Shown here one piece after another: positions 1-64,000 of a stretch of DNA of 64,000 bases. The position numbers and the translations under genes are program-made. Location: positions 62,001 through 126,000 of the forward strand of contig JAHDOI010000018.1 in assembly GCA_018434945.1 (NCBI GenBank), read 5' to 3'. The notes under the pieces are model-generated. The model saw only the letters and a list, made by a program, of their open reading frames with translations. It did no database searches and had not been told where the DNA came from. The stretch's first letter is position 1. The number at the start of each line of letters is the position of its first letter. This DNA is from Selenomonadales bacterium (GTDB lineage: Bacteria; Bacillota; Negativicutes; Sporomusales; UBA7701).

Positions 1-57
1 CTCTTTTTTATTTGTGCGGGAACACTAAGGTGGGAATATCCTCCGCTCGCCGGTATC

Positions 58-105
58 TTGATTTTTTATAGATATAATAATATAATGTCTATGTATTCTA
101 TAGAC
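58..105 (+). promoter_or_regulatory. SigA-type promoter with overlapping inverted repeat
   Basis: TTGATT (58-63) and TATAAT (81-86) are separated by exactly 17 bases, which fits a housekeeping promoter for the gene at 126. GTCTAT (87-92) and ATAGAC (100-105) form an inverted repeat around the expected start of transcription. It could be an operator, possibly for the regulator encoded just downstream; that role is inferred. Confidence 0.55.
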
Positions 106-125
106 CATTATGTGAGGTGTTTATA

Positions 126-890
126 ATGCACGATGTTTCGGAGCTGTTCTGGCAGGCGTCGGCGGCGGAGGTGAAGCAGGGATACCGTTACGACGAGGCC
201 GCCGGCGTGTATATTTGCCTGATTTGCGGCCGCACGTTCGAGGACGGCCAGGTCTACCGGCACGGCGAGCTGCTGTACGAGGCGAGGAAGTACGCGGCGG
301 TCCATATCGCCGAAAGCCACCGCTCGGTTTTCGATTTTCTTCTCAGCCTGGATAAGAAGCTGACCGGCCTGACCGAGCACCAGAAGGCCGTCCTGGAGCT
401 TTTCCACGCCGGGAAAAGCGACGCCGAGGTGGCGAAGGAGCTGGGCACAGGCAGTGTGTCGACGGTCCGCAACCATCGTTTCGCGCTCCGGGAGAGGCAG
501 AAGCAGGCCAAGGTTTTCCTGGCGATAATGGAGCTATTGGCTGAGCGGACGCCGAAAAAGACCAGCTTCATCGACCTGCCGCTGAACACGCGGAATGTCG
601 ATGAGCGGTTCGCGATCACGGCGGAGGAAAATGAGATGATTCTCGCCGCTTATCTCCCCAACGGCTCCGACGGACCGCTGAAGATCTTCCCCGGCAAGGA
701 GAAGAAGCGGCTGGCCATCCTGAGGCATATCGTGAAGTATTTCGACCCGGCGGCCACGTACACCGAGAAGGAGGTCAACGCTGTGCTGAAGCGCTTCTAC
801 GACGATTACGCGCTGCTGCGCCGCTATCTGGTCGACTACGGCTTCCTGGACCGTACGGTGGACGGGAGCAAGTACTGGATTAAACCATAG
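126..890 (+). CDS. DUF2087-domain transcriptional regulator
   Basis: Predicted DNA-binding regulator of 254 residues. The N-terminal part has Cys31-x2-Cys34 and His60-x4-His65, arranged like a zinc-binding site. It is followed by a LuxR-type helix-turn-helix (about 81-125, with SDAEVAKELGTGSVSTVRNH as the core). The last 90 residues match the DUF2087 family, including the typical ending in which a tyrosine-rich stretch precedes YWIKP. A GTG lies at 117, but the ATG at 126 has AGGTG seven bases upstream and is preferred. The target genes are unknown. An inverted repeat in its own promoter suggests autoregulation. Confidence 0.85.
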   Translation: MHDVSELFWQASAAEVKQGYRYDEAAGVYICLICGRTFEDGQVYRHGELLYEARKYAAVHIAESHRSVFDFLLSLDKKLTGLTEHQKAVLELFHAGKSDAEVAKELGTGSVSTVRNHRFALRERQKQAKVFLAIMELLAERTPKKTSFIDLPLNTRNVDERFAITAEENEMILAAYLPNGSDGPLKIFPGKEKKRLAILRHIVKYFDPAATYTEKEVNAVLKRFYDDYALLRRYLVDYGFLDRTVDGSKYWIKP

Positions 891-904
891 GGTCTTACAG
901 CCTG

Positions 905-1111
905 GGCGGGACGGCATCAACGCTTGCTGGTCTCCGGCCGAACGCGCCATAAACTCGCGCCGACTCAACCGTACCGTAGCCAACTGTCGTCCGTGACAGA
1001 TGGCTCCTCGCCCGTCCGTCCATGGACGGTCGTACGGTATCGTTTGCGGCTTGCTTCGCCGACGGCGCGTAATCGGCCTCCGCCAATGCGCGCTAATGAT
1101 GCCGTCCCGCC
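905..1111. repeat. 207-bp imperfect palindrome
   Basis: The intergenic stretch is one large interrupted palindrome. Its ends form a perfect 15-bp inverted repeat (905-919 with 1097-1111, starting GGCGGGACGGCATCA). Further in, GGCCGAACGCGCC pairs with GGCGCGTAATCGGCC, and AACCGTACCGT matches a complementary arm. Near the centre are a CTGTC/GACAG hairpin and the self-complementary CCGTCCATGGACGG. It carries no convincing ORF. It could be a non-autonomous mobile repeat or a structured RNA; the sequence alone does not decide. Confidence 0.7.
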
Positions 1112-1155
1112 ACATAGTCAATAGTCAGGATACGCCGAAAAAGGAGATGAATATT

Positions 1156-1533
1156 ATGGACAGACGCAAGGAATTGAAGCTGGAGTATAAGGAGACGCCC
1201 CGCCCGATGGGGGTGTATGTTATCAGGAACACGGCGAACGGCAGGCTGCTGGTGGGCAGCAGTATGAATCTGCCGGCGGCTTTCAACTCCCAGGGTTTCC
1301 AGCTGCGGATGAGGGTCCACCGCTGCAAGGAGCTGCAGGCGGACTGGGACGGCAGCGGCGGCGACGCTTTCGCTTTCGAGGTGCTGGAGGAGATCGACGC
1401 GGCGAAGGTGCCTGCCGACGAGTGGCGCGAGGCGGTGGCGGCGCTGGAGGACAAGTGGCTGGAGAAGCTGCAGCCTTATGGCGATAAGGGGTATAACGCG
1501 CGTAAGAAAACGAAGGCGCCGACGGCGCGGTGA
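1156..1533 (+). CDS. GIY-YIG domain protein
   Basis: Small protein of 125 residues with a GIY-YIG nuclease-like fold signature near the N-terminus: MGVYVIRN, then GRLLVGSSMNL as the second half of the motif. The rest has a predicted helix ending in EDKWLEKLQPYGDKGYNARK, which resembles the YNxR-type ending of GIY-YIG proteins. The start at 1156 sits nine bases after AAGGAG (1141-1146). The in-frame ATG at 1147 directly abuts that site and is less likely. DNA cleavage is possible but unproven; many stand-alone members are uncharacterised. Confidence 0.8.
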   Translation: MDRRKELKLEYKETPRPMGVYVIRNTANGRLLVGSSMNLPAAFNSQGFQLRMRVHRCKELQADWDGSGGDAFAFEVLEEIDAAKVPADEWREAVAALEDKWLEKLQPYGDKGYNARKKTKAPTAR

Positions 1534-1540
1534 AAAAGAA

Positions 1541-1580
1541 AACGGCCCGGATCCCCGTCTGGGGATCCGGGCCGTTTTGT
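1541..1580 (+). terminator. Rho-independent terminator
   Basis: A perfect 16-bp stem (1541-1556 with 1561-1576) closes a GTCT loop and is followed by a T-rich stretch. It ends the transcript of the GIY-YIG gene. Confidence 0.9.
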
Positions 1581-1682
1581 CTTTTGGATGGGCCATGGTT
1601 GGCAACGCGCCGCTATTGACGGCCGGGGCGCCTTGTAATACGTTTATAGGGAAGATAACGTCGCAGGGGGGCTGTTTGCGGG

Positions 1683-2663
1683 ATGAAAAGCATCAATTGG
1701 GGCATTATGTCGACAGGTACGATCGCGAAGAAGTTCGCGGCTACCATTTCCCGGCTGGGCGACACCGGCAAGGTGCTGGCGGTGGCGTCGCGCAGCATGG
1801 CGACAGCCGCGGAGTTCGCGGCCGAGCACGGGGTGCCGCGGGCGTACGGCGATTACGACGCGCTGGTCCGCGACGGCGATATCGATGTGGTGTATGTGGC
1901 GACACCGCATTCGCACCACTACGAGAACGCCAGGCTGTGCCTGGAGCACGGCAAGCATGTGCTGTGCGAGAAGTCGTTCACGGTGAACGCCGCCCAGTCG
2001 GCGGCGCTCATCGCTCTGGCGCGGGAGAAGCGGCTGTTCATCATGGAGGCGTTCTGGACGAAGTTCCTGCCCGCGTACGGGCTGCTGGCCGGGGAGCTGG
2101 CCGGCGGGGCGATCGGCGCGGTGACCCATTTCCGGGCCCAGTACGGGTTCGCGCCGACGGGGGCCCGCTATGTGCGCAAGTTCGACCCGGCGCTGGCCGG
2201 CGGGGCGCTCTTGGATATCGGCGTGTACGCTTTGGGGGTGGCGGCGATGGTGCTGGGGTACCGGCCGGCGGCGCTTCATTCGCGGGCGGTGCTGGGCGAG
2301 TACGGCACAGATAAATTTGACAGCATCATGCTGGAGTACGACAACGGGGCGACGGCCCATCTGGTGACGACGATCGGCAGCGTTATCCCGACCGAGGCGG
2401 CGATTTTCGGGACGGAGGGGCGGATCGTGCTGCCGGAGTTCACGGCGCTGCAGGAGTTCGCGGTGGTGACCGGCAACGGCGAGCGTACGGTGAAGGCGTC
2501 GTTCGAGGTGAACGGGTTCGAGTACCAGATCAGGGAGACGGAGCGCTGCCTGCGGGCCGGGCTGACGGAGAGCCCGGTGATGACGCACGAGCAGACGCTG
2601 GCGGTGATGGGGATGATGGATACGGCCCGCGCCCAGTGGGGGCTGCGGTTCCCGGGGGAGTAG
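1683..2663 (+). CDS. Gfo/Idh/MocA family oxidoreductase
   Basis: Cytoplasmic NAD(P)-dependent dehydrogenase of 326 residues, the usual length for the family. The N-terminal Rossmann half starts INWGIMSTGTIAKKF. The family EKP motif appears as CEKSF with Lys97, the proline being replaced by serine. The C-terminal half is the alpha/beta substrate domain with GGALLDIGVYAL. Members oxidise or reduce sugars, inositols or trans-dihydrodiols. The family resemblance is strong, but the substrate cannot be read from the sequence or the neighbours. A G-rich ribosome site precedes the ATG. Confidence 0.9.
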   Translation: MKSINWGIMSTGTIAKKFAATISRLGDTGKVLAVASRSMATAAEFAAEHGVPRAYGDYDALVRDGDIDVVYVATPHSHHYENARLCLEHGKHVLCEKSFTVNAAQSAALIALAREKRLFIMEAFWTKFLPAYGLLAGELAGGAIGAVTHFRAQYGFAPTGARYVRKFDPALAGGALLDIGVYALGVAAMVLGYRPAALHSRAVLGEYGTDKFDSIMLEYDNGATAHLVTTIGSVIPTEAAIFGTEGRIVLPEFTALQEFAVVTGNGERTVKASFEVNGFEYQIRETERCLRAGLTESPVMTHEQTLAVMGMMDTARAQWGLRFPGE

Positions 2664-2677
2664 CCGGGGCGGGATAA

Positions 2678-3328
2678 TTACCGGGCTTCCGCACATTTCC
2701 AGATTTCTTTGCCTGTTAAAGTGGCGACGCCGTTTCCTTTCGTTTTAGCGGAGTTTATCATGGCCTGCGCCAATATCTCTGTCGGCATGGGTTTTTGCGG
2801 GCGGAAAAGTCCTAGCTGATTGAAAAACCGCATGACGTTCACTGCGGCGACTTCAAGTGTTCTATCACTGTTTTTCCGTATCAAAGCAGGCGGGTTGAAG
2901 ATTGACAGCTTTGGAAACCCCAATGCCCTCACAGCTTCTTCCAACCGGCCTTTCATCCTCGGATAGTAGAATGGAGACCGGGGCGAAGCGAAAGCGGAGG
3001 ATACCAGGATATAATGACTCACATTGTTTTCTCTGGCGAATTTAGCAAACCGGTATTGATACTCGTAATCGATCTTCCATTGTGCTGCTTTGCTGCCCGC
3101 GGCTTTAAGGGTCGTCCCCAGACACGAAAACAAAACATCGCCCTTGATTAGCTGCTTCCATTGTTCCGGCCTGTCGAAATCGATAACGTGGACCTTTAAT
3201 TTTTCGTGGTGGAAATCCGGACTGCGCCTGACAAAAATCTCCACCCGGCTGAAGTAGTCGTCTTTTAGTAATAAGCCCAGCAAGTCTTTACCTGTCGCTC
3301 CCGTTGCGCCGATTAACAATGCGTGCAT
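2678..3328 (-). CDS. NAD(P)H-binding short-chain reductase-like protein
   Basis: Protein of 216 residues with a Rossmann nucleotide-binding start (GATGATGKDL at about 6-15), then SCLGTT and SSAFASPRSPFYYPRMKG. The last segment holds a YxxxK-like pair typical of atypical short-chain dehydrogenase and NmrA/HIM-like proteins. The start at 3328 is preceded by GGGGGAAAT; an upstream in-frame extension to 3394 lacks a ribosome site. It converges with the gene at 1683. Substrate and role are unknown. Confidence 0.85.
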   Translation of the reverse strand: MHALLIGATGATGKDLLGLLLKDDYFSRVEIFVRRSPDFHHEKLKVHVIDFDRPEQWKQLIKGDVLFSCLGTTLKAAGSKAAQWKIDYEYQYRFAKFARENNVSHYILVSSAFASPRSPFYYPRMKGRLEEAVRALGFPKLSIFNPPALIRKNSDRTLEVAAVNVMRFFNQLGLFRPQKPMPTEILAQAMINSAKTKGNGVATLTGKEIWKCAEAR

Positions 3329-3425
3329 ATATTTCCCCCACGTTTTCATTAGCGCTGGCACTGTTGGCACCGCGAGCCGCAATCCGCGGCGCAAATGCTG
3401 CCGGAGGCCAGCGGTGGTCTTTTTT

Positions 3426-3728
3426 TTATAGCGAAAGGACGAGGTACGCTGTCACAATCGCCGCCACGACGGACGGTACGAGGCTGCCGCCGCGGAAGGA
3501 GACGGCGGCGGCGACGGCGATCGCGGCGAGCGTGGCCGGCATCATGCCCGGGCCGCTTTCGGCAACGCCCCTGGTTATCAGCGCGCCGAGGGCGGCGAAG
3601 GGGATGCAGCGGAGGAAGCGCCGCACCAGGGGCGGCAGCGGCCGCCGCGTGAGGGCGGCGAGCGGCAGCAGGCGCGGCAGGTAGGTGACGAGCATCATGC
3701 CGAGGATGAGGGGCAGGTATTCGGTCAT
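3426..3728 (-). CDS. azlD: AzlD-family branched-chain amino acid exporter subunit
   Basis: Small membrane protein of 100 residues with about three to four hydrophobic segments. It has the AzlD signature TYLPRLLPLAALTRRPLPP near the N-terminus and FLRCIPFAALGAL after it. AzlD acts with AzlC to export branched-chain amino acids or their analogues across the inner membrane. Its start overlaps the azlC stop by four bases (ATGA), so the two are translationally coupled. Confidence 0.9.
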   Translation of the reverse strand: MTEYLPLILGMMLVTYLPRLLPLAALTRRPLPPLVRRFLRCIPFAALGALITRGVAESGPGMMPATLAAIAVAAAVSFRGGSLVPSVVAAIVTAYLVLSL

Positions 3729-4432
3729 GCTTCCTCCTCCCCGGCGCCGTCTTTGAGCGTCGCCAGGCCGGCGGCGGCGGCGGCGATGATGGCGGCGATG
3801 AGGCTCCAGCCGGAGGACAGCGGCGTGAAGCGGCTGAGGAGCAGGTAAAGCAGGCCGGCCAGCAGGGCGATGGCGAGGGCGCCGGCGTGTTTTTTGAGCC
3901 CGGGGACGAGGATGGCGGCGAACAGCGCGTAGAGGCCGATGCCGAGGCTGCTCTGCACGGCCGCCGGCAGCACCTGGCCGACGAGGTAGCCGGCGACGGT
4001 GCCGCCGAACCAGGCGACATAGGCGGCGCCGTTGAGACCGAGGAGATAAGGGGCGGTGAGTCCGCCGGGTTTGAAGGAAGCGACGGAGAAGGTTTCGTCG
4101 GTGACGCCGAAGGCGACGATGGGCAGCAGGCCGCGCCGCACGCCCCGGAGGCGGACGGCGAGGGCGGCGCTCATCATCATGTGGCGGAGGTTGAGGAGGA
4201 AGGTGGCGAGGACGATGTCGACGGCGGCGATGCCGGCCTTGATGAGGTCGAGGGCCATGAACTGGCTGGCGCCGGCGAAGACGACGAGGGAGAACAGGCA
4301 GGCGTCGGCAAAGGTGACGCCGACCGTTTTGGCGAGCAGGCCGAACGCCATCGCCACCGGAAAGTATCCGACCATTATGGGGATGCCGTCAACCGCGCCG
4401 TCCCTGAAGCCCGGCTGTTTTTCCCGATCCAC
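3725..4432 (-). CDS. azlC: AzlC-family branched-chain amino acid permease
   Basis: Polytopic inner-membrane permease of the AzlC/YgaZ family, the large partner of AzlD. Typical segments are GIPIMVGYFPVAMAFGLLA near the N-terminus and FAGASQFMALDLI, a conserved family block. The GTG at 4432 has GGAGG seven bases upstream. A TTG two codons earlier touches the ribosome site and is less likely. It is the first gene of an azlCD operon. The upstream region also drives the divergent ABC-F gene. Substrate is inferred from the family. Confidence 0.92.
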   Translation of the reverse strand: MDREKQPGFRDGAVDGIPIMVGYFPVAMAFGLLAKTVGVTFADACLFSLVVFAGASQFMALDLIKAGIAAVDIVLATFLLNLRHMMMSAALAVRLRGVRRGLLPIVAFGVTDETFSVASFKPGGLTAPYLLGLNGAAYVAWFGGTVAGYLVGQVLPAAVQSSLGIGLYALFAAILVPGLKKHAGALAIALLAGLLYLLLSRFTPLSSGWSLIAAIIAAAAAGLATLKDGAGEEEA

Positions 4433-4457
4433 CGTCAACCCTCCCGCCTGCCTGTTT

Positions 4458-4486
4458 TTGTCAAAGTAATATAATAAGCGTATTAT
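4458..4486 (+). promoter_or_regulatory. SigA-type promoter of the ABC-F gene
   Basis: TTGTCA (4458-4463) and TATTAT (4481-4486) are 17 bases apart. Transcription from here would give a leader of about 165 bases before the ABC-F start at 4657. Confidence 0.6.
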
Positions 4487-4504
4487 ATCGCAACGGGAGG
4501 CAAA

Positions 4505-4537
4505 ATGAAAGGTTGGGCGGGAAGGCGATTTGTTTGA
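4505..4537 (+). CDS. Possible leader peptide of the ABC-F gene
   Basis: A ten-codon ORF (MKGWAGRRFV) begins four bases after a strong GGGAGG site (4494-4499) and lies between the promoter and a terminator-like hairpin. A second mini-ORF (MWYL) begins at 4551 without an obvious ribosome site. Short translated leaders before terminators are typical of ABC-F genes controlled by ribosome stalling. No protein family is recognised, and translation is inferred from the ribosome site only. Confidence 0.45.
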   Translation: MKGWAGRRFV

Positions 4538-4583
4538 CGCCGGCGCGGATATGTGGTATCTTTAACAGGTGTGTCGGAATTAC

Positions 4584-4615
4584 AAGCCGCCTTTATCGGA
4601 CGGCTTTTGCTTTTT
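4584..4615 (+). terminator. Candidate attenuator in the ABC-F leader
   Basis: AAGCCGCC (4584-4591) pairs with GG-A-CGGCTT (4598-4606, one bulged A) and is followed by TTGCTTTTT. The hairpin lies inside the leader, 40 bases before the ABC-F start, so it would stop transcription before the gene unless relieved. Confidence 0.55.
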
Positions 4616-4656
4616 ACTGGCAGCGCGGCAAGTTTTACGCAGGAGGCGATGTTTTT

Positions 4657-6264
4657 ATGATAAGTACAAACGGTCTGAGTCTCGGGTTCGGGAAACGGGT
4701 ATTGTTCAAGGATGTGAATATAAAGTTCACCCCCGGCAACTGTTACGGCCTGATCGGCGCTAACGGCACGGGGAAGTCGACTTTTCTGAAGATCCTGGCC
4801 GGCGAGATCGAGCCGACGAGCGGGACGGTGGATATAACGCCCGGCGAGCGGCTGGCGGTGCTGCGCCAGAACCACTACGAGTTTGACGGTTTCGAGGTGC
4901 TGAAGACGGTCATCATGGGCCACGCGCGCCTGTATGCGATCATGGAGGAGAAGGACGCACTGTACGCCAAACCCGATTTCTCGGACGAGGACGGCCTGAG
5001 AGTGTCCGAGCTGGAGGGAGAGTTCGCGGAGCTGAACGGCTGGGACGCCGAGACGGAGGCGGCGAAGCTGCTGAACGGCCTGGGCATTCCGGAGGAGCTT
5101 CACGGCCAGAAGATGAGCGAGCTGAGCGGCAACGAGAAGGTGCGGGTGCTGCTGGCGCAGGCGCTGTTCGGCAACCCCGACATCCTGCTGCTCGACGAGC
5201 CGACCAACCATCTAAACACCGAGGCGATCCGGTGGCTGGAGGATTTCCTGTACAATTTCCCCAACACGGTGATCGTGGTTTCCCACGACCGTCACTTCCT
5301 CAATCAGGTATGCACCCACATCGCCGATATCGATTTCGGCAAGATCCAGTTATTTGTGGGCAACTACGATTTCTGGCTGGAGTCGAGCGAGCTGGCGCTG
5401 AAGCTTGCCAGGGAGGCGAACCGCAAGACGGAGGAGAAGATGAAGGAGCTGCAGAGCTTCATCCAGCGGTTCAGCGCCAACGCGTCGAAGTCGCGGCAGG
5501 CGACGTCGCGCAAGAAGCTGCTGGAGAAGCTGACGCTCGAGGATATCAGGCCTTCGTCGCGCAAGTATCCGTTCATCGCTTTCAAGCCTGACCGCGAGGC
5601 CGGCGACCAGCTGCTGACGATCGAGGGGCTTGAGAAGAGCATCGAGGGCGAGAAGGTGCTGGACGGGTTCACCCTGCGGGTGGAGAAGGGCGACAAGATC
5701 GCGTTCGTGGGCGAGAACGGCCTCGCCAAGACGACGCTGTTCAAGATCCTGGCGGGCGAGGCGGCGGCCGACGGCGGCGAGTTCAAATGGGGCGTGACAA
5801 CTTCGCAGGCTTATTTCCCGAAGGATAACAGCGCCTTCTTCGACGGGTGCGAGCTGAGTCTCGTCGACTGGCTGCGGCAGTTTTCCCGCGACCAGGAGGA
5901 GACGTTCATCAGGGGCTACCTGGGGCGGATGCTTTTCTCGGGCGAGGAGAGCCTGAAGGAGGCGAATGTGCTTTCAGGCGGCGAGAAGGTGCGGTGCATG
6001 CTCGCCAAGATGATGCTGAGCGGCGCGAATGTGCTGATATTCGACGAGCCGACCAACCATCTCGATCTGGAGTCGATCACGGCGCTGAACAACGGGCTGA
6101 TCGCCTTCGGCGGCACCATCCTGTTCGCTTCCCATGACCACCAGTTCGTGCAGACGGTGGCCAACCGGATCGTGGAGATAACGCCGGCCGGGGTGATCGA
6201 CCGGCGGATGACGTACGACGAGTACCTGGAACAACGAAGCGCGCTGCTGCGGAGTCTGGCGTGA
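4657..6264 (+). CDS. ABC-F family ATPase (YbiT/YkpA type)
   Basis: Soluble twin-ATPase of 535 residues without membrane segments, as expected for ABC-F proteins that act on ribosomes. The first domain has Walker [10 protein letters not shown], signature [11 protein letters not shown] and Walker [13 protein letters not shown] charged linker rich in Lys and Arg (about 240-310) precedes the second domain, which has an unusual Walker A (GENGLAKTT), LSGGEKVRC and [12 protein letters not shown]. The start at 4657 follows AGGAGG by ten bases. The linker and ending match the YbiT/YkpA branch rather than known resistance proteins. The leader with a mini-ORF and terminator suggests induction by ribosome stalling (inference). 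Confidence 0.93.
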
Positions 6265-6269
6265 GAGGA

Positions 6270-6297
6270 GCCTGCGGCATTCCGGCCGCGGGCTTTC
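6270..6297 (+). terminator. Probable terminator of the ABC-F gene
   Basis: GCCTGCGGC (6270-6278) and GCCGCGGGC (6285-6293) form a G+C-rich stem followed by a short T run. Confidence 0.5.
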
Positions 6298-6394
6298 CGT
6301 TTGTGACGTATCGGCTGCGGGGAAAGCAGGCATAATAGAAAAGTATGGCCGGGTTGGAAACATATGCGCACAATCGATGAGGAGCTGCCCGATA

Positions 6395-7391
6395 ATGAGA
6401 GATAGGTTCGCAGGTATTCTGGGTATGGGTTCGTATGTGCCGGACAGGGTCGTTACCAACCGGGATATGGAACGGCTGGTGGATACGACTGACGAGTGGA
6501 TAAAGGAGCGCACCGGCATCCGCGAGCGGCGCATCGCCGCCGAGGGGGGAGACGACGTCGGCCATGGCGACGCGGGCGGCCGAACGGGCGCTGGCGGACG
6601 CCGGCGTGGACGCGGCGGAGCTCGACCTTATAATTGTCGCCACGGTGACGCCTGATATGCTTTTCCCGTCGACGGCCTGCCTGGTGCAGGCCAACCTGAA
6701 GGCGACGCGGGCCGCCGCCTTCGACCTTACGGCGGTCTGCTCGGGGTTCGTGTACGGCCTGGTGGTGGGCGGCGAGTTCATCAGGTCGGGCATGTACCGC
6801 AAGGTGCTGGTGATCGGCGCGGAGACGCTGTCGCGGATAACGGACATGACCGACCGCAATACGGTGATCGTGTTCGCCGACGGCGCGGGGGCCGCCGTGC
6901 TGGGAGAAACGGATCCAGGGTACGGGATCGTCGGCGTCGATCTGGGGGCGGACGGCACGGGCGCCGAGCTGCTGAATGTGCCGGCCGGCGGGTCGCGGCA
7001 GCCGGCGACGGCGGCGACGGTGGCCGGGCGGCTGCATTACATCCGGATGAGCGGCAAGGAAGTTTTCAAGTTCGCGGTGAAAATAATGGGTGATTCGGCG
7101 CTCAAGGCGCTGGCCAGGGCGGGGGTCGAGCCGGCGGATATCGCTTTGCTCGTGCCCCACCAGGCGAACATGCGCATAATCCAGGCGGCGGCCAAGCGGC
7201 TCGGTATGCCGATGGAGAAGGTGTATGTGAATGTGGACCGGTACGGCAACACTTCGGCGGCGTCGGTGCCGATCGCGCTCGATGAGGCTGTGAGGGCCGG
7301 GAGGGTGAAGAACGGCGACGCCGTGGTGATGGTGGGTTTCGGCGGCGGGCTCACCTGGGGGTCGTGTGTCGTGAGGTGGCTGAAGAAATGA
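6395..7391 (+). pseudogene. fabH: fabH, 3-oxoacyl-ACP synthase III, frameshifted
   Basis: FabH condenses acetyl-CoA with malonyl-ACP to start fatty-acid synthesis. The N-terminal 51 residues (from ATG 6395, AGGAG ten bases upstream) read normally as far as RERRIAAEG. One extra G in a G6 run (6544-6549) then shifts the frame. The remainder continues in another frame from [10 protein letters not shown] (6564). Removing one G restores a full-length protein of about 331 residues. It would keep catalytic Cys in AVCSGFVYG (about 115), His in VPHQANMRI and Asn in YGNTSAAS. The downstream frame alone would lack the N-terminal core strands. True mutation, slippage or assembly error are all possible. 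Confidence 0.85.
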
Positions 7392-7402
7392 GCGCTGTAA
7401 TG

Positions 7403-7443
7403 CCCGGTCTTGCAGGAAGCTGCAAAACCGGGTATAATTTTTT
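7403..7443 (+). terminator. Rho-independent terminator
   Basis: CCCGGTcTTGCAG (7403-7415) pairs with CTGCAAaACCGGG (7420-7432) around a GAAG loop, followed by ATAATTTTTT. It closes the fabH unit. Confidence 0.8.
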
Positions 7444-7506
7444 AGTACGTTTTTAATTAATGGCTGTCGCCGGTATTTAGCCCGGCGGCGGATAAGCGGA
7501 GGAAAG

Positions 7507-9117
7507 ATGTCTTTTAACGAAACGAGCCCCCGCCGGACGTTCGCGATCATTTCCCACCCGGACGCCGGCAAGACGACACTTACGGAGAAGCTGCTGCTGT
7601 ACGGCGGGGCTATCCACCTGGCCGGGTCGGTGAAGGCGCGCAAGGCCCAGAAGCACGCGGTGTCGGACTGGATGGAGATAGAGAAGCAGCGCGGCATTTC
7701 GGTGACTTCGAGTGTGCTGCAGTTCGATTACAACGGTATCCGCGTCAATATCCTCGATACCCCCGGCCACCAGGATTTCAGCGAGGATACGTACCGGACA
7801 CTGATCGCCGCCGACAGCGCGGTGATGATCATCGATGTGGCCAAGGGCGTGGAGGAGCAGACGAAGAAGCTTTTCCGGGTGTGCAAGGACCGGGGCATCC
7901 CGATCTTCACGTTCGTGAACAAGCTGGACCGCTACGGCCGCAACCCTTTCGAGCTGATGGAGGAGATCGAGAAGGTGCTGGGCATCCGCGCTTACCCGAT
8001 GAACTGGCCGGTGGGCGTGGACGGCGATTATAAGGGTGTCTACAACCGCCAGCTCGCCCAGGTGGAGCTGTTCGCCAAGGACGAGTCGCACGGCCAGCGG
8101 GCCGTGCCGTCGACGACGGGCAGCGTGGCTGACGCGGCTTTCCGGCAGGTGCTGGGCGAGGATGTCCACCAGGCGCTGTGCGACGATATCGCCCTGCTCG
8201 ATATGGCCGGGGACGAGTTCGATCTCGGCAAGGTGGCCCGCGGCGAGCTGACGCCGATGTTTTTCGGCAGCGCGATGACGAATTTCGGTGTGCAGCCTTT
8301 TCTGGAGGAGTTTCTGCGGCTGGCTCCCCCTCCCTCGCCCCGCCGGTCGTCGCAGGAGGTCGTCAGCCCCGAGAGCGATGTTTTCTCGGCGTTCGTGTTC
8401 AAGATCCAGGCGAACATGAACCCCGCCCACCGCGACCGCATAGCGTTCATCCGCATCTGTTCGGGAAAGTTCGAGCGCGGCATGACGGTGACCCACGTGC
8501 AGTCGGGCAAGCCGGTGAAGCTGAGCCAGCCCCAGCAGTTCCTGGCCCAGGAGCGGACGCTGGTCGAGGAGGCCCGGCCCGGGGATATCATCGGGCTGTT
8601 CGACCCGGGAATTTTCGCGATCGGCGATACGCTATGCCAGCCGGGGCACGAGATCAGGTTCGAGGATTTCCCCGTTTTCCCGCCCGAGCAGTTCGCCCGC
8701 GTGCAGGCGAAGGATACGATGAAGCGCAAGCAGTTCGTCAAGGGGATGACGCAGCTGACCCAGGAAGGGGCGGTGCAGGTTTTCCGCCAGCCGGGGTCGG
8801 TGGAGTCGTTCGTGGTCGGCGTGGTCGGCAGCCTGCAGTTCGAGGTGCTGCAGTACCGCCTGAAGCAGGAGTACGGAGTGGATATCCTGATGCACCCGCT
8901 GCCTTACGGCCTCGCGCGCTGGGTGGCCGGCCCGGGGCTCAACACCAAGGCGCTCAAGGGCCTGGATAACGGCATGCTGCTCGAGGATACCAAGGAGCGC
9001 CCGCTGGTGCTGATTACGACGGAGTGGCAGCTGAACTGGGTGAAGGAACGCAACCCCGGCGTGGAGTTTTTCGCCGCGCCTCAGGGCAATGCCGCCAGTT
9101 CGCGTAATGTTGTATAG
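7507..9117 (+). CDS. prfC: Peptide chain release factor 3
   Basis: GTPase of 536 residues that removes RF1 or RF2 from the ribosome after termination. The G domain shows HPDAGKTTLTEK (P-loop), DTPGHQDF (G3) and NKLDR (G4), followed by the RF3 beta-barrel domains. GGAGGAAAG precedes the ATG. The length and the opening RRTFAIISHPDAGKTT distinguish it from EF-G and from tetracycline-resistance proteins. Confidence 0.96.
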   Translation: MSFNETSPRRTFAIISHPDAGKTTLTEKLLLYGGAIHLAGSVKARKAQKHAVSDWMEIEKQRGISVTSSVLQFDYNGIRVNILDTPGHQDFSEDTYRTLIAADSAVMIIDVAKGVEEQTKKLFRVCKDRGIPIFTFVNKLDRYGRNPFELMEEIEKVLGIRAYPMNWPVGVDGDYKGVYNRQLAQVELFAKDESHGQRAVPSTTGSVADAAFRQVLGEDVHQALCDDIALLDMAGDEFDLGKVARGELTPMFFGSAMTNFGVQPFLEEFLRLAPPPSPRRSSQEVVSPESDVFSAFVFKIQANMNPAHRDRIAFIRICSGKFERGMTVTHVQSGKPVKLSQPQQFLAQERTLVEEARPGDIIGLFDPGIFAIGDTLCQPGHEIRFEDFPVFPPEQFARVQAKDTMKRKQFVKGMTQLTQEGAVQVFRQPGSVESFVVGVVGSLQFEVLQYRLKQEYGVDILMHPLPYGLARWVAGPGLNTKALKGLDNGMLLEDTKERPLVLITTEWQLNWVKERNPGVEFFAAPQGNAASSRNVV

Positions 9118-9126
9118 GCGGCGCAC

Positions 9127-9154
9127 TTGAGGTACAATAGGTACAGGTTATTAT
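9127..9154 (+). promoter_or_regulatory. Possible SigA promoter
   Basis: TTGAGG (9127-9132) and TATTAT (9149-9154), 16 bases apart, lie just ahead of the small gene at 9174. Confidence 0.35.
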
Positions 9155-9173
9155 CCGAGAGGGAGATGATGTT

Positions 9174-9488
9174 GTGGTAGAGGAAAACGCCAAAGAATTT
9201 TTTGCAGCCCTCGGGTTCGCGGAGACGGAGATCGAGGACGGCCTGTCGACGTTGTTCTATGAGACGAGCCCCGAGGAAAGCTTCGCGCTGCTGACCGACG
9301 AGGAGGGGGCGGTGCCGGGGAGCCTGGAACAGCCGCTGATCTTCGCCTGCTATATGCCGGACGGGTCGTTCGAGTGGAGCGCCGGGTTCAAGAACGCGCA
9401 CGCGTTCCGCGACGTGTGGGCCGGGCCGGCGACGGTGAAGGAGAAGCTCGCCGCCGTGCTGAGGCATCGCGAGCAAGGTTATATGTAG
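9174..9488 (+). CDS. Small acidic protein of unknown function
   Basis: Unrecognised 104-residue acidic protein with no signal peptide or membrane segment. It starts at GTG 9174 with GAGAGGGAG about nine bases upstream; the two ATGs just before it are out of frame. It is followed at once by a strong terminator. The separate promoter, ribosome site and terminator make it a genuine single-gene unit. Nothing visible points to a function. Confidence 0.7.
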   Translation: MVEENAKEFFAALGFAETEIEDGLSTLFYETSPEESFALLTDEEGAVPGSLEQPLIFACYMPDGSFEWSAGFKNAHAFRDVWAGPATVKEKLAAVLRHREQGYM

Positions 9489-9498
9489 AGATGAGAAA

Positions 9499-9535
9499 AC
9501 GGCCTGAACCAAATGGTTCAGGCCGTGGTTTTTTT
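9499..9535. terminator. Terminator between convergent genes
   Basis: A 12-bp perfect stem (9499-9510 with 9515-9526) with an AAAT loop is followed by a run of seven T on the + strand. It closes the gene at 9174, and its T run abuts the stop codon of the convergent MFS gene. Confidence 0.9.
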
Positions 9536-10718
9536 AATTCCCCGCCTGCGCGGCGGCCGGTTTGGCCGCCTGCCCGGGAACGGTGAGCGTGAACGCGGCC
9601 AGGGCGGCGACCAGCGGGACGGCGGCGATGACGGCGAAGGCCGGGACGAGGCCGTACTGGTCGGCAAGCCAGCCGAGCACAGGGGTGGTGAGGCCGCCGA
9701 AGCTGACGGCCAGCCCCAGGGTGACGCCCGACGCGAGGCCCATGCGGTTGGGCAGGTATTTCTGGCCGAGAACGATGGTCGGACTGAAGGGGATGTAGAG
9801 GCAAAAGCCCAGGGGGATGAGCAGCAGGGTGGCGGTGGTGGCGCTGTCGGCGGCGAAGAAGATGAGCATGGCGGGGACAAGGGCCGCATAGCCTGCCCTG
9901 ACGACCTGCCTGTAGCCGTATTTGTCGGCGAGCCGCCCGCCGATGAGGGTGCCGACCGCGCCGGTGAAGAGGAGGACGGACAGGGCCGTGCCGCCGGCGG
10001 CTTTGGACTGGTGGAGGATGTTTATCCAGTACAGGGGGATGAAGGTGGTGAGGCCGTAAAAGATCGTCGAGCGGCTGAAGATGACTACCATGAGGCGGGA
10101 GAAGGCCCCCCATTCGTCTTGCGCGGGCGCGGGCCCGGAGCCGGCCTCTTTTTTGACCGGAGCCGGGCGGAACTGGCGGAGGGATTTTATCTCCAGGGCG
10201 AGGCAGGCGGCCATGACGGCGACGGGAACAAGAAGGACGAGCGTACCTTTGAGGCCCCAGAAGAGCAGCGCGGCGGTGGTGACGATCGGGCCGACGGCGA
10301 TGCCGGCGTTGCCGCCGACGCCGAAGATGCTGAGACCGGTGCCTTTTTTCTCGCCGGAGACGAAGTTGGCGAGCCGGGCGGCTTCGGGGTGAAAGGCTGC
10401 TATGCCGATGCCGCTGACGGTGACGGACAGGAAGAGCAGCCAGTAGGCGTCGATAAAGCCTGTGAAGGCGAGGCCCAGCCCGGCGAGGAGCACGCCCGCC
10501 GGCATGAGCCAGGGCAGGGGTCTGCGGTCGGCCAGGTGGCCGATCAGGGGCTGGATGACGGAGGAGACGAGGTTGGCCGCCAGGACGAGGGTGGCCGCCG
10601 AAGCGTAGCTGAGGTTGTGTTCGAGGATGAGGAACGGCAGGATGGCCGGCAGGGCGCCCTGGTTGAGATCGGTGAAGAAGTGGCCGGCCGACAGCAGGCC
10701 GAGATATTTACGTTTCAC
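9534..10718 (-). CDS. MFS transporter, fosmidomycin-resistance (Fsr) type
   Basis: Inner-membrane efflux-type transporter of 394 residues with about 12 membrane segments. The opening LGLLSAGHFFTDLNQGALPAI and the block AAFHPEAARLANFVSGEKKG match the Fsr/YfiS-like MFS branch. GTG 10718 with GGAGG six bases upstream is chosen. A longer frame to 10865 runs through a terminator-like region and lacks a ribosome site. Family members export fosmidomycin or unrelated compounds; the natural substrate is unknown. Confidence 0.9.
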   Translation of the reverse strand: MKRKYLGLLSAGHFFTDLNQGALPAILPFLILEHNLSYASAATLVLAANLVSSVIQPLIGHLADRRPLPWLMPAGVLLAGLGLAFTGFIDAYWLLFLSVTVSGIGIAAFHPEAARLANFVSGEKKGTGLSIFGVGGNAGIAVGPIVTTAALLFWGLKGTLVLLVPVAVMAACLALEIKSLRQFRPAPVKKEAGSGPAPAQDEWGAFSRLMVVIFSRSTIFYGLTTFIPLYWINILHQSKAAGGTALSVLLFTGAVGTLIGGRLADKYGYRQVVRAGYAALVPAMLIFFAADSATTATLLLIPLGFCLYIPFSPTIVLGQKYLPNRMGLASGVTLGLAVSFGGLTTPVLGWLADQYGLVPAFAVIAAVPLVAALAAFTLTVPGQAAKPAAAQAGN

Positions 10719-10837
10719 GGGTTTCCTCCCCACATAGCGATGAGATTGCGCGTAGCGCTTTTTCGGCGCAGCTTTTCCTGAGAGATAATATTCCAGGGAA
10801 TAATCCAGGCTCCTGCCTGACAGCGGACGATATACAT

Positions 10838-10880
10838 AAAAAAGGCCCCGGCGCTTGCTCCGCAAGGCCGAAACCCGGGG
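10838..10880 (-). terminator. Terminator of the LUD gene operon
   Basis: On the minus strand CCCCGG and CCGGGG enclose an inner CTTGC-GGA-GCAAG hairpin, followed by CCTTTTTT. It lies directly downstream of the gene at 10896. Confidence 0.75.
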
Positions 10881-10895
10881 TATCGGAACAGCCGC

Positions 10896-11507
10896 CTATA
10901 TGCCCAGCCGTTCTTTGACGATGATGACGTGGATCCTGTCTTTGTCCACCGGCATCTGGCCGTTGATGACGGTATAGCAGCGGCATATCCGTTCAGGCGA
11001 ACTGCAATCCGAGCATACGCCGGTTTTCGCGCACGGCGTCGCCCGGCCCAGTTTTTCCGCCAGTGCGGGCGCCGCCTTTTCTTTCAGGCGCCGCCAGGCT
11101 TCGTCCTGATTCTTGACGATTTTGTTTTCGCCGACGACGATAACGACCTTATCAGGGCCGAACATCATGGCCGCCACCCGGTTGCCCTTGCCGTCGATAT
11201 TAACAAGTTCGCCGTCGAGCGTCAGGGCGTTGGCGCTAGTGAAGTAGACGTCCGCCAGCATTCCGGCCTTGCGGCGTTTGAGATTTTCGGCGGCCGGTAT
11301 CCCCGGTTCGAATTGATTGATTACGTTGTAGGCGCCATTAACCAGGGAGTCGAATATTCCCGTCTCGCGCAGGGTGGCGGAGTTGCCCATCGCGACCGTC
11401 GCCCCGGGGGGTATCAGGCTCAGGGCAAGGTCTCTGGCCTCGCCGCAGTCGCGGGCGACGTATGCCTGGATGTTTTTGGAGCGGAGTTTTTCGAGCAGTT
11501 TTTCCAT
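10896..11507 (-). CDS. LUD-domain (LutC/YkgG-like) protein
   Basis: Protein of 203 residues of the LUD family (formerly DUF162), which includes LutC of lactate utilisation. Seen are GATVAMGNSATLRETGI near the N-terminus, ADVYFTSANALTLDGELVNIDGKGNRVA in the middle, and a Cys-rich block ATPCAKTGVCSDCSSPERICRC that may bind metal. No LutA or LutB is nearby. It is the last gene of a unit with the radical SAM gene and the Ig-like gene (54-base and 24-base gaps). Stand-alone LUD proteins of this type are common in anaerobes and uncharacterised. Confidence 0.88.
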   Translation of the reverse strand: MEKLLEKLRSKNIQAYVARDCGEARDLALSLIPPGATVAMGNSATLRETGIFDSLVNGAYNVINQFEPGIPAAENLKRRKAGMLADVYFTSANALTLDGELVNIDGKGNRVAAMMFGPDKVVIVVGENKIVKNQDEAWRRLKEKAAPALAEKLGRATPCAKTGVCSDCSSPERICRCYTVINGQMPVDKDRIHVIIVKERLGI

Positions 11508-11561
11508 GGGCGTTCTCCTGTCTTCGTGCTTGGACTGAGGAAAGACGGCATGACCATCAGC

Positions 11562-12686
11562 CTAAAACTCTATTATTTCCGGTTTATAGGCGTCAGGCAA
11601 TTCTTCTTCGTGTAAGAATCTGAAGCTGTCGTCATTCAGTATCGGGATGAATATGTCGTAGGGAATCATGGCAAACTCGCAGGCGTAATTGCTGGCGCCG
11701 AACCACATGCCCGCCTTGCCGGTCAAATTCAGGCCGCGGGCAAACTTCGTGTGGTTCGAACAGTCGTGAACCGCCAGATCCCAGTTTTCGTCAGCAGCGA
11801 TTTTCATGAATTTCAGGGTGAGTTCCCGGCTCCAGATCGGCGAGATATAGCCATGCCGTGATATATACATATTTTCCCCGGAATAGTTGCCGATATTATG
11901 CTCATTTAAATGCAGTTCGGCGCAATTGATAAAGTCGAGGTTTGTCGCGAAAATCGCCTGTTTTTTCTTAAAAAAGGCGTCGTAAAATTGGCGGGTCATC
12001 GGCGTTTCGATACCGACTGTTTCGATATGTTTTTTCGCCAGCCCGATATTTTCGATCACTTTGTCCGCGCAGTTGGAAGCGCCCAGGTTGAAGCGCAGCT
12101 CGTCAAGCCCGGCTTCGCCCAATGCTTTGAGGGTCTCTTCCGTGGCCAATGTGCCATTTGTGTATAGATGCTGATGGATGTGCGCGTCGCTGAATTTCTT
12201 TATGACCGGATAGTATTCCTCGATTTCCATGAAGGGCTCCAAATAGACGTAGGAGATGCCGGTGGGTTTTTGGTGGATGGCAAGCAGCAGATCGATGTCC
12301 TTTTCGTAGAATTTCGTGCCGCCGATTTCCCACATGCCTGCTCCCACGGGATGAATCGCGTCGAGTTCGCCGTAGTTGTAACAGAACTTGCACTCCAGAT
12401 TGCATTTGTTCGTTTTCCTGATGGCGCTCAAGCCGGTGCCCGTCAGGCAGGAACGGCAGCCCTGGGGGAATTTGCCCTCATTGCCGACGAAAAACGTTCT
12501 GTTTTGCAGGGTTTTCAGGTTTTTGATTTCCGCCAGCAACGCGTCGTTCCGATGGTCGATCGCCGCCTCGATCTGGGCGAAGGTGGCGTAGACGATTTCT
12601 TCGTGTTTTATACTGATTTCTTCATCCTCAGGCAATTGTGCGAAGAAATCGAACCATATCAGCGCGTCTTTCTTGGAGATTTTCAT
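11562..12686 (-). CDS. Radical SAM protein
   Basis: Enzyme of 374 residues carrying the radical SAM [4Fe-4S] motif CNLECKFC (Cys95, Cys99, Cys102). A separate N-terminal alpha-helical region (1-75) and an extra CRSC pair (Cys77, Cys80) precede it. The central part resembles activase-type barrels (YLEPFMEIEEY, HLYTNGTLA, LDELRFNLG). The C-terminal part, with WFGASNYACEF, matches no family I can name. Codon use is less G+C-rich than in flanking core genes. The gene sits 24 bases after the Ig-like gene, so a role in modifying a product of this operon is possible but unproven. Confidence 0.85.
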   Translation of the reverse strand: MKISKKDALIWFDFFAQLPEDEEISIKHEEIVYATFAQIEAAIDHRNDALLAEIKNLKTLQNRTFFVGNEGKFPQGCRSCLTGTGLSAIRKTNKCNLECKFCYNYGELDAIHPVGAGMWEIGGTKFYEKDIDLLLAIHQKPTGISYVYLEPFMEIEEYYPVIKKFSDAHIHQHLYTNGTLATEETLKALGEAGLDELRFNLGASNCADKVIENIGLAKKHIETVGIETPMTRQFYDAFFKKKQAIFATNLDFINCAELHLNEHNIGNYSGENMYISRHGYISPIWSRELTLKFMKIAADENWDLAVHDCSNHTKFARGLNLTGKAGMWFGASNYACEFAMIPYDIFIPILNDDSFRFLHEEELPDAYKPEIIEF

Positions 12687-12710
12687 AATATATCCGCCTA
12701 GCTGAATTTT

Positions 12711-13613
12711 TTACTTTTCTACCGTTATAGTTGAAGTTTTCCTAAAACCGCCAAGAGTTATAACAATTTTCTTGTCCCCCGGACTGACAAAGACATAGTT
12801 TTCATGCATCTGTACGCCATTGGCGGTGATATCAAGCTGATCGCCGCTGTAATCCTCGGTGGTATTGTCTTCAAAGTAGCATCTAACAGTATATTTGCAG
12901 GTATGAAAAGCTTCGCCGACTTTGTATCTGCTTTGGTCAGGTTCATTTATAAGCTCGTAACGGCTCACAGCCTTATCGAAGGCAGGAACTACCGTCAGCG
13001 GTTGTTTAATATTGTAGTTTCCTAATCGAATGACAAAGTTTTTATCGCCGGCATCTTTAAACTTATATCCTTTGGATAGTTTGACTCCGTTGGCATAAAA
13101 CTCTAAGTCGCCAGCGCTAAAGTCATCAGATGCGCCATTTGTATAAACACATCTTACTGTAATCTCGGAAGGGTCGAATAAATCTAATGTTTGTCTATAG
13201 GAAAACTCCGGGGGAGCGTTTAGTATATGACATTCTTTGATATTGGCGCCGAGGTTGGCGGGAAACACCTGCAAATCATATTGACCTTGCTTACCCTGAT
13301 ATTTTATCGTGATCGTTTTTTTACCGGGAGTTTTAAATATGTAGCCCTCTTCGATCGGCACTCCATTGGCCCAGTACTTCAACTCTTTATGTCCATGGTA
13401 TTTAGCACGATTTTTAGCGTAATAGATATGCATGCCTACATCGCTGGTGCGAAATGCTTGCCCAACCTTATAAACTCTGGTTAATGCTACAACCTCAACC
13501 GAACCGGGAGGTATATTAAGACGTCACGTAGAGGCCGCTTTAACCTCCGACTGAAATGACATGAAAAGGGCAACAGCGATAACTGCCGTGAAAAAAGAAA
13601 ATATTTTTTTCAT
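12711..13613 (-). CDS. Secreted three-repeat Ig-like protein with in-frame UGA
   Basis: One continuous frame of 300 codons runs from ATG 13613 (AGGAGGAGCCTGA upstream) to 12711, with UGA at codon 30 (13524-13526). Codons 1-29 form a clear signal peptide (MKKIFSFFTAVIAVALFMSF, cleavage near VKA-AS). After the UGA come three similar beta-rich repeats of about 85 residues, each with a YANGV- or TANGV-like turn and a closing strand (GKKTITIKY, GDKNFVIRL, GDKKIVITL). The first repeat begins before the internal ATG at 13433, so starting there would remove both signal peptide and part of repeat 1. The UGA may be selenocysteine, readthrough or a nonsense mutation. Confidence 0.6.
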
Positions 13614-13726
13614 TCAGGCTCCTCCTGTAATCATGCATCATTAGGATAAATGAGGGTTAATAATATCATCTTCCTGAAGATAGATCAGTTGAAAGGCAAT
13701 ATTTTGTGTAATTACAGCAGTGCCAT

Positions 13727-13825
13727 TACCAGTGATACGGTTCACCGCGGCTGATTTTGAAGGCGCGGTAGAGCTGTTCGACGAGGAGGAGGCGGATCAT
13801 CCGGTGGGTGAAGGTGAGGGCGGAG
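13727..13825 (-). pseudogene. rlmH: Displaced 3' end of rlmH (left copy)
   Basis: These 99 bases match 17927-18025, the 3' end of the intact rlmH gene, at 94 positions. They lie in the same orientation exactly 4200 bases away. They encode the last 32 or so RlmH residues to the stop codon (ending [11 protein letters not shown]). Four of the five differences are synonymous and one changes Gln to Arg. The similarity ends at the stop codon. This is the pattern left when an element inserts at the 3' end of rlmH and brings a replacement end. Confidence 0.88.
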
Positions 13826-13829
13826 GTTG

Positions 13830-14711
13830 CTAGTATTTTGCTTGCAAACCAATAAGGGTGGTACCTCCGAGATTACCTGACAGATAAGCCACATTGAGTT
13901 CGATGTTCTTATCAATCTTAACACCGGCACCATAGGTCATTGCACCGTGGTAGTTGCCAATACGGGCGCGCACGTTATTACTTAGCTTGTGCTCAAGACC
14001 TATAGAGTATTCTGTTTCTGATCCCTCAGTCGGTTTAGCATTATAAACATCAGCTGCGATTATCGTTTTGTTATTCGGGCGGTACGCAATACCCGGGCGA
14101 TAATTTCGTTCCATCTCGTCACGGCCAAAAAGGGCTTTCGGTTTGTTTGCATCTTGAACTAGCATACCATATGACCACTTGCCCGCAGTACCCAGAAAGC
14201 CTAAGTCTATACCAGTATTACTGGCGCTATAGCTTGTTGACTGTCCAACGCCGTTAATTATCTCTTCGGAAGCACTATCCTTGACTTGCCGTACATTTAT
14301 GCCAACTGCAAAGTTATCGGCCACTTTTGTACCATAAGAGAGTGTAAACCATTTACTTTTGTAGTCTGCAAATCCAGTGTCCGAAGAAATTCCGAAATAA
14401 TCAGTATCGCGGTTATTGGTATAATGAAAGCCGATTCCCGAAATGCCTTTTTTAAGTGGAGTAACGTATTCAATGACGTCGATATAGTTGAAGCTATCAC
14501 GGTTATTTGTCATGCGCTGTAAACCGATCTCTGTTGCTTTAATATTAGACAATCCTGCAGGATTCCAGTAAACGGTATTCACGTCATCCGCCACAGCTAT
14601 AAACGCTCCGCCCATTCCCATCGCGCGAACACCATAACAAGCAGATGCAGGTGGTGCGATTAAACCCATCACAAGCGAAAATAAAGCCAAAATGCCAATA
14701 ACCTTTTTCAT
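13830..14711 (-). CDS. Outer-membrane beta-barrel protein (PorV/FadL-like)
   Basis: Exported protein of 293 residues. A signal peptide (about 1-24, ending PPASA) is followed by [19 protein letters not shown] and [11 protein letters not shown]. This block is the hallmark of PorV, TraF-like and FadL-family barrels. Alternating hydrophobic strands follow, and the C-terminus is LQAKY with a terminal aromatic residue as in outer-membrane barrels. Its stop codon lies only four bases from the displaced rlmH end. An outer-membrane protein supports a diderm host. The ligand is unknown. Codon use is more A+T-rich than in core genes of the window. Confidence 0.85.
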
Positions 14712-15089
14712 CGTACTTTGCCTCCAACATTAGTCGATTTGTTGCAGCGAGTCAGCATCGTGCCTTCGCATAGGCTACCGACAAGTCGTCTTAGCTGTAC
14801 TATGTTCCTTAAAAACGCAAGAAACTCCTGCCAAATCTTTGAGTCTTTGGCAGGAGCTTCTTGCGCCGTTCGAACAACATGTCCGCCTATACACAACGCT
14901 GACGACAGGACACCACGATGGAATGCAGGCGGTACCCTATCTGATTTCGTAAAATTGTGAAGGGGAAAAGGAATATTTTGTAGAAGACGATTAAGGTTAT
15001 CCTTTGTGCGGAATGGTATTGCAGATTACGAAGTCCAATTCGCAAGGATATAAATCATAGCAAAATCTAGCATAATGAGGAGGCAGAAC
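14712..15089. other. Gap between divergent genes inside the island
   Basis: This 378-base gap separates the minus-strand barrel gene from the plus-strand phosphoesterase gene. It holds one strong hairpin (14817-14864) and A+T-rich sequence near 14950-15075 that probably contains the promoter of the phosphoesterase gene. Short ORFs here have no ribosome site. Confidence 0.6.
14810..14864 (-). terminator. Orphan minus-strand terminator
   Basis: Bases 14817-14835 and 14846-14864 form a 19-bp stem with one mismatch, followed on the minus strand by GTTTTTAAGG. No minus-strand gene ends here. The hairpin lies about 105 bases upstream of the barrel gene start, so it is either an attenuator or the relic of a lost gene. 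Confidence 0.7.
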
Positions 15090-16805
15090 ATGAAGAAAAT
15101 GTCGAGACGCACTTTCATTCGATCAGGTTTAGCCGGAGCGGTCTTAGTTGCCTGTAGTGGGTTTTCACCAAAATTACTGCACAAGTTGGCAGCTGCGCCG
15201 GGTTACAAGTCAACAATTGCCCGTACCGTTATCCCGGTTCCTGTGCCGGCAACATCGCCAAAGCTTCAGCCTACGGAAATCTCCAAATATGCGCAGTATG
15301 GGTATGGGTTATGGCAGGAAGGCGCGGGACTGGGTCTGCAAAAAAGACTGGATCTCATGCCTGCTTCCTATACAGGGTTGAATGTTACCAAGACTGCCAG
15401 GCTTCTGAACTTTTTTACGATTAGCGATATCCATATTACTGATAAGGAATCGCCTACGCAGGCTATCTACCTTGGCCTCAAGCATGGTGTTTTTTCTGCC
15501 TATTCAGGGGTTATGCTGTACACGCCTCATGTGCTTGATGCTGCCGTACAGGCGATAAATGCTGTACATAAGCACAACCCCATCGACTTTGGCCTTTCTT
15601 TGGGAGATACCTGCAATAACACGCAGTACAATGAAACACGCTGGTATATTGATATTCTTGACGGCAAAACTATTACGCCAAGCTCGGGCGCTCATGTTGG
15701 AGCCGATACCATCGATTATCAAAAACCCTTCAAGGCCGCAGGTCTTGATAAGAGCATTCCCTGGTATCAGGTGCTTGGTAATCACGATCATTTTTGGATG
15801 GGGACAAACCCGGTCAGCGATTATTTAAAGCAGGCTTATGTCGGCGAGGATATCCTGAAGATGGGCGATATTTTCATGCCCGGCGGCATCAATCGCCGCG
15901 ATTATTATATGGGCGTGCTTGATGGACGGACGCCGTATGGTGATGTTGTTGGTGCCGGACCGGTCGACACTACCAATCCGCCGAAGATTGCTGCTGATCC
16001 TGCTCGCCGTTCGCTGTCGCGAAAAGAATGGATGCAAGAATTTTTCACGACTTCTTCTCAACCGGCAGGCCACGGTTTTAGCCAGGCTAACGTCGATAAC
16101 GACTTTGCTTGCTATAGCTTTGAACCTAAGCCCAATATACCTGTTAAGGTTATTATGCTTGATGATACCCAAAAAGACGAAGACCCCGATCTACATGGCT
16201 ATGGGCATGGTACTCTTGACAAGGAGCGTTATGAGTGGCTTGTCAAGGAGCTTGATCAGGGACAGGCTGAAGGCAAGCTCATGATTATCGCTGCCCACGT
16301 ACCAATTGGTGTCGAAGGTCCTGAGTCTCTTCTGGGCTGGTTTTCCAACGCTTATGTGTCTGAACGGCAGCTGATTGACAAACTGCAGGAATATCCGAAC
16401 TTTATTCTGTGGCTTGCCGGACATCGTCATTACAATACCATTACCCCATTCGCATCACCTGCTGCCGATCGCCCGGAACTGGGCTTCTGGCAGATTGAAA
16501 CCGCATCACTGCGCGATTTTCCTCAGCAGTTCCGTACTATTGAGATTGTCTGCAACAGCGACAGTACTATTTCCATCTTTACCGTTAATGGTGATACATT
16601 AGCCGAGCCCGGGTCGCTTGCCGCTAAATCCCGGTCTTGTGCGATCGCCGATCAACAGCTATATACAACTGGCAAGGATCTATCGGCAAATCCAGGGTTG
16701 AAAGCGCTATTGCCGAGTGGTTCTTACAATGCTGAGCTTGTAATGAAATTAAGCCCGGAAATGCAGGCAAAACTGCAAAAATCGGGGACACTTATCCGCG
16801 GATAG
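15090..16805 (+). CDS. Tat-exported metallophosphoesterase (TIGR03768-like)
   Basis: Protein of 571 residues with a twin-arginine signal (MSRRTFIRSGLAGAVLVA) and hence a periplasmic location. All five calcineurin-like metal-binding blocks are visible in order: ISDIHITD, LGDTCNN, LGNHDHFW, AAHVPIG and AGHRHYN. The overall length and the insertions between the blocks resemble the TIGR03768 family. The ATG at 15090 has GAGGAGG six bases upstream. The next gene begins 21 bases after its stop, so the two form an operon. The substrate is unknown. Confidence 0.9.
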   Translation: MKKMSRRTFIRSGLAGAVLVACSGFSPKLLHKLAAAPGYKSTIARTVIPVPVPATSPKLQPTEISKYAQYGYGLWQEGAGLGLQKRLDLMPASYTGLNVTKTARLLNFFTISDIHITDKESPTQAIYLGLKHGVFSAYSGVMLYTPHVLDAAVQAINAVHKHNPIDFGLSLGDTCNNTQYNETRWYIDILDGKTITPSSGAHVGADTIDYQKPFKAAGLDKSIPWYQVLGNHDHFWMGTNPVSDYLKQAYVGEDILKMGDIFMPGGINRRDYYMGVLDGRTPYGDVVGAGPVDTTNPPKIAADPARRSLSRKEWMQEFFTTSSQPAGHGFSQANVDNDFACYSFEPKPNIPVKVIMLDDTQKDEDPDLHGYGHGTLDKERYEWLVKELDQGQAEGKLMIIAAHVPIGVEGPESLLGWFSNAYVSERQLIDKLQEYPNFILWLAGHRHYNTITPFASPAADRPELGFWQIETASLRDFPQQFRTIEIVCNSDSTISIFTVNGDTLAEPGSLAAKSRSCAIADQQLYTTGKDLSANPGLKALLPSGSYNAELVMKLSPEMQAKLQKSGTLIRG

Positions 16806-16826
16806 TTCTAAAGAAAAGGGATGGAT

Positions 16827-17760
16827 ATGAGGAAACTACTCGTTGCTATTCTGATAGTGGTAAGTTGCCTGGTGTTTGGGCAATTTTCGGCCTTGGCCAC
16901 AGAAGGCGGGTCAAGCTACTACTTCCCTGGCGCCGCCACCACCTTTGCCCCCCGCAATACCGCCGGCGCCTGGCTTTATGACGGCCAACCAGATGTTGTT
17001 TTACAGCGGTGATGCTGGTAAGGCAGTGTTAGGCGGACGGCTAAGGCTCGATCTGAAAGACAAGGCTTTTTATAATTATTTCGGTGGCTTTTATACGTTT
17101 GACAAGCCTGTGTTGGGAGGCAAGCTGCAGCTAGGGGCCGCTGTGCCTATCGGCTATAATGATCTTTCCGTCAGTGCCGGTACAGCCCATTTTTCAAAGG
17201 GCAGATCTGACAGCCATACGGCACTTGGTGATGTCGTGTTCACGGCCGCGCTGTATTGGAAGGATGGCGATTGCCATTATAAGCTGACAGAATCGGTTTT
17301 TGCGCCGACAGGCAGTTATAGTACCAACAATCTGATAAATGTCGGCCGCAATTATTGGGGCTTTGATACTTCACTCACCATGACGTGGCTGAATGTCAAG
17401 ACCGGGGCGGAATTCTCCATTACACCTGGTATTATGTTCAATACCAAGAACTCTGCTACCGATTATAAGTCAGGCACTGAGTTTCACGTGGACTTTGCCC
17501 TGAACCATCATTATTTTAAGAAAAACCTGGCAATCGGTTTGCAGGGTTATTACTACAAGCAACTGTCCGCCGATAGTGGCAGCGGTGCCGTGCTTGGCAG
17601 CTTCAAAGGCGAAGCATTCGGTATCGGGCCGGCTATTCTCTGGAAGCCCAAGGCGTACAAGGGCGACCTTATTGTTGTGGCAAAATGGCTGCATGACGTT
17701 CACGAGAAGAACCGCCTGCGCGGCGATTATGGGCAGCTAACTGTCGGCTATAAGTTTTGA
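16827..17760 (+). pseudogene. SphA-family outer-membrane protein, frameshifted
   Basis: The N-terminal frame gives a signal peptide (MRKLLVAILIVVSCLVFG) and EGGSSYYFPGAATTFAP. It then shifts at a C6 run (16948-16953). The rest continues in another frame as AIPPAPGF and FYSGDAG, typical of SphA/MetA-pathway outer-membrane proteins, and ends in beta strands with a terminal Phe (LTVGYKF). Removing one C joins the two parts into a protein of about 310 residues. ATG 16827 sits about seven bases after AAAGGG. Co-transcribed with the phosphoesterase. Slippage, mutation and sequencing error are all possible. Confidence 0.8.
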
Positions 17761-17853
17761 TGACTTCCAAGCTTCGCTACATTTAATACACGAAGCGGCA
17801 GACCAACAATCTTTTATCATTGCGCTTTCGCGGCCAAAATGTTATCGATAAGC

Positions 17854-17895
17854 GACAAGCCCCTTCCTCCGTAAACCCGGTGGAAGGGGCTTGTC
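17854..17895. terminator. Hairpin between convergent island gene and rlmH
   Basis: GACAAGCCCCTTCC (17854-17867) pairs perfectly with 17882-17895 around a 14-base loop. Neither side has a clear T run, but its place between convergent genes suggests a bidirectional terminator. It is also the last structure before the rlmH stop, so it could mark the island end. Confidence 0.6.
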
Positions 17896-17925
17896 ATGTG
17901 AGTGAGGCGTTGTTCTTTTGCACCG

Positions 17926-18405
17926 CTACCAGTGGTACGGTTCGCCGCGGCTGATTTTGAAGGCGCGGTAGAGCTGCTCGACGAGGAGGAGCCGGATCAT
18001 CTGGTGGGTGAAGGTGAGGGCGGAGAAGGAGAGCTTTTCGGCAGCCGCGGCCAGGACGGCGGGGGCGAGGCCGAAGGCGCCGCCGATGACGAAGGTGAGG
18101 TCGCTTTTGCCGGCGAGGGCGAGGGCGTCGAGCCTGGCGGCGAGGTCTTCGGAGGAGAGGCTGGCGCCGCCGCGGTCGAGGACGATGAGGTGGCTGGCGG
18201 GACGGACGGCTTTGAGGATCCTCTCCCCTTCCCGGGCGAGGACTCTGGCCTTGTCGGCGGCGGAGGGGCTGTCGGGCATCTTTTCTTCGGCGAGTTCGGC
18301 GATGTCGAGCCGGCAGAAGGGGCCGAGGCGTTTGGTGAATTCGCCGATGCCCTCGGCGAGGTAGCGCTCTTTAATTTTTCCTACGGCGACGATGGTTATG
18401 CGCAT
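17926..18405 (-). CDS. rlmH: 23S rRNA (pseudouridine-1915 N3)-methyltransferase
   Basis: Intact RlmH of 159 residues, the standard length; it methylates pseudouridine 1915 in helix 69 of 23S rRNA using SAM. Family marks are MRITIVAVGKIKERYL at the start, LDRGGASLSSEDLA, the SAM-site loop FVIGGAFGL, and the conserved ending [22 protein letters not shown]...EPYHW. It starts four bases after htrA and is the last gene of a walJ-htrA-rlmH unit. Its last 99 bases are duplicated at 13727-13825. Confidence 0.97.
   Translation of the reverse strand: MRITIVAVGKIKERYLAEGIGEFTKRLGPFCRLDIAELAEEKMPDSPSAADKARVLAREGERILKAVRPASHLIVLDRGGASLSSEDLAARLDALALAGKSDLTFVIGGAFGLAPAVLAAAAEKLSFSALTFTHQMIRLLLVEQLYRAFKISRGEPYHW
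17927..18025 (-). repeat. Right copy of the rlmH 3'-end direct repeat
   Basis: This segment is the functional 3' end of rlmH and repeats 13727-13825 with five mismatches in 99 bases. The two copies bracket the low-G+C insert in direct orientation. Confidence 0.88.
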
Positions 18406-18409
18406 GGCG

Positions 18410-19525
18410 TCACTTGCTCGGCATTTCTTCGAAGAGGACGCTGCGGGCGGAGATCTGGCCGTTTCTGTTGACGGTGACGTCGGCCCGGCTGCCGACCGGC
18501 TGGGCGTCGACGGCGGATCTGAGATCGACGACGGTGTTGGTTTCCTTGCCGGCGATGGCCAGGATGAGGTCGCCTTCGCGGATGCCGGCTTTGGCGGCGG
18601 GGCCGCCGGGCTGGACGCCGGCTACGTAGACGCCTTTGTCGACGTTGAGCTGGTAGCCGTAGCGGGCGGCGGTGGTTTTATCGAGGATGCCGACGCCGAG
18701 GTAGGCGCGGACGACTTTGCCTTTTTCGATGAGGGACTGGACGATGGGCCGGACGGTGTTGACGGGGATGGAGAAGCCGATGCCTTCGACGCCGGCGGCG
18801 GCGAGTTTGGCGCTGTTGATGCCGATGACGAGGCCGTCGGCGTTGACGAGGGCGCCGCCGGAGTTGCCGGGGTTGATGGCGGCGTCGGTCTGGATGAGTT
18901 TGAAGCGGCGTTCGCCGATTTCGATGGAGCGGTTGAGGGCGCTGATGACGCCGGCGGTGACGCTGCCGCGGAATTCGAGGCCGAGGGGGTTGCCGATGGC
19001 GATGGCGGGCTCGCCGACGAGGAGGGTGTCGGAGTCGCCGAAGACGGCGGCGGGCAGGCCGGTGGCGTCGATTTTGACGACGGCGAGGTCGGTGGCGGGG
19101 TCGGTGCCGACCGCGCGGCCGGTGAAGGTGCGGCCGTCGGCGAGCGAGACGGTGAGCTCCTGGGCGTTTTCGACGACATGGTTGTTTGTGACGATGTAGC
19201 CGTCGGCGGAGATGATGACGCCGGAGCCTGTGCCCTGTTCGACGAGGATCTGGCGGTTGAAGAAGTCGCGGACGTAGCCTTTGTTTGTTATGCCGACGAC
19301 GGCCGGGCCGACGGTCTGGGCGGCGCGGACGACGGGGGTGTTGCGGGCTTCGGAGACCTGGGCGTGGGCGACGGGGGGCATGATGGTGTTCTGGGGCGGC
19401 GGGGCCTGGGGGCCGCTCTTGGCGAAGAAGGGGGCGCCGTAGCCGAGGACGAGGCTGCCGCCGATGAGGGCGCCGAATACGGCGACGATGAAGTAGGGGG
19501 CGAGGCGTCTGTATAGCTGTTTCAT
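18410..19525 (-). CDS. htrA: HtrA/DegP-type serine protease
   Basis: Membrane-anchored serine protease of 371 residues for quality control of exported proteins. One N-terminal membrane segment (about 10-30) is followed by a Pro-rich linker and the trypsin-like domain with His116 (TNNHVVEN), Asp146 (ATDLAVVKI) and Ser222 (NPGNSGGAL). A C-terminal PDZ domain (about 280-365) contains GVQPGGPAAKAGIREGDLILAI. AGGAGG lies seven bases before the ATG. Its start overlaps the upstream MBL gene by four bases. The order walJ-htrA-rlmH is the one found downstream of walRK in many Firmicutes. Confidence 0.96.
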   Translation of the reverse strand: MKQLYRRLAPYFIVAVFGALIGGSLVLGYGAPFFAKSGPQAPPPQNTIMPPVAHAQVSEARNTPVVRAAQTVGPAVVGITNKGYVRDFFNRQILVEQGTGSGVIISADGYIVTNNHVVENAQELTVSLADGRTFTGRAVGTDPATDLAVVKIDATGLPAAVFGDSDTLLVGEPAIAIGNPLGLEFRGSVTAGVISALNRSIEIGERRFKLIQTDAAINPGNSGGALVNADGLVIGINSAKLAAAGVEGIGFSIPVNTVRPIVQSLIEKGKVVRAYLGVGILDKTTAARYGYQLNVDKGVYVAGVQPGGPAAKAGIREGDLILAIAGKETNTVVDLRSAVDAQPVGSRADVTVNRNGQISARSVLFEEMPSK

Positions 19526-20325
19526 ACCGTATCCTCCTTGTTTTGCTCGAGGCTGGCGGTTCGGTCGGGGTGGGTGAGGGTGAGGGTTATGTCTTTGCCG
19601 AGCTGGCAGCCCTGGTCGCCGAGGATGCCGGCGACGGTGGCTTCGGCCAGTTCGGGGCGGTTGTTTTCCTGGCTGAGGTGGGCGAGGAATACGTGGCAGT
19701 GGCTTTTGCGCGGCAGGCGGGCCAGCGTCCAGCCGGCGTCGGTGTTGGCGAGGTGGCCGCGGTTGCCGAGGATGCGCTGCTTGAGGAACCAGGGGTATTT
19801 GCCCTGTTTGAGCATGTCGACGTCGTGGTTGGCTTCGAAAACGATGGCGTCGGCGAGGGCGAGGCCTTTTTTGACGGTGTCGGTGACGAAGCCGAGGTCG
19901 GTGGCGAGGCTGCATTTCCGGTGGCGGTCGTAGAAGCTGAAGCCGACGGGGTCGGCGGCGTCGTGGGAGGTGCTGAAGGGCTCAATCTTGAGTTTGCCGA
20001 TGTCGAGGGCGGCGGGCAGGTCGCGGCGGCATTCGCCGGCGACGCAGGCGCCGATGCCGTCGTTGTCCATGGCTTGCCAGGCGGCGGGACGGGCGTATAT
20101 GGGCAGGCGGTATTTGCGGCTTAAGGTTGGCAGGCCGGCGACGTGGTCGCGGTGCTCGTGGGTGACGAGGACGGCGTCGAGGTCTTCGACGGCTGTGCCG
20201 ACGGCGGCGAGGGCGTTTTTGATCCGCCGGCAGCTGATGCCGGCGTCGACGAGGATGTTGGCGCCGGCCATTTTGATGAGGGTGGCGTTGCCGGTGCTGC
20301 CGCTGGCCAGGACGTGTATCTGCAT
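19522..20325 (-). CDS. walJ: MBL-fold metallohydrolase, WalJ/YycJ type
   Basis: Cytoplasmic metallo-beta-lactamase-fold protein of 267 residues. The metal motif is THEHRDH (His56, His58, Asp60, His61), with further ligands in SHDAADPVG, LATDLGF and LAHLSQENN. The opening MQIHVLASGSTGNATLI is typical of WalJ/YycJ, a putative exonuclease coupled to the WalRK regulon. The start at 20325 has AAGGAG. It ends inside the htrA start (ATGA). No walRK or yycHI lies upstream here. Confidence 0.9.
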   Translation of the reverse strand: MQIHVLASGSTGNATLIKMAGANILVDAGISCRRIKNALAAVGTAVEDLDAVLVTHEHRDHVAGLPTLSRKYRLPIYARPAAWQAMDNDGIGACVAGECRRDLPAALDIGKLKIEPFSTSHDAADPVGFSFYDRHRKCSLATDLGFVTDTVKKGLALADAIVFEANHDVDMLKQGKYPWFLKQRILGNRGHLANTDAGWTLARLPRKSHCHVFLAHLSQENNRPELAEATVAGILGDQGCQLGKDITLTLTHPDRTASLEQNKEDTV

Positions 20326-20414
20326 GACTGGCTCCTTTATACAAGATGCTGTGGCATTATATGTTATTCGCGACAAAAAACCACAATTCCTCTTGTCAGA
20401 AGCTGGATTGGCCG

Positions 20415-21758
20415 TCAGCCGGCGGTTATCCTGGGACGGACGGCTTCCCGCAGGGAGACGGGCAGGGCGTTGAGGAGGATTTCGCCGATTTCCGTAAGGC
20501 GCTCAGGGGTTTTGGCTTCGAAACGGAATGTGAAGAGGGGCTCGGTGACGGAGGCACGGATCATGCCCCAGCCGTCGGCAAATTCGATGCGGACGCCGTC
20601 GATGAGGTTGGGCCGGTAGGGGGCGAGGGCGGCGGCGGCGGCGGCGATTACGGCTTCCTTGTCGGGGTGGGGGTAGGGGATGCGGATGTCGGGGGTGAGG
20701 AAGTAGTCGGGGACGCTGGCGGCGAGAGCGGAGAGGGGGCCGCTGGCGGCGGTGATTTCGGCGACTTTGAGGGCGGCGAAGGCGCCGTCGTCGTAGCCGA
20801 GTTCGCGGAAGAAGAAGTGGCCGCTGATTTCGCCGGCGAAGAGGGCGTTCTCCCGCCGGAAAGCCTGTTTGCTGAAGGTGTGGCCGGCGCGGGCCATGAC
20901 GGCGCGGCCGCCGGCTTTGGCGATCTCCTCGGCGACGACCATGGAGCATTTGGCGTCATAGACGACGGCGCCGGGGCCGTCGGCGAGGTAGTGCCTGGCG
21001 AGGAGGACGATGATGTCGTCGTTGTCTATCGGCCGGCCGGTTTCGTCGACGAAGCCGACGCGGTCGCCGTCGCCGTCGAAGGCGGCGCCGAGGGCGGCGC
21101 CGGTGCGGCGGACCTCGGCGCCGAGGGCGGCGAGGTTTTCGGCGAGGGCGGGGTTGGGAGGCCGGTGGGGGAAGCTGCCGTCAGGCCGGCAGTATAGCTC
21201 GATGACGTCGTAGCCAAGGCTGCGGAAGAGCGCGGGGGCGAAGCGTGACTGGGCGCCGCTGCCGGCGTCGAGGACGATTTTGAGGGCGCCGCGCGCGGCC
21301 CGGGCGGCGGTGAAGGCGAGGTAGTCGGCGGCGACGGGCAGCCTGGTGTGGCTGCCGCAGCCCGCGGTGCGGGCGCCGGCGGCGACGAGGCGGGCGATGT
21401 CGGCGATGTCGGCTTCGCTGACCGGCTCGGGGCCGAGGACGAGTTTGAAGCCGTTATAGGGGGCGGGGTTGTGGGAGGCGGTGACCATGACGCCGCCCGC
21501 GGCCGCCGTTGTCTGCAGGGCGTAGGAGAAGACGGGGGTCGATACGGTGCCGATGTCGAGGACATGGCAGCCTGATTCGACGAGAGCTTCGATGACGATG
21601 GCCTGGAGGGCCGGGGTGGAGAGGCGGATGTCGCCGCCGACGACGACTTTTTCGCCGGCGAGTTTGCGGCCGACGGCGAGGCCGATCTTGCGGGCGGCGA
21701 CGTCGGTGAGGTCGCGGCCGGCGATGCCGCGGATGTCGCAGGCGTGGAAGATGCTCAT
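20415..21758 (-). CDS. Phosphomannomutase/phosphoglucomutase
   Basis: Alpha-D-phosphohexomutase of 447 residues in four domains; it interconverts hexose 1- and 6-phosphates for envelope sugars. The phosphoserine loop is TASHNP with Ser95. The metal loop is FDGDGDRVGF, and the sugar loop GEISGHFFF (GExSGH) is intact. The C-terminal domain has the phosphate-binding RASVTEPLFTFRFEA. AAAGGAGACCACCC precedes the start. The sequence resembles bifunctional PMM/PGM (AlgC-like) enzymes, so mannose and glucose phosphates are both plausible substrates. Confidence 0.93.
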   Translation of the reverse strand: MSIFHACDIRGIAGRDLTDVAARKIGLAVGRKLAGEKVVVGGDIRLSTPALQAIVIEALVESGCHVLDIGTVSTPVFSYALQTTAAAGGVMVTASHNPAPYNGFKLVLGPEPVSEADIADIARLVAAGARTAGCGSHTRLPVAADYLAFTAARAARGALKIVLDAGSGAQSRFAPALFRSLGYDVIELYCRPDGSFPHRPPNPALAENLAALGAEVRRTGAALGAAFDGDGDRVGFVDETGRPIDNDDIIVLLARHYLADGPGAVVYDAKCSMVVAEEIAKAGGRAVMARAGHTFSKQAFRRENALFAGEISGHFFFRELGYDDGAFAALKVAEITAASGPLSALAASVPDYFLTPDIRIPYPHPDKEAVIAAAAAALAPYRPNLIDGVRIEFADGWGMIRASVTEPLFTFRFEAKTPERLTEIGEILLNALPVSLREAVRPRITAG

Positions 21759-21803
21759 GGGTGGTCTCCTTTCGGTGCGCGGTCGGGTTTGCTTCGGCTC
21801 ATA

Positions 21804-23147
21804 TCATTGCCCGGGTTTTTTATCAACCGCGGAAGTTGCGGGGTTTACGGGCGGGGCCGCCTGTGTCTTTACTTCCACGCGACGTTTCAAGCGGTCTTCC
21901 AGGATATTTTGAATGGTTTTGAGAAACTTGTCGTCGATAACGGTAGGACCGGACAGCTTTACGGTTACAATGTAGGTGCCCGTGCTGTTGCGGTATTCCA
22001 ACGAAAAATCATCAAGCCTCGTGCCAGGCAATAAGGCTGTTTTTTCGCGAATGACAGTTTCTATCACGTCTTCGGGCGTGGAGGCTTTGATGATTTCCAC
22101 GACTTCCTTTTCCGTCACCTTGGGCAGCAGATCGCGGAATGTATCGATGTTGGCTTTGTTGTTCACTTTTTGCACCAACACGACATCGGCGTTGACGCTG
22201 ACGGGTTTACCGAGGCGCAGTTCCAGTAAGTTCTCCATTTGTCTGATGTTTTCGGGAACGATGATTTTTGTGGTGCGAAAAGCCGCCCCTACCTGAATTT
22301 GGTTGTCCGTATCCTTATAGTCCACCGACATCAGCGTGGACTGCGGGGCAATGACGTCGAGAGATTCCGCCAGCGAACTCTTGATGATCCTTTCCGTGCT
22401 GGCCTGGGTGTAGGTCTTATACATGATAAACGCCAACGGTACGGAAATCAGGACAAGCAGCACCACTGGATAGATCATCCGGTACTGCGGTTTCACACAA
22501 GTGTTATCGTCGTTTTCGCCGCATGAATCTTTCGAAAAACCGGCCAACTGGAATAGGGCGATGGCGGCGACGTTGATGGCTACCATGTTGGCCAGAAAGA
22601 GCAGCAAAGCCCCCGAGACCACGCCAAATTCCTGTTTGGCGAGGCCGATTCCCACGACGCACAGAGGCGGCATCAATGCCGTGGAGATCGCGACTCCCGG
22701 CAGTGTCGCCCCCTGAGGCTTCATGCAGATGGCGTATGTACCGGCAGCCCCCGATGCCAGGGCGATAACCAGATCCAAGATGGTGGGAGAAGTTCTCGCC
22801 AATACTTCAGGGGTCAGTTCCGCGCTTGGCAGGACCAATGTCAACAAGGTCGCCAAAACAACCGCGGTGACCGAGCCCAACGCTTCCGTTTTGGCGGACA
22901 GCTTGAGCAGTTCGTTGCTGTTGGTCGCGATAGCCATCGCGCCGCCAAGTATCGGACCCATCAGCGGCGCGATCAGCATCGCCCCGATAACGACCGCGGT
23001 GCTGTTGGAGAGCAGCCCGTAGGTGGCTACGGTGCAAGATAGCACCACCATCATGAAGTAGTAATGATCCGGCTTAGCATCACCGAAAACCCCGGCAAAA
23101 ATCCGTTTCTGCTCGTTTTCGTCCGGCCACTGTATCATCGTCGGCAC
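21804..23147 (-). CDS. DUF389 (TIGR00341-like) membrane protein
   Basis: Membrane protein of 447 residues. A conserved DUF389 core of about five to seven membrane segments carries NSTAVVIGAMLIAPLMGPILG and LPGVAISTALMPPLCVVGIGLA. A soluble C-terminal domain (about 245-447) follows, with repeated beta-alpha units and a Pro-rich tail. The function of the family is unknown; some members have been linked to polar metabolite transport. It stands alone and is divergent from the peroxiredoxin gene. Confidence 0.88.
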   Translation of the reverse strand: MPTMIQWPDENEQKRIFAGVFGDAKPDHYYFMMVVLSCTVATYGLLSNSTAVVIGAMLIAPLMGPILGGAMAIATNSNELLKLSAKTEALGSVTAVVLATLLTLVLPSAELTPEVLARTSPTILDLVIALASGAAGTYAICMKPQGATLPGVAISTALMPPLCVVGIGLAKQEFGVVSGALLLFLANMVAINVAAIALFQLAGFSKDSCGENDDNTCVKPQYRMIYPVVLLVLISVPLAFIMYKTYTQASTERIIKSSLAESLDVIAPQSTLMSVDYKDTDNQIQVGAAFRTTKIIVPENIRQMENLLELRLGKPVSVNADVVLVQKVNNKANIDTFRDLLPKVTEKEVVEIIKASTPEDVIETVIREKTALLPGTRLDDFSLEYRNSTGTYIVTVKLSGPTVIDDKFLKTIQNILEDRLKRRVEVKTQAAPPVNPATSAVDKKPGQ

Positions 23148-23294
23148 CTCTCCCTAGTCCATCGCTTCTCCATTAATAGCATATATTGGCTATATTTCAT
23201 TATATCGCCCCAAAGTTCCTGCGCTGGCGGAACAGACGCAATTAACCGCAGCCTAAATTGCGCGGCCGAAATATTGGTGCCGGCAGGCGGTATG

Positions 23295-23323
23295 TTACAT
23301 AACTCAATACCCTGGCATAGGAT
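23295..23323 (+). promoter_or_regulatory. Possible promoter of the seleno-peroxiredoxin gene
   Basis: TTACAT (23295-23300) and TAGGAT (23318-23323) are 17 bases apart, with a further TATATAAAT just downstream. Assignment is tentative. Confidence 0.35.
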
Positions 23324-23350
23324 ATATAAATTAACGGAGGAGGCGCTTTT

Positions 23351-23947
23351 ATGGAGGAATGCAAGGCTGCGCCGCCGGCCCGCCAGTGCTTCCGCCTGGA
23401 GGAGCGGGCGCCCGGGTTCCGCGCGCCGGCGTACTGGCGGGGCCGGGAGGTGGAGGTAAGTCTGGGCGATTTTTATGGCAAGTGGCTGCTGATATTTTTT
23501 TATTCGAGCGATTTTACGTTCGTCTGACCGACCGAATTGGCGGCAGTTGCCGACATTTTCCCCTGCCTGCGTAAGCTCGGCGCAACGGCGGTCGCGATCA
23601 GCACGGACAGCGTTTATGCCCACAAGGTTTTCCACGAAACTTCCCCCCATGCTAGCCAGGTTCAGTACCCCCTGCTGTCCGACCGGTCGGGGGCGATCGC
23701 CCGCGCTTACGGGGTGTGGGGCGCGGAGACGGGGGCGGCTTTCCGGGCGACGTTCATCGTCGATCCCGCGGGGCGGATCCGCTATTATTCGGTGTACCCG
23801 CGGGAGGTGGGCCGCAACGTGCGGGAGATCGTGCGCACGCTGGCGGGCATCCAGTACGGCGAGGCGACCGGCGAGGGCGTGCCGGCGGGCTGGCAGCCGG
23901 GCATGCCGGGGATCAGCCGCGATTTCGATCTGGTGGGTACGGTATAG
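23351..23947 (+). CDS. Peroxiredoxin with predicted selenocysteine at the active site
   Basis: AhpC/TSA-type peroxiredoxin of 198 residues that reduces peroxides. The frame opens at ATG 23351 (AGGAGG seven bases upstream) and runs to 23947, with one in-frame UGA at codon 59 (23525-23527). Around it the protein reads FYSSDFTFV-UGA-PTELAAVAD, exactly where other family members have DFTFVCPTEL. The UGA thus replaces the peroxidatic Cys codon, which is diagnostic of a selenocysteine peroxiredoxin. A hairpin follows at the distance expected for a bacterial SECIS. At the C-terminus the usual resolving-Cys block VCPAxW is GVPAGW (Val177), so it is probably a 1-Sec type; Cys72 could serve instead. 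Confidence 0.9.
23534..23559 (+). promoter_or_regulatory. Candidate bacterial SECIS element
   Basis: CGGC (23541-23544) and GCCG (23549-23552) pair around loop AGTT, and an imperfect lower stem extends to about 23534 and 23559. The loop begins 17 bases after the UGA and has a G in its second position followed by U. This agrees with known requirements for SelB-dependent recoding within the coding sequence. Confidence 0.65.
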
Positions 23948-23951
23948 GAAA

Positions 23952-23978
23952 AACGCCGCTAACGGTTAGCGGCGTTTC
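23952..23978 (+). terminator. Terminator of the peroxiredoxin gene
   Basis: AACGCCGCTAA (23952-23962) pairs perfectly with TTAGCGGCGTT (23966-23976) around CGG, ending in a short T-rich stretch. Confidence 0.75.
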
Positions 23979-24000
23979 TCGTCATCTTGGATTGGCGAGC

Positions 24001-24175
24001 GGCCGTTCAGAAGTCCCCAGATGCAAGGCGCACCGGAAAAGCGCGCCGCGCCGCGTACCCGGGACGTACGCAAGCAAGCGCTTTGAGGAGCAAGTGCGCA
24101 AGTTCTTGGCGCTTTAGCGCCTAGAACTGCGGCCTGCCCCTTGCGGGTACGCCGCAGATGGGCTTTCTACGCGGC
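24001..24175. repeat. Dispersed palindromic repeat, copy 1 (long form)
   Basis: Begins GGCCGTTCAG, contains the family core ending CGTACGCAAGCAAGCGC and closes GCAGATGGGC...GGCC. It carries about 50 extra bases compared with the other copies. It ends two bases before the stop codon of the [NiFe] hydrogenase large-subunit gene. Confidence 0.8.
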
Positions 24176-24176
24176 C

Positions 24177-25580
24177 TCAGATAATCAGCGGCTTTGCATT
24201 AGCAAGATTGACGGCGTGGACGGCGCAGGTGAAACATGGGTCAAACGAGCGTACAACCCTCCCCACCTCGACCAAACTGTTTTCGTCGGCGACGGGGGTG
24301 CCGATGAGGGCTTCTTCGACCGCGCCGCGTTTGCCGCTGCCGTCGCGGGGCGAGAATTTCCAGGCGGTGGGGGTGATTATCTGGTGGTGGCTGACTTTGC
24401 CGCCTTCGAATTTGAGCCAGTGGCCGAGGGCGCCGCGCATGACGTCGGTGAGGCCGACGCCTTCGCCGCGGGGAGGGAGGGTGTACGGCTGCAGGGTGGG
24501 CTGGCCGGGGACGAGCCGGGCGAGCCAGTTTTCGGCGAGCAGGCATAATTTGCGCGTTTCCTGGGCGCGGGCGATGATGCGGTCGGCGACGCCGGTGCCT
24601 TTGCCGCGGTATTCGCCGCTGAGGACCGCCCGCGGCAGGGGGCCGCTCTCGAACGCCAGCCCTTTGTAGCGGGGGGCTTTTGTCCAGGAGTAGGCGCCGG
24701 GCTTGTCGGGGTCGGGGACGGTGCTTTCGGTGTCGGGCCGGCCGCCCGTCCCTTCGCGGTACCAGCCGTAGCGTACGTCTTCGCTGATCTGGGCGGGGTC
24801 GAGGTCTTCGGTTAAGCCGCCTGCGAAGCGTACGCCGGCTTTGAGGACCCGCTGGCCGTTCGGCGGTTCGGGGAACATGCCGAAGGAGATGAAGTTGTCG
24901 ACGCTTTTGCCGATGATGTGGTAGTCGGGGTAATAGACGGCGATGGTCTGGGCGTCGGGGAGGTAGACGCCTTCGACGAAGTAGCGGATTCTCCTGAGGA
25001 GGGCGGCGGCGGCCTTGACGTTGTCGGCGTTAAGGTGCTGGGTGACGCCGGTGACCATGATGGTCTGCTGGTGGGGGGCTTTGGCGCCGAACATGGCCAG
25101 GAGCTCGTGAGCGGCCGCCGACATACGGATGGCGGTGGGAAAATGTTCGACGAAGGCGGCATTTGTTTTGGCAGGCAGACGGAGGTCCGGTTTGGGAGGG
25201 CGGGGCGTCCAGGGGGGCGTATCGGGGCCGGAGACGAAGTCCGGCAGGGTGAGGAGGTAGAAGTGGCGGATATGGTTCTGGATGGTGTCGGCGGCGAGGA
25301 TTATGTTGATGAGGTGCTGGCCGTTGACGGTGGGGGCGAGGCCGGTGGCCTGCTGGAGAGCGAGGGCGTCGGCGACGGCGTGGGCGGTGGAGCAGATGCC
25401 GCAGATGCGCTGGGTGAAGAGGATGGTGTCGCGGACGTCGCGGCCGAGCATCATCTGCTCCCAGCCGCGGTAGAGGTGGCTGCTCACCCAGGCGTCGGTC
25501 ACCCGGCCGCCGGCGATTTCGACATCGATCCTGATGGGTTCGTGGATGCGGGTCATGGGAAAGATGGTTTTTCTGGCCAT
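24177..25580 (-). CDS. [NiFe] hydrogenase large subunit
   Basis: Catalytic subunit of 467 residues binding the Ni-Fe centre; oxidises or produces H2. The N-terminal ligand motif is RICGICSTAH (Cys60, Cys63). The C-terminal motif is DPCFTCAVH (Cys449, Cys452, His455), followed by a 12-residue tail to be removed by a maturation protease after His455. ATG 25580 overlaps the small-subunit stop (TAATG). It travels through the Tat pathway with its partner. No maturation genes (hyp or protease) lie nearby. The sequence resembles group 1 exported uptake enzymes; that grouping is inferred. Confidence 0.95.
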   Translation of the reverse strand: MARKTIFPMTRIHEPIRIDVEIAGGRVTDAWVSSHLYRGWEQMMLGRDVRDTILFTQRICGICSTAHAVADALALQQATGLAPTVNGQHLINIILAADTIQNHIRHFYLLTLPDFVSGPDTPPWTPRPPKPDLRLPAKTNAAFVEHFPTAIRMSAAAHELLAMFGAKAPHQQTIMVTGVTQHLNADNVKAAAALLRRIRYFVEGVYLPDAQTIAVYYPDYHIIGKSVDNFISFGMFPEPPNGQRVLKAGVRFAGGLTEDLDPAQISEDVRYGWYREGTGGRPDTESTVPDPDKPGAYSWTKAPRYKGLAFESGPLPRAVLSGEYRGKGTGVADRIIARAQETRKLCLLAENWLARLVPGQPTLQPYTLPPRGEGVGLTDVMRGALGHWLKFEGGKVSHHQIITPTAWKFSPRDGSGKRGAVEEALIGTPVADENSLVEVGRVVRSFDPCFTCAVHAVNLANAKPLII

Positions 25581-26821
25581 TACTTGTCCTTTCCGGTCTT
25601 GTCTTCGGTGCGCCAGAAGCTTATTACGCGCCGCAGCCACGATTTTTTCCGGCGGCGCGGCGCGGCGGCCTCGAGTTTTTTGGCTTCGCTCATGAGGGCG
25701 TTCTGCTGACGGATGAGGTCGTCGAGTTCCTGTTTTACCTGGGCAAGGTTTTCCGGCGGGGTCGGGTCGCTGGGTTTTGTGCCGTCGAGGTAGTGTTTGT
25801 GGATGCGACGGGCGAAGATGCCGGCGGCGAGGTGGGTGGCGACCGCACCCACGCCCAGGGCGGCGAAGGCGGCGCCGATTTTTTTGACGCTGACGGCGAC
25901 GGCCCGGGTCTTGACATCGGGCAGGTGGTTATAAAAGGGCATCATGCCGTCGGGGAAGTGGGGACTGGCACAGCCGATGCAAGGCGCGCCGGCCCTGACC
26001 GGCCAGTTGACGGCGCCGTTCCACTGACGGTAGGGGCAGTCAGAGTGGGTGACCGGGCCTTTGCAGCCGACCTTGTAAAGGCAGCCGTCGTCGCCGGGGA
26101 AGGCGGCGAAGATGCCGTCTTCGAACTGTTGGCGGCGCTGGCACTGGTCGTGGATGGTGCGGCTGAAGAAGAGCTTCGGGCGGTTGTAGGCGTCCAGCTC
26201 GGGCAGACCGTAGAGCAGCAGGTGGCTGAAGGTGCCTGTCATCCAGTCGGGGTGGCTGGGACAGCCGGGGATGTTGACGACGACCCGGTCGGTGACGACG
26301 TCCCAGACGCCTTTGCCGCCGCCGGGGTTGGGGTGGGCGGCGCCGGGACCGCCGAAGGCGGCGCAGTCGCCGACGGCGACGATGTAGCGCGCCTTGGGGG
26401 CGAATTCTTTGAGGGCGGCAAGGCCGGTGACCATTTCGCCGTTGCGGGAAAAGACATGGTTGTAACGCCCGTCGGCGGCTGTCATGACCGACCCTTCGAC
26501 AATCAGCCAGAATTTGCCGGCTTCTTTTTCGACGGTGTCGAGCAGCACCCGCACGGCCGCGTCGCCGTGGGCGGTGTTGTATACCCAGTGGTAGCGCAGG
26601 TCGAGGAATTCGGTGAGCAGTTGATAGAGGTTGGGGTTGAGGCTGTTATCGAGGGATACGCTTTCCCCGGTGCAGGAGCCGAGCTCGAGCCAGACGACGG
26701 GCGGGCGGGGCAGCGGGCTTTGGGCATACGCCTGCCTAATGGCCGGGACGAGGAGGTCGGCAAGGGTGGTGGCGGCTGTCGCCGCAAGGCATATTTTGAT
26801 GAATTCCCGCCGCGAAAGCAT
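25580..26821 (-). CDS. [NiFe] hydrogenase small subunit, Tat-exported
   Basis: Electron-transfer subunit of 413 residues. A Tat signal (SRREFIK, residues 3-9) is followed by the proximal-cluster block ELGSCTGES and further Cys at VAVGDCAAFGG and IPGCPSHP. The medial and distal cluster block runs from HDQCQRRQQFEDG to GAPCIGCASPHFPDG. A hydrophobic anchor (about 300-330) puts the enzyme on the outer face of the inner membrane. The tail after it (about 345-413) is unusually long, charged and coiled-coil-like, a feature I do not recognise from standard small subunits. Confidence 0.94.
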   Translation of the reverse strand: MLSRREFIKICLAATAATTLADLLVPAIRQAYAQSPLPRPPVVWLELGSCTGESVSLDNSLNPNLYQLLTEFLDLRYHWVYNTAHGDAAVRVLLDTVEKEAGKFWLIVEGSVMTAADGRYNHVFSRNGEMVTGLAALKEFAPKARYIVAVGDCAAFGGPGAAHPNPGGGKGVWDVVTDRVVVNIPGCPSHPDWMTGTFSHLLLYGLPELDAYNRPKLFFSRTIHDQCQRRQQFEDGIFAAFPGDDGCLYKVGCKGPVTHSDCPYRQWNGAVNWPVRAGAPCIGCASPHFPDGMMPFYNHLPDVKTRAVAVSVKKIGAAFAALGVGAVATHLAAGIFARRIHKHYLDGTKPSDPTPPENLAQVKQELDDLIRQQNALMSEAKKLEAAAPRRRKKSWLRRVISFWRTEDKTGKDK

Positions 26822-26824
26822 CGG

Positions 26825-27340
26825 CTACCCCCGCTTCGAATGACGTTCTTCCTCGTGGAGCCAGACGAACAGCCCGGCGTACAGCAGGTAGCCCGTAAGC
26901 CCCAGCGCCAGCCAGGCGTAGCCGGCGAACACAAGATAGCGGCCCAGCGCCGGCTCGGCGGCTATGGTGGCGAAATCCCCGGCCGCCAGCACAAGCCCGC
27001 CGCTGACGAGGAAGAGGGCCAGGATGCGTTTCATGCGTTCGCTGATATCGAGCCTGGGGGTAAGCCATAGGGGGATGGCGGTCATCGCTCCCGCCAGCGC
27101 GAGGTGCAGGGGGATACGGGCCTGAATTTCCGCCGCCCCGCTTTCCCGGCCAAACTGGCCGGCGAAGGCGCTGGCCATGGTGATGTCGCCTTTGGCCGCC
27201 ATGTTAAGGGCCATGTCGAGGTTGTAGTGGATTGCCTGATGGCGGGCGGGCAGGAGGAAGCCGTCGTTGAACAGCCCGTAACCGATGCTGAGCAGGAAGA
27301 GCAGCAGTCCGCCGATGAACAGGATGCGTTGACTTGTCAT
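26825..27340 (-). CDS. Hydrogenase-linked four-helix membrane protein
   Basis: Hydrophobic protein of 171 residues with about four membrane segments (near 5-25, 75-95, 107-127 and 133-160). It ends in a short charged tail, HEEERHSKRG. Its stop lies three bases before the small-subunit start, making it the first gene of the hydrogenase operon. In that position other operons encode a cytochrome b or another quinone-linked membrane subunit. This protein is not a recognisable cytochrome b, although it has several membrane-edge His residues. A role as membrane partner is inferred from position only. Confidence 0.75.
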   Translation of the reverse strand: MTSQRILFIGGLLLFLLSIGYGLFNDGFLLPARHQAIHYNLDMALNMAAKGDITMASAFAGQFGRESGAAEIQARIPLHLALAGAMTAIPLWLTPRLDISERMKRILALFLVSGGLVLAAGDFATIAAEPALGRYLVFAGYAWLALGLTGYLLYAGLFVWLHEEERHSKRG

Positions 27341-27479
27341 AGCAGCCTCCGGTATTTTTTGGTCACCTACTAAAATTCCCAGTCATGGCAATTTTATGCC
27401 TGGCAGGCGCCGGGGCGGCACGGCACCACGCGTAGACCGGCGGCATATTATGTAGTAGATGACGCGAGGAGGTATGTAA

Positions 27480-27680
27480 ATGGCTGTTATCCGCAGGAAA
27501 AAAGCGCGCGGACCTTATGATAAAATCGTGAAACATGCGCAGGAGTTCCTGCGCCAGGAGCTGGCGCCCATCCGGGCCGACCAGCAGGCGATCATGGCCC
27601 AGAACGAGAAGATCGCCGAGTATACCCGGCAGATATGGAAGAGCGTTGCCGATCGTCCGGACGATAAGGGCCAGGGGTAG
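27480..27680 (+). CDS. Small basic protein of unknown function
   Basis: A 66-residue protein with a strong ribosome site (AGGAGGT) and its own terminator. After a basic start (MAVIRRKKARG) it is one long predicted helix with heptad-like spacing (EFLRQELAPIRADQQAIMAQ). No family is recognised. It may be a coiled-coil adaptor; that is speculative. Confidence 0.7.
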   Translation: MAVIRRKKARGPYDKIVKHAQEFLRQELAPIRADQQAIMAQNEKIAEYTRQIWKSVADRPDDKGQG

Positions 27681-27688
27681 GATAAGAT

Positions 27689-27727
27689 AAAAGAAGAGGC
27701 GCGCCGTGGAGGCGTGCCTCTTCTTTT
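27689..27727. terminator. Bidirectional terminator
   Basis: A 17-bp stem with one G-T mismatch (27689-27705 with 27711-27727) has A runs on one side and T runs on the other. It serves both the small gene at 27480 and the convergent metallopeptidase gene. Confidence 0.9.
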
Positions 27728-28574
27728 ATTGCATATTGTCGCGTGCCCACTCGGGCCACTCGTCCGCGAATTCCGCGTAGTCCATCCCCAGGGACGCGGC
27801 GACGGCGTCTTCGATGGACCGGCCGGCGGCGAGGGCGGCGATGACGTTTTTGAGGTCGCTTTCACCGTGGACGGCGGCGATATAGCGCACCGCGGCCAGC
27901 GACTGGCGGTAGGCCAACGCCTGGTTGGCGAGGTCGTCGAAGCCGCGGTCGAGCTCGGCCTGGGTGTATCCCTGCCCGCGCAGGGAGTTGCCGGGCGTCC
28001 GCCACTCGTAGCCGTTGACCGTGTATTCGAGGTACTGGGCGAGGCCTTCGGTGAACCAGCGGGGATAGTTGCCCCGGCTCAGGTGGTCGAAGACGAGGTG
28101 GGTGTATTCGTGGACCATCGGCCCGGAGCGGATGAATTCGCCGGCCGCTCCTTCCTTGAGCCAGGCGCGGGGGGACAGCACCTGGATGACGCCGCCCCAG
28201 TATACGCCCATGGCGCTCTGGTCGCCCGACCAGCCGAAGGTTCTGTTGAGTTCGCTCCGGTCGCGGTAGAGGATGACAAGGGTTTTCCCGGCCGGTGCGT
28301 AGCCGAGCATGGCGGTTACGGGCGCATAGGCCGCTTCCGCCGCCTCGGCGACAAGCGCGACGGCGGGCTGGTCGGCAGGTGAGTATTTTATGATGAAGTG
28401 GGGCGTTTCGTAGGCCGCCAGCTGGCGCGTTTCGTAGTTCATCTTGGCCTGGGCCGCCTGGCGGGCCAAGGGGTAAAGCAGCATCCGCGGCTTGGCCGGC
28501 GCTGGGAGCAGCGCGGCCGCGGCCAGGCTGAGGGCGGCGGCGACGGAAACTGCCAGTATGACCATTTTGCGCAC
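27726..28574 (-). CDS. Exported peptidase MA-like metalloprotease
   Basis: Protein of 282 residues with an N-terminal signal anchor (about 4-30). The zinc metalloprotease motif is HEYTH (HExxH), with a downstream Glu in WFTEGLAQYLE, as in gluzincins of the peptidase_MA_2 group. GTG 28574 is eight bases after AGGAGG; ATG 28565 is the alternative. The segment ETPHFIIKYSPADQ at the start of the catalytic part is typical of this group. Located outside the inner membrane; substrate unknown. Confidence 0.87.
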   Translation of the reverse strand: MRKMVILAVSVAAALSLAAAALLPAPAKPRMLLYPLARQAAQAKMNYETRQLAAYETPHFIIKYSPADQPAVALVAEAAEAAYAPVTAMLGYAPAGKTLVILYRDRSELNRTFGWSGDQSAMGVYWGGVIQVLSPRAWLKEGAAGEFIRSGPMVHEYTHLVFDHLSRGNYPRWFTEGLAQYLEYTVNGYEWRTPGNSLRGQGYTQAELDRGFDDLANQALAYRQSLAAVRYIAAVHGESDLKNVIAALAAGRSIEDAVAASLGMDYAEFADEWPEWARDNMQ

Positions 28575-28657
28575 GGACCTCCCCTCCTCCCTATCTGCTA
28601 ACAGGCAACCCATTATAGCACAGGGGGCGGTCCGCGCCTATCGGTATTTTATGTTAA

Positions 28658-29293
28658 CTAAAGGAGGGCGGCGCCGGCGCTTGTGCCCAGCCGGGTGGCG
28701 CCGGCGGCGATCATGAGCTCGGCCTGCTGGCGGGTGCGGATGCCGCCCGAGGCTTTGACGCCGGCTTTGTCGCCGACGACGGCCCGCATGAGGCGGACGT
28801 CCTCCTCGGTGGCGCCGCCGGGGCCGAAGCCGGTGGAGGTTTTGACGAAGCCGGCGCCGGCGACGACGGCCGCTTCGCAGGCGCGGCGCTTTTCGTCGTC
28901 GGTGAGGAAGGCTGTTTCGAGGATCACTTTGACGAGCTTGCCGTCGGCGGCGGCAACGACTTGGCGGATGTCGTCGGCGACGGCGTCCCAGTGGCCTGCC
29001 CTGGCGGCGGCGATGTTCATGACCATGTCGATTTCGTCGGCTTTGCGCAGGATGGCTTCGCGGGTTTCGAGGGTTTTGGCGGCGGTGAAGGTGGCGCCGA
29101 GGGGGAAGCCGACGACGGTGGCGACACGCACGCCGCTGCCGGCGAGGATGTGGGCGGCGAGGTCTATGTATACGGGGTTTACGCAGACGGCGGCGAAGCG
29201 GTGTTCGTCAGCTTCGTTGCAGAGTTTGACGATGTCGTCGACGGTGGCGTCGGCTTTCAGCAGGGTGTGGTCGATGTATTGGGCGATGTCCAT
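28658..29293 (-). CDS. deoC: Deoxyribose-phosphate aldolase
   Basis: DeoC of 211 residues, the short bacterial form; it cleaves 2-deoxyribose 5-phosphate to glyceraldehyde 3-phosphate and acetaldehyde. Marks are IDHTLLKADAT near the start, VVGFPLGATFTAAKTLET, and the Schiff-base Lys in FVKTSTGFGPGGAT. The second catalytic Lys lies in GVKASGGIRT. No other nucleoside-catabolism gene adjoins it. Confidence 0.96.
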   Translation of the reverse strand: MDIAQYIDHTLLKADATVDDIVKLCNEADEHRFAAVCVNPVYIDLAAHILAGSGVRVATVVGFPLGATFTAAKTLETREAILRKADEIDMVMNIAAARAGHWDAVADDIRQVVAAADGKLVKVILETAFLTDDEKRRACEAAVVAGAGFVKTSTGFGPGGATEEDVRLMRAVVGDKAGVKASGGIRTRQQAELMIAAGATRLGTSAGAALL

Positions 29294-29350
29294 TTTGCGT
29301 ACCTCCTTTTCGGGGCTTTATTCGGCAGGTAGCGGCGTTGTTCCTCCGGA

Positions 29351-29380
29351 AAAAAGAAAAACCCGTCCAGAGGACGGGTT
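29351..29380 (-). terminator. Minus-strand terminator
   Basis: AACCCGTCC-AGA-GGACGGGTT (29360-29380) is followed on the minus strand by TTTTTCTTTTTT. It ends the perR and rubredoxin-like transcript, beyond repeat copy 2. Confidence 0.85.
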
Positions 29381-29402
29381 CCGGGATGCGAGTTGTGCGC
29401 AA

Positions 29403-29467
29403 CGAGTAAAAGGCTCCAGATGCAAGGCGCTCTGAGGAGCAACGCCGCAGATGGACCTTTTACGAAG
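29403..29467. repeat. Dispersed palindromic repeat, copy 2 (short form)
   Basis: A 65-base version keeps the outer arms (CCAGATGCAAGGCGC and GGAGCAACGCCGCAGATGG) with matching ends CGAGTAAAAGG and CTTTTACGAAG. It lacks the central CGTACGCAAGCAAGC core. It lies eight bases after the rubredoxin-like stop codon. Confidence 0.75.
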
Positions 29468-29475
29468 TTGCCCTC

Positions 29476-29583
29476 TTATTGCTTCTCGATCTTGTCTTTG
29501 GGTGCGCCGCACTGGGCACACTTGCCCGGCTTGCAGCGCCCTTCGGTGGTGGCGCCGCAGGCGCCGCATTTGAACACCGCCAT
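29476..29583 (-). CDS. Rubredoxin-like zinc-ribbon miniprotein
   Basis: A 35-residue protein with five Cys (6, 9, 17, 22, 25) in the pattern FKCGACG and GRCKPGKCAQCG. This resembles the isolated rubredoxin-type iron or zinc knuckle at the C-terminus of rubrerythrins. GGAGGTGACAGAC precedes the ATG. It lies 19 bases downstream of perR and is probably co-transcribed, so a role in peroxide or iron handling is likely but inferred. Confidence 0.8.
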   Translation of the reverse strand: MAVFKCGACGATTEGRCKPGKCAQCGAPKDKIEKQ

Positions 29584-29602
29584 GTCTGTCACCTCCGTGG
29601 TG

Positions 29603-30037
29603 TTAGTTGGCCGGCTTGCCCTGGCAGGTCGGGCAGTAGCCGTAAAAGTAGAATTGCTGGCCGGCAAGGCGGTAAGCGGTCTTGTCGGCGACCTGGCCGA
29701 TGAATCCCGCGATGTCTATTTCGTGGATGTCGTCGACCCTGCCGCACTGGAGGCAGCGGATGTGGGGATGCATGCTGATGTCCGCGTCGTAGCGGAAGCT
29801 GTCTTCCCCGGCGTTGAGCACCTGGATGAGGCCTATTTCTTTGAGGATTTCCACCGTTTTGTAGACGGTCGCCAAACTCATTGTGGGATAGTAAGGCTGT
29901 AACTGCTGAAAGATCATCTCGGCGCTGGGGTGGGCTTTGCTGTTGGCCAGAACTTTATAGATGGCCAAACGCTGTGGGGTGACTTTGAAGCCTTTCTCCC
30001 GCAGCAGGGCGGTTACCCGGTTTTCCACCGAAAACAC
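29603..30037 (-). CDS. perR: PerR-type peroxide-sensing Fur-family repressor
   Basis: Fur-family regulator of 144 residues. The winged helix (about 15-85) contains VTPQRLAIYKVL and LATVYKTVEIL. Two CxxC pairs (Cys95/98 and Cys135/138) make the structural zinc site. The regulatory-metal ligands correspond to PerR: His36, Asp84, His90, His92 and Asp103. Asp at the last position favours peroxide sensing by histidine oxidation over plain iron sensing. It starts at GTG 30037. A palindromic operator lies just upstream, which suggests autoregulation. Confidence 0.88.
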   Translation of the reverse strand: MFSVENRVTALLREKGFKVTPQRLAIYKVLANSKAHPSAEMIFQQLQPYYPTMSLATVYKTVEILKEIGLIQVLNAGEDSFRYDADISMHPHIRCLQCGRVDDIHEIDIAGFIGQVADKTAYRLAGQQFYFYGYCPTCQGKPAN

Positions 30038-30055
30038 CTACTTCCAAAGAATGCG

Positions 30056-30077
30056 GATAACTAATAATAGTTATCCA
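30056..30077 (-). promoter_or_regulatory. Per/Fur-box-like operator of perR
   Basis: GGATAACTA and TAGTTATCC form a perfect 9-4-9 inverted repeat 19 bases upstream of the perR start codon. It resembles the A+T-rich 7-1-7 boxes of Fur-family repressors. Confidence 0.6.
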
Positions 30078-30130
30078 TTTTATATTTATTTTTTATTTTA
30101 CATTAGGCCAAGAAATAAAGTCAAGTCCCA

Positions 30131-30170
30131 AACGAAAAATAGTCCCGCGGTCCTATAACCGCGGGACTAT
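30131..30170 (-). terminator. Terminator of the spore coat genes
   Basis: ATAGTCCCGCGGT (30139-30151) pairs perfectly with 30158-30170; the minus-strand product ends in TTTTTCGTT. Confidence 0.88.
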
Positions 30171-30174
30171 AGTA

Positions 30175-30516
30175 CTATTGCATCCCCTGCTGCTGCGCCT
30201 GGCCGCTGAACTTGCTCTGAGCCTGGGATATATCCTGCGGGGTGGCGTTCTTGACGTTGTAGTAGCCTTTTTGCTGCATGTAGTCGTAGAGCTGTTTTTC
30301 CTGGCTGTAGATTTCGCCGAGGACGGTCATGTAGTCCCGCCGCAGCTGTTCGTTGGCGGCTTCCTGGATGTAGATGTTGAGCGAGGTCGCCATATGCTTG
30401 GCTTCATTCAGGCAGACTTGCATGATGTCGCGATCGGAAATCTGCGCGCTTTGGCCGCTCATCTGGCCCTGCTGGCCCTGCTGGCTTTGCTGGCCTTGTC
30501 CCGATGTTTGCGCCAT
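30175..30516 (-). CDS. Spore coat protein, CotF-like
   Basis: Protein of 113 residues: a Gln/Ser/Gly-rich start (about 1-25) followed by the CotF-like helical domain (DRDIMQVCLNEAKHMATSLN and EIYSQEKQLYDYMQQKGYY). Such proteins are built into the coat of the forespore. ATG 30516 has GGGGTG six bases upstream. It follows the second CotF-like gene by 13 bases, giving a two-gene coat operon. With its partner it shows that the organism belongs to an endospore-forming lineage. Confidence 0.88.
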   Translation of the reverse strand: MAQTSGQGQQSQQGQQGQMSGQSAQISDRDIMQVCLNEAKHMATSLNIYIQEAANEQLRRDYMTVLGEIYSQEKQLYDYMQQKGYYNVKNATPQDISQAQSKFSGQAQQQGMQ

Positions 30517-30529
30517 GGTGTTCACCCCT

Positions 30530-30727
30530 TTACTGAAGGTTTTGTCCCGCATTGAGATGTTTGCTGACGGTCTGGAAGTTCTGCTGGTTGCGCTGCGCCA
30601 TCTGCTGGAGAAGCTGCTTGCCCTGGTTGTCTTGCAGCTCGCCGGAGAAATGGTTAAGGGTTTTCGCGCAGGTCTGTTCCATCGTCAGGAAGTCTTCCAA
30701 GTGCATCAATTCTTTAGCCGACAACAC
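30530..30727 (-). CDS. Small CotF-like spore coat protein
   Basis: Helical protein of 65 residues, a short companion of the coat protein just downstream. It contains SAKELMHLEDFLTMEQTCAK and LLQQMAQRNQQNFQTVSKHL, typical of the small partner in paired CotF-like genes. GTG 30727, preceded by AGGGGGG, is chosen as start because it includes the conserved SAKEL segment. Confidence 0.82.
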   Translation of the reverse strand: MLSAKELMHLEDFLTMEQTCAKTLNHFSGELQDNQGKQLLQQMAQRNQQNFQTVSKHLNAGQNLQ

Positions 30728-31003
30728 TATTAAATCCCCCCTTTCCGCTTTTACCACCCATAGCATGCTCCGTGGCGGACAGAACTATGCGCCCGGCAGG
30801 CGCGGGCGCGGACTCCGCTGCCGGGGGGATAGCCCGGCAGCGCCGGCGAGTTTTACGCGGCCGCACCCTTGCGTCAGGCGGTTTTATGCTTTAATATGAG
30901 ACTTAGGTCCTACATTTTCGGGACGATTCGACAATTCCCGACCGCCAGGAAAACGATATATAATTGATATAGTGGCATTTTTGCGGCAAGGAGGTGGGAC
31001 GGA

Positions 31004-32017
31004 ATGCGGATAGAGGACGCCGGCGCGGGCATGGTGCTGACTCAGGATGTCGTTGACGAACGCGGCAATTTGTTGCTGGAAAAGGGAATTTCCCTTACCA
31101 GGTCGTATATCGCCCGCCTTAAACGCCTCGGCGTCGAGGGTATCAGTGTTTTCGACCCATACGCCGAGTCGCTTAAACAGGCCAGGGTTATCGGCCCCGC
31201 GCTGCGAACCGAGCTGCAGGAGTGCTTCAGCACGCTGTTTCAGATGAAGTCGTGGGATATACTCAACTTCCGGCCGCCGGCCGCCCATATGGAGCGCGTC
31301 GGTGCGGTGGTCGACAGCGTCATCGACGAAGCCGCGGGAAGGCTCGATCAGATCGTCAATGTGCAGGTGCGGCAGCCGAGCGAGGACGAGACACAGCATG
31401 CCGTGAATGTTTGCCTGCTGGCGGTCGTCACCGGCCTGTATCTGAAATTCGAGCGCAGTATTCTGCGCGATCTCGCCCTCGGCGCCCTTTTTCACGATCT
31501 CGGCAAATCGATGCTGCCGGTGGGCGACCTGGATAAATCTTTTCTCCATACGATATACGGCCGCGAGCTTTTGCTGCGCAGCAATATGGCCGCCGCAGTG
31601 CCCAGGATCGCCGCCGAGCATCACGAGGCTTTCGACGGCTCCGGGCACCCGAAGGGTCTGCCGGTCAAGGATGTCCACCCTTTGTCGCGGCTGGTGTGCA
31701 TCGTGAATCATTTCGATAATGTGATGAATGCGAGCGAGCAGGGCGGCGAGTCGCGCAAGGAGATCATCGACGGGATGGTGGCGAACGGCAACCGCGTGTT
31801 CGATCTTAATCTGCTGCGCGCTTTCCTGAATACGGCCGCGCTCTATCCGGTCGGCAGCCTTGTCCGCCTGAATACCGGCCGGACGGGGTACGTCGTCGCC
31901 AACCGGGTCCATTTCCCCCTGCGGCCGATGGTGCGGGTTATCGAGGATTACGGCCATACCGATATCGATCTTGTGCTCAAGCCCAATATTGTTATCACTG
32001 AACTGGTCGCCGGCTGA
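31004..32017 (+). CDS. HD-GYP domain protein (probable c-di-GMP phosphodiesterase)
   Basis: Cytoplasmic protein of 337 residues. An N-terminal domain of about 100 residues (with LTRSYIARLKRLGVEGISVFD) resembles the DUF3391-like part of HD-GYP proteins. The HD-GYP domain has HAVNVCLLA, ALFHDLGKS and EHHEAFDGSGHPKGL, the GYP position reading GHP. Metal ligands (HD, HH and the DxxxxH-like residues) look intact, so hydrolysis of cyclic di-GMP is likely. GGAGGTGGGACGG precedes the ATG. A GGDEF gene lies 9 kb away. Confidence 0.9.
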   Translation: MRIEDAGAGMVLTQDVVDERGNLLLEKGISLTRSYIARLKRLGVEGISVFDPYAESLKQARVIGPALRTELQECFSTLFQMKSWDILNFRPPAAHMERVGAVVDSVIDEAAGRLDQIVNVQVRQPSEDETQHAVNVCLLAVVTGLYLKFERSILRDLALGALFHDLGKSMLPVGDLDKSFLHTIYGRELLLRSNMAAAVPRIAAEHHEAFDGSGHPKGLPVKDVHPLSRLVCIVNHFDNVMNASEQGGESRKEIIDGMVANGNRVFDLNLLRAFLNTAALYPVGSLVRLNTGRTGYVVANRVHFPLRPMVRVIEDYGHTDIDLVLKPNIVITELVAG

Positions 32018-32034
32018 CCGGCCTGTTTGGGCAT

Positions 32035-32064
32035 AAAAGGCCCCGCTTCCGATGAAGCGGGGCT
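32035..32064 (+). terminator. Terminator hairpin, first copy
   Basis: GGCCCCGCTTC-CGAT-GAAGCGGGGCT follows the HD-GYP gene. The same hairpin recurs at 32206-32237, the two copies flanking repeat copy 3. Confidence 0.8.
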
Positions 32065-32190
32065 CAGACTGTCGATAAAGGCCCATCTGCGGCGTTGCTC
32101 CTCGGAGCGCTTGCTTGCGTACGTCCCTCAGTACGCGGCGCGGCGTGCTCTTCCGGTGCGCCTTGCATCTGGACCTTTCTCACCAGTCTG
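32065..32190. repeat. Dispersed palindromic repeat, copy 3
   Basis: A 126-base copy with terminal inverted repeats CAGACTG and CAGTCTG, in reverse orientation to copies 1, 5 and 6. The core CGCTTGCTTGCGTACG and the arms GGCCCATCTGCGGCG and GCCTTGCATCTGGACC are present. It is inserted between two copies of a terminator hairpin. Confidence 0.85.
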
Positions 32191-32199
32191 GCTTTGTCT

Positions 32200-32240
32200 A
32201 CAAGCGAAAGGCCCCGCTTCCGATGAAGCGGGGCTTTCGC
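32200..32240. terminator. Terminator hairpin, second copy
   Basis: ACAAGCGAAAGGCCCCGCTTC pairs over 20 bp with GAAGCGGGGCTTTCGCTTGT, sharing its core with 32035-32064. It lies downstream of the minus-strand gene at 32258. Confidence 0.8.
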
Positions 32241-32257
32241 TTGTGCGTCGCTGCGCG

Positions 32258-32611
32258 TTAGGGGAGTTGAGTCTGCCGTTTGATGTTCTCGTAGATGAGT
32301 TTCTTGGCGGAGATAAGGACGCCGACCAACAGCCAGAAGGCCCAGTACATCATGACAAGCGGATAGCTGAGGGCAAAGGACGCTCCGGCGAACAGAAACA
32401 GGGGTTTCAGGACGAGGAACCAGGAAGCCATGCCTGTGCCGAGGGCGAATGTGAAGATGCACAGCGCCGCCAGACAGGGGTTGTTACGCCGGATCGCCGC
32501 CTTGCCGCCACGGTCGCCGACCAGCACCAGCAGGGCGATGACTATTATGGCCGCCAGGAAGGGTTTCACCACCTCAAAACCGCTGATAACGCTATTCCAC
32601 ACTGCTTGCAC
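32258..32611 (-). CDS. Small membrane protein of unknown function
   Basis: Protein of 117 residues with three to four hydrophobic segments (near 12-32, 45-68 and 75-100) and a basic tail (KKLIYENIKRQTQLP). GTG 32611, preceded by GGGGGTGG, is the likely start; an extension to 32704 would run into repeat copy 4. No family is recognised. Confidence 0.7.
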   Translation of the reverse strand: MQAVWNSVISGFEVVKPFLAAIIVIALLVLVGDRGGKAAIRRNNPCLAALCIFTFALGTGMASWFLVLKPLFLFAGASFALSYPLVMMYWAFWLLVGVLISAKKLIYENIKRQTQLP

Positions 32612-32682
32612 ACCGCCACCCCCACGTAATTGTACTACTTCTATATATTGAGGGTTCAGGCAAATTATGCTAAATATTTTTC

Positions 32683-32804
32683 CAGGCCGTTGATAAAGCC
32701 CCATCTGCTGCGTTGCTCCTCAGAGCGCTTGCTTGCGTACACAAGTACGCGGCGCGGCGCGCTCTTCCGGTGCGCCTTGCATCTAGGGCTTTCTGAACGG
32801 CCTG
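32683..32804. repeat. Dispersed palindromic repeat, copy 4
   Basis: A 122-base copy bounded by CAGGCCGTT and AACGGCCTG, in the same orientation as copy 3. It lies between the start of the small membrane protein gene and the stop of the MATE gene. Confidence 0.88.
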
Positions 32805-32838
32805 GGAACGACGTCTTATTATTGCATAGCATATTATG

Positions 32839-34176
32839 CTAAATATTTTTGGTCTTTTCCCAGCTGCCGCCGGTGAAGCGCCGCCACAGGACGATGCTGC
32901 GCAGCAGGAAGTCGGCGGCGGTGACCAGCCAGGCGATGGTGATGTCGCACCGCAGGACGACGATGAGGAGGTAGATGAGCGGCATGCGGGCGACCCATAC
33001 GCCGAGGGTGGTGACGTACATGGGCCATTTTGTGTCGCCCGCACCGCGGAGCGCGCCGGCGAGGACGTAGGTGACGGCGATGGTCGGTTGCTCGAGGGCG
33101 GCGATCATGACGCAGAGGGTGCTCCAATGGAGGACGGCGGGGTCGTCGATGAACAGGGCGGTGAGCGGCCGGGCGAAGATGAGGAAGATGATGCCCATGG
33201 CACCCATGCCGGCAAGGGCTATTTTGCCGGTCTCCCATACGTATTGCCGGGCGCGGTGGGGCAGCCCCCGGCCGAGGTTGATGCCGGTGAGGGTCATGAC
33301 GGCGACGGAGAGGCCGAAGCCGGGCATGAAGGAGAGGGATTCGGCCTGGACGGCGATCTGGTGGGCGGCGAACTGGACGGTGCCGACGCCGGCGAGCATG
33401 AAGGTGAAGACGATGCGGCCGCCCTGCATGGCAAGTTGTTCGCCGGCGGCCGGCAGGCTGATGGCGAGGATGCGGGCGACGACGGCACGGTCGCAGCGCA
33501 GGACAGCGCCCGGCCTGAGCCGGATGCGGGGGTCGGCGGCGAGGGCGGCGAGGACGGTGACGCCGCCCAGGAACTGGTAGAATGTATTGCCCCAGGCGAC
33601 CCCGCGGGCGCCGAGGACGGGACCGGCCCAGCCAAAGGCGAGGGCGGCGCTGACGGCAAGGCCGACGAGGTTGGTGGCGGTGGTGATTACGAAGGCCCGC
33701 CGCGTCTCCCCCATCCCCCTGAGTATGGCGTTGCCGACGGCCATGACGAGGTATAGAGGGGTGAAGAGGAACATGATGCGCAGCAGGTCGGCGGATAAGG
33801 CGGCGACGGCGGGGTCGGCGCCGATGAAGGCGAAGACCGGCCCGGCGACGGCGAACCCGGCAAGGGCGAGCGCGCTGCCGAAGAGGGCGGCGAGCAGCAC
33901 GGCCTGGCCGGTTACGGCGCGGACGGCGGCCCAGTTGCCGGCGCCGACTTCGCGGGAGACGATGGCGGCCGAGCCGGTGCCGGCGGCGGCGAAAACCATG
34001 GCGCTGGAGAACTGGACCATGGTGGCGAGGCCGACGGAAGCCAGGCTGACGGCGCCGAACTGCCCGACCATGGCGGTGACGACGACGCTGACGAGCATGA
34101 CGGCGGACATTTCCAATATCACCGGCCAGGCGAGCCGGAATATCTGTCTGCGCATGTAGGCTTTTACGGGCAGCAT
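32839..34176 (-). CDS. MATE family efflux transporter
   Basis: Inner-membrane antiporter of 445 residues with 12 predicted segments in two similar halves. Marks are RLAWPVILEMSAVMLVSVV near the start, GNAILRGMGETR ending the first half, and LAGALRGAGDTKWPMYV in the second. The MATE family exports cationic drugs and metabolites using Na+ or H+ gradients. The substrate cannot be predicted. It is divergent from tex and stands alone. Confidence 0.93.
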   Translation of the reverse strand: MLPVKAYMRRQIFRLAWPVILEMSAVMLVSVVVTAMVGQFGAVSLASVGLATMVQFSSAMVFAAAGTGSAAIVSREVGAGNWAAVRAVTGQAVLLAALFGSALALAGFAVAGPVFAFIGADPAVAALSADLLRIMFLFTPLYLVMAVGNAILRGMGETRRAFVITTATNLVGLAVSAALAFGWAGPVLGARGVAWGNTFYQFLGGVTVLAALAADPRIRLRPGAVLRCDRAVVARILAISLPAAGEQLAMQGGRIVFTFMLAGVGTVQFAAHQIAVQAESLSFMPGFGLSVAVMTLTGINLGRGLPHRARQYVWETGKIALAGMGAMGIIFLIFARPLTALFIDDPAVLHWSTLCVMIAALEQPTIAVTYVLAGALRGAGDTKWPMYVTTLGVWVARMPLIYLLIVVLRCDITIAWLVTAADFLLRSIVLWRRFTGGSWEKTKNI

Positions 34177-34197
34177 GGTAGGGCCCTCCGGGGTTTA

Positions 34198-34206
34198 TGA
34201 TATAAT
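34198..34206 (+). promoter_or_regulatory. Extended -10 promoter of tex
   Basis: TGATATAAT (34198-34206) is an extended -10 element 40 bases before the tex start. No good -35 is visible. Confidence 0.4.
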
Positions 34207-34246
34207 ATATGAGTGAAAATAATTTGACGATTAGGTTGGTGACAGT

Positions 34247-36421
34247 GTGCTTGTAAACGAAATCCCTTCGGTCGTGGCCCGCGAGCTGGGCGTAAGGCCG
34301 GCCCAGGTGGAGGCTGCTTCGAGGCTTTTGGACGAGGGCAACACGGTGCCTTTCATCGCCCGCTACCGCAAGGAGGCGACCGGCGAGCTGGACGAGGAAC
34401 AGATCCGCGCCGTGGAGGAGCGGGTGCAGTATCTGCGCAATTTCATCAAGCGCCAGGAGGAGATCCTGACGAGCATCGCCGAGCAGGGCAAGCTTACCCC
34501 CGAGCTTGAGGGGGCGATCAAGGCGGCCGGCAAGCTGCAGGAGCTGGAGGATCTTTACCTGCCCTTCCGGCCGAAGAAGCGCACCAGGGCCCAGATCGCC
34601 CGCGAACGGGGGCTGGAGCCGCTGGCCGAGCTGATGCTGGCCCAGGAGGTCGCCGAGGGCGATCCGCTGGCGCTCGCCGCCGGGTATGTCGACGCGGACA
34701 AGGGCGTGGATTCGGCGGAGGCCGCTCTGTCCGGGGCGCAGGATATCGTGGCCGAGGGGATCAGCGAACGGGCCGATATCCGGGCGATGGTCCGCAAGCA
34801 GCTGTGGACGGGGGGCGAGATCGCGACGGGTCTGGCGGTGCCGGAGGCCGAGGGCCAGGAGTTTTTGAATTACCGCGAGTACCGCGAGCCGGTGCGGCGG
34901 ATTCCGTCCCACCGGGTGCTGGCCGTGAACCGGGGCGAGCGCAGGGAGATACTGAAGGTCGAGCTTGTTACGGCCCACGAAGCCAATGTCGATATGGTGG
35001 CCCGCGCCGTCGTGACCCGGCCGTCGATATTCGCCGAGCTGCTCCGCGCCGCGGTGGCGGACGGCTATAAGCGCTTGCTGCTGCCTTCGCTGGAGCGGGA
35101 GATCCGCAATCAGCTGACGGAGAACGCCGAGAAGCAGGCTATCCGCGTTTTCGGTCTGAATCTGCGCCAGCTGTTGCTGGCGGCCCCGCTCTCGGGCCAT
35201 ACGGTCATGGGTCTCGATCCCGGTTACCGGACGGGGTGCAAGATGGCGGTGATAAGCCCGACCGGGGCGGTGCTGGCGACGACTACGCTGTATATAACGG
35301 CGAGCGATAATCAGCGCCGTCAGGCGGCCGAGACCGTCCTGGAGGCAATCAGGCGCCATGAGGTGAGCCTGGTGGCGATCGGCAACGGGACGGCTTCTTA
35401 CGAGACGGAGGAGTTCGTGGCGGGGCTGATCGGCAGCCACGGGCTGGCTGTGCGCTATTTGATCGTGAACGAGGCGGGCGCGTCGGTGTATTCGGCTTCG
35501 AAGCTGGCCAAGGATGAGCTGCCCGGCCTGGATGTGTCGCTGCGGGGGGCGGTATCGATCGCCCGCCGGGTGGAGGATCCGCTGGCCGAGTTGGTTAAGA
35601 TCGACCCCAAGTCGATCGGCGTCGGCCAGTACCAGCACGATGTCGATCAGAAGGAGCTGGGCGGAGCGCTGACGGGCGTGGTGGAGTCGTGCGTCAACCA
35701 CGTGGGCGTGGAGCTCAATACCGCGTCGGCCGAGCTGCTGACGTACGTGGCCGGCATCAACGCGTCGGTGGCGAGGAATATCGTCGCCCGCCGCGACGAG
35801 AGCGGCCCGTTCACGGACCGCAAACAGCTTTTAAAGGTGCCGCGGCTGGGGCAGGCGACTTTCACGCAGTGCGCCGGGTTCCTGCGGCTGGCGGGCGGCA
35901 TAAATCCGCTGGACAATACGCCTGTGCATCCCGAGTCGTACCATCTGGCGGAGGCTATCCTCGCCAGGCTCGGGTTCGCGGTCGGCGATCTGGCCGACAA
36001 GGAGAAGCTGGGCAGGCTGCAGGGCGAGCTGTCGAAGGCTGATGCCGCCGAGCTGGCCGCCGCAATGGGGGCGGGCGAGCCGACGGTGCGCGACATCCTG
36101 ACGGCGCTGGCCAAGCCGGGCCGGGACCCGCGCGAGGATCTGCCGCAGCCGCTGACCCGCAGGAATATCGTCAAGCTGTCCGATCTGACGGTCGGCTCGG
36201 TGGTGAAGGGCACCGTCCATAATGTGACCGATTTCGGCGTGTTCGTCGATATCGGCGTGAAGACGAACGGACTGGTCCACCGCTCCGAGCTTAGCGACAA
36301 GCCGTTCCGCCACCCGCTCGACGTGGTGTCGGTCGGCGATATCATCGAGTGTCTCATCCTCGGCGTGGATGAGGGACGGGGACGGATTTCGCTCAGCCTG
36401 AAGAAGGCGAAGGGACAATAA
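34247..36421 (+). CDS. tex: Tex RNA-binding transcription accessory protein
   Basis: Protein of 724 residues with the full Tex layout: N-terminal helical domain (VPFIARYRKEATGELDEEQIR), a YqgF-like nuclease-fold domain (MGLDPGYRTGCKMAVIS), helix-hairpin-helix segments (YVAGINASVARNIV) and a C-terminal S1 RNA-binding domain (about 645-720, GVFVDIGVKTNGLVHRSEL). It binds nucleic acid and affects transcription. It starts at GTG 34247. Lone gene with its own terminator. Confidence 0.96.
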   Translation: MLVNEIPSVVARELGVRPAQVEAASRLLDEGNTVPFIARYRKEATGELDEEQIRAVEERVQYLRNFIKRQEEILTSIAEQGKLTPELEGAIKAAGKLQELEDLYLPFRPKKRTRAQIARERGLEPLAELMLAQEVAEGDPLALAAGYVDADKGVDSAEAALSGAQDIVAEGISERADIRAMVRKQLWTGGEIATGLAVPEAEGQEFLNYREYREPVRRIPSHRVLAVNRGERREILKVELVTAHEANVDMVARAVVTRPSIFAELLRAAVADGYKRLLLPSLEREIRNQLTENAEKQAIRVFGLNLRQLLLAAPLSGHTVMGLDPGYRTGCKMAVISPTGAVLATTTLYITASDNQRRQAAETVLEAIRRHEVSLVAIGNGTASYETEEFVAGLIGSHGLAVRYLIVNEAGASVYSASKLAKDELPGLDVSLRGAVSIARRVEDPLAELVKIDPKSIGVGQYQHDVDQKELGGALTGVVESCVNHVGVELNTASAELLTYVAGINASVARNIVARRDESGPFTDRKQLLKVPRLGQATFTQCAGFLRLAGGINPLDNTPVHPESYHLAEAILARLGFAVGDLADKEKLGRLQGELSKADAAELAAAMGAGEPTVRDILTALAKPGRDPREDLPQPLTRRNIVKLSDLTVGSVVKGTVHNVTDFGVFVDIGVKTNGLVHRSELSDKPFRHPLDVVSVGDIIECLILGVDEGRGRISLSLKKAKGQ

Positions 36422-36449
36422 GAGACCCGCTGAGGCGATATATTATTTC

Positions 36450-36482
36450 TGGGGCAGGCGCTTTCGCACCTGCCCCATTTTA
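36450..36482 (+). terminator. Terminator of tex
   Basis: TGGGGCAGG (36450-36458) pairs with CCTGCCCCA (36469-36477), followed by TTTTAC. Confidence 0.8.
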
Positions 36483-36522
36483 CATCGCAAGGATTAGCGG
36501 GATTATTGGCGGTACCGCGGCG

Positions 36523-37167
36523 CTATGCCCGCATGACGGCGAAGGCCGGGACGCTGTAAACCTTTGTCTCGATGGCGGCGGTAAGCGCGGCGGCGCGGCC
36601 GCGGAGGAGGCGCGCCTGGTCGCGCAGTCCGTCGGCGACCGTTTGGTCGGTGAGTTCGGGAAGGTTGACGGCGACGTTCAGGAGCGCGCCCATAAGGCCG
36701 GCGTGGCAGGAAAGGACGCCGACGGTGAGGTCGCTGACGGCGTGGGGGTTGACGGCGCCCAGCACCGCTTCGGCTGTTTCGAGGACGGACAGGCAGGCGC
36801 GGGCGGTGAGGAGCGGCACTTCGGCTGCTTCTCTCAGCGCCTGCTGGAGGGCGGCCGCGCGGGTTTCCTGCTCCGGCCGGGTTGCGGCCGGCAGGTCGCA
36901 GGCGGACATCACGGCGGTAAAGGCGGCCGCGTCGCGGTCGACGAGCAGCTGAAGGTCGATGCGCAGGCGTCCGAGCGCCGCCTCCCGGGCGGCGAGCATT
37001 TCCTCGTGGGCGGCGAATTCTTTACGTCCGCGGGTCAGGCTGATGGCCATCTCTACAAGGGCGGCGCCGATGAGGCCGGACAGGGCGGCCGCGCTGCCGC
37101 CGCCTGGGGCAGGCTCTTGGGAAGCCAGCCTGGCGGTAAATTCGTTGAGCGTGAGTGTTGTCAGCAT
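36523..37167 (-). CDS. Cyclodeaminase/cyclohydrolase family protein (FTCD-C like)
   Basis: Helical protein of 214 residues matching the formimino-THF cyclodeaminase family: EPAPGGGSAAALSGLIGAALVEMAI near the start, LLVDRDAAAFTAVM in the middle and NPHAVSDLTVGVLSC near the end. Family members convert formimino- or methenyl-tetrahydrofolate species in one-carbon metabolism (FchA type in anaerobes). GGGAGGGATACCC precedes the ATG. No folate gene adjoins it, so the exact reaction is open. Confidence 0.88.
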   Translation of the reverse strand: MLTTLTLNEFTARLASQEPAPGGGSAAALSGLIGAALVEMAISLTRGRKEFAAHEEMLAAREAALGRLRIDLQLLVDRDAAAFTAVMSACDLPAATRPEQETRAAALQQALREAAEVPLLTARACLSVLETAEAVLGAVNPHAVSDLTVGVLSCHAGLMGALLNVAVNLPELTDQTVADGLRDQARLLRGRAAALTAAIETKVYSVPAFAVMRA

Positions 37168-37256
37168 GGGTATCCCTCCCGGGTTTCGCTGTGAACGGGC
37201 ATGAAGCCTTAAATATTATTTTGCCAGAACGGTTTCGCCAAATATACCCATGCGGG

Positions 37257-37305
37257 AAAAGGAAAAGACCGGGCGTTTGGATTTTCCGCCCGGTCTTTTC
37301 CTTTT
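37257..37305. terminator. Strong hairpin terminator
   Basis: A 19-bp perfect stem (37257-37275 with 37287-37305) has A and T runs built into its ends and so works in either direction. It overlaps the stop codon of the small gene at 37304. Confidence 0.88.
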
Positions 37306-37489
37306 AAATCGCCACGCCGTGCTTTTTGGGGGGAGAAGGTTCGACAATTTCGGTGTCGGCGCCGTGCACGCCGCACTCCTGACACATCCAAATCTGAACC
37401 CTGAGGAGCACTTCGCCGCGAGCGGAGTTGTATTTCAGGGTGGTATACCGGCAAGTTTTGTCCAGGTGTTCACACCAGTTCGTCTGCAT
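37304..37489 (-). CDS. Small Cys-containing protein of unknown function
   Basis: A 61-residue protein with an excellent ribosome site (AAAGGAGG seven bases before ATG 37489). It has four Cys in two pairs (Cys6 with Cys13, then MCQECG) and may bind zinc. No family is recognised. The ribosome site and strong terminator support a real gene. Confidence 0.7.
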   Translation of the reverse strand: MQTNWCEHLDKTCRYTTLKYNSARGEVLLRVQIWMCQECGVHGADTEIVEPSPPKKHGVAI

Positions 37490-37696
37490 CGCCAGGCCTC
37501 CTTTGTCAACAAATAATATTATCTGGTACTATTACTAGTTATTATATTCGCCGCCGCTCTTTTTATACCTCCCGGATGGCAAGAAATTTTTCTGACAAAT
37601 TGCGTCAGGATGTTCCCGTCTGCGGGGCGGGAAAAGGAAATCCCGCGTGAAAGGCGAAGAATAACATACTGTTTTGTTTTATAAGGAGAACGGCCT

Positions 37697-39829
37697 ATGG
37701 ACAAAAAGCTGCTTTTCGCCCTCGATATAGGCACCCGCAGCGTCGTCGGCCTGGTGGGCGAACAGACGCCCGCCGGCATCAGGGTGCTGATCGCCGAACG
37801 ACAGGAGCATACGACGCGCGCGATGCTGGACGGCCAGATCCATGACGTCCCCGAGGTGGCCAAGGTGCTGGCCAGCGTCACTTCCCGCCTCACCGACAAG
37901 GTCGGCGAGCTGAAGAAGGTGTCGGTGGCGGCCGCCGGCCGGGCGCTGTGCACTTTGAGAGCCGGCGCGGAGATCGACTGCGGCGGACGCGGCGCCCTGA
38001 CGGGCGACGAGGAGCGGGCGCTGGAGCTCGCGGCTATCCAGGCGGCGCAGCACCAGCTGGCTACGTCAAAGGCGGTCGCGGACCCGACGTGTTACTATTG
38101 CGTGGGCTACAGTGTCGTCCGCTTCACTCTCGACGGCACGCCGATGAAGACACTGGTCGGCCAGCGCGGCAAGACCGCGACCATCGAGGTGATCGCGACT
38201 TTCCTGCCGCGTCAGGTAATCGATTCGCTGCAGGCGGCCATCGAGACGGTCGGCCTGGAGATGGCCACCCTGACGCTCGAACCGATCGCCGCGATAAACG
38301 TCCTCATCCCGCCGACAATGCGCCACCTGAACCTGGCGCTCGTGGATGTGGGCGCAGGTACTTCCGACGTCGCGATCACCCGCGACGGGGCGGTCATCGG
38401 CTACGGCATGGTGCCGTTCGCCGGCGACGAGATAACCGAGGCCCTTTCCCAGGCGTTTCTGCTGGATTTCAAGGTGGCGGAGATGCTCAAGCGCAAGCTT
38501 GGCGACGTCCGCAAGAAGGTTTCTTTCACCGATGTGCTGGGTGTGACGCATAAGCTCGCCGCCGGCGAGATCGTGGAACGCATTTCGCCGATGGTGGCGG
38601 ATCTGGCCAAAGCCATCGCCGCCCAGATCCTGGCGCTGAATTCCAGCCCGCCCCAGGCGGTGCTGCTGGTGGGCGGCGGCTCACTCACGCCCGGCCTGCC
38701 GGAGACGCTGGCCGCCGCTCTCGATATCGCGTCTTCGCGGGTGGCGATCCGCCGCCCGGACGCGGTCGACAATCTTCTGGACATCCCGGCGGCGCTCGTT
38801 GCTCCCGACGGGGTCACGTCTCTCGGCATCCTCAAGCTGGCCGGCGGCAGCTCGCTGACTTTTGTGCAGGTAACGCTCAACGACCGTCCTCTGCGCCTTT
38901 TCAATCTCGGCAAACTGACGGTGGCCGACGCCCTGCTGGTGGCCGGCATCGATGTGCGCAGCCTGCACGGCAGGCCGGGCATGGGCTTCACGGTCACGAT
39001 CAACGGCCAGAAGCGCTTTCTTCCCGGCAGCCTCGGCCAGCCTGGCTATATCCTGGTTAACGGCGCAGAGGCTTCGTTCGGCGACAACTTGAATGAGGGC
39101 GATGTCCTCAAGGTGGAGAAGGGCCGTGACGGCAGCAGCCCCCGCCCCACCGTCGGCGATCTCGTCCCTGTGCCTGCTCCTTTTACGGTGATTATCGACA
39201 ACGAGCTTGTCACCGCGGGGCCGCTGATCACCGTCAACGGTAAAGCGGCGACCGCGGCCACGAAGCTGGCGGACCGCGATCAGGTTGTCTGCCGCCAGCC
39301 GGCGACGCTGACCGAACTGCTGAGCCTGGCAGGCCGCCCGACCGATTCGCGGGAGTACCGCTATGTCGTGAACGGCAGCGAGCGGACGTTCGTCCGCTGG
39401 CCGGAATATATGGTCAACGGCGTGCGCTGTGGACCGTCGGCGCCGGTAAACGACAACGATATCATCATCACGGTGCCGGTCGCCGCCCCTACGCTCGCCG
39501 AGCTGCTCGGCTGCGACGAGGAGAGCGAGGAGGCTTATATCGTTCTGTTCAACGGCGGCAAGTGCCGGGTGCCGCTCCGCCGCTGGTCGTTCACGGTGGC
39601 CGGCAAGCCGGCTGCGGCTGCTGATACCGTACGGCCGGGAAGTTATGTGGATTATTCGTGTTACGAGATCCAGCCGATGGTGAGCGATGTGCTGCTGGCC
39701 GCGGAGTTCGATCCCCGGTCGCTGCCGCCTGGCAGCCGGGTGGGCATCATGGTCAACGGTGAGGCGGCCGAATTTACTACGTCGGTGAAGAACGGCGACA
39801 AGGTGGATGTGGCTGTCGGGAAAATATAA
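37697..39829 (+). CDS. FtsA/PilM-like actin-fold protein with repeat-rich tail
   Basis: Protein of 710 residues. About 1-345 is an FtsA-type actin-like ATPase: phosphate 1 loop ALDIGTRSVVGLV, phosphate 2 LVDVGAGTSDVAI, adenosine loop LLVGGGSLTPGLPETLA. Ordinary FtsA is near 420 residues. The extra C-terminal half holds about five beta-strand units, each with a (V/A)NG or VAG turn and a later xxGDxV-like step (ILVNGAEASFGDNLNEGD, IMVNGEAAEFTTSVKNGD), resembling beta-grasp modules. AAGGAGAACGGCCT precedes the ATG. No ftsZ, cell-wall or pilus gene is adjacent, so division, pilus or other filament work is unresolved. Confidence 0.85.
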   Translation: MDKKLLFALDIGTRSVVGLVGEQTPAGIRVLIAERQEHTTRAMLDGQIHDVPEVAKVLASVTSRLTDKVGELKKVSVAAAGRALCTLRAGAEIDCGGRGALTGDEERALELAAIQAAQHQLATSKAVADPTCYYCVGYSVVRFTLDGTPMKTLVGQRGKTATIEVIATFLPRQVIDSLQAAIETVGLEMATLTLEPIAAINVLIPPTMRHLNLALVDVGAGTSDVAITRDGAVIGYGMVPFAGDEITEALSQAFLLDFKVAEMLKRKLGDVRKKVSFTDVLGVTHKLAAGEIVERISPMVADLAKAIAAQILALNSSPPQAVLLVGGGSLTPGLPETLAAALDIASSRVAIRRPDAVDNLLDIPAALVAPDGVTSLGILKLAGGSSLTFVQVTLNDRPLRLFNLGKLTVADALLVAGIDVRSLHGRPGMGFTVTINGQKRFLPGSLGQPGYILVNGAEASFGDNLNEGDVLKVEKGRDGSSPRPTVGDLVPVPAPFTVIIDNELVTAGPLITVNGKAATAATKLADRDQVVCRQPATLTELLSLAGRPTDSREYRYVVNGSERTFVRWPEYMVNGVRCGPSAPVNDNDIIITVPVAAPTLAELLGCDEESEEAYIVLFNGGKCRVPLRRWSFTVAGKPAAAADTVRPGSYVDYSCYEIQPMVSDVLLAAEFDPRSLPPGSRVGIMVNGEAAEFTTSVKNGDKVDVAVGKI

Positions 39830-39832
39830 GAG

Positions 39833-39864
39833 CGGCGGGAGCCTTTGGCTCCCGCCGTTGTTAT
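39833..39864. terminator. Terminator between convergent genes
   Basis: CGGCGGGAGCC-TTT-GGCTCCCGCCG (39833-39857) followed by TTGTTATT lies between the FtsA-like gene and the convergent Crp-type gene. Confidence 0.85.
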
Positions 39865-40544
39865 TCCATGTAGCTTCTTAGCTTTTCGGGCTTCAGTAAG
39901 ACCATTTTGTCGCCGACGATGTCGACGATTTTGTCTTTTCTGAGGGCGCTCAGGGTGCGGGTGACCGTTTCCCGGGTGGTGCCGACGAGGTTGGCCAGTT
40001 CCTGCCGCGAGAGTTCGATGGCGATGACGATGGCGCCGTCTTCACTTAGGCGTCCGTGCTCGCTGCCGAGCCGGAGGAGTGTTTCGGCGGTGCGGGCCAG
40101 CACGTCGCCGAGGGCGAGGTTCTTGATTTTCTGCTGGGCGTAGAGAAGGCGCTGGCTGAGCGCCTTGATGAGCTGCAGGGCGAGTTTGTTGTTGCCGAGA
40201 ACAAGGCGTTCGAGGTCGCTGTTTTTGATGATGCCGATGCAGGCGTCTTCGGCGGCCACGGCGGTGGCCGGGTAGGGCTGGCTGTTGAAGAGCAGCACCT
40301 CGGCGAAGAGGTCGCCGGGGGTGAGGATTTTGATGATATGCTCGCGTCCGTCGCCGGTGGCCTTGACGATTTTAACCTTGCCGGTTTTGACGTAATGGAA
40401 GCCTTCACCTTTGTCGCCCTCGAAAAAAATGACCGTTCCACGGCGGTACACCCTTTCGATGGTGTACTGGTGGATGGCCAGCAGGGCTTCGTCGGGGAGG
40501 TCGGCGAATACAGGTATCCTTCTTAGGTATTGCACGTCTTTCAC
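39861..40544 (-). CDS. Crp/Fnr family transcriptional regulator
   Basis: Regulator of 227 residues: cyclic-nucleotide-binding-like beta-roll (about 15-125, FFEGDKGEGFHYVKTGKVKIV and LTPGDLFAEVLLF), a long dimer helix, and a Crp-type helix-turn-helix (LSRQELANLVGTTRETVTRTL). No Cys cluster typical of oxygen-sensing Fnr is present, so the signal is probably a small ligand or heme. It starts 15 bases after the GGDEF gene and is likely in one operon with it. Confidence 0.92.
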   Translation of the reverse strand: MKDVQYLRRIPVFADLPDEALLAIHQYTIERVYRRGTVIFFEGDKGEGFHYVKTGKVKIVKATGDGREHIIKILTPGDLFAEVLLFNSQPYPATAVAAEDACIGIIKNSDLERLVLGNNKLALQLIKALSQRLLYAQQKIKNLALGDVLARTAETLLRLGSEHGRLSEDGAIVIAIELSRQELANLVGTTRETVTRTLSALRKDKIVDIVGDKMVLLKPEKLRSYME

Positions 40545-40559
40545 GATGTCACTCCCTGG

Positions 40560-41606
40560 CTACATGCCGTATTTTACCGCCGCTTCGGGCTTGAGGTAGG
40601 ACTGGACGTTGTTGCGGCCGAGCTGCTTGGCGCGATAGAGGGCGCGGTCGGCCTGCTCGAAGATCACCTGGCTGTTCATCCCCGGCTTTTTGACCGAGAC
40701 GCCGATGCTGACTGTGACCGGTATGCGGCCTTTTTCGCCCTCGAAGGTCCATTCGGCGACTTTGGCGCGGAGCCGTTCGGCGATTTTCAGCCCGACCTGG
40801 GCGGTGGTGCCGGGGAGGACGACGACGAATTCCTCGCCGCCGTAGCGGAAGGCGAGGTCGCCGCTGCGTACGCTCGCTTTGATGATGTTGCCGAGGCCCA
40901 CAAGCACTTTGTCGCCGATGAGGTGGCCGTGGGTGTCGTTGAGTTTCTTGAAGTGGTCGATGTCGATGACGAGGAGGACGTATTGGGACAGGCCGTCGAT
41001 CCGCTCTTTGTAGGCCCGGTGGTTGTAGAGGCCGGTGAGGGCGTCGGTGAGGGCCATGCGGTAGTTGCGGTCGTTCTGTCTGATGAGTTCGAGCATCTGC
41101 TTGTCGTCGCTGGCATGTCGGGTGATGAGGGCGTCGATGTAGACGGCCGCGTAGGTGACGACGGCGGCGCCGAGAAGGTTGAACAGCATCCCGGCTATGG
41201 CGGCGGGGGTGATGTCGCCGGTGACGGCGGCGGTGGCGCTGAGCTGGACGGCGACGATGATGAGCGCGATGCGGACGGCCCGGCGGCGGCCGACCCTGAG
41301 GGCCATCCTGAGGAGCAGCAGCGGATAGAGGATATCGCTGTAGCCGGCCTGAACGAGGGTGAGGCCGGCGCAGAGGGCGAGGCTGATGAATAGTTCGCCG
41401 AGGCCGGGAGGCGCTTTGCGCCTGCAGAGGGTAAGACTATATAGTGCGTAGGCTACCGCCAGGCCGACCGCCAACTCCCATGCGGATGACTGGAGGTACC
41501 AGGCGCTGAGGCCGCTGAAAGCGGCGAAGGCGATGCTCGCCCGTCGCGCCAGTATTTGGATGGATTCGGCGCTGCCGGCGATGCCGGCCGCCCTGTCGTC
41601 GTACAT
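40560..41606 (-). CDS. Membrane diguanylate cyclase (GGDEF)
   Basis: Protein of 348 residues with about five or six N-terminal membrane segments (to about 160) acting as a sensor. A GGDEF domain follows with ALTDALTGLYNHRAY, VIDIDHFKKLNDTHGH and the active-site loop RYGGEEFVVVLP. The intact GGEEF predicts synthesis of cyclic di-GMP from GTP. No RxxD inhibitory site is seen just before it. The HD-GYP protein at 31 kb could degrade the product. Confidence 0.93.
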   Translation of the reverse strand: MYDDRAAGIAGSAESIQILARRASIAFAAFSGLSAWYLQSSAWELAVGLAVAYALYSLTLCRRKAPPGLGELFISLALCAGLTLVQAGYSDILYPLLLLRMALRVGRRRAVRIALIIVAVQLSATAAVTGDITPAAIAGMLFNLLGAAVVTYAAVYIDALITRHASDDKQMLELIRQNDRNYRMALTDALTGLYNHRAYKERIDGLSQYVLLVIDIDHFKKLNDTHGHLIGDKVLVGLGNIIKASVRSGDLAFRYGGEEFVVVLPGTTAQVGLKIAERLRAKVAEWTFEGEKGRIPVTVSIGVSVKKPGMNSQVIFEQADRALYRAKQLGRNNVQSYLKPEAAVKYGM

Positions 41607-41794
41607 CTGTACACCATCCTGTGACAGGTTCCCAAAGCTTATATCGAAACAAATGAGCGTACTGTTAAGCCTTATTTGTGTATTATTCCCGGCGAAAACG
41701 GAAAATCCTACTAAATATTGTGCTATTTTGGAAATAATATATTAATTTGAGGCTGCGGTCCCATAATTCCGGGACCGGGAGCCGGGCATGCCGA

Positions 41795-41818
41795 AACCCC
41801 GGCGAGAGCGCCGGGGTT
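41795..41818 (-). terminator. Terminator of the [FeFe] hydrogenase operon
   Basis: AACCCCGGCG-AGAG-CGCCGGGGTT lies beyond repeat copy 5 in the 363-base gap between the hydrogenase operon and the GGDEF gene. The remainder of that gap near 41610-41760 is A+T-rich and probably holds the GGDEF promoter. Confidence 0.7.
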
Positions 41819-41840
41819 ATTGGGCATGCGGGAGTGAATG

Positions 41841-41962
41841 CAGGCCGTTCAGAGCCTCCAGATGCTAGGCGGCTCCGCCAAGCGTGCCGCGCCGCGTACT
41901 CGGTCGTACGCAAGCAAGCGCTTGGCGGAACAACGACGCAGATGGGGGCTATCAACGGCCTG
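41841..41962. repeat. Dispersed palindromic repeat, copy 5
   Basis: A 122-base copy bounded by CAGGCCGTT and AACGGCCTG, eight bases after the [FeFe] hydrogenase stop codon. Against copy 4 its inner stem reads CAAGCG/CGCTTG instead of AGAGCG/CGCTCT, a paired change that keeps the hairpin. Confidence 0.9.
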
Positions 41963-41969
41963 CTCTGTT

Positions 41970-43709
41970 CTAGCCTTTGAGTTTATACAGGCTGCGGTTG
42001 CGGTATTTTGTATGCAGCAGGTGATGGGATATTTCGCTGAGCGGCTGGCGGAGGAATTCTGCGTAGAGTTTGGCGACCGCCGGGTTTTGATGCGATTTGC
42101 GCAGAGCCAGGCCGGCGTCGACGCGGTAGGTGGCTTCGATGCGCTGCCTGCGGACGGTGTCGGTGGTGCCGTAGGGCTGGCCGCCGCCGCCGATGCAGCC
42201 GCCGGGGCAGGCCATTATTTCGATGAATGTGTAGTCGGCCAGTCCGGCGCGGACGAGGTCCATGATGCGGCGGGCGTTGCCGAGACCGTGGGCGACGGCG
42301 ACTTTGACGGGGGTGCCGGCCAGGTCGACGGTGGCCTCCTTGATGCCCTGGAGACCGCGGACGGCGGTGAATTCGACGCTCTCGAGCTCCTGGCCGGTTA
42401 CGACTTCGTAGACGGTGCGCAGGGCGGCTTCCATGACGCCGCCGGTGACGCCGAAGATGGCGGCGGCGCCGGTCGAGATGCCGAGCGGGTCGTCGAAGAC
42501 GCTGTCGTCGAGGGCGGCGAAGTCGACGCCGGCCTGTTTGAGGATGCGTCCGAGTTCGCGGGTGGTGAGGACGGCGTCGACGTCCTGGTGACCGCTGGCG
42601 TTCATTTCCGGCCGCTGGCTTTCGAATTTTTTGGCGGTGCAGGGCATTATCGAGACGACGAAGATGTCGGCGGGGTCGATGCCGGCCTTGCCGGCGTAGT
42701 AGGTTTTGGCGAGGGCGCCGAACATCTGCTGCGGGGATTTGCAGGTGGAGACGTGGGGCAGCAGTTCGGGGTAGCTGTGCTCGATGTATTTGACCCAGCC
42801 CGGGCTGCAGGAGGTGATGAGCGGCAGGGCGCCGCCGCTTTGGAGGCGGTGTAAGAGTTCGTGGCCTTCCTCCATGATGGTGAGGTCGGCGGTGAAGTCG
42901 GTGTCGAAGACGCGGTCGAAGCCGAGTTTGCGCAGGGCGGATACGAGGCGGCCGGTGGCGATCGTGCCCGGCGCCTGGCCGAATTCTTCGGCGATCGAGA
43001 CCCTGACGGCCGGGGCGACCTGGACGACGACGTGCTTGGCCGGGTCGTCGAGGGCTTCCCAGACGAGGGCGGTGTCGTCTTTTTCATGGATGGCGCCGAC
43101 CGGGCAGACGGCGGCGCACTGGCCGCAGAGGACGCAGGCGACGTCGCTAAGGGATTTGCCGTATTCGGGGGCGACCTGGACGTCGACGCTGCGGTAGTGG
43201 CTGTAGAGGATGCCGGTTTCCTGGACATGGTGGCAGACTTCGGCGCAGCGGCCGCATTTGATGCACTTGTTGGGGTCGCGGACGAGCGAGGGGGTGGAGG
43301 TGTCGAGGGGCAGGGCGTCGGTGGCCATTTCGCCCTTGACTTCACGGATGCCGTAGTCGGCCGCGAGACGGCGGAGTTCGCAGTTGCCGTTGCGGATGCA
43401 GGTGAGGCATTCCTGGGGATGGTTGGCGAAGATGAGTTCGAGGATGGTCTGGACGGTTTCGCGGATGCGGGGCGAGTTGGTCCTGACTTTCATGCCGGCG
43501 GTTACTGGTGTGGCGCAGGAGGCGGCGAGGTTTTTCTGGCCCTCGACTTCGACTACGCACACGCGGCAGTTGGCTTTTACCCGCTGGTCGGGATGGTGGC
43601 AGAGCGAGGGTATTCTGACGCCGTGGAGCGCCGCCGCATCGAGGATGCTGAGCCCGGCGGGCACGGCGACTTGCTGGCCGTTGAGGGAGAATGTTATTGT
43701 TTCGGTCAT
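41970..43709 (-). CDS. hndD: [FeFe] hydrogenase catalytic subunit (HndD type)
   Basis: Catalytic subunit of 579 residues. In order: N-terminal [2Fe-2S] ferredoxin domain (CHHPDQRVKANCRVCVVEVEG in part), a His-Cys-rich cluster segment (HPQECLTCIRNGNCEL), two [4Fe-4S] clusters (CIKCGRCAEVC and CVLCGQCAAVCPVGAI), then the H-cluster domain with TSCSPGWVKYIE, MPCTAKKFE and EIMACPGGCIGGGGQP. A small-subunit-like tail follows. With the NuoE/NuoF-like partners it forms an NAD(P)H-linked, possibly electron-bifurcating hydrogenase. ATG 43709 overlaps the NuoF-like stop by four bases. Confidence 0.95.
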   Translation of the reverse strand: MTETITFSLNGQQVAVPAGLSILDAAALHGVRIPSLCHHPDQRVKANCRVCVVEVEGQKNLAASCATPVTAGMKVRTNSPRIRETVQTILELIFANHPQECLTCIRNGNCELRRLAADYGIREVKGEMATDALPLDTSTPSLVRDPNKCIKCGRCAEVCHHVQETGILYSHYRSVDVQVAPEYGKSLSDVACVLCGQCAAVCPVGAIHEKDDTALVWEALDDPAKHVVVQVAPAVRVSIAEEFGQAPGTIATGRLVSALRKLGFDRVFDTDFTADLTIMEEGHELLHRLQSGGALPLITSCSPGWVKYIEHSYPELLPHVSTCKSPQQMFGALAKTYYAGKAGIDPADIFVVSIMPCTAKKFESQRPEMNASGHQDVDAVLTTRELGRILKQAGVDFAALDDSVFDDPLGISTGAAAIFGVTGGVMEAALRTVYEVVTGQELESVEFTAVRGLQGIKEATVDLAGTPVKVAVAHGLGNARRIMDLVRAGLADYTFIEIMACPGGCIGGGGQPYGTTDTVRRQRIEATYRVDAGLALRKSHQNPAVAKLYAEFLRQPLSEISHHLLHTKYRNRSLYKLKG

Positions 43710-44995
43710 GCTGTCGCCTCCTTTGGCGCGGCTTCGCCGCGGTCGCGGCACATGGCCTCGTATTCGCCGCGGAAGTATTTGAGCGAGGAGATGAGGCTGT
43801 TGCCGGCCGCCTGCCCGAGGCCGCAGAAAGCGGCGTTCTGCATTGTGCGGGTGTAGCGTTCGAGGTTGTCGATGTCGGCGAGGACGGCGTTGCCTGCCAG
43901 CAATCTGTGGATTATCCGCCCCGCCTGGCGGAGGCCCTCGCGGCAGGGGGTGCATTTGCCGCAGCTTTCGTGGAGGAAGAAGTCGACGCGGTTGCGGACG
44001 TTTTCGAGGATGGAGCGGCTGTCGTCCATGACGAAGACCGCCCCGGAGCCGATGGTGATGCCGTGCTGGCCGCAGGCGCTGTATTCCAGCGGACAGTCGA
44101 GCTCCCACGGCGGCACGACGACGCCGGAAGCGCCGCCGATGTTGACGGCTTTGAGCCGCCCCTGCCTGACGCCGCCGCCGCAGTTGTCGATGATTTCGCG
44201 GAAGGTGGTGCCGAAGGGCACTTCGTAGAGGCCGCGGCGGACGACGTCGCCCGAGAGGGAGATGAGCTTGGTGCCGTGGCTGTCGGCGGTGCCGAGGGCG
44301 CGGTACCAGTCGGGGCCGCGGTCGACGATGGGCGGGATGTTGGCCAGCGTCTCGACGTTGTTGATGAGGGTGGGTCTGCCCCACAGGCCGCTTTGCGTCG
44401 GGTAGGGGGGCTTGAGGCGGGGGCGGCCTTTTTTGCCTTCGATAGAGGACAGGAGCGCGGTTTCCTCGCCGCACAGGTAGCTGCCGGCGCCGGAGAATAT
44501 CTCGATGTCGAAGGAGAAACCGCTGCCAAGGATGTCGCCGCCGAGAAGGCCGGCCGCCCGGGCGGCGGCGATGGCACGGCGCATGGTTTCCTGGGCCTCG
44601 GGGTATTCGTGGCGGATATAGATGAAGCCTTGCGCGGCGCCGACGGCGTAGGCGGCGATGGTCATGCCTTCGAGGAGTTGGAAGGGGATGTGGGTCATGA
44701 TGAAACGGTCTTTGAAGGTGCCTGGTTCGCCTTCGTCGGCGTTGCAGATTACGTAGCGCTCGCCGGGCGGGTTGTCCCGGACCATCTGCAGCTTGGCGGC
44801 GGTGGGGAACGCGGCGCCGCCGCGCCCGCGCAGGCCGGCGGCGCCGATGTCGCCGATGACCGCTTCGGGGCTGCCGGCCAGGGCCTTGGCAAGAGCCTGG
44901 TAGCCGCCGAAGTCGCGGTAGTGCATGAGGGTGGGAAAATCGCGGAACAGGCCGAGGCGGAAGACTGATTTGGCGCTGTCAAGCTGTGTGCCCAA
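43706..44995 (-). CDS. hndC: NuoF-like flavoprotein subunit of [FeFe] hydrogenase (HndC)
   Basis: NAD(P)-binding flavoprotein of 429 residues. It shows the NADH and FMN sites (RGRGGAAFPTAAKLQM, NADEGEPGTFKDR, GAGSYLCGEETALL) and the [4Fe-4S] motif SCGKCTPCREG near the C-terminus. It lacks the N-terminal [2Fe-2S] and C-terminal ferredoxin domains found in many HndC proteins, so it is the short Nuo-type form. It overlaps hndA by 17 bases and hndD by four, so all three genes are coupled. Confidence 0.94.
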   Translation of the reverse strand: MGTQLDSAKSVFRLGLFRDFPTLMHYRDFGGYQALAKALAGSPEAVIGDIGAAGLRGRGGAAFPTAAKLQMVRDNPPGERYVICNADEGEPGTFKDRFIMTHIPFQLLEGMTIAAYAVGAAQGFIYIRHEYPEAQETMRRAIAAARAAGLLGGDILGSGFSFDIEIFSGAGSYLCGEETALLSSIEGKKGRPRLKPPYPTQSGLWGRPTLINNVETLANIPPIVDRGPDWYRALGTADSHGTKLISLSGDVVRRGLYEVPFGTTFREIIDNCGGGVRQGRLKAVNIGGASGVVVPPWELDCPLEYSACGQHGITIGSGAVFVMDDSRSILENVRNRVDFFLHESCGKCTPCREGLRQAGRIIHRLLAGNAVLADIDNLERYTRTMQNAAFCGLGQAAGNSLISSLKYFRGEYEAMCRDRGEAAPKEATA

Positions 44996-45470
44996 TGTTC
45001 TCCTCCTCCCGGCAGCGGCGGATTATCGCGACGGCAGCTTCGGCCGTCAGGTCGCCGTACAGCTGGTTGTCGATTTTGATAGCCGGCGACATGTAGCAAG
45101 CCCCCAGGCAGCTGACGCCTTCGAGGGTGAAGCGGCCGTCGGGGGTGGTGCATCCCAGGCCGACGCCCAACTCCTGTTCGAGGGCGGCGAGGACGGCCTG
45201 TTTGCCGGCGTTTTCGCACGGGGCGTTGATGCAGACGCGGACGATATGGCGGCCGCGCGGCTTGAGCGATATGACGCTGTAGAACGAGGCGGTGGAGTAT
45301 ACGCGGCTGCGGGAGATGCCGAGGAGGTGGGCGATTTCGTTTACCGCCTCCTCGCTGACATAGTTTTCGGGGCTGGCGTCCTGGACGGCCAGCAGCGCCT
45401 GCAGCAGGGCCGCCTGCCCGGCCGCCGGGGCGGTGACGATATCTTTGACAGACTGTCGCTGTGTAGACAT
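44979..45470 (-). CDS. hndA: NuoE-like [2Fe-2S] subunit of [FeFe] hydrogenase (HndA)
   Basis: Thioredoxin-fold iron-sulfur protein of 163 residues. An N-terminal helical bundle (EEAVNEIAHLLGISRSRVYSTASFY) precedes the four cluster cysteines in CINAPCENAG and CLGACYMSPA. It passes electrons between the flavoprotein and the hydrogenase. First gene of the operon; a clear promoter lies 58 bases upstream. Confidence 0.94.
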   Translation of the reverse strand: MSTQRQSVKDIVTAPAAGQAALLQALLAVQDASPENYVSEEAVNEIAHLLGISRSRVYSTASFYSVISLKPRGRHIVRVCINAPCENAGKQAVLAALEQELGVGLGCTTPDGRFTLEGVSCLGACYMSPAIKIDNQLYGDLTAEAAVAIIRRCREEENIGHTA

Positions 45471-45527
45471 AATCTTTCCTCCTGTCGTTTTCTCGCTTTC
45501 TGCGCTAAGGGTCTTTGTTGTAATTTG

Positions 45528-45556
45528 ATTTTAATTAAATAAGGGCATAATGTCAA
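45528..45556 (-). promoter_or_regulatory. SigA-type promoter of the hydrogenase operon
   Basis: On the minus strand TTGACA (45556-45551) and TAAAAT (45533-45528) are separated by 17 bases. Confidence 0.75.
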
Positions 45557-45808
45557 TTAAGTTATTTATAGAACGTTATATGTTTCACTTACTAGATGTT
45601 AGTATGTTAATTTTGTCACTTAATTAATAATTTATATGTGATAGATTTCTCTTTCACATGCTTTTATTTTATGTAGAGTTAACTGCCTGTTCGGCAGCGC
45701 AGGAAGAGCGACTGCGTGACAGGACGAACACGCAGGACACAACCCGCCCGTGCTCGCCTGTCCTGCATGGACGCGTTCCTGCGCCTGCCCGCCTGTTCCC
45801 CGCCATGC
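45557..45808. other. A+T-rich upstream region of the hydrogenase operon
   Basis: Part of the 389-base gap 45471-45859. It contains several GTGA/TCAC half-sites, including ATGTGA (45636-45641) and TCACAT (45654-45659) as an inverted pair, which may bind a redox or Crp-type regulator. From about 45690 to 45800 the sequence is G+C-rich and nothing is recognised. Confidence 0.45.
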
Positions 45809-45809
45809 A

Positions 45810-45848
45810 AAAGGCCTCCTGCCGCAGGTGCGGCAGGAGGCCTTTGTT
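45810..45848. terminator. Strong hairpin terminator
   Basis: A 17-bp stem (45810-45826 with 45829-45845) is followed by TTTTG on the minus strand and TTTGTTTG on the plus strand. It ends the minus-strand gene at 45860. Confidence 0.88.
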
Positions 45849-45859
45849 TGCTTTTCCCG

Positions 45860-46765
45860 TTATCTCGTCAGCAGGTAGACATTGGACACCGAGCCGACGC
45901 CGGGACCGTAATGCAGGGCGTATATTCTCACGTAGACTGTGGTGTTCTGGGGAAGATACGGGGCAAAATCGATGCTGGCAGGCGAATGATAGACGCTCCG
46001 CGATCCGACCTTCTCGACATCCCGCCCATCGTATTTTATCCGGTCATTTCCGCCGCCGACAACCAGCCGCCGGACGGAGTATCCGGACTGAAACTCGATG
46101 AATAGGAACCCTGTCACGCGCCAGTCGGCGGTGCCTTCCGCATTGCCGGCGAGGACCAGTTTTTGGCCCGGCTGCACGGCGACTTCGCCCCTAAAGCCGG
46201 GGGCTATGTAATAGGGAACTTTATCGAAGATGGTATCGACTTCGAAGTGCCTCGCTTTTTCGTTGCCGGACATAGGCAGGCTTGTGGAGGAAAACACTTT
46301 TATGCTTGTCGTCGGGGCGGGCTGCGGGGGATAGTAAGGCGCGGGCGTAACGGCAGGCTGGGCGCCCTGGGCAGAGCGCTCGGCAAACCACCCTAGCTGC
46401 TGGTTTCCCGGCAGCAGGAGCAGGCCGGCCATGGCGCTGTTTTTTTCGCCTCCCTGGAATATGTAGCCCGTGTAGCGCTGCGGTACCCCAGCCTGGTCGA
46501 CGGAGAATTCGATCCCGCCGTCTGGTCTGACCTTGCCTGCCAGCTGCGTATCAGGCGATTGATAGTTGAGCGGATGCAAAATCCCTTCAAGCTGTTCGCC
46601 TTTTTCCAGCAGGATCATTTTATAGACCCAGCCGTTGGCATTCAATTTCCATTCGCCGGACAGACCGAAGGGAGAGGCGCCCGCCTGGGCTGAAAAGGCT
46701 AAAACGACCGCCGCGACGCACAGTATTCTCAAGAGCCGCAAAAAAAATCCCCCTCTGCTTCCCAT
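45860..46765 (-). CDS. Secreted protein of unknown function
   Basis: Protein of 301 residues with a signal peptide (about 1-31, ending AQAGA). The first half (GLSGEWKLNANGWVYKMILLE) looks like a small beta-barrel of the kind found in periplasmic uncharacterised proteins. A Pro-rich linker (about 138-152) leads to a second beta-rich domain with PGQKLVLAGNAEGTADWRVTGF. No family or catalytic motif is recognised. Probably an envelope protein; a single-gene unit with a strong terminator. Confidence 0.75.
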   Translation of the reverse strand: MGSRGGFFLRLLRILCVAAVVLAFSAQAGASPFGLSGEWKLNANGWVYKMILLEKGEQLEGILHPLNYQSPDTQLAGKVRPDGGIEFSVDQAGVPQRYTGYIFQGGEKNSAMAGLLLLPGNQQLGWFAERSAQGAQPAVTPAPYYPPQPAPTTSIKVFSSTSLPMSGNEKARHFEVDTIFDKVPYYIAPGFRGEVAVQPGQKLVLAGNAEGTADWRVTGFLFIEFQSGYSVRRLVVGGGNDRIKYDGRDVEKVGSRSVYHSPASIDFAPYLPQNTTVYVRIYALHYGPGVGSVSNVYLLTR

Positions 46766-46844
46766 TGTTTACTTAATTATTCCATTATTCGCCTTGCGGC
46801 AAATGTTTTCCTACCGCCATGGCGGGAACCCTGGCCCTTTTCGC

Positions 46845-46892
46845 CAAAAAAACATCACCCCTTAAGGCTTTCTGTTTTGCCTTAAGGGGTGA
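46845..46892 (-). terminator. Terminator of the symporter operon
   Basis: TCACCCCTTAAGGC (46855-46868) pairs perfectly with 46879-46892; the minus-strand product ends in TGTTTTTTT. Confidence 0.88.
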
Positions 46893-46913
46893 CGGGACGA
46901 GTTTGGTTGCGGA

Positions 46914-48383
46914 TTACCCTATCGCTTTTGCTTTGCGCTCGATGGTCGCCGGCGTGCTCGTCGCCAGGCTCACGACGACGAAGACCACGAAGTTGACGAC
47001 GAGGGCGACGAAGCCGGCGTTGAGGTGCAGACCGGCGATGGCGAACGGATCGAGTTTGTTGAGGACGAGGTAGAATACCAGGAATTCGCCGGTGATCAGG
47101 CCGCAGTAGGCGGCGATCTTGGTGGCCCGCTTCCAGAAGAGGCCGAGGACGATCATCGGGAAGAACTGAGTGACGCCGGAGTAGCCGGTGAGGAGCAGGT
47201 TGACGAGCATGCTGGGGGCGTAAATCGCCAGGGCGAGGGCGATGGCGGTGAGAATGAGAACCAGTAACCTGGCGAGTCTGGCCTGGGTTTCATGGCTGGC
47301 GCCCTGACCGATCGTGCGGACGTAAATGTTGCGGGTGAAGAGCATCGAGGTGGAGAGGATGAGGTCGGCGGCCGGAATCATGCAGGCCAGCGCGCCGGCG
47401 CCGCCAACAAGGCCGAGAGCCCAGCCGGGGAAGACCTGCTGGACGATGGTCATGAAGGCCATGTCAGGCACTTTGAGGGCCGGGGTGAGGACCAGGAGGG
47501 CGGTGAAACCGATCAGCATCGGGAAGATGAGGCATATCTGATAGAGCGGCAGATAGATGGCGTTGTGGCGCAGCACGTCGGGGCTCTTGGCGCTGAAGCT
47601 GTTGGCCGAGAAGTGGGGCCACATGTAGAAGCCGAGGCTGGTGAGGACGAGGGTGGACATCGCCCAGCTTACGTCGAGAACCTTTGTGCCGCCCGGCAGA
47701 GCCAGGAAGCCCGGTTTGGCGGCGTCCAGGGCCTCGAACATGCCGCCGACGCTGCCGAAGAAGTGGATGGGCAGGTAAAGGCCGAAGAAGACGACGGCGA
47801 CGATCATGACGACGTCTTTGATGACGGCGGTGGAGGCGACGCCTTTCAGGCCGCTGAGGTAGACGAAGGCGGCGACCATGGTGAAGGCGATGAGCATGGC
47901 CGGCACGCGGCCGATGACGCCGTAGGAGCAGGTCTCGATGATCAGGCCGAGGCCGGTGAGCTGAAGCTGCAGGTACGGCATGAGGAAGGCGACGCCGACG
48001 CAGGCGGTGAGGATGCCGAGCCATTTGCTGTCATACATGTGTTCGACGAGGTCGGGCTGGGTCATGAGGCCGTGTTTGCGGCCGATGGGGGCGATGGCGG
48101 GCAGGACGTAGTAGCCGACGACGTACGCCAGGGCGCCGTAACCGAGTATGTAGAATGTGGGGCCGCCGCGGGCGTATGCCCAGCCGCTGCCGCCGAGGAA
48201 GGCGAACGCGGTGTATATTTCGCCGGCGAGGATGAACCAGTTGAGCCAGCGTCCGAAGCTACGGCCGCCGACCGCCCATTCCTCGAGGCTCATTTTTTTG
48301 TTCATGCCGGGGATCATGCCGACGATGGTGGTGCCGATTACAAAAGCGAATATTATAGCAAGGGCCATTGTTTCGTTGGACAT
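46914..48383 (-). CDS. Sodium:solute symporter family protein
   Basis: Inner-membrane Na+-coupled transporter of 489 residues with about 13 segments. SSS-family marks are WAVGGRSFGRWLNWFILAGEIYTAFAF near the start and AGALACMIPAADLILSTSMLFTRNIY, matching the conserved Na+-site region. ATG 48383 has GGAGG 11 bases upstream; an ATG three codons earlier is too close to it. It is preceded by a DUF3311 gene, a usual companion, and by an M20 hydrolase, so it may import an acylated amino acid or small organic acid. Confidence 0.92.
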   Translation of the reverse strand: MSNETMALAIIFAFVIGTTIVGMIPGMNKKMSLEEWAVGGRSFGRWLNWFILAGEIYTAFAFLGGSGWAYARGGPTFYILGYGALAYVVGYYVLPAIAPIGRKHGLMTQPDLVEHMYDSKWLGILTACVGVAFLMPYLQLQLTGLGLIIETCSYGVIGRVPAMLIAFTMVAAFVYLSGLKGVASTAVIKDVVMIVAVVFFGLYLPIHFFGSVGGMFEALDAAKPGFLALPGGTKVLDVSWAMSTLVLTSLGFYMWPHFSANSFSAKSPDVLRHNAIYLPLYQICLIFPMLIGFTALLVLTPALKVPDMAFMTIVQQVFPGWALGLVGGAGALACMIPAADLILSTSMLFTRNIYVRTIGQGASHETQARLARLLVLILTAIALALAIYAPSMLVNLLLTGYSGVTQFFPMIVLGLFWKRATKIAAYCGLITGEFLVFYLVLNKLDPFAIAGLHLNAGFVALVVNFVVFVVVSLATSTPATIERKAKAIG

Positions 48384-48405
48384 AATTCGCATTACCTCCT
48401 TTCAA

Positions 48406-48603
48406 CTATTCCTCTTCGTTTTTGCCGGAATCCATTTTGTAGAGAATGCTCAGACATATGAACGAGATCGGGATGGTGCAGCACAGCCAGAAAGCCAGGA
48501 AGGGCAGGCCGAATACGATCGGCTTGACTGTGTTGACGAAAGGAAGCATGCCAATCGTCCAGACGAAGGGGATGAGGGTCAGGATTACTTTAACCGGATT
48601 CAC
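48406..48603 (-). CDS. DUF3311 small membrane protein
   Basis: Protein of 65 residues with two membrane helices (about 5-25 and 35-57), matching DUF3311 proteins that are encoded beside sodium:solute symporters. GTG 48603 follows GAGGTGAGAAC. It is probably a small accessory subunit of the symporter (inference from position). Confidence 0.85.
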   Translation of the reverse strand: MNPVKVILTLIPFVWTIGMLPFVNTVKPIVFGLPFLAFWLCCTIPISFICLSILYKMDSGKNEEE

Positions 48604-48643
48604 GTTCTCACCTCGCTAATAAATTTTTCTGGGGGAAGCCCCT

Positions 48644-48676
48644 TATGATCAAGCACTTCGTTGTGCCTTGATTTTC
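48644..48676 (-). other. Intercistronic hairpin
   Basis: ATCAAGCAC (48648-48656) and GTGCCTTGAT (48663-48672) form a stem with one bulged base between the hydrolase and DUF3311 genes. It lacks a T run, so it may mark mRNA processing or stability rather than termination. Confidence 0.4.
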
Positions 48677-48681
48677 CCCGA

Positions 48682-49845
48682 TTACCGGGCGAGCAGCTTG
48701 AGAACCGTTCTGGCCATCGTTTCGGCGCCGTATGCCAGGGCGTCTTCGTCGATGTCGAATTTGGGATGGTGGTGGGGATGGACGCAGCCTTTGGCGGGAT
48801 TGCCGGCGCCGATGAGGAAGAAGGCGCCGGGAGCCTGATGCTGGTAGTAGGAGAAGTCTTCGCCGACCATGAGCGGCTTGACTTCCTGTACTTCTACGCC
48901 CGCCACCTCCCGTCCTGCTTCGGCGACGACCGCGGTGATCTTCGGGTTGTTGACCACCGGCGGGTAGCCGAAGATGGGGTCGATGGTGTAGCTGGCGCCC
49001 GAGGCGGCGCAGATGCCGCGGCAGTAGGCCTCCATCTGGGCGAAAACGGCGTCGCGCACGCGCTGGTCGAAGGACCGGACGGTGCCTTTGAGGACGGCGG
49101 TGTCGGGGATGATGTTGAATACTTCGCCGGCCTTGAACATGCCGATGGTGAGGACGGCCTGTTCGCGGGGGTCGACGTTGGCGCCGGTGATGGTGCGGAG
49201 GGCCAGCACAATCTGGGCGGCGACGAGGATTGAGTCGATGGTGTCCTGGGGCATGGAGCCGTGGCCGCCTTTGCCCTGGATGGTGATGGTGAACTCGTCG
49301 GGGGAGGCCATGAGCGCCCCGTTGGTGACGCCGATGACGCCGACCGGCAGCGGTTGCCAGAGATGGGCGCCGACGACGGCGTCGACGCCGGCCATGGCGC
49401 CGGCCGCTATCATGATTTCGGCCCCGCCGGGGAAGCGTTCCTCGCTGGGCTGGAAGATGAGGCGCACGCTGCCGGGCAACTCTTCGCCCATGGCGGCTAG
49501 CGTCTTGGCAGCGCCGAGCAGCATGGCCGCATGGCCGTCGTGGCCGCAGGCGTGACAGACGCCTTTGGTGCGGGACTTGTAGGGTTTTTCTATTTCATCG
49601 GTGATGGGGAGGGCGTCGATATCGGCCCTCATGGCGACGGTCTTGCCGCCCGGAGCGCCGGGGATGTCGGCGATGACGCCCGTGCCGCCGGCTTCCCGGG
49701 CTTTAACGCCCAGTGCCGCAAGCTCGGCCATGATTTTTTTCTGGGTTTCGCGTTCCTCGCCGCCCACTTCCGGGTACATCCGGAAGTGCCGGCGCATGGC
49801 CACGACGTAGTCGCGGTTGGCCGCGACCCGCTCTGTGATGTCCAA
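48682..49845 (-). CDS. M20-family amidohydrolase (aminoacylase/hippurate-hydrolase type)
   Basis: Zinc-dependent hydrolase of 387 residues that removes acyl groups from amino acids or related amides. Metal motifs are MRADIDALPI and CHACGHDGHAAMLLGAA, then the catalytic PSEERFPGGAEIMI and QGKGGHGSMP of the dimerisation domain. HHHPKFDIDEDAL near the end completes the site. TTG 49845, eight bases after AGGTG, is the likely start; a longer frame to 49917 looks non-coding. First gene of the symporter operon. Confidence 0.9.
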   Translation of the reverse strand: MDITERVAANRDYVVAMRRHFRMYPEVGGEERETQKKIMAELAALGVKAREAGGTGVIADIPGAPGGKTVAMRADIDALPITDEIEKPYKSRTKGVCHACGHDGHAAMLLGAAKTLAAMGEELPGSVRLIFQPSEERFPGGAEIMIAAGAMAGVDAVVGAHLWQPLPVGVIGVTNGALMASPDEFTITIQGKGGHGSMPQDTIDSILVAAQIVLALRTITGANVDPREQAVLTIGMFKAGEVFNIIPDTAVLKGTVRSFDQRVRDAVFAQMEAYCRGICAASGASYTIDPIFGYPPVVNNPKITAVVAEAGREVAGVEVQEVKPLMVGEDFSYYQHQAPGAFFLIGAGNPAKGCVHPHHHPKFDIDEDALAYGAETMARTVLKLLAR

Positions 49846-50023
49846 GGATAAAGCACCTGCCTCTTTGAAGAGTGTTTTTGCTGCTGACTTTCCGCGTGCA
49901 GACAAAAGTGCGCCCAAGATGTATTTATTTTAACACATATAGGAGGATGCGGCACTACCATAAAATGCCGTACCCCCCATAATTTAAATGTATACACAAA
50001 AATGCCGCTATTTTTGCCGGTGA

Positions 50024-51334
50024 TTATTTGTTTTTCAGATAATCGGCCACTTGGGCGAACGCGGCGGCGCTGGCGGCGATGGTGGCGGCGATGTCGTCGT
50101 CGGAGTGGGCCGAGGACATGAAGGCGGCCTCGAACTGGGAGGGGGCGAGGTAGACGCCCTGGGACAGCATGGCGTGGAAGTAAGTGTTGAAGGCGCCGAC
50201 GTCGGAGAGCTTGGCGCTGTCGTAGTCGTATACCGGCTTGGCGGTGAAGAAGAGGCCGAACATCGAGCCGAGCTGGTGATGCTGCAGTTCGAAACCGAAT
50301 TTTTCGGCCTGGGCCCTGACGCCGGCGCACAGCACAGCCGTCTTTTCGGCAAGGCGCTCGTAATAGCCGGGGGCGCCGATGGCCTTGAGGGTGGCGATGC
50401 CGGCGGTCATGGCGAGCGGGTTGCCGCTGAGGGTGCCGGCCTGGTAGACGGGGCCGGCTGGGGCGATATGTTCCATGATGTCGCGCCGGCCGCCGTAAGC
50501 GCCGACGGGCAGACCGCCGCCGATGACTTTGCCGAGGCAGGTGAGGTCGGGGGTGATGCCGAAGGCCGCCTGGGCGCCGCCGTAGGCGACCCGGAAGCCG
50601 GACATGACTTCGTCGAAGATGAGGAGGCTTTCGTATTTGGCGGTGAGGTCGCGCACCGCCTGGAGGTACCCTTCGCGGGGCAGGACGAGGCCCATGTTGC
50701 CGGGCACCGGCTCGATGATGACGGCGGCGATGTCCTCGCCGTGGCGGTGGAAGAGGTCGGCGAGGCCGGCGACGTCGTTGTAGGCGGCGGTGAGGGTGGT
50801 GGCGGCGATGCTTTCGGGGACGCCGGGGCTGTCGGGGATGCCGAGGGTGGTGGCTCCCGAGCCGGCTTTGACGAGCAGGCTGTCGTGGTGGCCGTGGTAA
50901 CAGCCGGCGAATTTGACGATTTTGCTGCGCCTGGTGTAGGCGCGGGCGAGGCGGAGGACGCTCATGGTGGCCTCGGTGCCGGAGTTGACGAACCGGACGA
51001 GGTCCATGGAGGGCACGGCCGCTTTGACGAGCTGGGCCAGTTCGGTTTCGAGGAGGGTGGGCGCGCCGTAACTCGTGCCGCGGCCGACGGCCTCGCGCAG
51101 GGCTTCGGTGACCGCCGGGTGGGCGTGGCCGAGGATCATCGGCCCCCAGGAGCCGACGTAGTCGATGTATTGGTTGTTGTCGATGTCGTAGAGGCGGCTG
51201 CCTCTGGCGGCGCTGATGAAGGGGGGCGTGCCGCCGACGCCGCGGAAGGAGCGGACGGGGCTGTTGACGCCGCCGGGGATGTGGCGTTTGGCTTCTTCGA
51301 AGGCGGCGGTCGATTTGTCGAGTGTAAAGGCCAT
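50024..51334 (-). CDS. hemL: Glutamate-1-semialdehyde 2,1-aminomutase
   Basis: PLP enzyme of 436 residues that converts glutamate 1-semialdehyde to 5-aminolevulinate in the C5 pathway. Marks are [18 protein letters not shown] near the start, the PLP phosphate site [25 protein letters not shown], and the Schiff-base Lys in [30 protein letters not shown] precedes ATG 51334. Last gene of the tetrapyrrole operon, 14 bases after hemB. Confidence 0.97.
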
Positions 51335-51348
51335 GCTCTTTCCCTCCT

Positions 51349-52323
51349 TTAGCCGTTGAGCCACCGGACTGCGTCCGGGGCGTGGTAGGTGATGATGATG
51401 TCGGCGCCGGCGCGTTTGAAGCCGGTAAGGGTTTCGAGGACGATGCGGCGCTCGTCGATCCAGCCGTTGGCCGCCGCCGCTTTGACCATGGCGTATTCGC
51501 CGCTGACGTTGTAGGTGGCGACCGGCAGGTCGAAGTTGTCTTTGACCTGGCGGACGACGTCGAGGTAGGCGAGGGCCGGTTTGACCATGACGATGTCGGC
51601 GCCTTCTTCGATGTCGAGGGCGACTTCTTTGATGGCTTCGCGGACGTTGGCGGGGTCCATCTGGTAGCTGCGGCGGTCGCCGAACTGGGGCGCGGACTGG
51701 GCGGCGTCGCGGAAGGGGCCGTAGTAGGCGGAGGCGTATTTGGCGGCATAGGACATGATGCTGACGTTTTCGTAGCCGCTCTTGTCAAGCGCGGCGCGGA
51801 TGGCGGCGACCCGTCCGTCCATCATGTCGGAGGGGGCGACCATGTCGGCGCCGGCGACGGCATGGCTGAGGGCGGTTTGGGCGAGCAGCCCGAGGGTGGC
51901 GTCGTTGTCGACGTCGCCGCCTTTGATGAGGCCGCAGTGGCCGTGGCTGGTGTATTCGCACATGCAGACGTCGCTGATGACGGCCAGGCCGGGGACGGCG
52001 TCCTTGATACGGGCGATGGCCCGCTGCACGGGCGAGTTGGCGTCCCAGGCGCTCGAGCCCTGTTCGTCCTTGTATTCGGGCAGGCCGAAGACAAGGACGG
52101 CGGGGATGCCGAGGGCGCGGGCCATCCTGGCCTCCTCGACGGCCATGTCGGTCGAGAGGTGGTGGATGCCGGGCATGGAGGGTATCTCGTTCCTGACTTT
52201 TTCGCCGGGAACGACGAACAGGGGATAGACCAGGTCGGCGGGGGTGAGTACGGTTTCCCGCACGAGGGCGCGGACGGGTTCCGAGGCCCGCAGGCGGCGC
52301 GGGCGGATGTACGGTTTTGTCAT
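51349..52323 (-). CDS. hemB: Delta-aminolevulinic acid dehydratase
   Basis: Porphobilinogen synthase of 324 residues; joins two 5-aminolevulinates. Catalytic lysines are in [15 protein letters not shown] and [10 protein letters not shown]. The Cys-rich zinc site [14 protein letters not shown] points to a zinc-dependent form. The start overlaps the cobA-hemD stop (ATGA). Confidence 0.97.
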
Positions 52324-53846
52324 GCCAACCCCTCCTTGTATAGCTTGCCGATGGCCTCGACGAGGCCGGTGACGGTGAATTCGTCGGCGACGATGTCGGG
52401 TTTGATGCCTTTGTCCAGGCAGGTGGCGGCCGTGATGGGGCCGATGCAGGCGACTTTTGCTTTGGCGACGAGGGCCGGACCGCCCTCCCCCAGCAGGTCG
52501 AGCAGGTTGGTGACGGTGGACGAGCTTGTGAAGGTGACGAGGTCGATGTCGCCGGCGGCTAGAGCTCCGGCCAGGTCTGCGCCGTCGCCGCCGCCGCTGA
52601 CGGTGCGGTAGGCGGTGACGACATCGACGGCCGCGCCCAGCTCGCGCAGTTTGTCGGGGAGGATGTCGCGGGCGACTTCGGCGCGCGGGATGAGCACTTT
52701 CATCCCCGGCACGACGAGGTTTTCGAGGGCGGCGATGATGCCTTCGGCGCGGAATTCCGCCGGGACGACGTCGGCGAGGATGCCCTGCCGGCGGAGCCGT
52801 TCGGCGGTGGCGGCGCCGATGGCCGCCACTTTGCGGCCGCCGAGGGCGCGGGCGTCGCGGCCGGCCTGGTGAAGGCGGGCGAAAAAGTGGTCGACGCCGT
52901 TGGCGCTGGTGAAGATGAGCCAGTCGTAGGCGGCGAGGTCGCCGATGGCGGTGTCGAGGGCGGCGTAGCTTTCGGGGGGGACGATTTTTATCGCCGGAGC
53001 TTCGCGGCATTCGGCCCCGAGCTCTTCGAGGGCGGCTGTGAGGATGCTGGCCTGTTCGCGGGCCCGGGTGACGAGCACTTTTTTGCCGAACAGCGGCCGC
53101 TTGTCGAACCAGGCAAGTTTGTCGCGGAGGGCCACGACGTCGCCGACGAGGAAGATGGCCGGGGGTTTGAGGCCGCGCGCGGCGACGTCGGCCGCTGCCG
53201 TGCCGATGGTGGTGACGAGCACTTCCTGCTCGGGCTTTGTGCCCCAGCGGATAACGGCCGCGGGCGTGGAAGCCGGCCGGCCGTGCTCGATGAGTTTGGC
53301 GGTGATGTGGGGGAGGTTTTCGATCCCCATGAGGAAGACGAGGGTGTCGGCGCCGTGGGCGAGCTTTTCCCAGCGGAGGGAGGACTCGGTTTTGGCGGGG
53401 TCCTCGTGGCCGGTGATGACGGCGAAGGAGGTGGCGATGCCGCGGTGGGTGACGGGGATGCCGGCGTAGGCCGGGACGGCGATGGCCGAGGTGACTCCCG
53501 GCACGACTTCGAAGGGGATGCCGGCGGCGACGAGCTCGAGCGCTTCCTCCCCGCCCCGCCCGAAGACGAACGGGTCGCCGCCCTTGAGACGGACGACGGT
53601 TTTGCCTTCCCGGGCCTTGGCGACGAGCAGGGCGTTGATGCCTTCCTGAGTGAGGGTGTGGTCGCTGGAGGCTTTGCCGACGTAGATGAGTTCGACGCCC
53701 TCGCGGGCGTGCGCCAGCAGGCGGTCGTCGGCCAGGCGGTCGTAGACGAGGCAGTCGGCCTTGGCGATGCATTCCCGCCCTTTGACGCTGATGAGTTTAT
53801 AATCCCCGGGACCGGCGCCCACGAGGTATACCATGCCGTTATTCAT
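52320..53846 (-). CDS. cobA-hemD: Uroporphyrinogen-III methyltransferase/synthase fusion
   Basis: Bifunctional protein of 508 residues. Residues about 1-245 are the SAM-dependent uroporphyrinogen III C-methyltransferase ([51 protein letters not shown]). Residues about 255-505 are uroporphyrinogen III synthase ([31 protein letters not shown]). Fusions of this kind are usual in Firmicutes and feed siroheme, cobalamin and heme d1-like branches. AAGGAGGAAGG precedes the ATG, which lies eight bases inside the hemC end. Confidence 0.96.
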
Positions 53847-54792
53847 TTCCTTCCTCCTTGACCTTTCCGTACCCTACGAGGCCGGCGAGTATTTCCCGTC
53901 CGCCGGCGGCGTACATGCGGCGGGCGAGCGCGCGGCCGAGGCTTTCGGCTTCCGCCGGCGGGCCGCTGACGGTGTCCGCCAGTCTGGTTTTGCCGTCGCC
54001 TGACAGGATGACGGCGTCCAGCACAAGCGCGGCGTTCTCGATGCGGCCGAAGACGCCGATGGGCACCTGGCAGCCGCCTTCGACCTCGTTCAGAAAGGCG
54101 CGCTCGGCTGCCACGGCGGCGGCCGTTTCCCCGTGGTGGAGAAAGGCCAGCATTCCGAGGACGCGCAGGTCGCCTTCGCGGGCTTCGATGGCCAGCGCCC
54201 CCTGCCCTACCGCCGGCAGGCATATCCCGCGCGGCAGGATCTGGGTGATGCGGTCTTCCCAGCCAAGCCGGACAAGGCCGGCGACGGCCAGGACGATGGC
54301 GTCGAGCTCCTGGCTGGCGAGTTTGGCCAGCCGGGTGTCGAGGTTGCCGCGCAGGTCGGCGATGACGAGGTCGGGGCGGTATGCCAGGAGCTGGGCTTTG
54401 CGCCGCAGGCTGGAGGTGCCGACGCGCGCGCCGCGCGGCAGGTTGTCGAGGGTTTTGTATTTGGGGCTGATGAGGGCGTCGCCGGGGTCGACCCGTTCGG
54501 TGACGGCGCCGAGGACGAGCCCGGGCGGCAGTTCGGTGGGCATGTCCTTGAGGCTGTGGACGGCGAGGTCGATGCCGCCGCCTAGCAGCTCTTTTTCGAG
54601 TTCCTTGGTGAACAGGCCTTTACCGCCGATCTTGGCCAGCGGCACGTCGAGGATTTTATCGCCGGTGGTGAGGATATGTTTGAGGGTTACTTCCAGGTCA
54701 GGGTGGCGTTCGCGGAGGCGCCCGGCGATGTGGTTCGCCTGCCAGAGGGCCAGTTTACTGCCGCGGGTGCCGACGACAAGTTTCGCGTTCAC
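53839..54792 (-). CDS. hemC: Porphobilinogen deaminase
   Basis: Hydroxymethylbilane synthase of 317 residues. It contains VGTRGSKLALWQANHI near the start, the arginine-rich GTSSLRRKAQLL, and the cofactor-binding Cys in NEVEGGCQVPIG. The start is GTG 54792 behind AGGAGAGGAGGGACGCC. It overlaps the hemA end by 38 bases, an unusually long overlap that should couple their translation. Confidence 0.97.
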   Translation of the reverse strand: MNAKLVVGTRGSKLALWQANHIAGRLRERHPDLEVTLKHILTTGDKILDVPLAKIGGKGLFTKELEKELLGGGIDLAVHSLKDMPTELPPGLVLGAVTERVDPGDALISPKYKTLDNLPRGARVGTSSLRRKAQLLAYRPDLVIADLRGNLDTRLAKLASQELDAIVLAVAGLVRLGWEDRITQILPRGICLPAVGQGALAIEAREGDLRVLGMLAFLHHGETAAAVAAERAFLNEVEGGCQVPIGVFGRIENAALVLDAVILSGDGKTRLADTVSGPPAEAESLGRALARRMYAAGGREILAGLVGYGKVKEEGNE

Positions 54793-56071
54793 GGCGTCCC
54801 TCCTCTCCTGCGTCTTCCAGCTTGAACAGGGTGCGCAGCGCTTCCAGGTAGTAGTGCTCCCGGCCGGTGCCCGCCGCCTCGGTGATGTTTAGGATGGGGT
54901 CGCGGAGGATCTTGCGCATCAGCATTCTGGACATGTTTTCGATGACTTTGCGGTCCTCGGGGGCGGCGTCGGGCAGTTTGGCGAAGGCCCGTTTGAGCAC
55001 CCGCTGGCGGATGCTTTCGGCTTTGGCCTTTAGCCCGGCGAGGGTGGGCCGGAAGGCGAGGTAGCGAAATTTGGCGAGCACCTCGGCGACCGCCTCCTCG
55101 ATTATGGCTTCGGCGGCCTGGGCTTCCTGGAACCGCTCGCGGATATTGTTCTCGACGACGGCTTCGAGGGCGTCGATGTTGTAGAGGCTGGCGCCGGCGA
55201 TGGCCGCGACCTCGGGCTCGACGTCGCGGGGGACGGCGATGTCGATGAAGATTATCGGCCGGCCGCCGCGCTTGGGCATGAGGTGGGCGACGTCCCAGGC
55301 GCGGATTATGTAGTGGGGGGCGCCGGTGGAGGTGATGACGATGTCGGCATTGACGGCGGATTTCATGAAGTCCTCGAAGGGGACGGCCACGCCGCGGAAT
55401 TTCTCGGCGAGGGCCTCGGCCCGGTCGAAGTTGCGGTTGGAGACGAACACCGTCTTAACGCCGTTGTCGACGAGGTGGCGGGCGGTGAGTTCGCTCATTT
55501 CGCCGGCGCCGAGCAGCAGGACGTTGGAGTGCGACAGGTCGCCGAAGACTTTTTTGGCGAGTTCCACGGCGGCGTAACTGACCGATACGGCGTTGTAGGC
55601 GATGCGCGTCCTTGTGCGCACTTTCTTGCCGGCGGCGATGGCCCGGTGGAAGAGGGTGTTGAGGACGGTGCCGGTGGTGCCGCTGTCGCGGGCGATGGAG
55701 TAGGCCTTTTTGACCTGGCTGAGGATCTGGCCCTCGCCGACGACGAGGGAATCGAGGCTGGCCGCCACTCTGAGAAGGTGGCGGATGCATTCGTCATCGT
55801 TGTAGTAGAAGAGGTAGTCGGCGACGGTGAAACGGCCGCCTGTCATGCTGGCGAGGTATTCCTCCAGGACGGGCAGGGCGTCGTCGGCGTCGTCTATGAC
55901 GGCGTACATTTCGGTGCGGTTGCAGGTGGACAGGATGGCGCATTCGAAAATTTCGTCGTATTGATTCAGATGCCTCAGCCCGTGGCGGATCTGGTCTTCG
56001 GACAGGGAGAAGCATTCGCGGATCTCCACGGGAGCGGTCTTATGATTGAGTCCCAGAACGACTAACTGCAT
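54755..56071 (-). CDS. hemA: Glutamyl-tRNA reductase
   Basis: NADPH-dependent enzyme of 438 residues that reduces glutamyl-tRNA to glutamate 1-semialdehyde, first step of the C5 pathway. Catalytic Cys is in LSTCNRTEMYA. The NADPH site is LLLGAGEMSELTARHL, and a C-terminal dimerisation helix follows. Start ATG 56071 has AGGAGAAGATACTAC upstream. It overlaps the precorrin-2 dehydrogenase end by 32 bases. Confidence 0.97.
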   Translation of the reverse strand: MQLVVLGLNHKTAPVEIRECFSLSEDQIRHGLRHLNQYDEIFECAILSTCNRTEMYAVIDDADDALPVLEEYLASMTGGRFTVADYLFYYNDDECIRHLLRVAASLDSLVVGEGQILSQVKKAYSIARDSGTTGTVLNTLFHRAIAAGKKVRTRTRIAYNAVSVSYAAVELAKKVFGDLSHSNVLLLGAGEMSELTARHLVDNGVKTVFVSNRNFDRAEALAEKFRGVAVPFEDFMKSAVNADIVITSTGAPHYIIRAWDVAHLMPKRGGRPIIFIDIAVPRDVEPEVAAIAGASLYNIDALEAVVENNIRERFQEAQAAEAIIEEAVAEVLAKFRYLAFRPTLAGLKAKAESIRQRVLKRAFAKLPDAAPEDRKVIENMSRMLMRKILRDPILNITEAAGTGREHYYLEALRTLFKLEDAGEEGRRERETCRRHPRQ

Positions 56072-56684
56072 GTAGTATCTTCTCCTCCGCTTCTCGCTCT
56101 TTGCCGGCGCGCAGGAGGGCGAGGATTTCCCCGTCCAGCGTTTCGCGCCAGAATTCCCCCCGCGCCGCGGCGGTGGCGAGCCGCTCCTTGACTTCGTCGC
56201 GCAGCTTGGCAAGCAACGCCAGATATGCACCGTATTCCGGCCCGTAGCGCTCCTCGAGCTCCTGGCGGAGCCGGCGGGCGAACGCCGGGCTGTGGCCGCC
56301 GGTGGAGACGGTGATGAGGAGGTCGCCGCGGGCGACGCTGGCGGGTACGGTGAAATCGCACAGGTCGGGCGCGTCGACCACGTTGACGAGCGCCCCGGCG
56401 GCCCGCGCCTCGGCGGCGGCCTGACGGTTGACGGCGGGGTCATCGGTGGCGCATATGACGATAAAAAAAATCCCTATCGCTCCCGGCCGGTATGCGGCCG
56501 GCTTATGAACGATCTCCCCGGCGGCAGCCAAAGCCGCCAGATGCGGCGTAAGCGCTGGGCTGAGCACGGTTACGCGGGCCGCGGCGGCCAAAAGGGCCCC
56601 GACCTTGCGTTCGGCGACCGCTCCGCCGCCGACGACCAGGCAATCGCGCCCGGCAAGCCTTAAGTTTACTGGATAGCAGACCAT
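56040..56684 (-). CDS. Precorrin-2 dehydrogenase / sirohydrochlorin ferrochelatase
   Basis: NAD-dependent protein of 214 residues like the N-terminal half of CysG or Met8p: nucleotide site LVVGGGAVAERKVGALL, then FTVPASVARGDLLITVSTGGHSPAFARRLRQELE. It oxidises precorrin-2 and may insert iron to give siroheme. ATG 56684 sits eight bases after GGGAG; two upstream ATGs (to 56705) are less well placed. First gene of the tetrapyrrole operon, just after mrdA. Confidence 0.93.
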   Translation of the reverse strand: MVCYPVNLRLAGRDCLVVGGGAVAERKVGALLAAAARVTVLSPALTPHLAALAAAGEIVHKPAAYRPGAIGIFFIVICATDDPAVNRQAAAEARAAGALVNVVDAPDLCDFTVPASVARGDLLITVSTGGHSPAFARRLRQELEERYGPEYGAYLALLAKLRDEVKERLATAAARGEFWRETLDGEILALLRAGKEREAEEKILHAVSRSGTQS

Positions 56685-56775
56685 TTTCCCATCTCCCATA
56701 ACCATACTGATATTCAGCGTATGGGAGTGAATATCCTCCTTACTCAGGCCGATTGGAAAGGCGCAAGCACCGCAG

Positions 56776-58599
56776 TCAATCGGTCTGGCCGGGCGGAGGC
56801 GTCTTTATCTTAGATGGCGGCAGGCCGAAATATGCGTCAAGCACTTTGCGCACGACCGGACCGGCCGCCACCGAACCGTCGCCGCCTTCTTCGACGAGGG
56901 CGGCGACGACTATTTCGGGGGCGGCCGCCGGCGCGTAGCAGGCGAACCAGGAATGGGTGGTGCCCCGGCCCGTCTCCGCCGACCCCGTCTTGGCGGCCGC
57001 GGTCTGCCCGAAGCCCTGGAATACGGTGTCCGCCGTTCCCTGGGTGACGACGCGCTCGAGTCCGCGGCGGATGGTCTCCCAGGTTTCGGGGGCGAGGTGG
57101 ATGGTGCGGGCTATGACGGGATCGAGTTTTTGGCGCGGGGTGCCGTCGGGGTCGAGCACTTTGTCGACGAGGAGGGGCCGGTAGACGACGCCGCCGTTGG
57201 CGACAGCCATGAGCAGGGACGCCTGCTGGAGGAGGGTGGCCAGGTAGTAGCCCTGGCCGATGGCGGCGATTATCGTCTCGCCTGGGTACCAGGGTTCGCC
57301 GTAGGCGGCCGTTTTCCACTCCTCGGTGGGCACGAAGCCGTCCGCTTCGCCCGGCAGGCCGATGCCTGTGGGTTTGCCGTAGCCGAAGGTGAGCGCGTAG
57401 GAGGCCAGGGTGTCGGCGCCCATGCGCCGCCCGAGTTCGTAGAAGACAGGGTCGCTGGACATGGCGAGCGCCCCTGCGAGGTCGAGTTTCCCCAGCCCTT
57501 TCGGGTTCCAGCCGAAAAAGTCCCAGCCGGCAATGCTGTAGACGCCTTTGTCGTCGAATATTTCTTCCGCCGTTACCAGTCCCCGGTCGAGGGCCGCGGC
57601 GGCTGTGACGATCTTGAATACCGAGGCGGGGGGATAGGCGTTGCGGGTGACCCTGTCGGTGAGCGGGTTGCCGGGGTTGGCCAGCAGAGCCGCCCAGTCC
57701 TTGGCCGAGATGCCGCCGACGAAGGCGTTGGGGTCGAACGCCGGGATGCTGGCGAGAGCGAGCACGGCGCCGCTGCGGATGTCGATGACGACGACGCCGC
57801 CCCCTTTGGCCGGCTCGCCGATGCTTCTGCTGATAGCTATCTGGGTATCGAGGCTCTCTTCCGCCACCTTCTGGAGGTTGGCGTCGAGTGTGAGCACCAG
57901 CCCCTTGCCAGGGATGGCCGCTTTTTCGCCGGCCGCGCCGATCTCTTCGCCCCGGGCGTTGACTTCGACTTCACGGCCGCCGGGGGTGCCGCGGAGGACA
58001 TCCTCCCACACAAGCTCCAGGCCGTCTTTGCCGATGAGGTCGGCCGGGTTGTAGCCGGCCGACTTGCGGGCGGCGTATTCTTCGGCGTTGATGCGGCCGA
58101 CGTAGCCGAAGACGTGGGCGGCAAGCCCGCCGTAAACGTAGTGGCGGACGGGGATGGCCTCGATGACGACACCGGGCAGGGCGGTTTTGCGTTCCTCGAT
58201 TTTGGCGAGGAGGTCGGGGCCGGCGTCGCGGATTACGGGTACGGCCGTATAGGGAGCGTCCTTGCCGGCCGTGAGCATGGCCTCGATTTCGCCGCGCGGC
58301 AGGCCGGTGAGCGCGGCGAGCAGAGGCGTCGCGGCCTGTGGGTTGGCGTATTCGGCCGGGATGACGGATACGGCGAAGCTGGGGCGGTTGCTGACGAGGA
58401 CGGCGCCGTTGCGGTCGTAGATTGTACCGCGCGGCGCCTGGGCGTAGTGCCTGCGCAGGCGGTTGTCTTCGGCGATCAGCTTGTACTGGGCGCCCTGGAG
58501 AAGCTGCATCCAGGCCAGCCGGAAGACCAGCAGGCCGATGACGGCGACGACCAGCAGGGCCAGCACGCGCAGCCGCCGTGAAGTTTCGATTTCCCACAT
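56776..58599 (-). CDS. mrdA: Penicillin-binding protein 2
   Basis: Class B transpeptidase of 607 residues for cell elongation. One membrane anchor (about 8-32) is followed by the PBP dimerisation region (RGTIYDRNGAVLVSNRPSF) and the transpeptidase domain. Its motifs are SVFK (SxxK, in PPASVFKIV), SSD (SxN-like) and KTG in AAKTGSAETG. The opening and length fit MrdA/PBP2. It is not next to rodA or mreB here; the following LCP gene is envelope-related. Confidence 0.95.
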   Translation of the reverse strand: MWEIETSRRLRVLALLVVAVIGLLVFRLAWMQLLQGAQYKLIAEDNRLRRHYAQAPRGTIYDRNGAVLVSNRPSFAVSVIPAEYANPQAATPLLAALTGLPRGEIEAMLTAGKDAPYTAVPVIRDAGPDLLAKIEERKTALPGVVIEAIPVRHYVYGGLAAHVFGYVGRINAEEYAARKSAGYNPADLIGKDGLELVWEDVLRGTPGGREVEVNARGEEIGAAGEKAAIPGKGLVLTLDANLQKVAEESLDTQIAISRSIGEPAKGGGVVVIDIRSGAVLALASIPAFDPNAFVGGISAKDWAALLANPGNPLTDRVTRNAYPPASVFKIVTAAAALDRGLVTAEEIFDDKGVYSIAGWDFFGWNPKGLGKLDLAGALAMSSDPVFYELGRRMGADTLASYALTFGYGKPTGIGLPGEADGFVPTEEWKTAAYGEPWYPGETIIAAIGQGYYLATLLQQASLLMAVANGGVVYRPLLVDKVLDPDGTPRQKLDPVIARTIHLAPETWETIRRGLERVVTQGTADTVFQGFGQTAAAKTGSAETGRGTTHSWFACYAPAAAPEIVVAALVEEGGDGSVAAGPVVRKVLDAYFGLPPSKIKTPPPGQTD

Positions 58600-58651
58600 C
58601 GCAATATTCCTCCGGCAGCCAGATCGCTAACTTTTTTATTGTTCCCGCAGG

Positions 58652-58682
58652 CAAAAAAAATAGCCCCCGGAGGGGGGACTAT
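58652..58682 (-). terminator. Terminator of the LCP gene
   Basis: ATAGCCCCC-GGA-GGGGGGACTAT (58660-58682, one bulge) is followed on the minus strand by TTTTTTTTGCC; it lies beyond repeat copy 6. Confidence 0.75.
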
Positions 58683-58702
58683 CGGATTGTACCAAAACCA
58701 GA

Positions 58703-58823
58703 GGCCGTTCAGAAGCCCTCAGATGCTAGGCGGCTCCGCCGGGCGTGCCGCGACGCGTACTCGGGGCGTACGCAAGCAAGCGACCTGAGGAGCAACGAAG
58801 CAGATGGGGGCTTATCAACGGCC
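58703..58823. repeat. Dispersed palindromic repeat, copy 6
   Basis: A 121-base copy bounded by GGCCGTT and AACGGCC, in the same orientation as copy 5, five bases after the LCP gene stop codon. Confidence 0.9.
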
Positions 58824-58828
58824 GAGTT

Positions 58829-60187
58829 TTACTTATAGTCTTTGCCGATGTAGACGGTGGCCTGCACCGCCTGCCTCTCGTTTTTGATCTGCAGGACGTA
58901 TTTGAACGGCAGGCTGGTGAGCTGGTTGACGACGGCGCCGCTGGTGGAGTGGGAAACGACGATGGTTGTGTTGGCCGGGGCGGCGCTGGTCGTAACGCCG
59001 GTGACTTCGAAGCCGCGGGCTTTGAGGACGCCTGCCATCTTGGGGCCCAGGCCGGCGTTGCCGCTGGCGTTGACGATGGCCACGGTTATCTTGCCTGGCA
59101 CCGGCGGGGAGGCTTTTTCAGCCGCGGCCGGCTTGTCGCCCGGTTTTACCGCCGCCGCCTTGGGGGCGGTGGCCGCTTTGGGAGCTTCGTGGACTTTCAT
59201 CTCCCGCGGGATGGAACGTTCGTACTCGGCGTCGAGCTGCTCGGCCGCGGCAAGCTGTTTGCCTTCGAGTTGGCCGCCCTGAACCTGGGCGATGTGCTCG
59301 CGGAGGGCGACGATGTCGGGCAGCCAGTAGCTGATGTCGCGTATGTACGCCGGCCGGCCGGGCACCATGTCGGTCTTGAGGCCTTTTTTGCGGGCGTCGC
59401 TGAGCAGCTTGGCCATGCTGAGCATCTCGCTTGTGGACATATCGGTTTTGACCGCCGAGCTGACTTCGCGGATGATGGAGGGGACGCGGGGGATGATGGA
59501 GGGGCTGGTGACTTTGTCCAGCATGGCTCTGATGAATTTCTGCTGCCGTTCGATGCGGCCGATGTCGCCGTCTTGGCCCCGGTAGCGGACGTACTTGATG
59601 GCCGATTTGCCGTCCATGTGCTGGCGGCCGGGCCGGAAGTCGATTACGAGGTCGTCGTACGGGTCATGATAGTACATTCTCTTTTCGACGTCGATGTCGA
59701 CCCCGCCGACCGCGTCGACGATTTTGCCGAAGGCGGCGAAGTTTATGACGACATAGTAGTCGAAGGGGATACCCAGCAGCCCCTCGGCCGCCTCCTGGGA
59801 CAGCTTTTCCTTGCCTATGGCGTAAGCGTGGTTGATCTTGTCCCAGCCGTGCCCGGGTATCTTGACCCGGGTGTCGCGCGGCACGGACAGGAGGGCCGCT
59901 TCGCTGGTGCCGGTGTCGACGGTGACGGCGAACATGGTGTCGGAGCGGCCGACGTCACCGGCCCGTTCGTCGACTCCCAGGACGAGAACGTTGATCTTGC
60001 TCGATGAGAACATCAAACCGCTGCCGGTGCGCATGATTCTGTTCAGGCTGATGAGGCTGCCCCCGAACCAGATGTAGGAGGCGGTCACAGTCATCAGGAA
60101 TACCACCAGGCACACCGCGATGACCCAGTTGCGTCTTCTGCTGCTGACGCGCTGTTCGGACAGGCGTCGTTCAAGGCGAGTGGTCAA
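58829..60187 (-). CDS. LCP (LytR-CpsA-Psr) family protein
   Basis: Protein of 452 residues that attaches glycopolymers to peptidoglycan. Short cytoplasmic start, one membrane helix (about 20-42), LCP domain with INVLVLGVDERAGDVGRSDTM, SVPRDTRVKIPGHGWDKINHAYA and RYRGQDGDIGRIERQQKF, an Ala/Lys/Pro-rich linker, and a LytR C-terminal domain (about 358-450, ITVAIVNASGNAGLGPKMAGVL). TTG 60187 follows GGAGG by ten bases. The C-terminal domain is characteristic of Actinobacteria and some Clostridia and Negativicutes. Confidence 0.94.
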   Translation of the reverse strand: MTTRLERRLSEQRVSSRRRNWVIAVCLVVFLMTVTASYIWFGGSLISLNRIMRTGSGLMFSSSKINVLVLGVDERAGDVGRSDTMFAVTVDTGTSEAALLSVPRDTRVKIPGHGWDKINHAYAIGKEKLSQEAAEGLLGIPFDYYVVINFAAFGKIVDAVGGVDIDVEKRMYYHDPYDDLVIDFRPGRQHMDGKSAIKYVRYRGQDGDIGRIERQQKFIRAMLDKVTSPSIIPRVPSIIREVSSAVKTDMSTSEMLSMAKLLSDARKKGLKTDMVPGRPAYIRDISYWLPDIVALREHIAQVQGGQLEGKQLAAAEQLDAEYERSIPREMKVHEAPKAATAPKAAAVKPGDKPAAAEKASPPVPGKITVAIVNASGNAGLGPKMAGVLKARGFEVTGVTTSAAPANTTIVVSHSTSGAVVNQLTSLPFKYVLQIKNERQAVQATVYIGKDYK

Positions 60188-60212
60188 GGGTCGTTGTCCT
60201 CCTCTCGCGGGT

Positions 60213-60247
60213 TAAAAAACAAGCCCCCGCGGGTGGGGGCGTTTTAT
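60213..60247. terminator. Bidirectional terminator
   Basis: GCCCCC-GCGGGT-GGGGGC (60223-60240), with TTTTTT on the minus side and GTTTTATT on the plus side, separates the copZ-like transcript from the LCP gene. Confidence 0.8.
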
Positions 60248-60301
60248 TAGAGTATAACAAATTATGCGTTAAATCGTCAATGGCATGCGCCGGAACAATG
60301 G

Positions 60302-60337
60302 CAGGCCGTTGATAGCCCCCATCTGCGGCGTTGCTCC
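60302..60337. repeat. Dispersed palindromic repeat, copy 7 (truncated)
   Basis: Only one outer arm (CAGGCCGTTGATAGCCCCC and ATCTGCGGCGTTGCTCC) remains, ending eight bases before the stop codon of the copZ-like gene. Confidence 0.75.
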
Positions 60338-60344
60338 CGTTATA

Positions 60345-60584
60345 TCACACTACTTTGTAGCCTGCTTCGTCGACCGCTTTCTTTACATCGTCCAGACTGG
60401 ATTTTGTGGGGTCGAAATCGGCTTTGAGGGTTTTGGCGGCCAGGTCGACTTCCGCCGCCATTACGCCGGGCAGGGCGCGCACGGCTTTCTCGACCGCCGC
60501 CTTGCAGTGGTTGCAGGTCATGCCTTCGACCGTGAGTGTCACTTTTTCGATGCTGCCGCCGTGGCAGCCGCAGGTCTTGCACAT
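60345..60584 (-). CDS. CopZ-like heavy-metal-associated protein
   Basis: Metal chaperone of 79 residues with the HMA motif GMTCNHC (Cys24, Cys27) in a ferredoxin-like fold. An additional N-terminal Cys cluster (CKTCGC, Cys2, Cys5, Cys7) is not part of the standard 65-70 residue CopZ and might bind a second metal. Probably copper or zinc. No P-type ATPase is nearby. Shares a transcript with the two genes upstream. Confidence 0.88.
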   Translation of the reverse strand: MCKTCGCHGGSIEKVTLTVEGMTCNHCKAAVEKAVRALPGVMAAEVDLAAKTLKADFDPTKSSLDDVKKAVDEAGYKVV

Positions 60585-60586
60585 CG

Positions 60587-60901
60587 TTATTTCCCTCCTG
60601 ATTGAAGTTTGTCGGTGACGGCTTTTACTTTGCCGGCCATTGTGGATACTTTGTCGCGGCGGTCGTCGACGCGGATGAGGGTCGAGACCCGCTGGGCGCC
60701 GGCGGCGAAGGGGACTTCGTGCATCCGGCGGATTACCTCGAGGATGCGGTCGAGGTCGCCTTCGATGATCGTGGCCATGGGGGTGAGCTGGTGTTTGAGG
60801 TCGGTGGCTTCTTCAAGCACCTTGTGGCAGGCGGCTACGTATTTGCTGATGCTGGGCGTGGCCGTGCCCATCGGGGCGATCGTAACTTCGACGATTGCCA
60901 T
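60587..60901 (-). CDS. MTH1187/YkoF-like thiamine-binding protein
   Basis: Small ferredoxin-like protein of 104 residues of the thiamine-binding MTH1187 (DUF77) family: VEVTIAPMGTATPSISKYVA at the start, MATIIEGDLDRILEVIRRMHE, then TLIRVDDRRD. Members form tetramers that bind thiamine or related ligands. It lies two bases before the copZ-like gene and 17 bases after the DJ-1/PfpI gene. Confidence 0.9.
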   Translation of the reverse strand: MAIVEVTIAPMGTATPSISKYVAACHKVLEEATDLKHQLTPMATIIEGDLDRILEVIRRMHEVPFAAGAQRVSTLIRVDDRRDKVSTMAGKVKAVTDKLQSGGK

Positions 60902-60918
60902 TTAATTATCCCTCCCGC

Positions 60919-61428
60919 TTATTTCTTCAAGAGAGCCAGTATCTGCCGGCAGAATTCCGGCAGGTCGGCCGGGGTCCTCGATGTGACGATTCCGGCGTCG
61001 ATTATCGCCGGCAGGTCGTGGTAGATGGCGCCGGCGTTGAGGATGTCGGTGAGAACCGATTTGTAGCAGGTGACGTTGAGACCGCGGACGATGTCGGCTT
61101 CGATGAGCATCTGCGGGCCGTGGCAGATGGCGCCGATGACGAGTTTGCGTTCGTGGGCGGCTTTGACGATTTCGACCAGCCCGTCGTTGATCCGCATCCG
61201 GTCGGGGGCCTGGCCGCCGGGGATGATTACGGCGGCGTAAGCGGCGATGTCGACTTCTGCGGGCGACAGCGCGGCGGTAAGCGGGTAGCCGTGTTTGCCT
61301 TTGTATACGGCGCCCTTGGCCGGACCGACTACATCGACGGCGTACCCGGCCTCTTGCATGCGGTAATATGGGTAGATGGCTTCGGCGTCTTCGAAGCCGT
61401 TTTCGACCAGCAATAAGACTTTTTCCAA
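60919..61428 (-). CDS. DJ-1/PfpI family protein
   Basis: Protein of 169 residues with the DJ-1/PfpI fold. The nucleophile-elbow Cys and His are in AICHGPQMLIEA, with the preceding Glu in LLVENGFEDAEAIYP. Members act as peptidase-like, glyoxalase or deglycase proteins; the role here is unknown. First gene of a three-gene unit with the thiamine-binding and copZ-like genes. Confidence 0.92.
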   Translation of the reverse strand: MEKVLLLVENGFEDAEAIYPYYRMQEAGYAVDVVGPAKGAVYKGKHGYPLTAALSPAEVDIAAYAAVIIPGGQAPDRMRINDGLVEIVKAAHERKLVIGAICHGPQMLIEADIVRGLNVTCYKSVLTDILNAGAIYHDLPAIIDAGIVTSRTPADLPEFCRQILALLKK

Positions 61429-61484
61429 GATATTCCCGCCTTTCCCATGTCTTCTTGCCTAATTATTATTTCTTACCAGGACAG

Positions 61485-61520
61485 GAAAAAACCTGCCGGC
61501 GGGACCAGGCAGTTTTTTTT
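61485..61520. terminator. Terminator between GH18 gene and PfpI operon
   Basis: CTGCC (61493-61497) pairs with GGCAG (61508-61512); T runs of nine (plus) and six (minus) flank the stem. Its main role is ending the GH18 transcript. Confidence 0.65.
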
Positions 61521-61531
61521 TCGCAATTTCT

Positions 61532-62602
61532 TTACTGCTGCTTGGGAAATTTTTGGTCGATGGTCTGCCATATCTCCGGCTGCTCCTGTCCGAGCCGCCA
61601 GATGGCGATGCCGGCCGGGTCGTATTTGGCGACGATATCGAGTTTGGCCGCCGTGCTCCGCTGGTCCTCAAACCAGACTTCGTGGTCGTCGTAGGTGTAG
61701 TGGGGGGCCTGATCCTTCTCGTCGTAAACGATCTTGGCGCCTTTCTGCTCGGCCTTGACGATGGCGTTGGCGTAGGTGACTGTTTCGCCTTCGCCGCCTT
61801 TCTTCCAGTCGTAGCCGTAGGCGCTGATGCCGGCGATTATTTTGTGGGCGCCGCCGCCGTTGTCGATGGCATACTGCAGGTTTTTGTCATACCATTCCAC
61901 GGGCGCGATGGCTCCCGGCTCTGAGGTAGCCCAGTGCCTGTCGTAGAGCATGATTTGGAGGAAGTCGGCGTTTTTGGCGAGCTCGGGGTAGTTGTAGGCT
62001 CCTGAGACGCTCTCATGGACGTCGACCTTCGGGAAGACGGAGATGATGACCGTCTTGTTGATGGCTTTCATTTTCGGGTACAGCTCGGCCATGAAGGCTG
62101 TCAGGTTGTCGCGGTGCTTAGGTGGCAGGAGCTCGAAATCGATGTTGATGCCGTCGTAGTTTTTGTCCTGCACGACTTTGACGATGTTGCCGATTGTTTT
62201 CGTGCGGGTGGCCGGGTCGCCGAGGACGGCGTCGGTGGAACCTGTTTTGTTGGTGACGAGCGGGTACATTTTGAGACCGAGCGATCTGGCTGTGTCGTAG
62301 ACTTGCTGGCTGTCCTTGGTTTCGAGCGTGCCGTCAGGGGTGGCCTTGTACCAGAAGGGGCCGACGGCGGACATGCTTTTGGCAAAGGTTTTCATCGAGG
62401 GGAAGGAGCCGCTTTTTTCAGGGGTACCGGGCCAGGGGTTTTCGTAATAGCCGACAACCATGCGCGGCGGCTTGGTCACCGCCCCAGGCGTGCCGGGCTG
62501 GGGCTTGGGAGCGGGTTTCTTCATGCAGCCCCCGGCCGCGGCGACGGCGACGGCCACGAATATCAGAAGCACGAGGATGGTGATTGTTTTGAAGTACCGC
62601 AT
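61532..62602 (-). CDS. Exported GH18 glycoside hydrolase
   Basis: Protein of 356 residues with a signal peptide and a possible lipid-modified Cys26 (AAAGGCMKK), then a Pro/Lys-rich linker. The GH18 barrel carries the catalytic DGINIDFE motif (Asp150, Asp155, Glu157). Late conserved blocks are YDRHWATSEPG, ISAYGYDW and WFEDQRSTAAKLDI. It resembles the catalytic part of YaaH-like spore cortex enzymes but lacks LysM repeats, so it may act on peptidoglycan. Start ATG 62602, GGAGG nine bases upstream. Confidence 0.9.
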   Translation of the reverse strand: MRYFKTITILVLLIFVAVAVAAAGGCMKKPAPKPQPGTPGAVTKPPRMVVGYYENPWPGTPEKSGSFPSMKTFAKSMSAVGPFWYKATPDGTLETKDSQQVYDTARSLGLKMYPLVTNKTGSTDAVLGDPATRTKTIGNIVKVVQDKNYDGINIDFELLPPKHRDNLTAFMAELYPKMKAINKTVIISVFPKVDVHESVSGAYNYPELAKNADFLQIMLYDRHWATSEPGAIAPVEWYDKNLQYAIDNGGGAHKIIAGISAYGYDWKKGGEGETVTYANAIVKAEQKGAKIVYDEKDQAPHYTYDDHEVWFEDQRSTAAKLDIVAKYDPAGIAIWRLGQEQPEIWQTIDQKFPKQQ

Positions 62603-62970
62603 GTCGCATTCCCTCCGCCTGTAGTTTACCGTTAGTATTGGCGGGGGCGGGTTTCTTATGCGCACCGCATGTTGCCTGCGCTCTGCCGTCTTCACCCGGC
62701 TTGTCCACCCTCTGACGACAGTTTTTCCGGCCGAGGTTGCGGTCCTGCCGATGGTGCGCCGGTGAAAGGTCGTCTGTTTTCCTATCCGATGCCACAGGTC
62801 CACGAATTATTGTCAGAATATTGCCTCCGGGCGAGGAAAATCGTTCTCCTCGCCGTCCAAGATTCGCTGGCGTCGTTTTTTGCCCTTTTTGTTCGACGCG
62901 TTGTGACATCCCGGATGATATAATGATAGTGTAACAATTGCATAGAGTAACGATAGGGAGCGTGGGTACT
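62603..62970 (+). promoter_or_regulatory. Gap with extended -10 promoter
   Basis: This 368-base gap between divergent genes holds TGATATAAT (62916-62924), an extended -10 element 46 bases before the small gene at 62971. The rest (62610-62900) is G+C-rich, and I see no gene or repeat in it. Confidence 0.5.
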
Positions 62971-63246
62971 ATGCAAGAAGACAAGTTCTTTTCCCTACCG
63001 CCACTTGACGGGAGAGCGGTCAAGACTATCGAGGATGCGCTCAGCAGTTCCCCCACAAAGGCGATTTTGCTCGAGATCAACAACGCCCTGTATCACCTAT
63101 CCCGCGACGGACGCTGGTTCAAGTTCTCGCTGCTGACCAAAAAGCGCTCGCCGAAGCGGACGACGATGTTCGCCACTCTGAGCGACCTGTACAACGAGGT
63201 CATGCACGGGCACTCCTGGCGGATCGCCGGTTGCGGCGCGTTCTAG
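62971..63246 (+). CDS. Small conserved-looking protein of unknown function
   Basis: A 91-residue protein with its own promoter, ribosome site (GGGAG ten bases before the ATG) and terminator. It contains LLEINNALYHLSRDGRWFKFSLLTKK, likely one helix and a strand pair, and a basic middle. No family, signal peptide or membrane segment is recognised. Confidence 0.7.
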   Translation: MQEDKFFSLPPLDGRAVKTIEDALSSSPTKAILLEINNALYHLSRDGRWFKFSLLTKKRSPKRTTMFATLSDLYNEVMHGHSWRIAGCGAF

Positions 63247-63258
63247 AGACACAAAAAG

Positions 63259-63288
63259 AAAACCCTCTGCATTGCAGAGGGTTTTTAT
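63259..63288. terminator. Bidirectional terminator
   Basis: AACCCTCTGCA pairs with TGCAGAGGGTT and is flanked by AAAAAGAAA and TTTTTAT. It serves the gene at 62971 and the convergent Nudix gene. Confidence 0.88.
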
Positions 63289-63306
63289 ATTTTGCCTGGG
63301 TACCAA

Positions 63307-63939
63307 CTATAGCGCTCGGCAGATTTCGACGAAGTTATACATCACCCTCGCCGTCAGCCCCCAGATGACGTATTTGCCGTAGCGGTAGAACAGGACGGGG
63401 TAGACGGCGCGGCGGCGCCAGTCGTGAGAGTAGCCGGGGATGAGGTCGGCGGGGAAGCCGGGCAGCGGCCGGGTGGCGACTTCCATTTCGGCGGTGAGCG
63501 GCTCGTTCTCAAGGAAGAAGTTCAGGGGGACGGTGAAGGTCTCGGCCACTTCGCCGGCTTCCGGTCTGATCGCGGCCGGGTCGGCGATGTAGCCGGCGAA
63601 CGGGTGGACGATGACGCCGATGGGGCTGACGAGGTAGTCGAGCGGCCCGAGGAGGCGCAGACCGCCGGGAGGAAGGCCGAGTTCCTCGTACGCTTCCCGG
63701 GCGGCGGCGTGTTGCGGGTCGGGGTCGGCGGGCTCGATCCTGCCGCCGGGGAAGCATATTTCGCCCGGCTGCCAGGCGAGCTGGGCCGCGCGGACTTCGA
63801 AGAGGACGGCGAGTTCGCCGCCCTGCGGCACGAGGGGCACTACGACGGCGGCGGCGAAGTAGTCTGTTTCGTTCTGGATTTTGAGGACGCGCCCGGCGAG
63901 TTTGGTTTCGAGGGCGCGGCATAATTGGTCGGTTTGCAT
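63307..63939 (-). CDS. Nudix hydrolase, CoA pyrophosphatase-like
   Basis: Protein of 210 residues with a complete Nudix box (about 66-89, GRIEPADPDPQHAAAREAYEELGL) preceded by WQPGEICFPGG, the extended motif of CoA-pyrophosphatase (NudL/YeaB) members. It would cleave CoA or a related nucleotide diphosphate to 4'-phosphopantetheine and 3',5'-ADP. GGGAGAG lies six bases before the ATG, 18 bases after the stop of a gene that runs off the window. Confidence 0.9.
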   Translation of the reverse strand: MQTDQLCRALETKLAGRVLKIQNETDYFAAAVVVPLVPQGGELAVLFEVRAAQLAWQPGEICFPGGRIEPADPDPQHAAAREAYEELGLPPGGLRLLGPLDYLVSPIGVIVHPFAGYIADPAAIRPEAGEVAETFTVPLNFFLENEPLTAEMEVATRPLPGFPADLIPGYSHDWRRRAVYPVLFYRYGKYVIWGLTARVMYNFVEICRAL

Positions 63940-63957
63940 TCGCTTCTCTCCCTGAGA

Positions 63958-64000
63958 TCAGGTTTGGCGCCCGGGGCCGGGTTCGTGACGGTGGATGTGG
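63958..64000 (-). CDS. 3' end of a gene entering from the right (partial)
   Basis: The last 43 bases contain an open minus-strand frame ending in TGA at 63958 (RHEPGPGRQT as last residues), 18 bases before the Nudix start. It may be the end of an upstream gene in the same operon. Too short to identify. Confidence 0.3.
   Translation of the reverse strand, partial: HIHRHEPGPGRQT

Follow-up and report, generated by a model that had tools for sequence, protein, structure and literature searches.

The window analysed here is a 64,000-nucleotide stretch of a Selenomonadales genome. On its forward strand it carries a single reading frame at 23351-23947 that encodes 198 residues when its one in-frame TGA is read as selenocysteine (Sec, U), and that ends at a TAG stop codon (23945-23947). 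The TGA is codon 59 (23525-23527) and, as the initial annotation had stated, it is the sole break in the frame. It occupies the peroxidatic Cys position of AhpC-type peroxiredoxins. The sequence around it, FFYSSDFTFV-U-PTELAAVAD, reads as had been claimed: the family motif DFTFV-x-PTEL with UGA replacing the catalytic Cys. The encoded protein has MEECKAAPPARQCFRLEERAPGF at its N-terminus and GEGVPAGWQPGMPGISRDFDLVGTV at its C-terminus. Direct reading revealed a Shine-Dalgarno sequence, GGAGGAGG, at 23336-23343 (+), 7 nt upstream of the ATG, and a site of the AGGAGG type is equally placed in most orthologues. Immediately past the stop codon there is an inverted repeat, AAACGCCGCTAA-CGG-TTAGCGGCGTTT (23951-23977, +), a putative terminator-like element. 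Our assignment of the coding sequence draws on its translation, its domain match, its orthologues and a tree. The PF00578 (AhpC-TSA) match spans the UGA (residues 18-145, E 3.5e-32) and scores 111.4 bits against a gathering score of 26, which places the protein in the AhpC/TSA superfamily. Solved AhpC and 2-Cys peroxiredoxins align to residues 16-197 and place their peroxidatic Cys opposite residue 59.

Mechanical gene calling breaks this gene at the UGA. The mechanical list of open reading frames contains just a 136-residue downstream fragment starting at TTG 23537, in line with the prediction that automatic annotation would fragment the gene, and standard annotation would call it a pseudogene in which the TGA is a genuine nonsense mutation. 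Against this, a TGA was found at the homologous codon in all 25 of the Sec-type clade members recovered. These come from several Bacillota families: besides members of the source organism's own genus and of related genera in its order, they include Sporomusa malonica, Sporomusa silvacetica, Anaerosolibacter, Acididesulfobacillus and further Bacillota. Such recurrence at one codon excludes decay. Selection acts on both sides of the UGA, with dN/dS values of 0.16-0.50 upstream and 0.09-0.18 downstream, so that purifying selection on the downstream segment is at least equal to that on the upstream segment. Together with the Sec machinery of the genome described below, these observations leave the pseudogene interpretation with next to no weight. 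The initial annotation had called both segments fully conserved. That wording is too strong: members of the genus are 84-88% identical at the protein level, related genera about 68-77% and Cys-containing AhpC about 40%. A sequencing or assembly error at a true TGC or TGT codon would require only a single base change; it is nevertheless excluded by the presence of TGA at the same codon in independent genomes, including those of the isolates S. malonica DSM 5090 and S. silvacetica DSM 10669, and we consider it hardly conceivable. In an even sample of the phylum comprising 398 genomes, nine, the source genome among them, have a clade member at a membership threshold of E <= 1e-75, each with one TGA.

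The 3.8 Mb source genome (the window lies on its contig C82) contains selA, selB, selD and tRNA-Sec, supporting the suggestion that the organism uses Sec decoding. The selA gene (551 bits, cut-off 268) is adjacent to selB (383 bits, cut-off 242) on contig C52, which also carries selD (393 bits, cut-off 125). The tRNA-Sec, with a TCA anticodon and a score of 72.6 bits, is on contig C73 and was called by both Rfam and ARAGORN. A second tRNA-Sec candidate above the cut-off (contig C2, 51 bits) is a tRNA-Ser and was rejected. The selD gene is itself a predicted selenoprotein gene, with a TGA at codon 13 in the context KSGG-U-AAKIG (L014:1495 onward, contig C52). A frame that is open when TGA is read as a residue looks identical under any code in which UGA has been reassigned genome-wide, or is suppressed to Trp or Cys. 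However, TGA is the terminator of 6 of the 15 window genes checked, indicating that the code has not been reassigned. The presence of selA, selB, selD and a tRNA-Sec with a UCA anticodon, and the covariation of the hairpin described next, likewise argue against reassignment or suppression, which we regard as very improbable.

Downstream of the UGA we identified a SECIS-like apical hairpin, CGGC-AGTT-GCCG (23541-23552, +), with an AGUU loop at 23545-23548 and 17 nt separating the UGA and the loop. The stem has four pairs, or six counting one mismatch; the possible two extra pairs (23538-23539 with 23554-23555, +) lie beneath a G.A mismatch. The hairpin of L033/L034 contains a G.A mismatch. The window hairpin fits the published bacterial SECIS (bSECIS) model (PMC13188914) in loop, pairs and spacing. 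Its folding energy is -8.0 kcal/mol over 42 nt and -6.9 kcal/mol over 28 nt, against a bSECIS criterion of at most -7.5, and the outcome therefore varies with the stretch that is folded. Single-sequence folds after the UGA in the window gene were not significant (z about +0.4), and on synonymous recoding of the window gene alone 12% of sequences reached the energy of the hairpin (p about 0.12). As the window hairpin by itself is not significant, the case for a SECIS element rests on covariation across the family and on synonymous conservation.

For covariation we used 45 distinct sequences, 15 from the window clade and 30 from PrxU, all of which align without gaps downstream of the UGA in a single register. 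PrxU is an accepted Sec protein, and it shares the hairpin register and loop with the window clade. Within the register, which covers positions +14 to +25 after the UGA, the +17/+22 and +14/+25 pairs are formed in 45/45 sequences and the +16/+23 pair in 44/45. The third pair, +15/+24, is A-U in 24 sequences, G-C in 18 and U-A in one, and is unpaired in two, giving a pair in 43/45. The loop is AGUU in 37 of the 45 sequences and GGUC, CGUG or GGUU in the remainder. This register yields 768 sequence pairs that are doubly changed, and slid registers yield 0-323. Synonymous conservation, counted as codon identity among unchanged residues, has its gene-wide peak at codons +5 to +10 after the UGA; the best five-codon windows start 6, 7 and 5 codons past it and are 0.59-0.61 identical, compared with a mean of 0.42.

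Selenocysteine-containing peroxiredoxins are already known, as the initial annotation had noted. PrxU is one of them, from Eubacterium acidaminophilum and further clostridia (Sohling et al. 2001, as cited in PMC9312934 and PMC8533274), and 78 organisms with peroxiredoxin selenoproteins have been reported (PMC5029168). The basic finding is thus of a known kind. Our literature searches on PrxU and E. acidaminophilum, and on Sec peroxiredoxins of Sporomusa, returned no usable account. The closest named family is the PrxU model NF040737, on which the window protein scores 172.3 bits and further members of its clade 161-176 bits, short of the cut-off of 270; the curated PrxU and AhpC models both stay under their cut-offs on the window clade. 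A tree of 63 sequences resolved three groups, namely the window clade (support 98/97), PrxU (99/94) and Cys-AhpC (99/99). Because the program that built the tree flagged the meeting of long branches, we make no claim on the branching order of these groups. Judged by sequence, the window protein is a member of a second Sec-AhpC clade apart from PrxU, which occurs in Sporomusaceae and other Bacillota. This second clade, missed by the PrxU model and bearing an altered active-site motif, is what is new here.

The alteration lies in the active-site motif at codons 52-59 (23504-23527, +), which reads S-S-D-F-T-F-V-U. The Pro and Thr of the peroxiredoxin PxxxT/SxxC motif have been described as strictly conserved (PMC5719442). 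In the window protein Ser52 stands where the family has its proline (-7), and Thr56 is retained. Across the 25 Sec sequences of the window clade the proline position holds Ser (14), Ala (8) or Gly (3) and never Pro, whereas the proline is present in 31/31 PrxU-clade and 16/16 Cys sequences. The Thr position is Thr in 24 of the 25 and Ser in one, and the active-site Arg132 is invariant in the 13 aligned clade members. Loss of the proline could alter activity. A C-terminal resolving Cys was found in none of the Sec sequences of either clade; it is present in the Cys-AhpCs compared (VCP, xxVCPAxW), where the window protein has GEGVPAGW. The lack of this residue was considered as a hallmark of the window clade and dropped, since PrxU also lacks it. 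Sec59 is the sole Cys/Sec position common to every member of the alignment. Cys13, near the N-terminus, is conserved among the Sporomusaceae members. Cys72 was dropped as a candidate resolver, being found in just 8 of 17 sequences.

These features set the window protein beside several known systems. Like PrxU, it is AhpC-type, has a peroxidatic Sec and no C-terminal resolving Cys, and carries a SECIS-like hairpin in the same register with an AGUU loop; it differs in the lost proline, and in most PrxU sequences the N-terminal extension is longer and includes a GCxRP-type Cys. With typical 2-Cys AhpC (TIGR03137) it shares the fold family, the DFTFV-x-PTEL motif and the level of identity given above, but AhpC has Cys in place of Sec and retains the motif proline. 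The COG1225 (Bcp/PrxQ) family includes a Sec peroxiredoxin with a TxxU motif (PMC9312934); the window protein has the same TxxU active site and a peroxidatic Sec, although Bcp/PrxQ is another class of peroxiredoxin. The 1-Cys peroxiredoxins of the Prx6 type, such as AnPrx6 (PMC5719442), also lack a resolving Cys, for which an external reductant is expected. Prx6 retains the Pro and Thr of PxxxTxxC, however, and by sequence the window protein falls outside that subfamily.

We hold with high confidence that the gene encodes an AhpC-type peroxiredoxin in which UGA59 specifies Sec, and which would follow a 1-Sec peroxidase cycle with an external thiol. SelB and the Sec-tRNA(UCA), acting with the hairpin 17 nt downstream, would decode codon 59 as selenocysteine. 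The Sec59 selenolate would then attack and reduce the peroxide, becoming a selenenic acid. With no C-terminal resolving Cys, the selenenic acid would most likely be reduced by an external thiol, thioredoxin-like or of low molecular weight, or in Sporomusaceae members possibly by Cys13 as an alternative internal resolver. Insertion of Sec in vivo, peroxidase activity and the nature of the reductant are what we infer from the sequences. A different possibility is that Sec is inserted but that the protein is chiefly a thiol:disulfide oxidoreductase, a redox sensor or a chaperone. This would accord with the disappearance of an otherwise strictly conserved proline from 25/25 members and with the missing resolving Cys. 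The retention of the motif Thr and of Arg132 points the other way, as does PrxU, which likewise has no resolving Cys and yet is named a peroxiredoxin by NCBI. We therefore consider a principal role other than peroxidase unlikely, if clearly less so than the alternatives to Sec decoding weighed above.

A Cys form was recovered within the window clade. This protein (L048, 55% identical) combines a peroxidatic Cys with Pro at -7 and lacks a resolving Cys; its placement is weak (96/34) and its branch is long. Its sequence would fit either a Sec-to-Cys reversion or an ancestral form. In its genome, G046 (99% complete), selA and selB were not found, and the best tRNA-Sec match, at 51 bits, scores no better than the tRNA-Ser in the window genome and is not convincing. 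The occurrence of a Cys form in such a genome speaks for Sec decoding in the clade. Genomes G002 and G003 count against it at face value but are probably incomplete assemblies. G002 (96% complete), which carries the Sec gene, yielded no selA or selB but two tRNA-Sec matches of 75.5 and 71.9 bits, and searches of G003 (87% complete) for selA, selB and tRNA-Sec gave nothing convincing. The sequences constitute a natural series: Sec without the motif proline, PrxU with both Sec and the proline, and a Cys form with the proline in a genome where no Sec machinery was found. This series makes it testable whether Sec relaxes the constraints on the peroxiredoxin active site, that is, what Sec buys the enzyme.

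The Sec gene is flanked on the minus strand by a phosphohexomutase gene (20415-21758) and a DUF389-type gene (21804-23147) upstream and by the large and small subunits of a NiFe-hydrogenase (24177-26821) downstream. A gene for a PerR-type peroxide regulator (29603-30037, -; NF052545, over its cut-off) lies about 6 kb downstream. In several genomes the orthologue of the Sec gene has the mutase and hydrogenase genes as its neighbours; a DUF389 gene was found beside none of these orthologues. The nearest models to the hydrogenase are those of NiFeSe hydrogenases, under whose cut-offs it stays. We rejected it as a Sec enzyme, as its C-terminal DPxxxC motif has Cys in 9/9 sequences (DPCFTC in the window and in eight orthologues). 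From this context, the co-occurrence of these genes suggests protection against oxygen or peroxide in an H2-metabolising anaerobe. More tentatively, the exchange of Cys for Sec may have made the motif proline and the resolving Cys dispensable, yielding a 1-Sec cycle that resembles that of GPx, draws on a reductant of its own and possibly protects the neighbouring NiFe-hydrogenase from oxygen; we find this scenario possible but doubtful.

The source genome also encodes a PrxQ/Bcp-like protein with a TGA at the peroxidatic position, KDNTAG-U-TDEAREF (L003, G000:C49:128179-128556, -), which is likely a further selenoprotein. A genome of the same genus carries a second Sec paralogue, 56% identical, with the sequence FYSSDFSFV-U-PTEL (L103, G001:C1:381300-382500).
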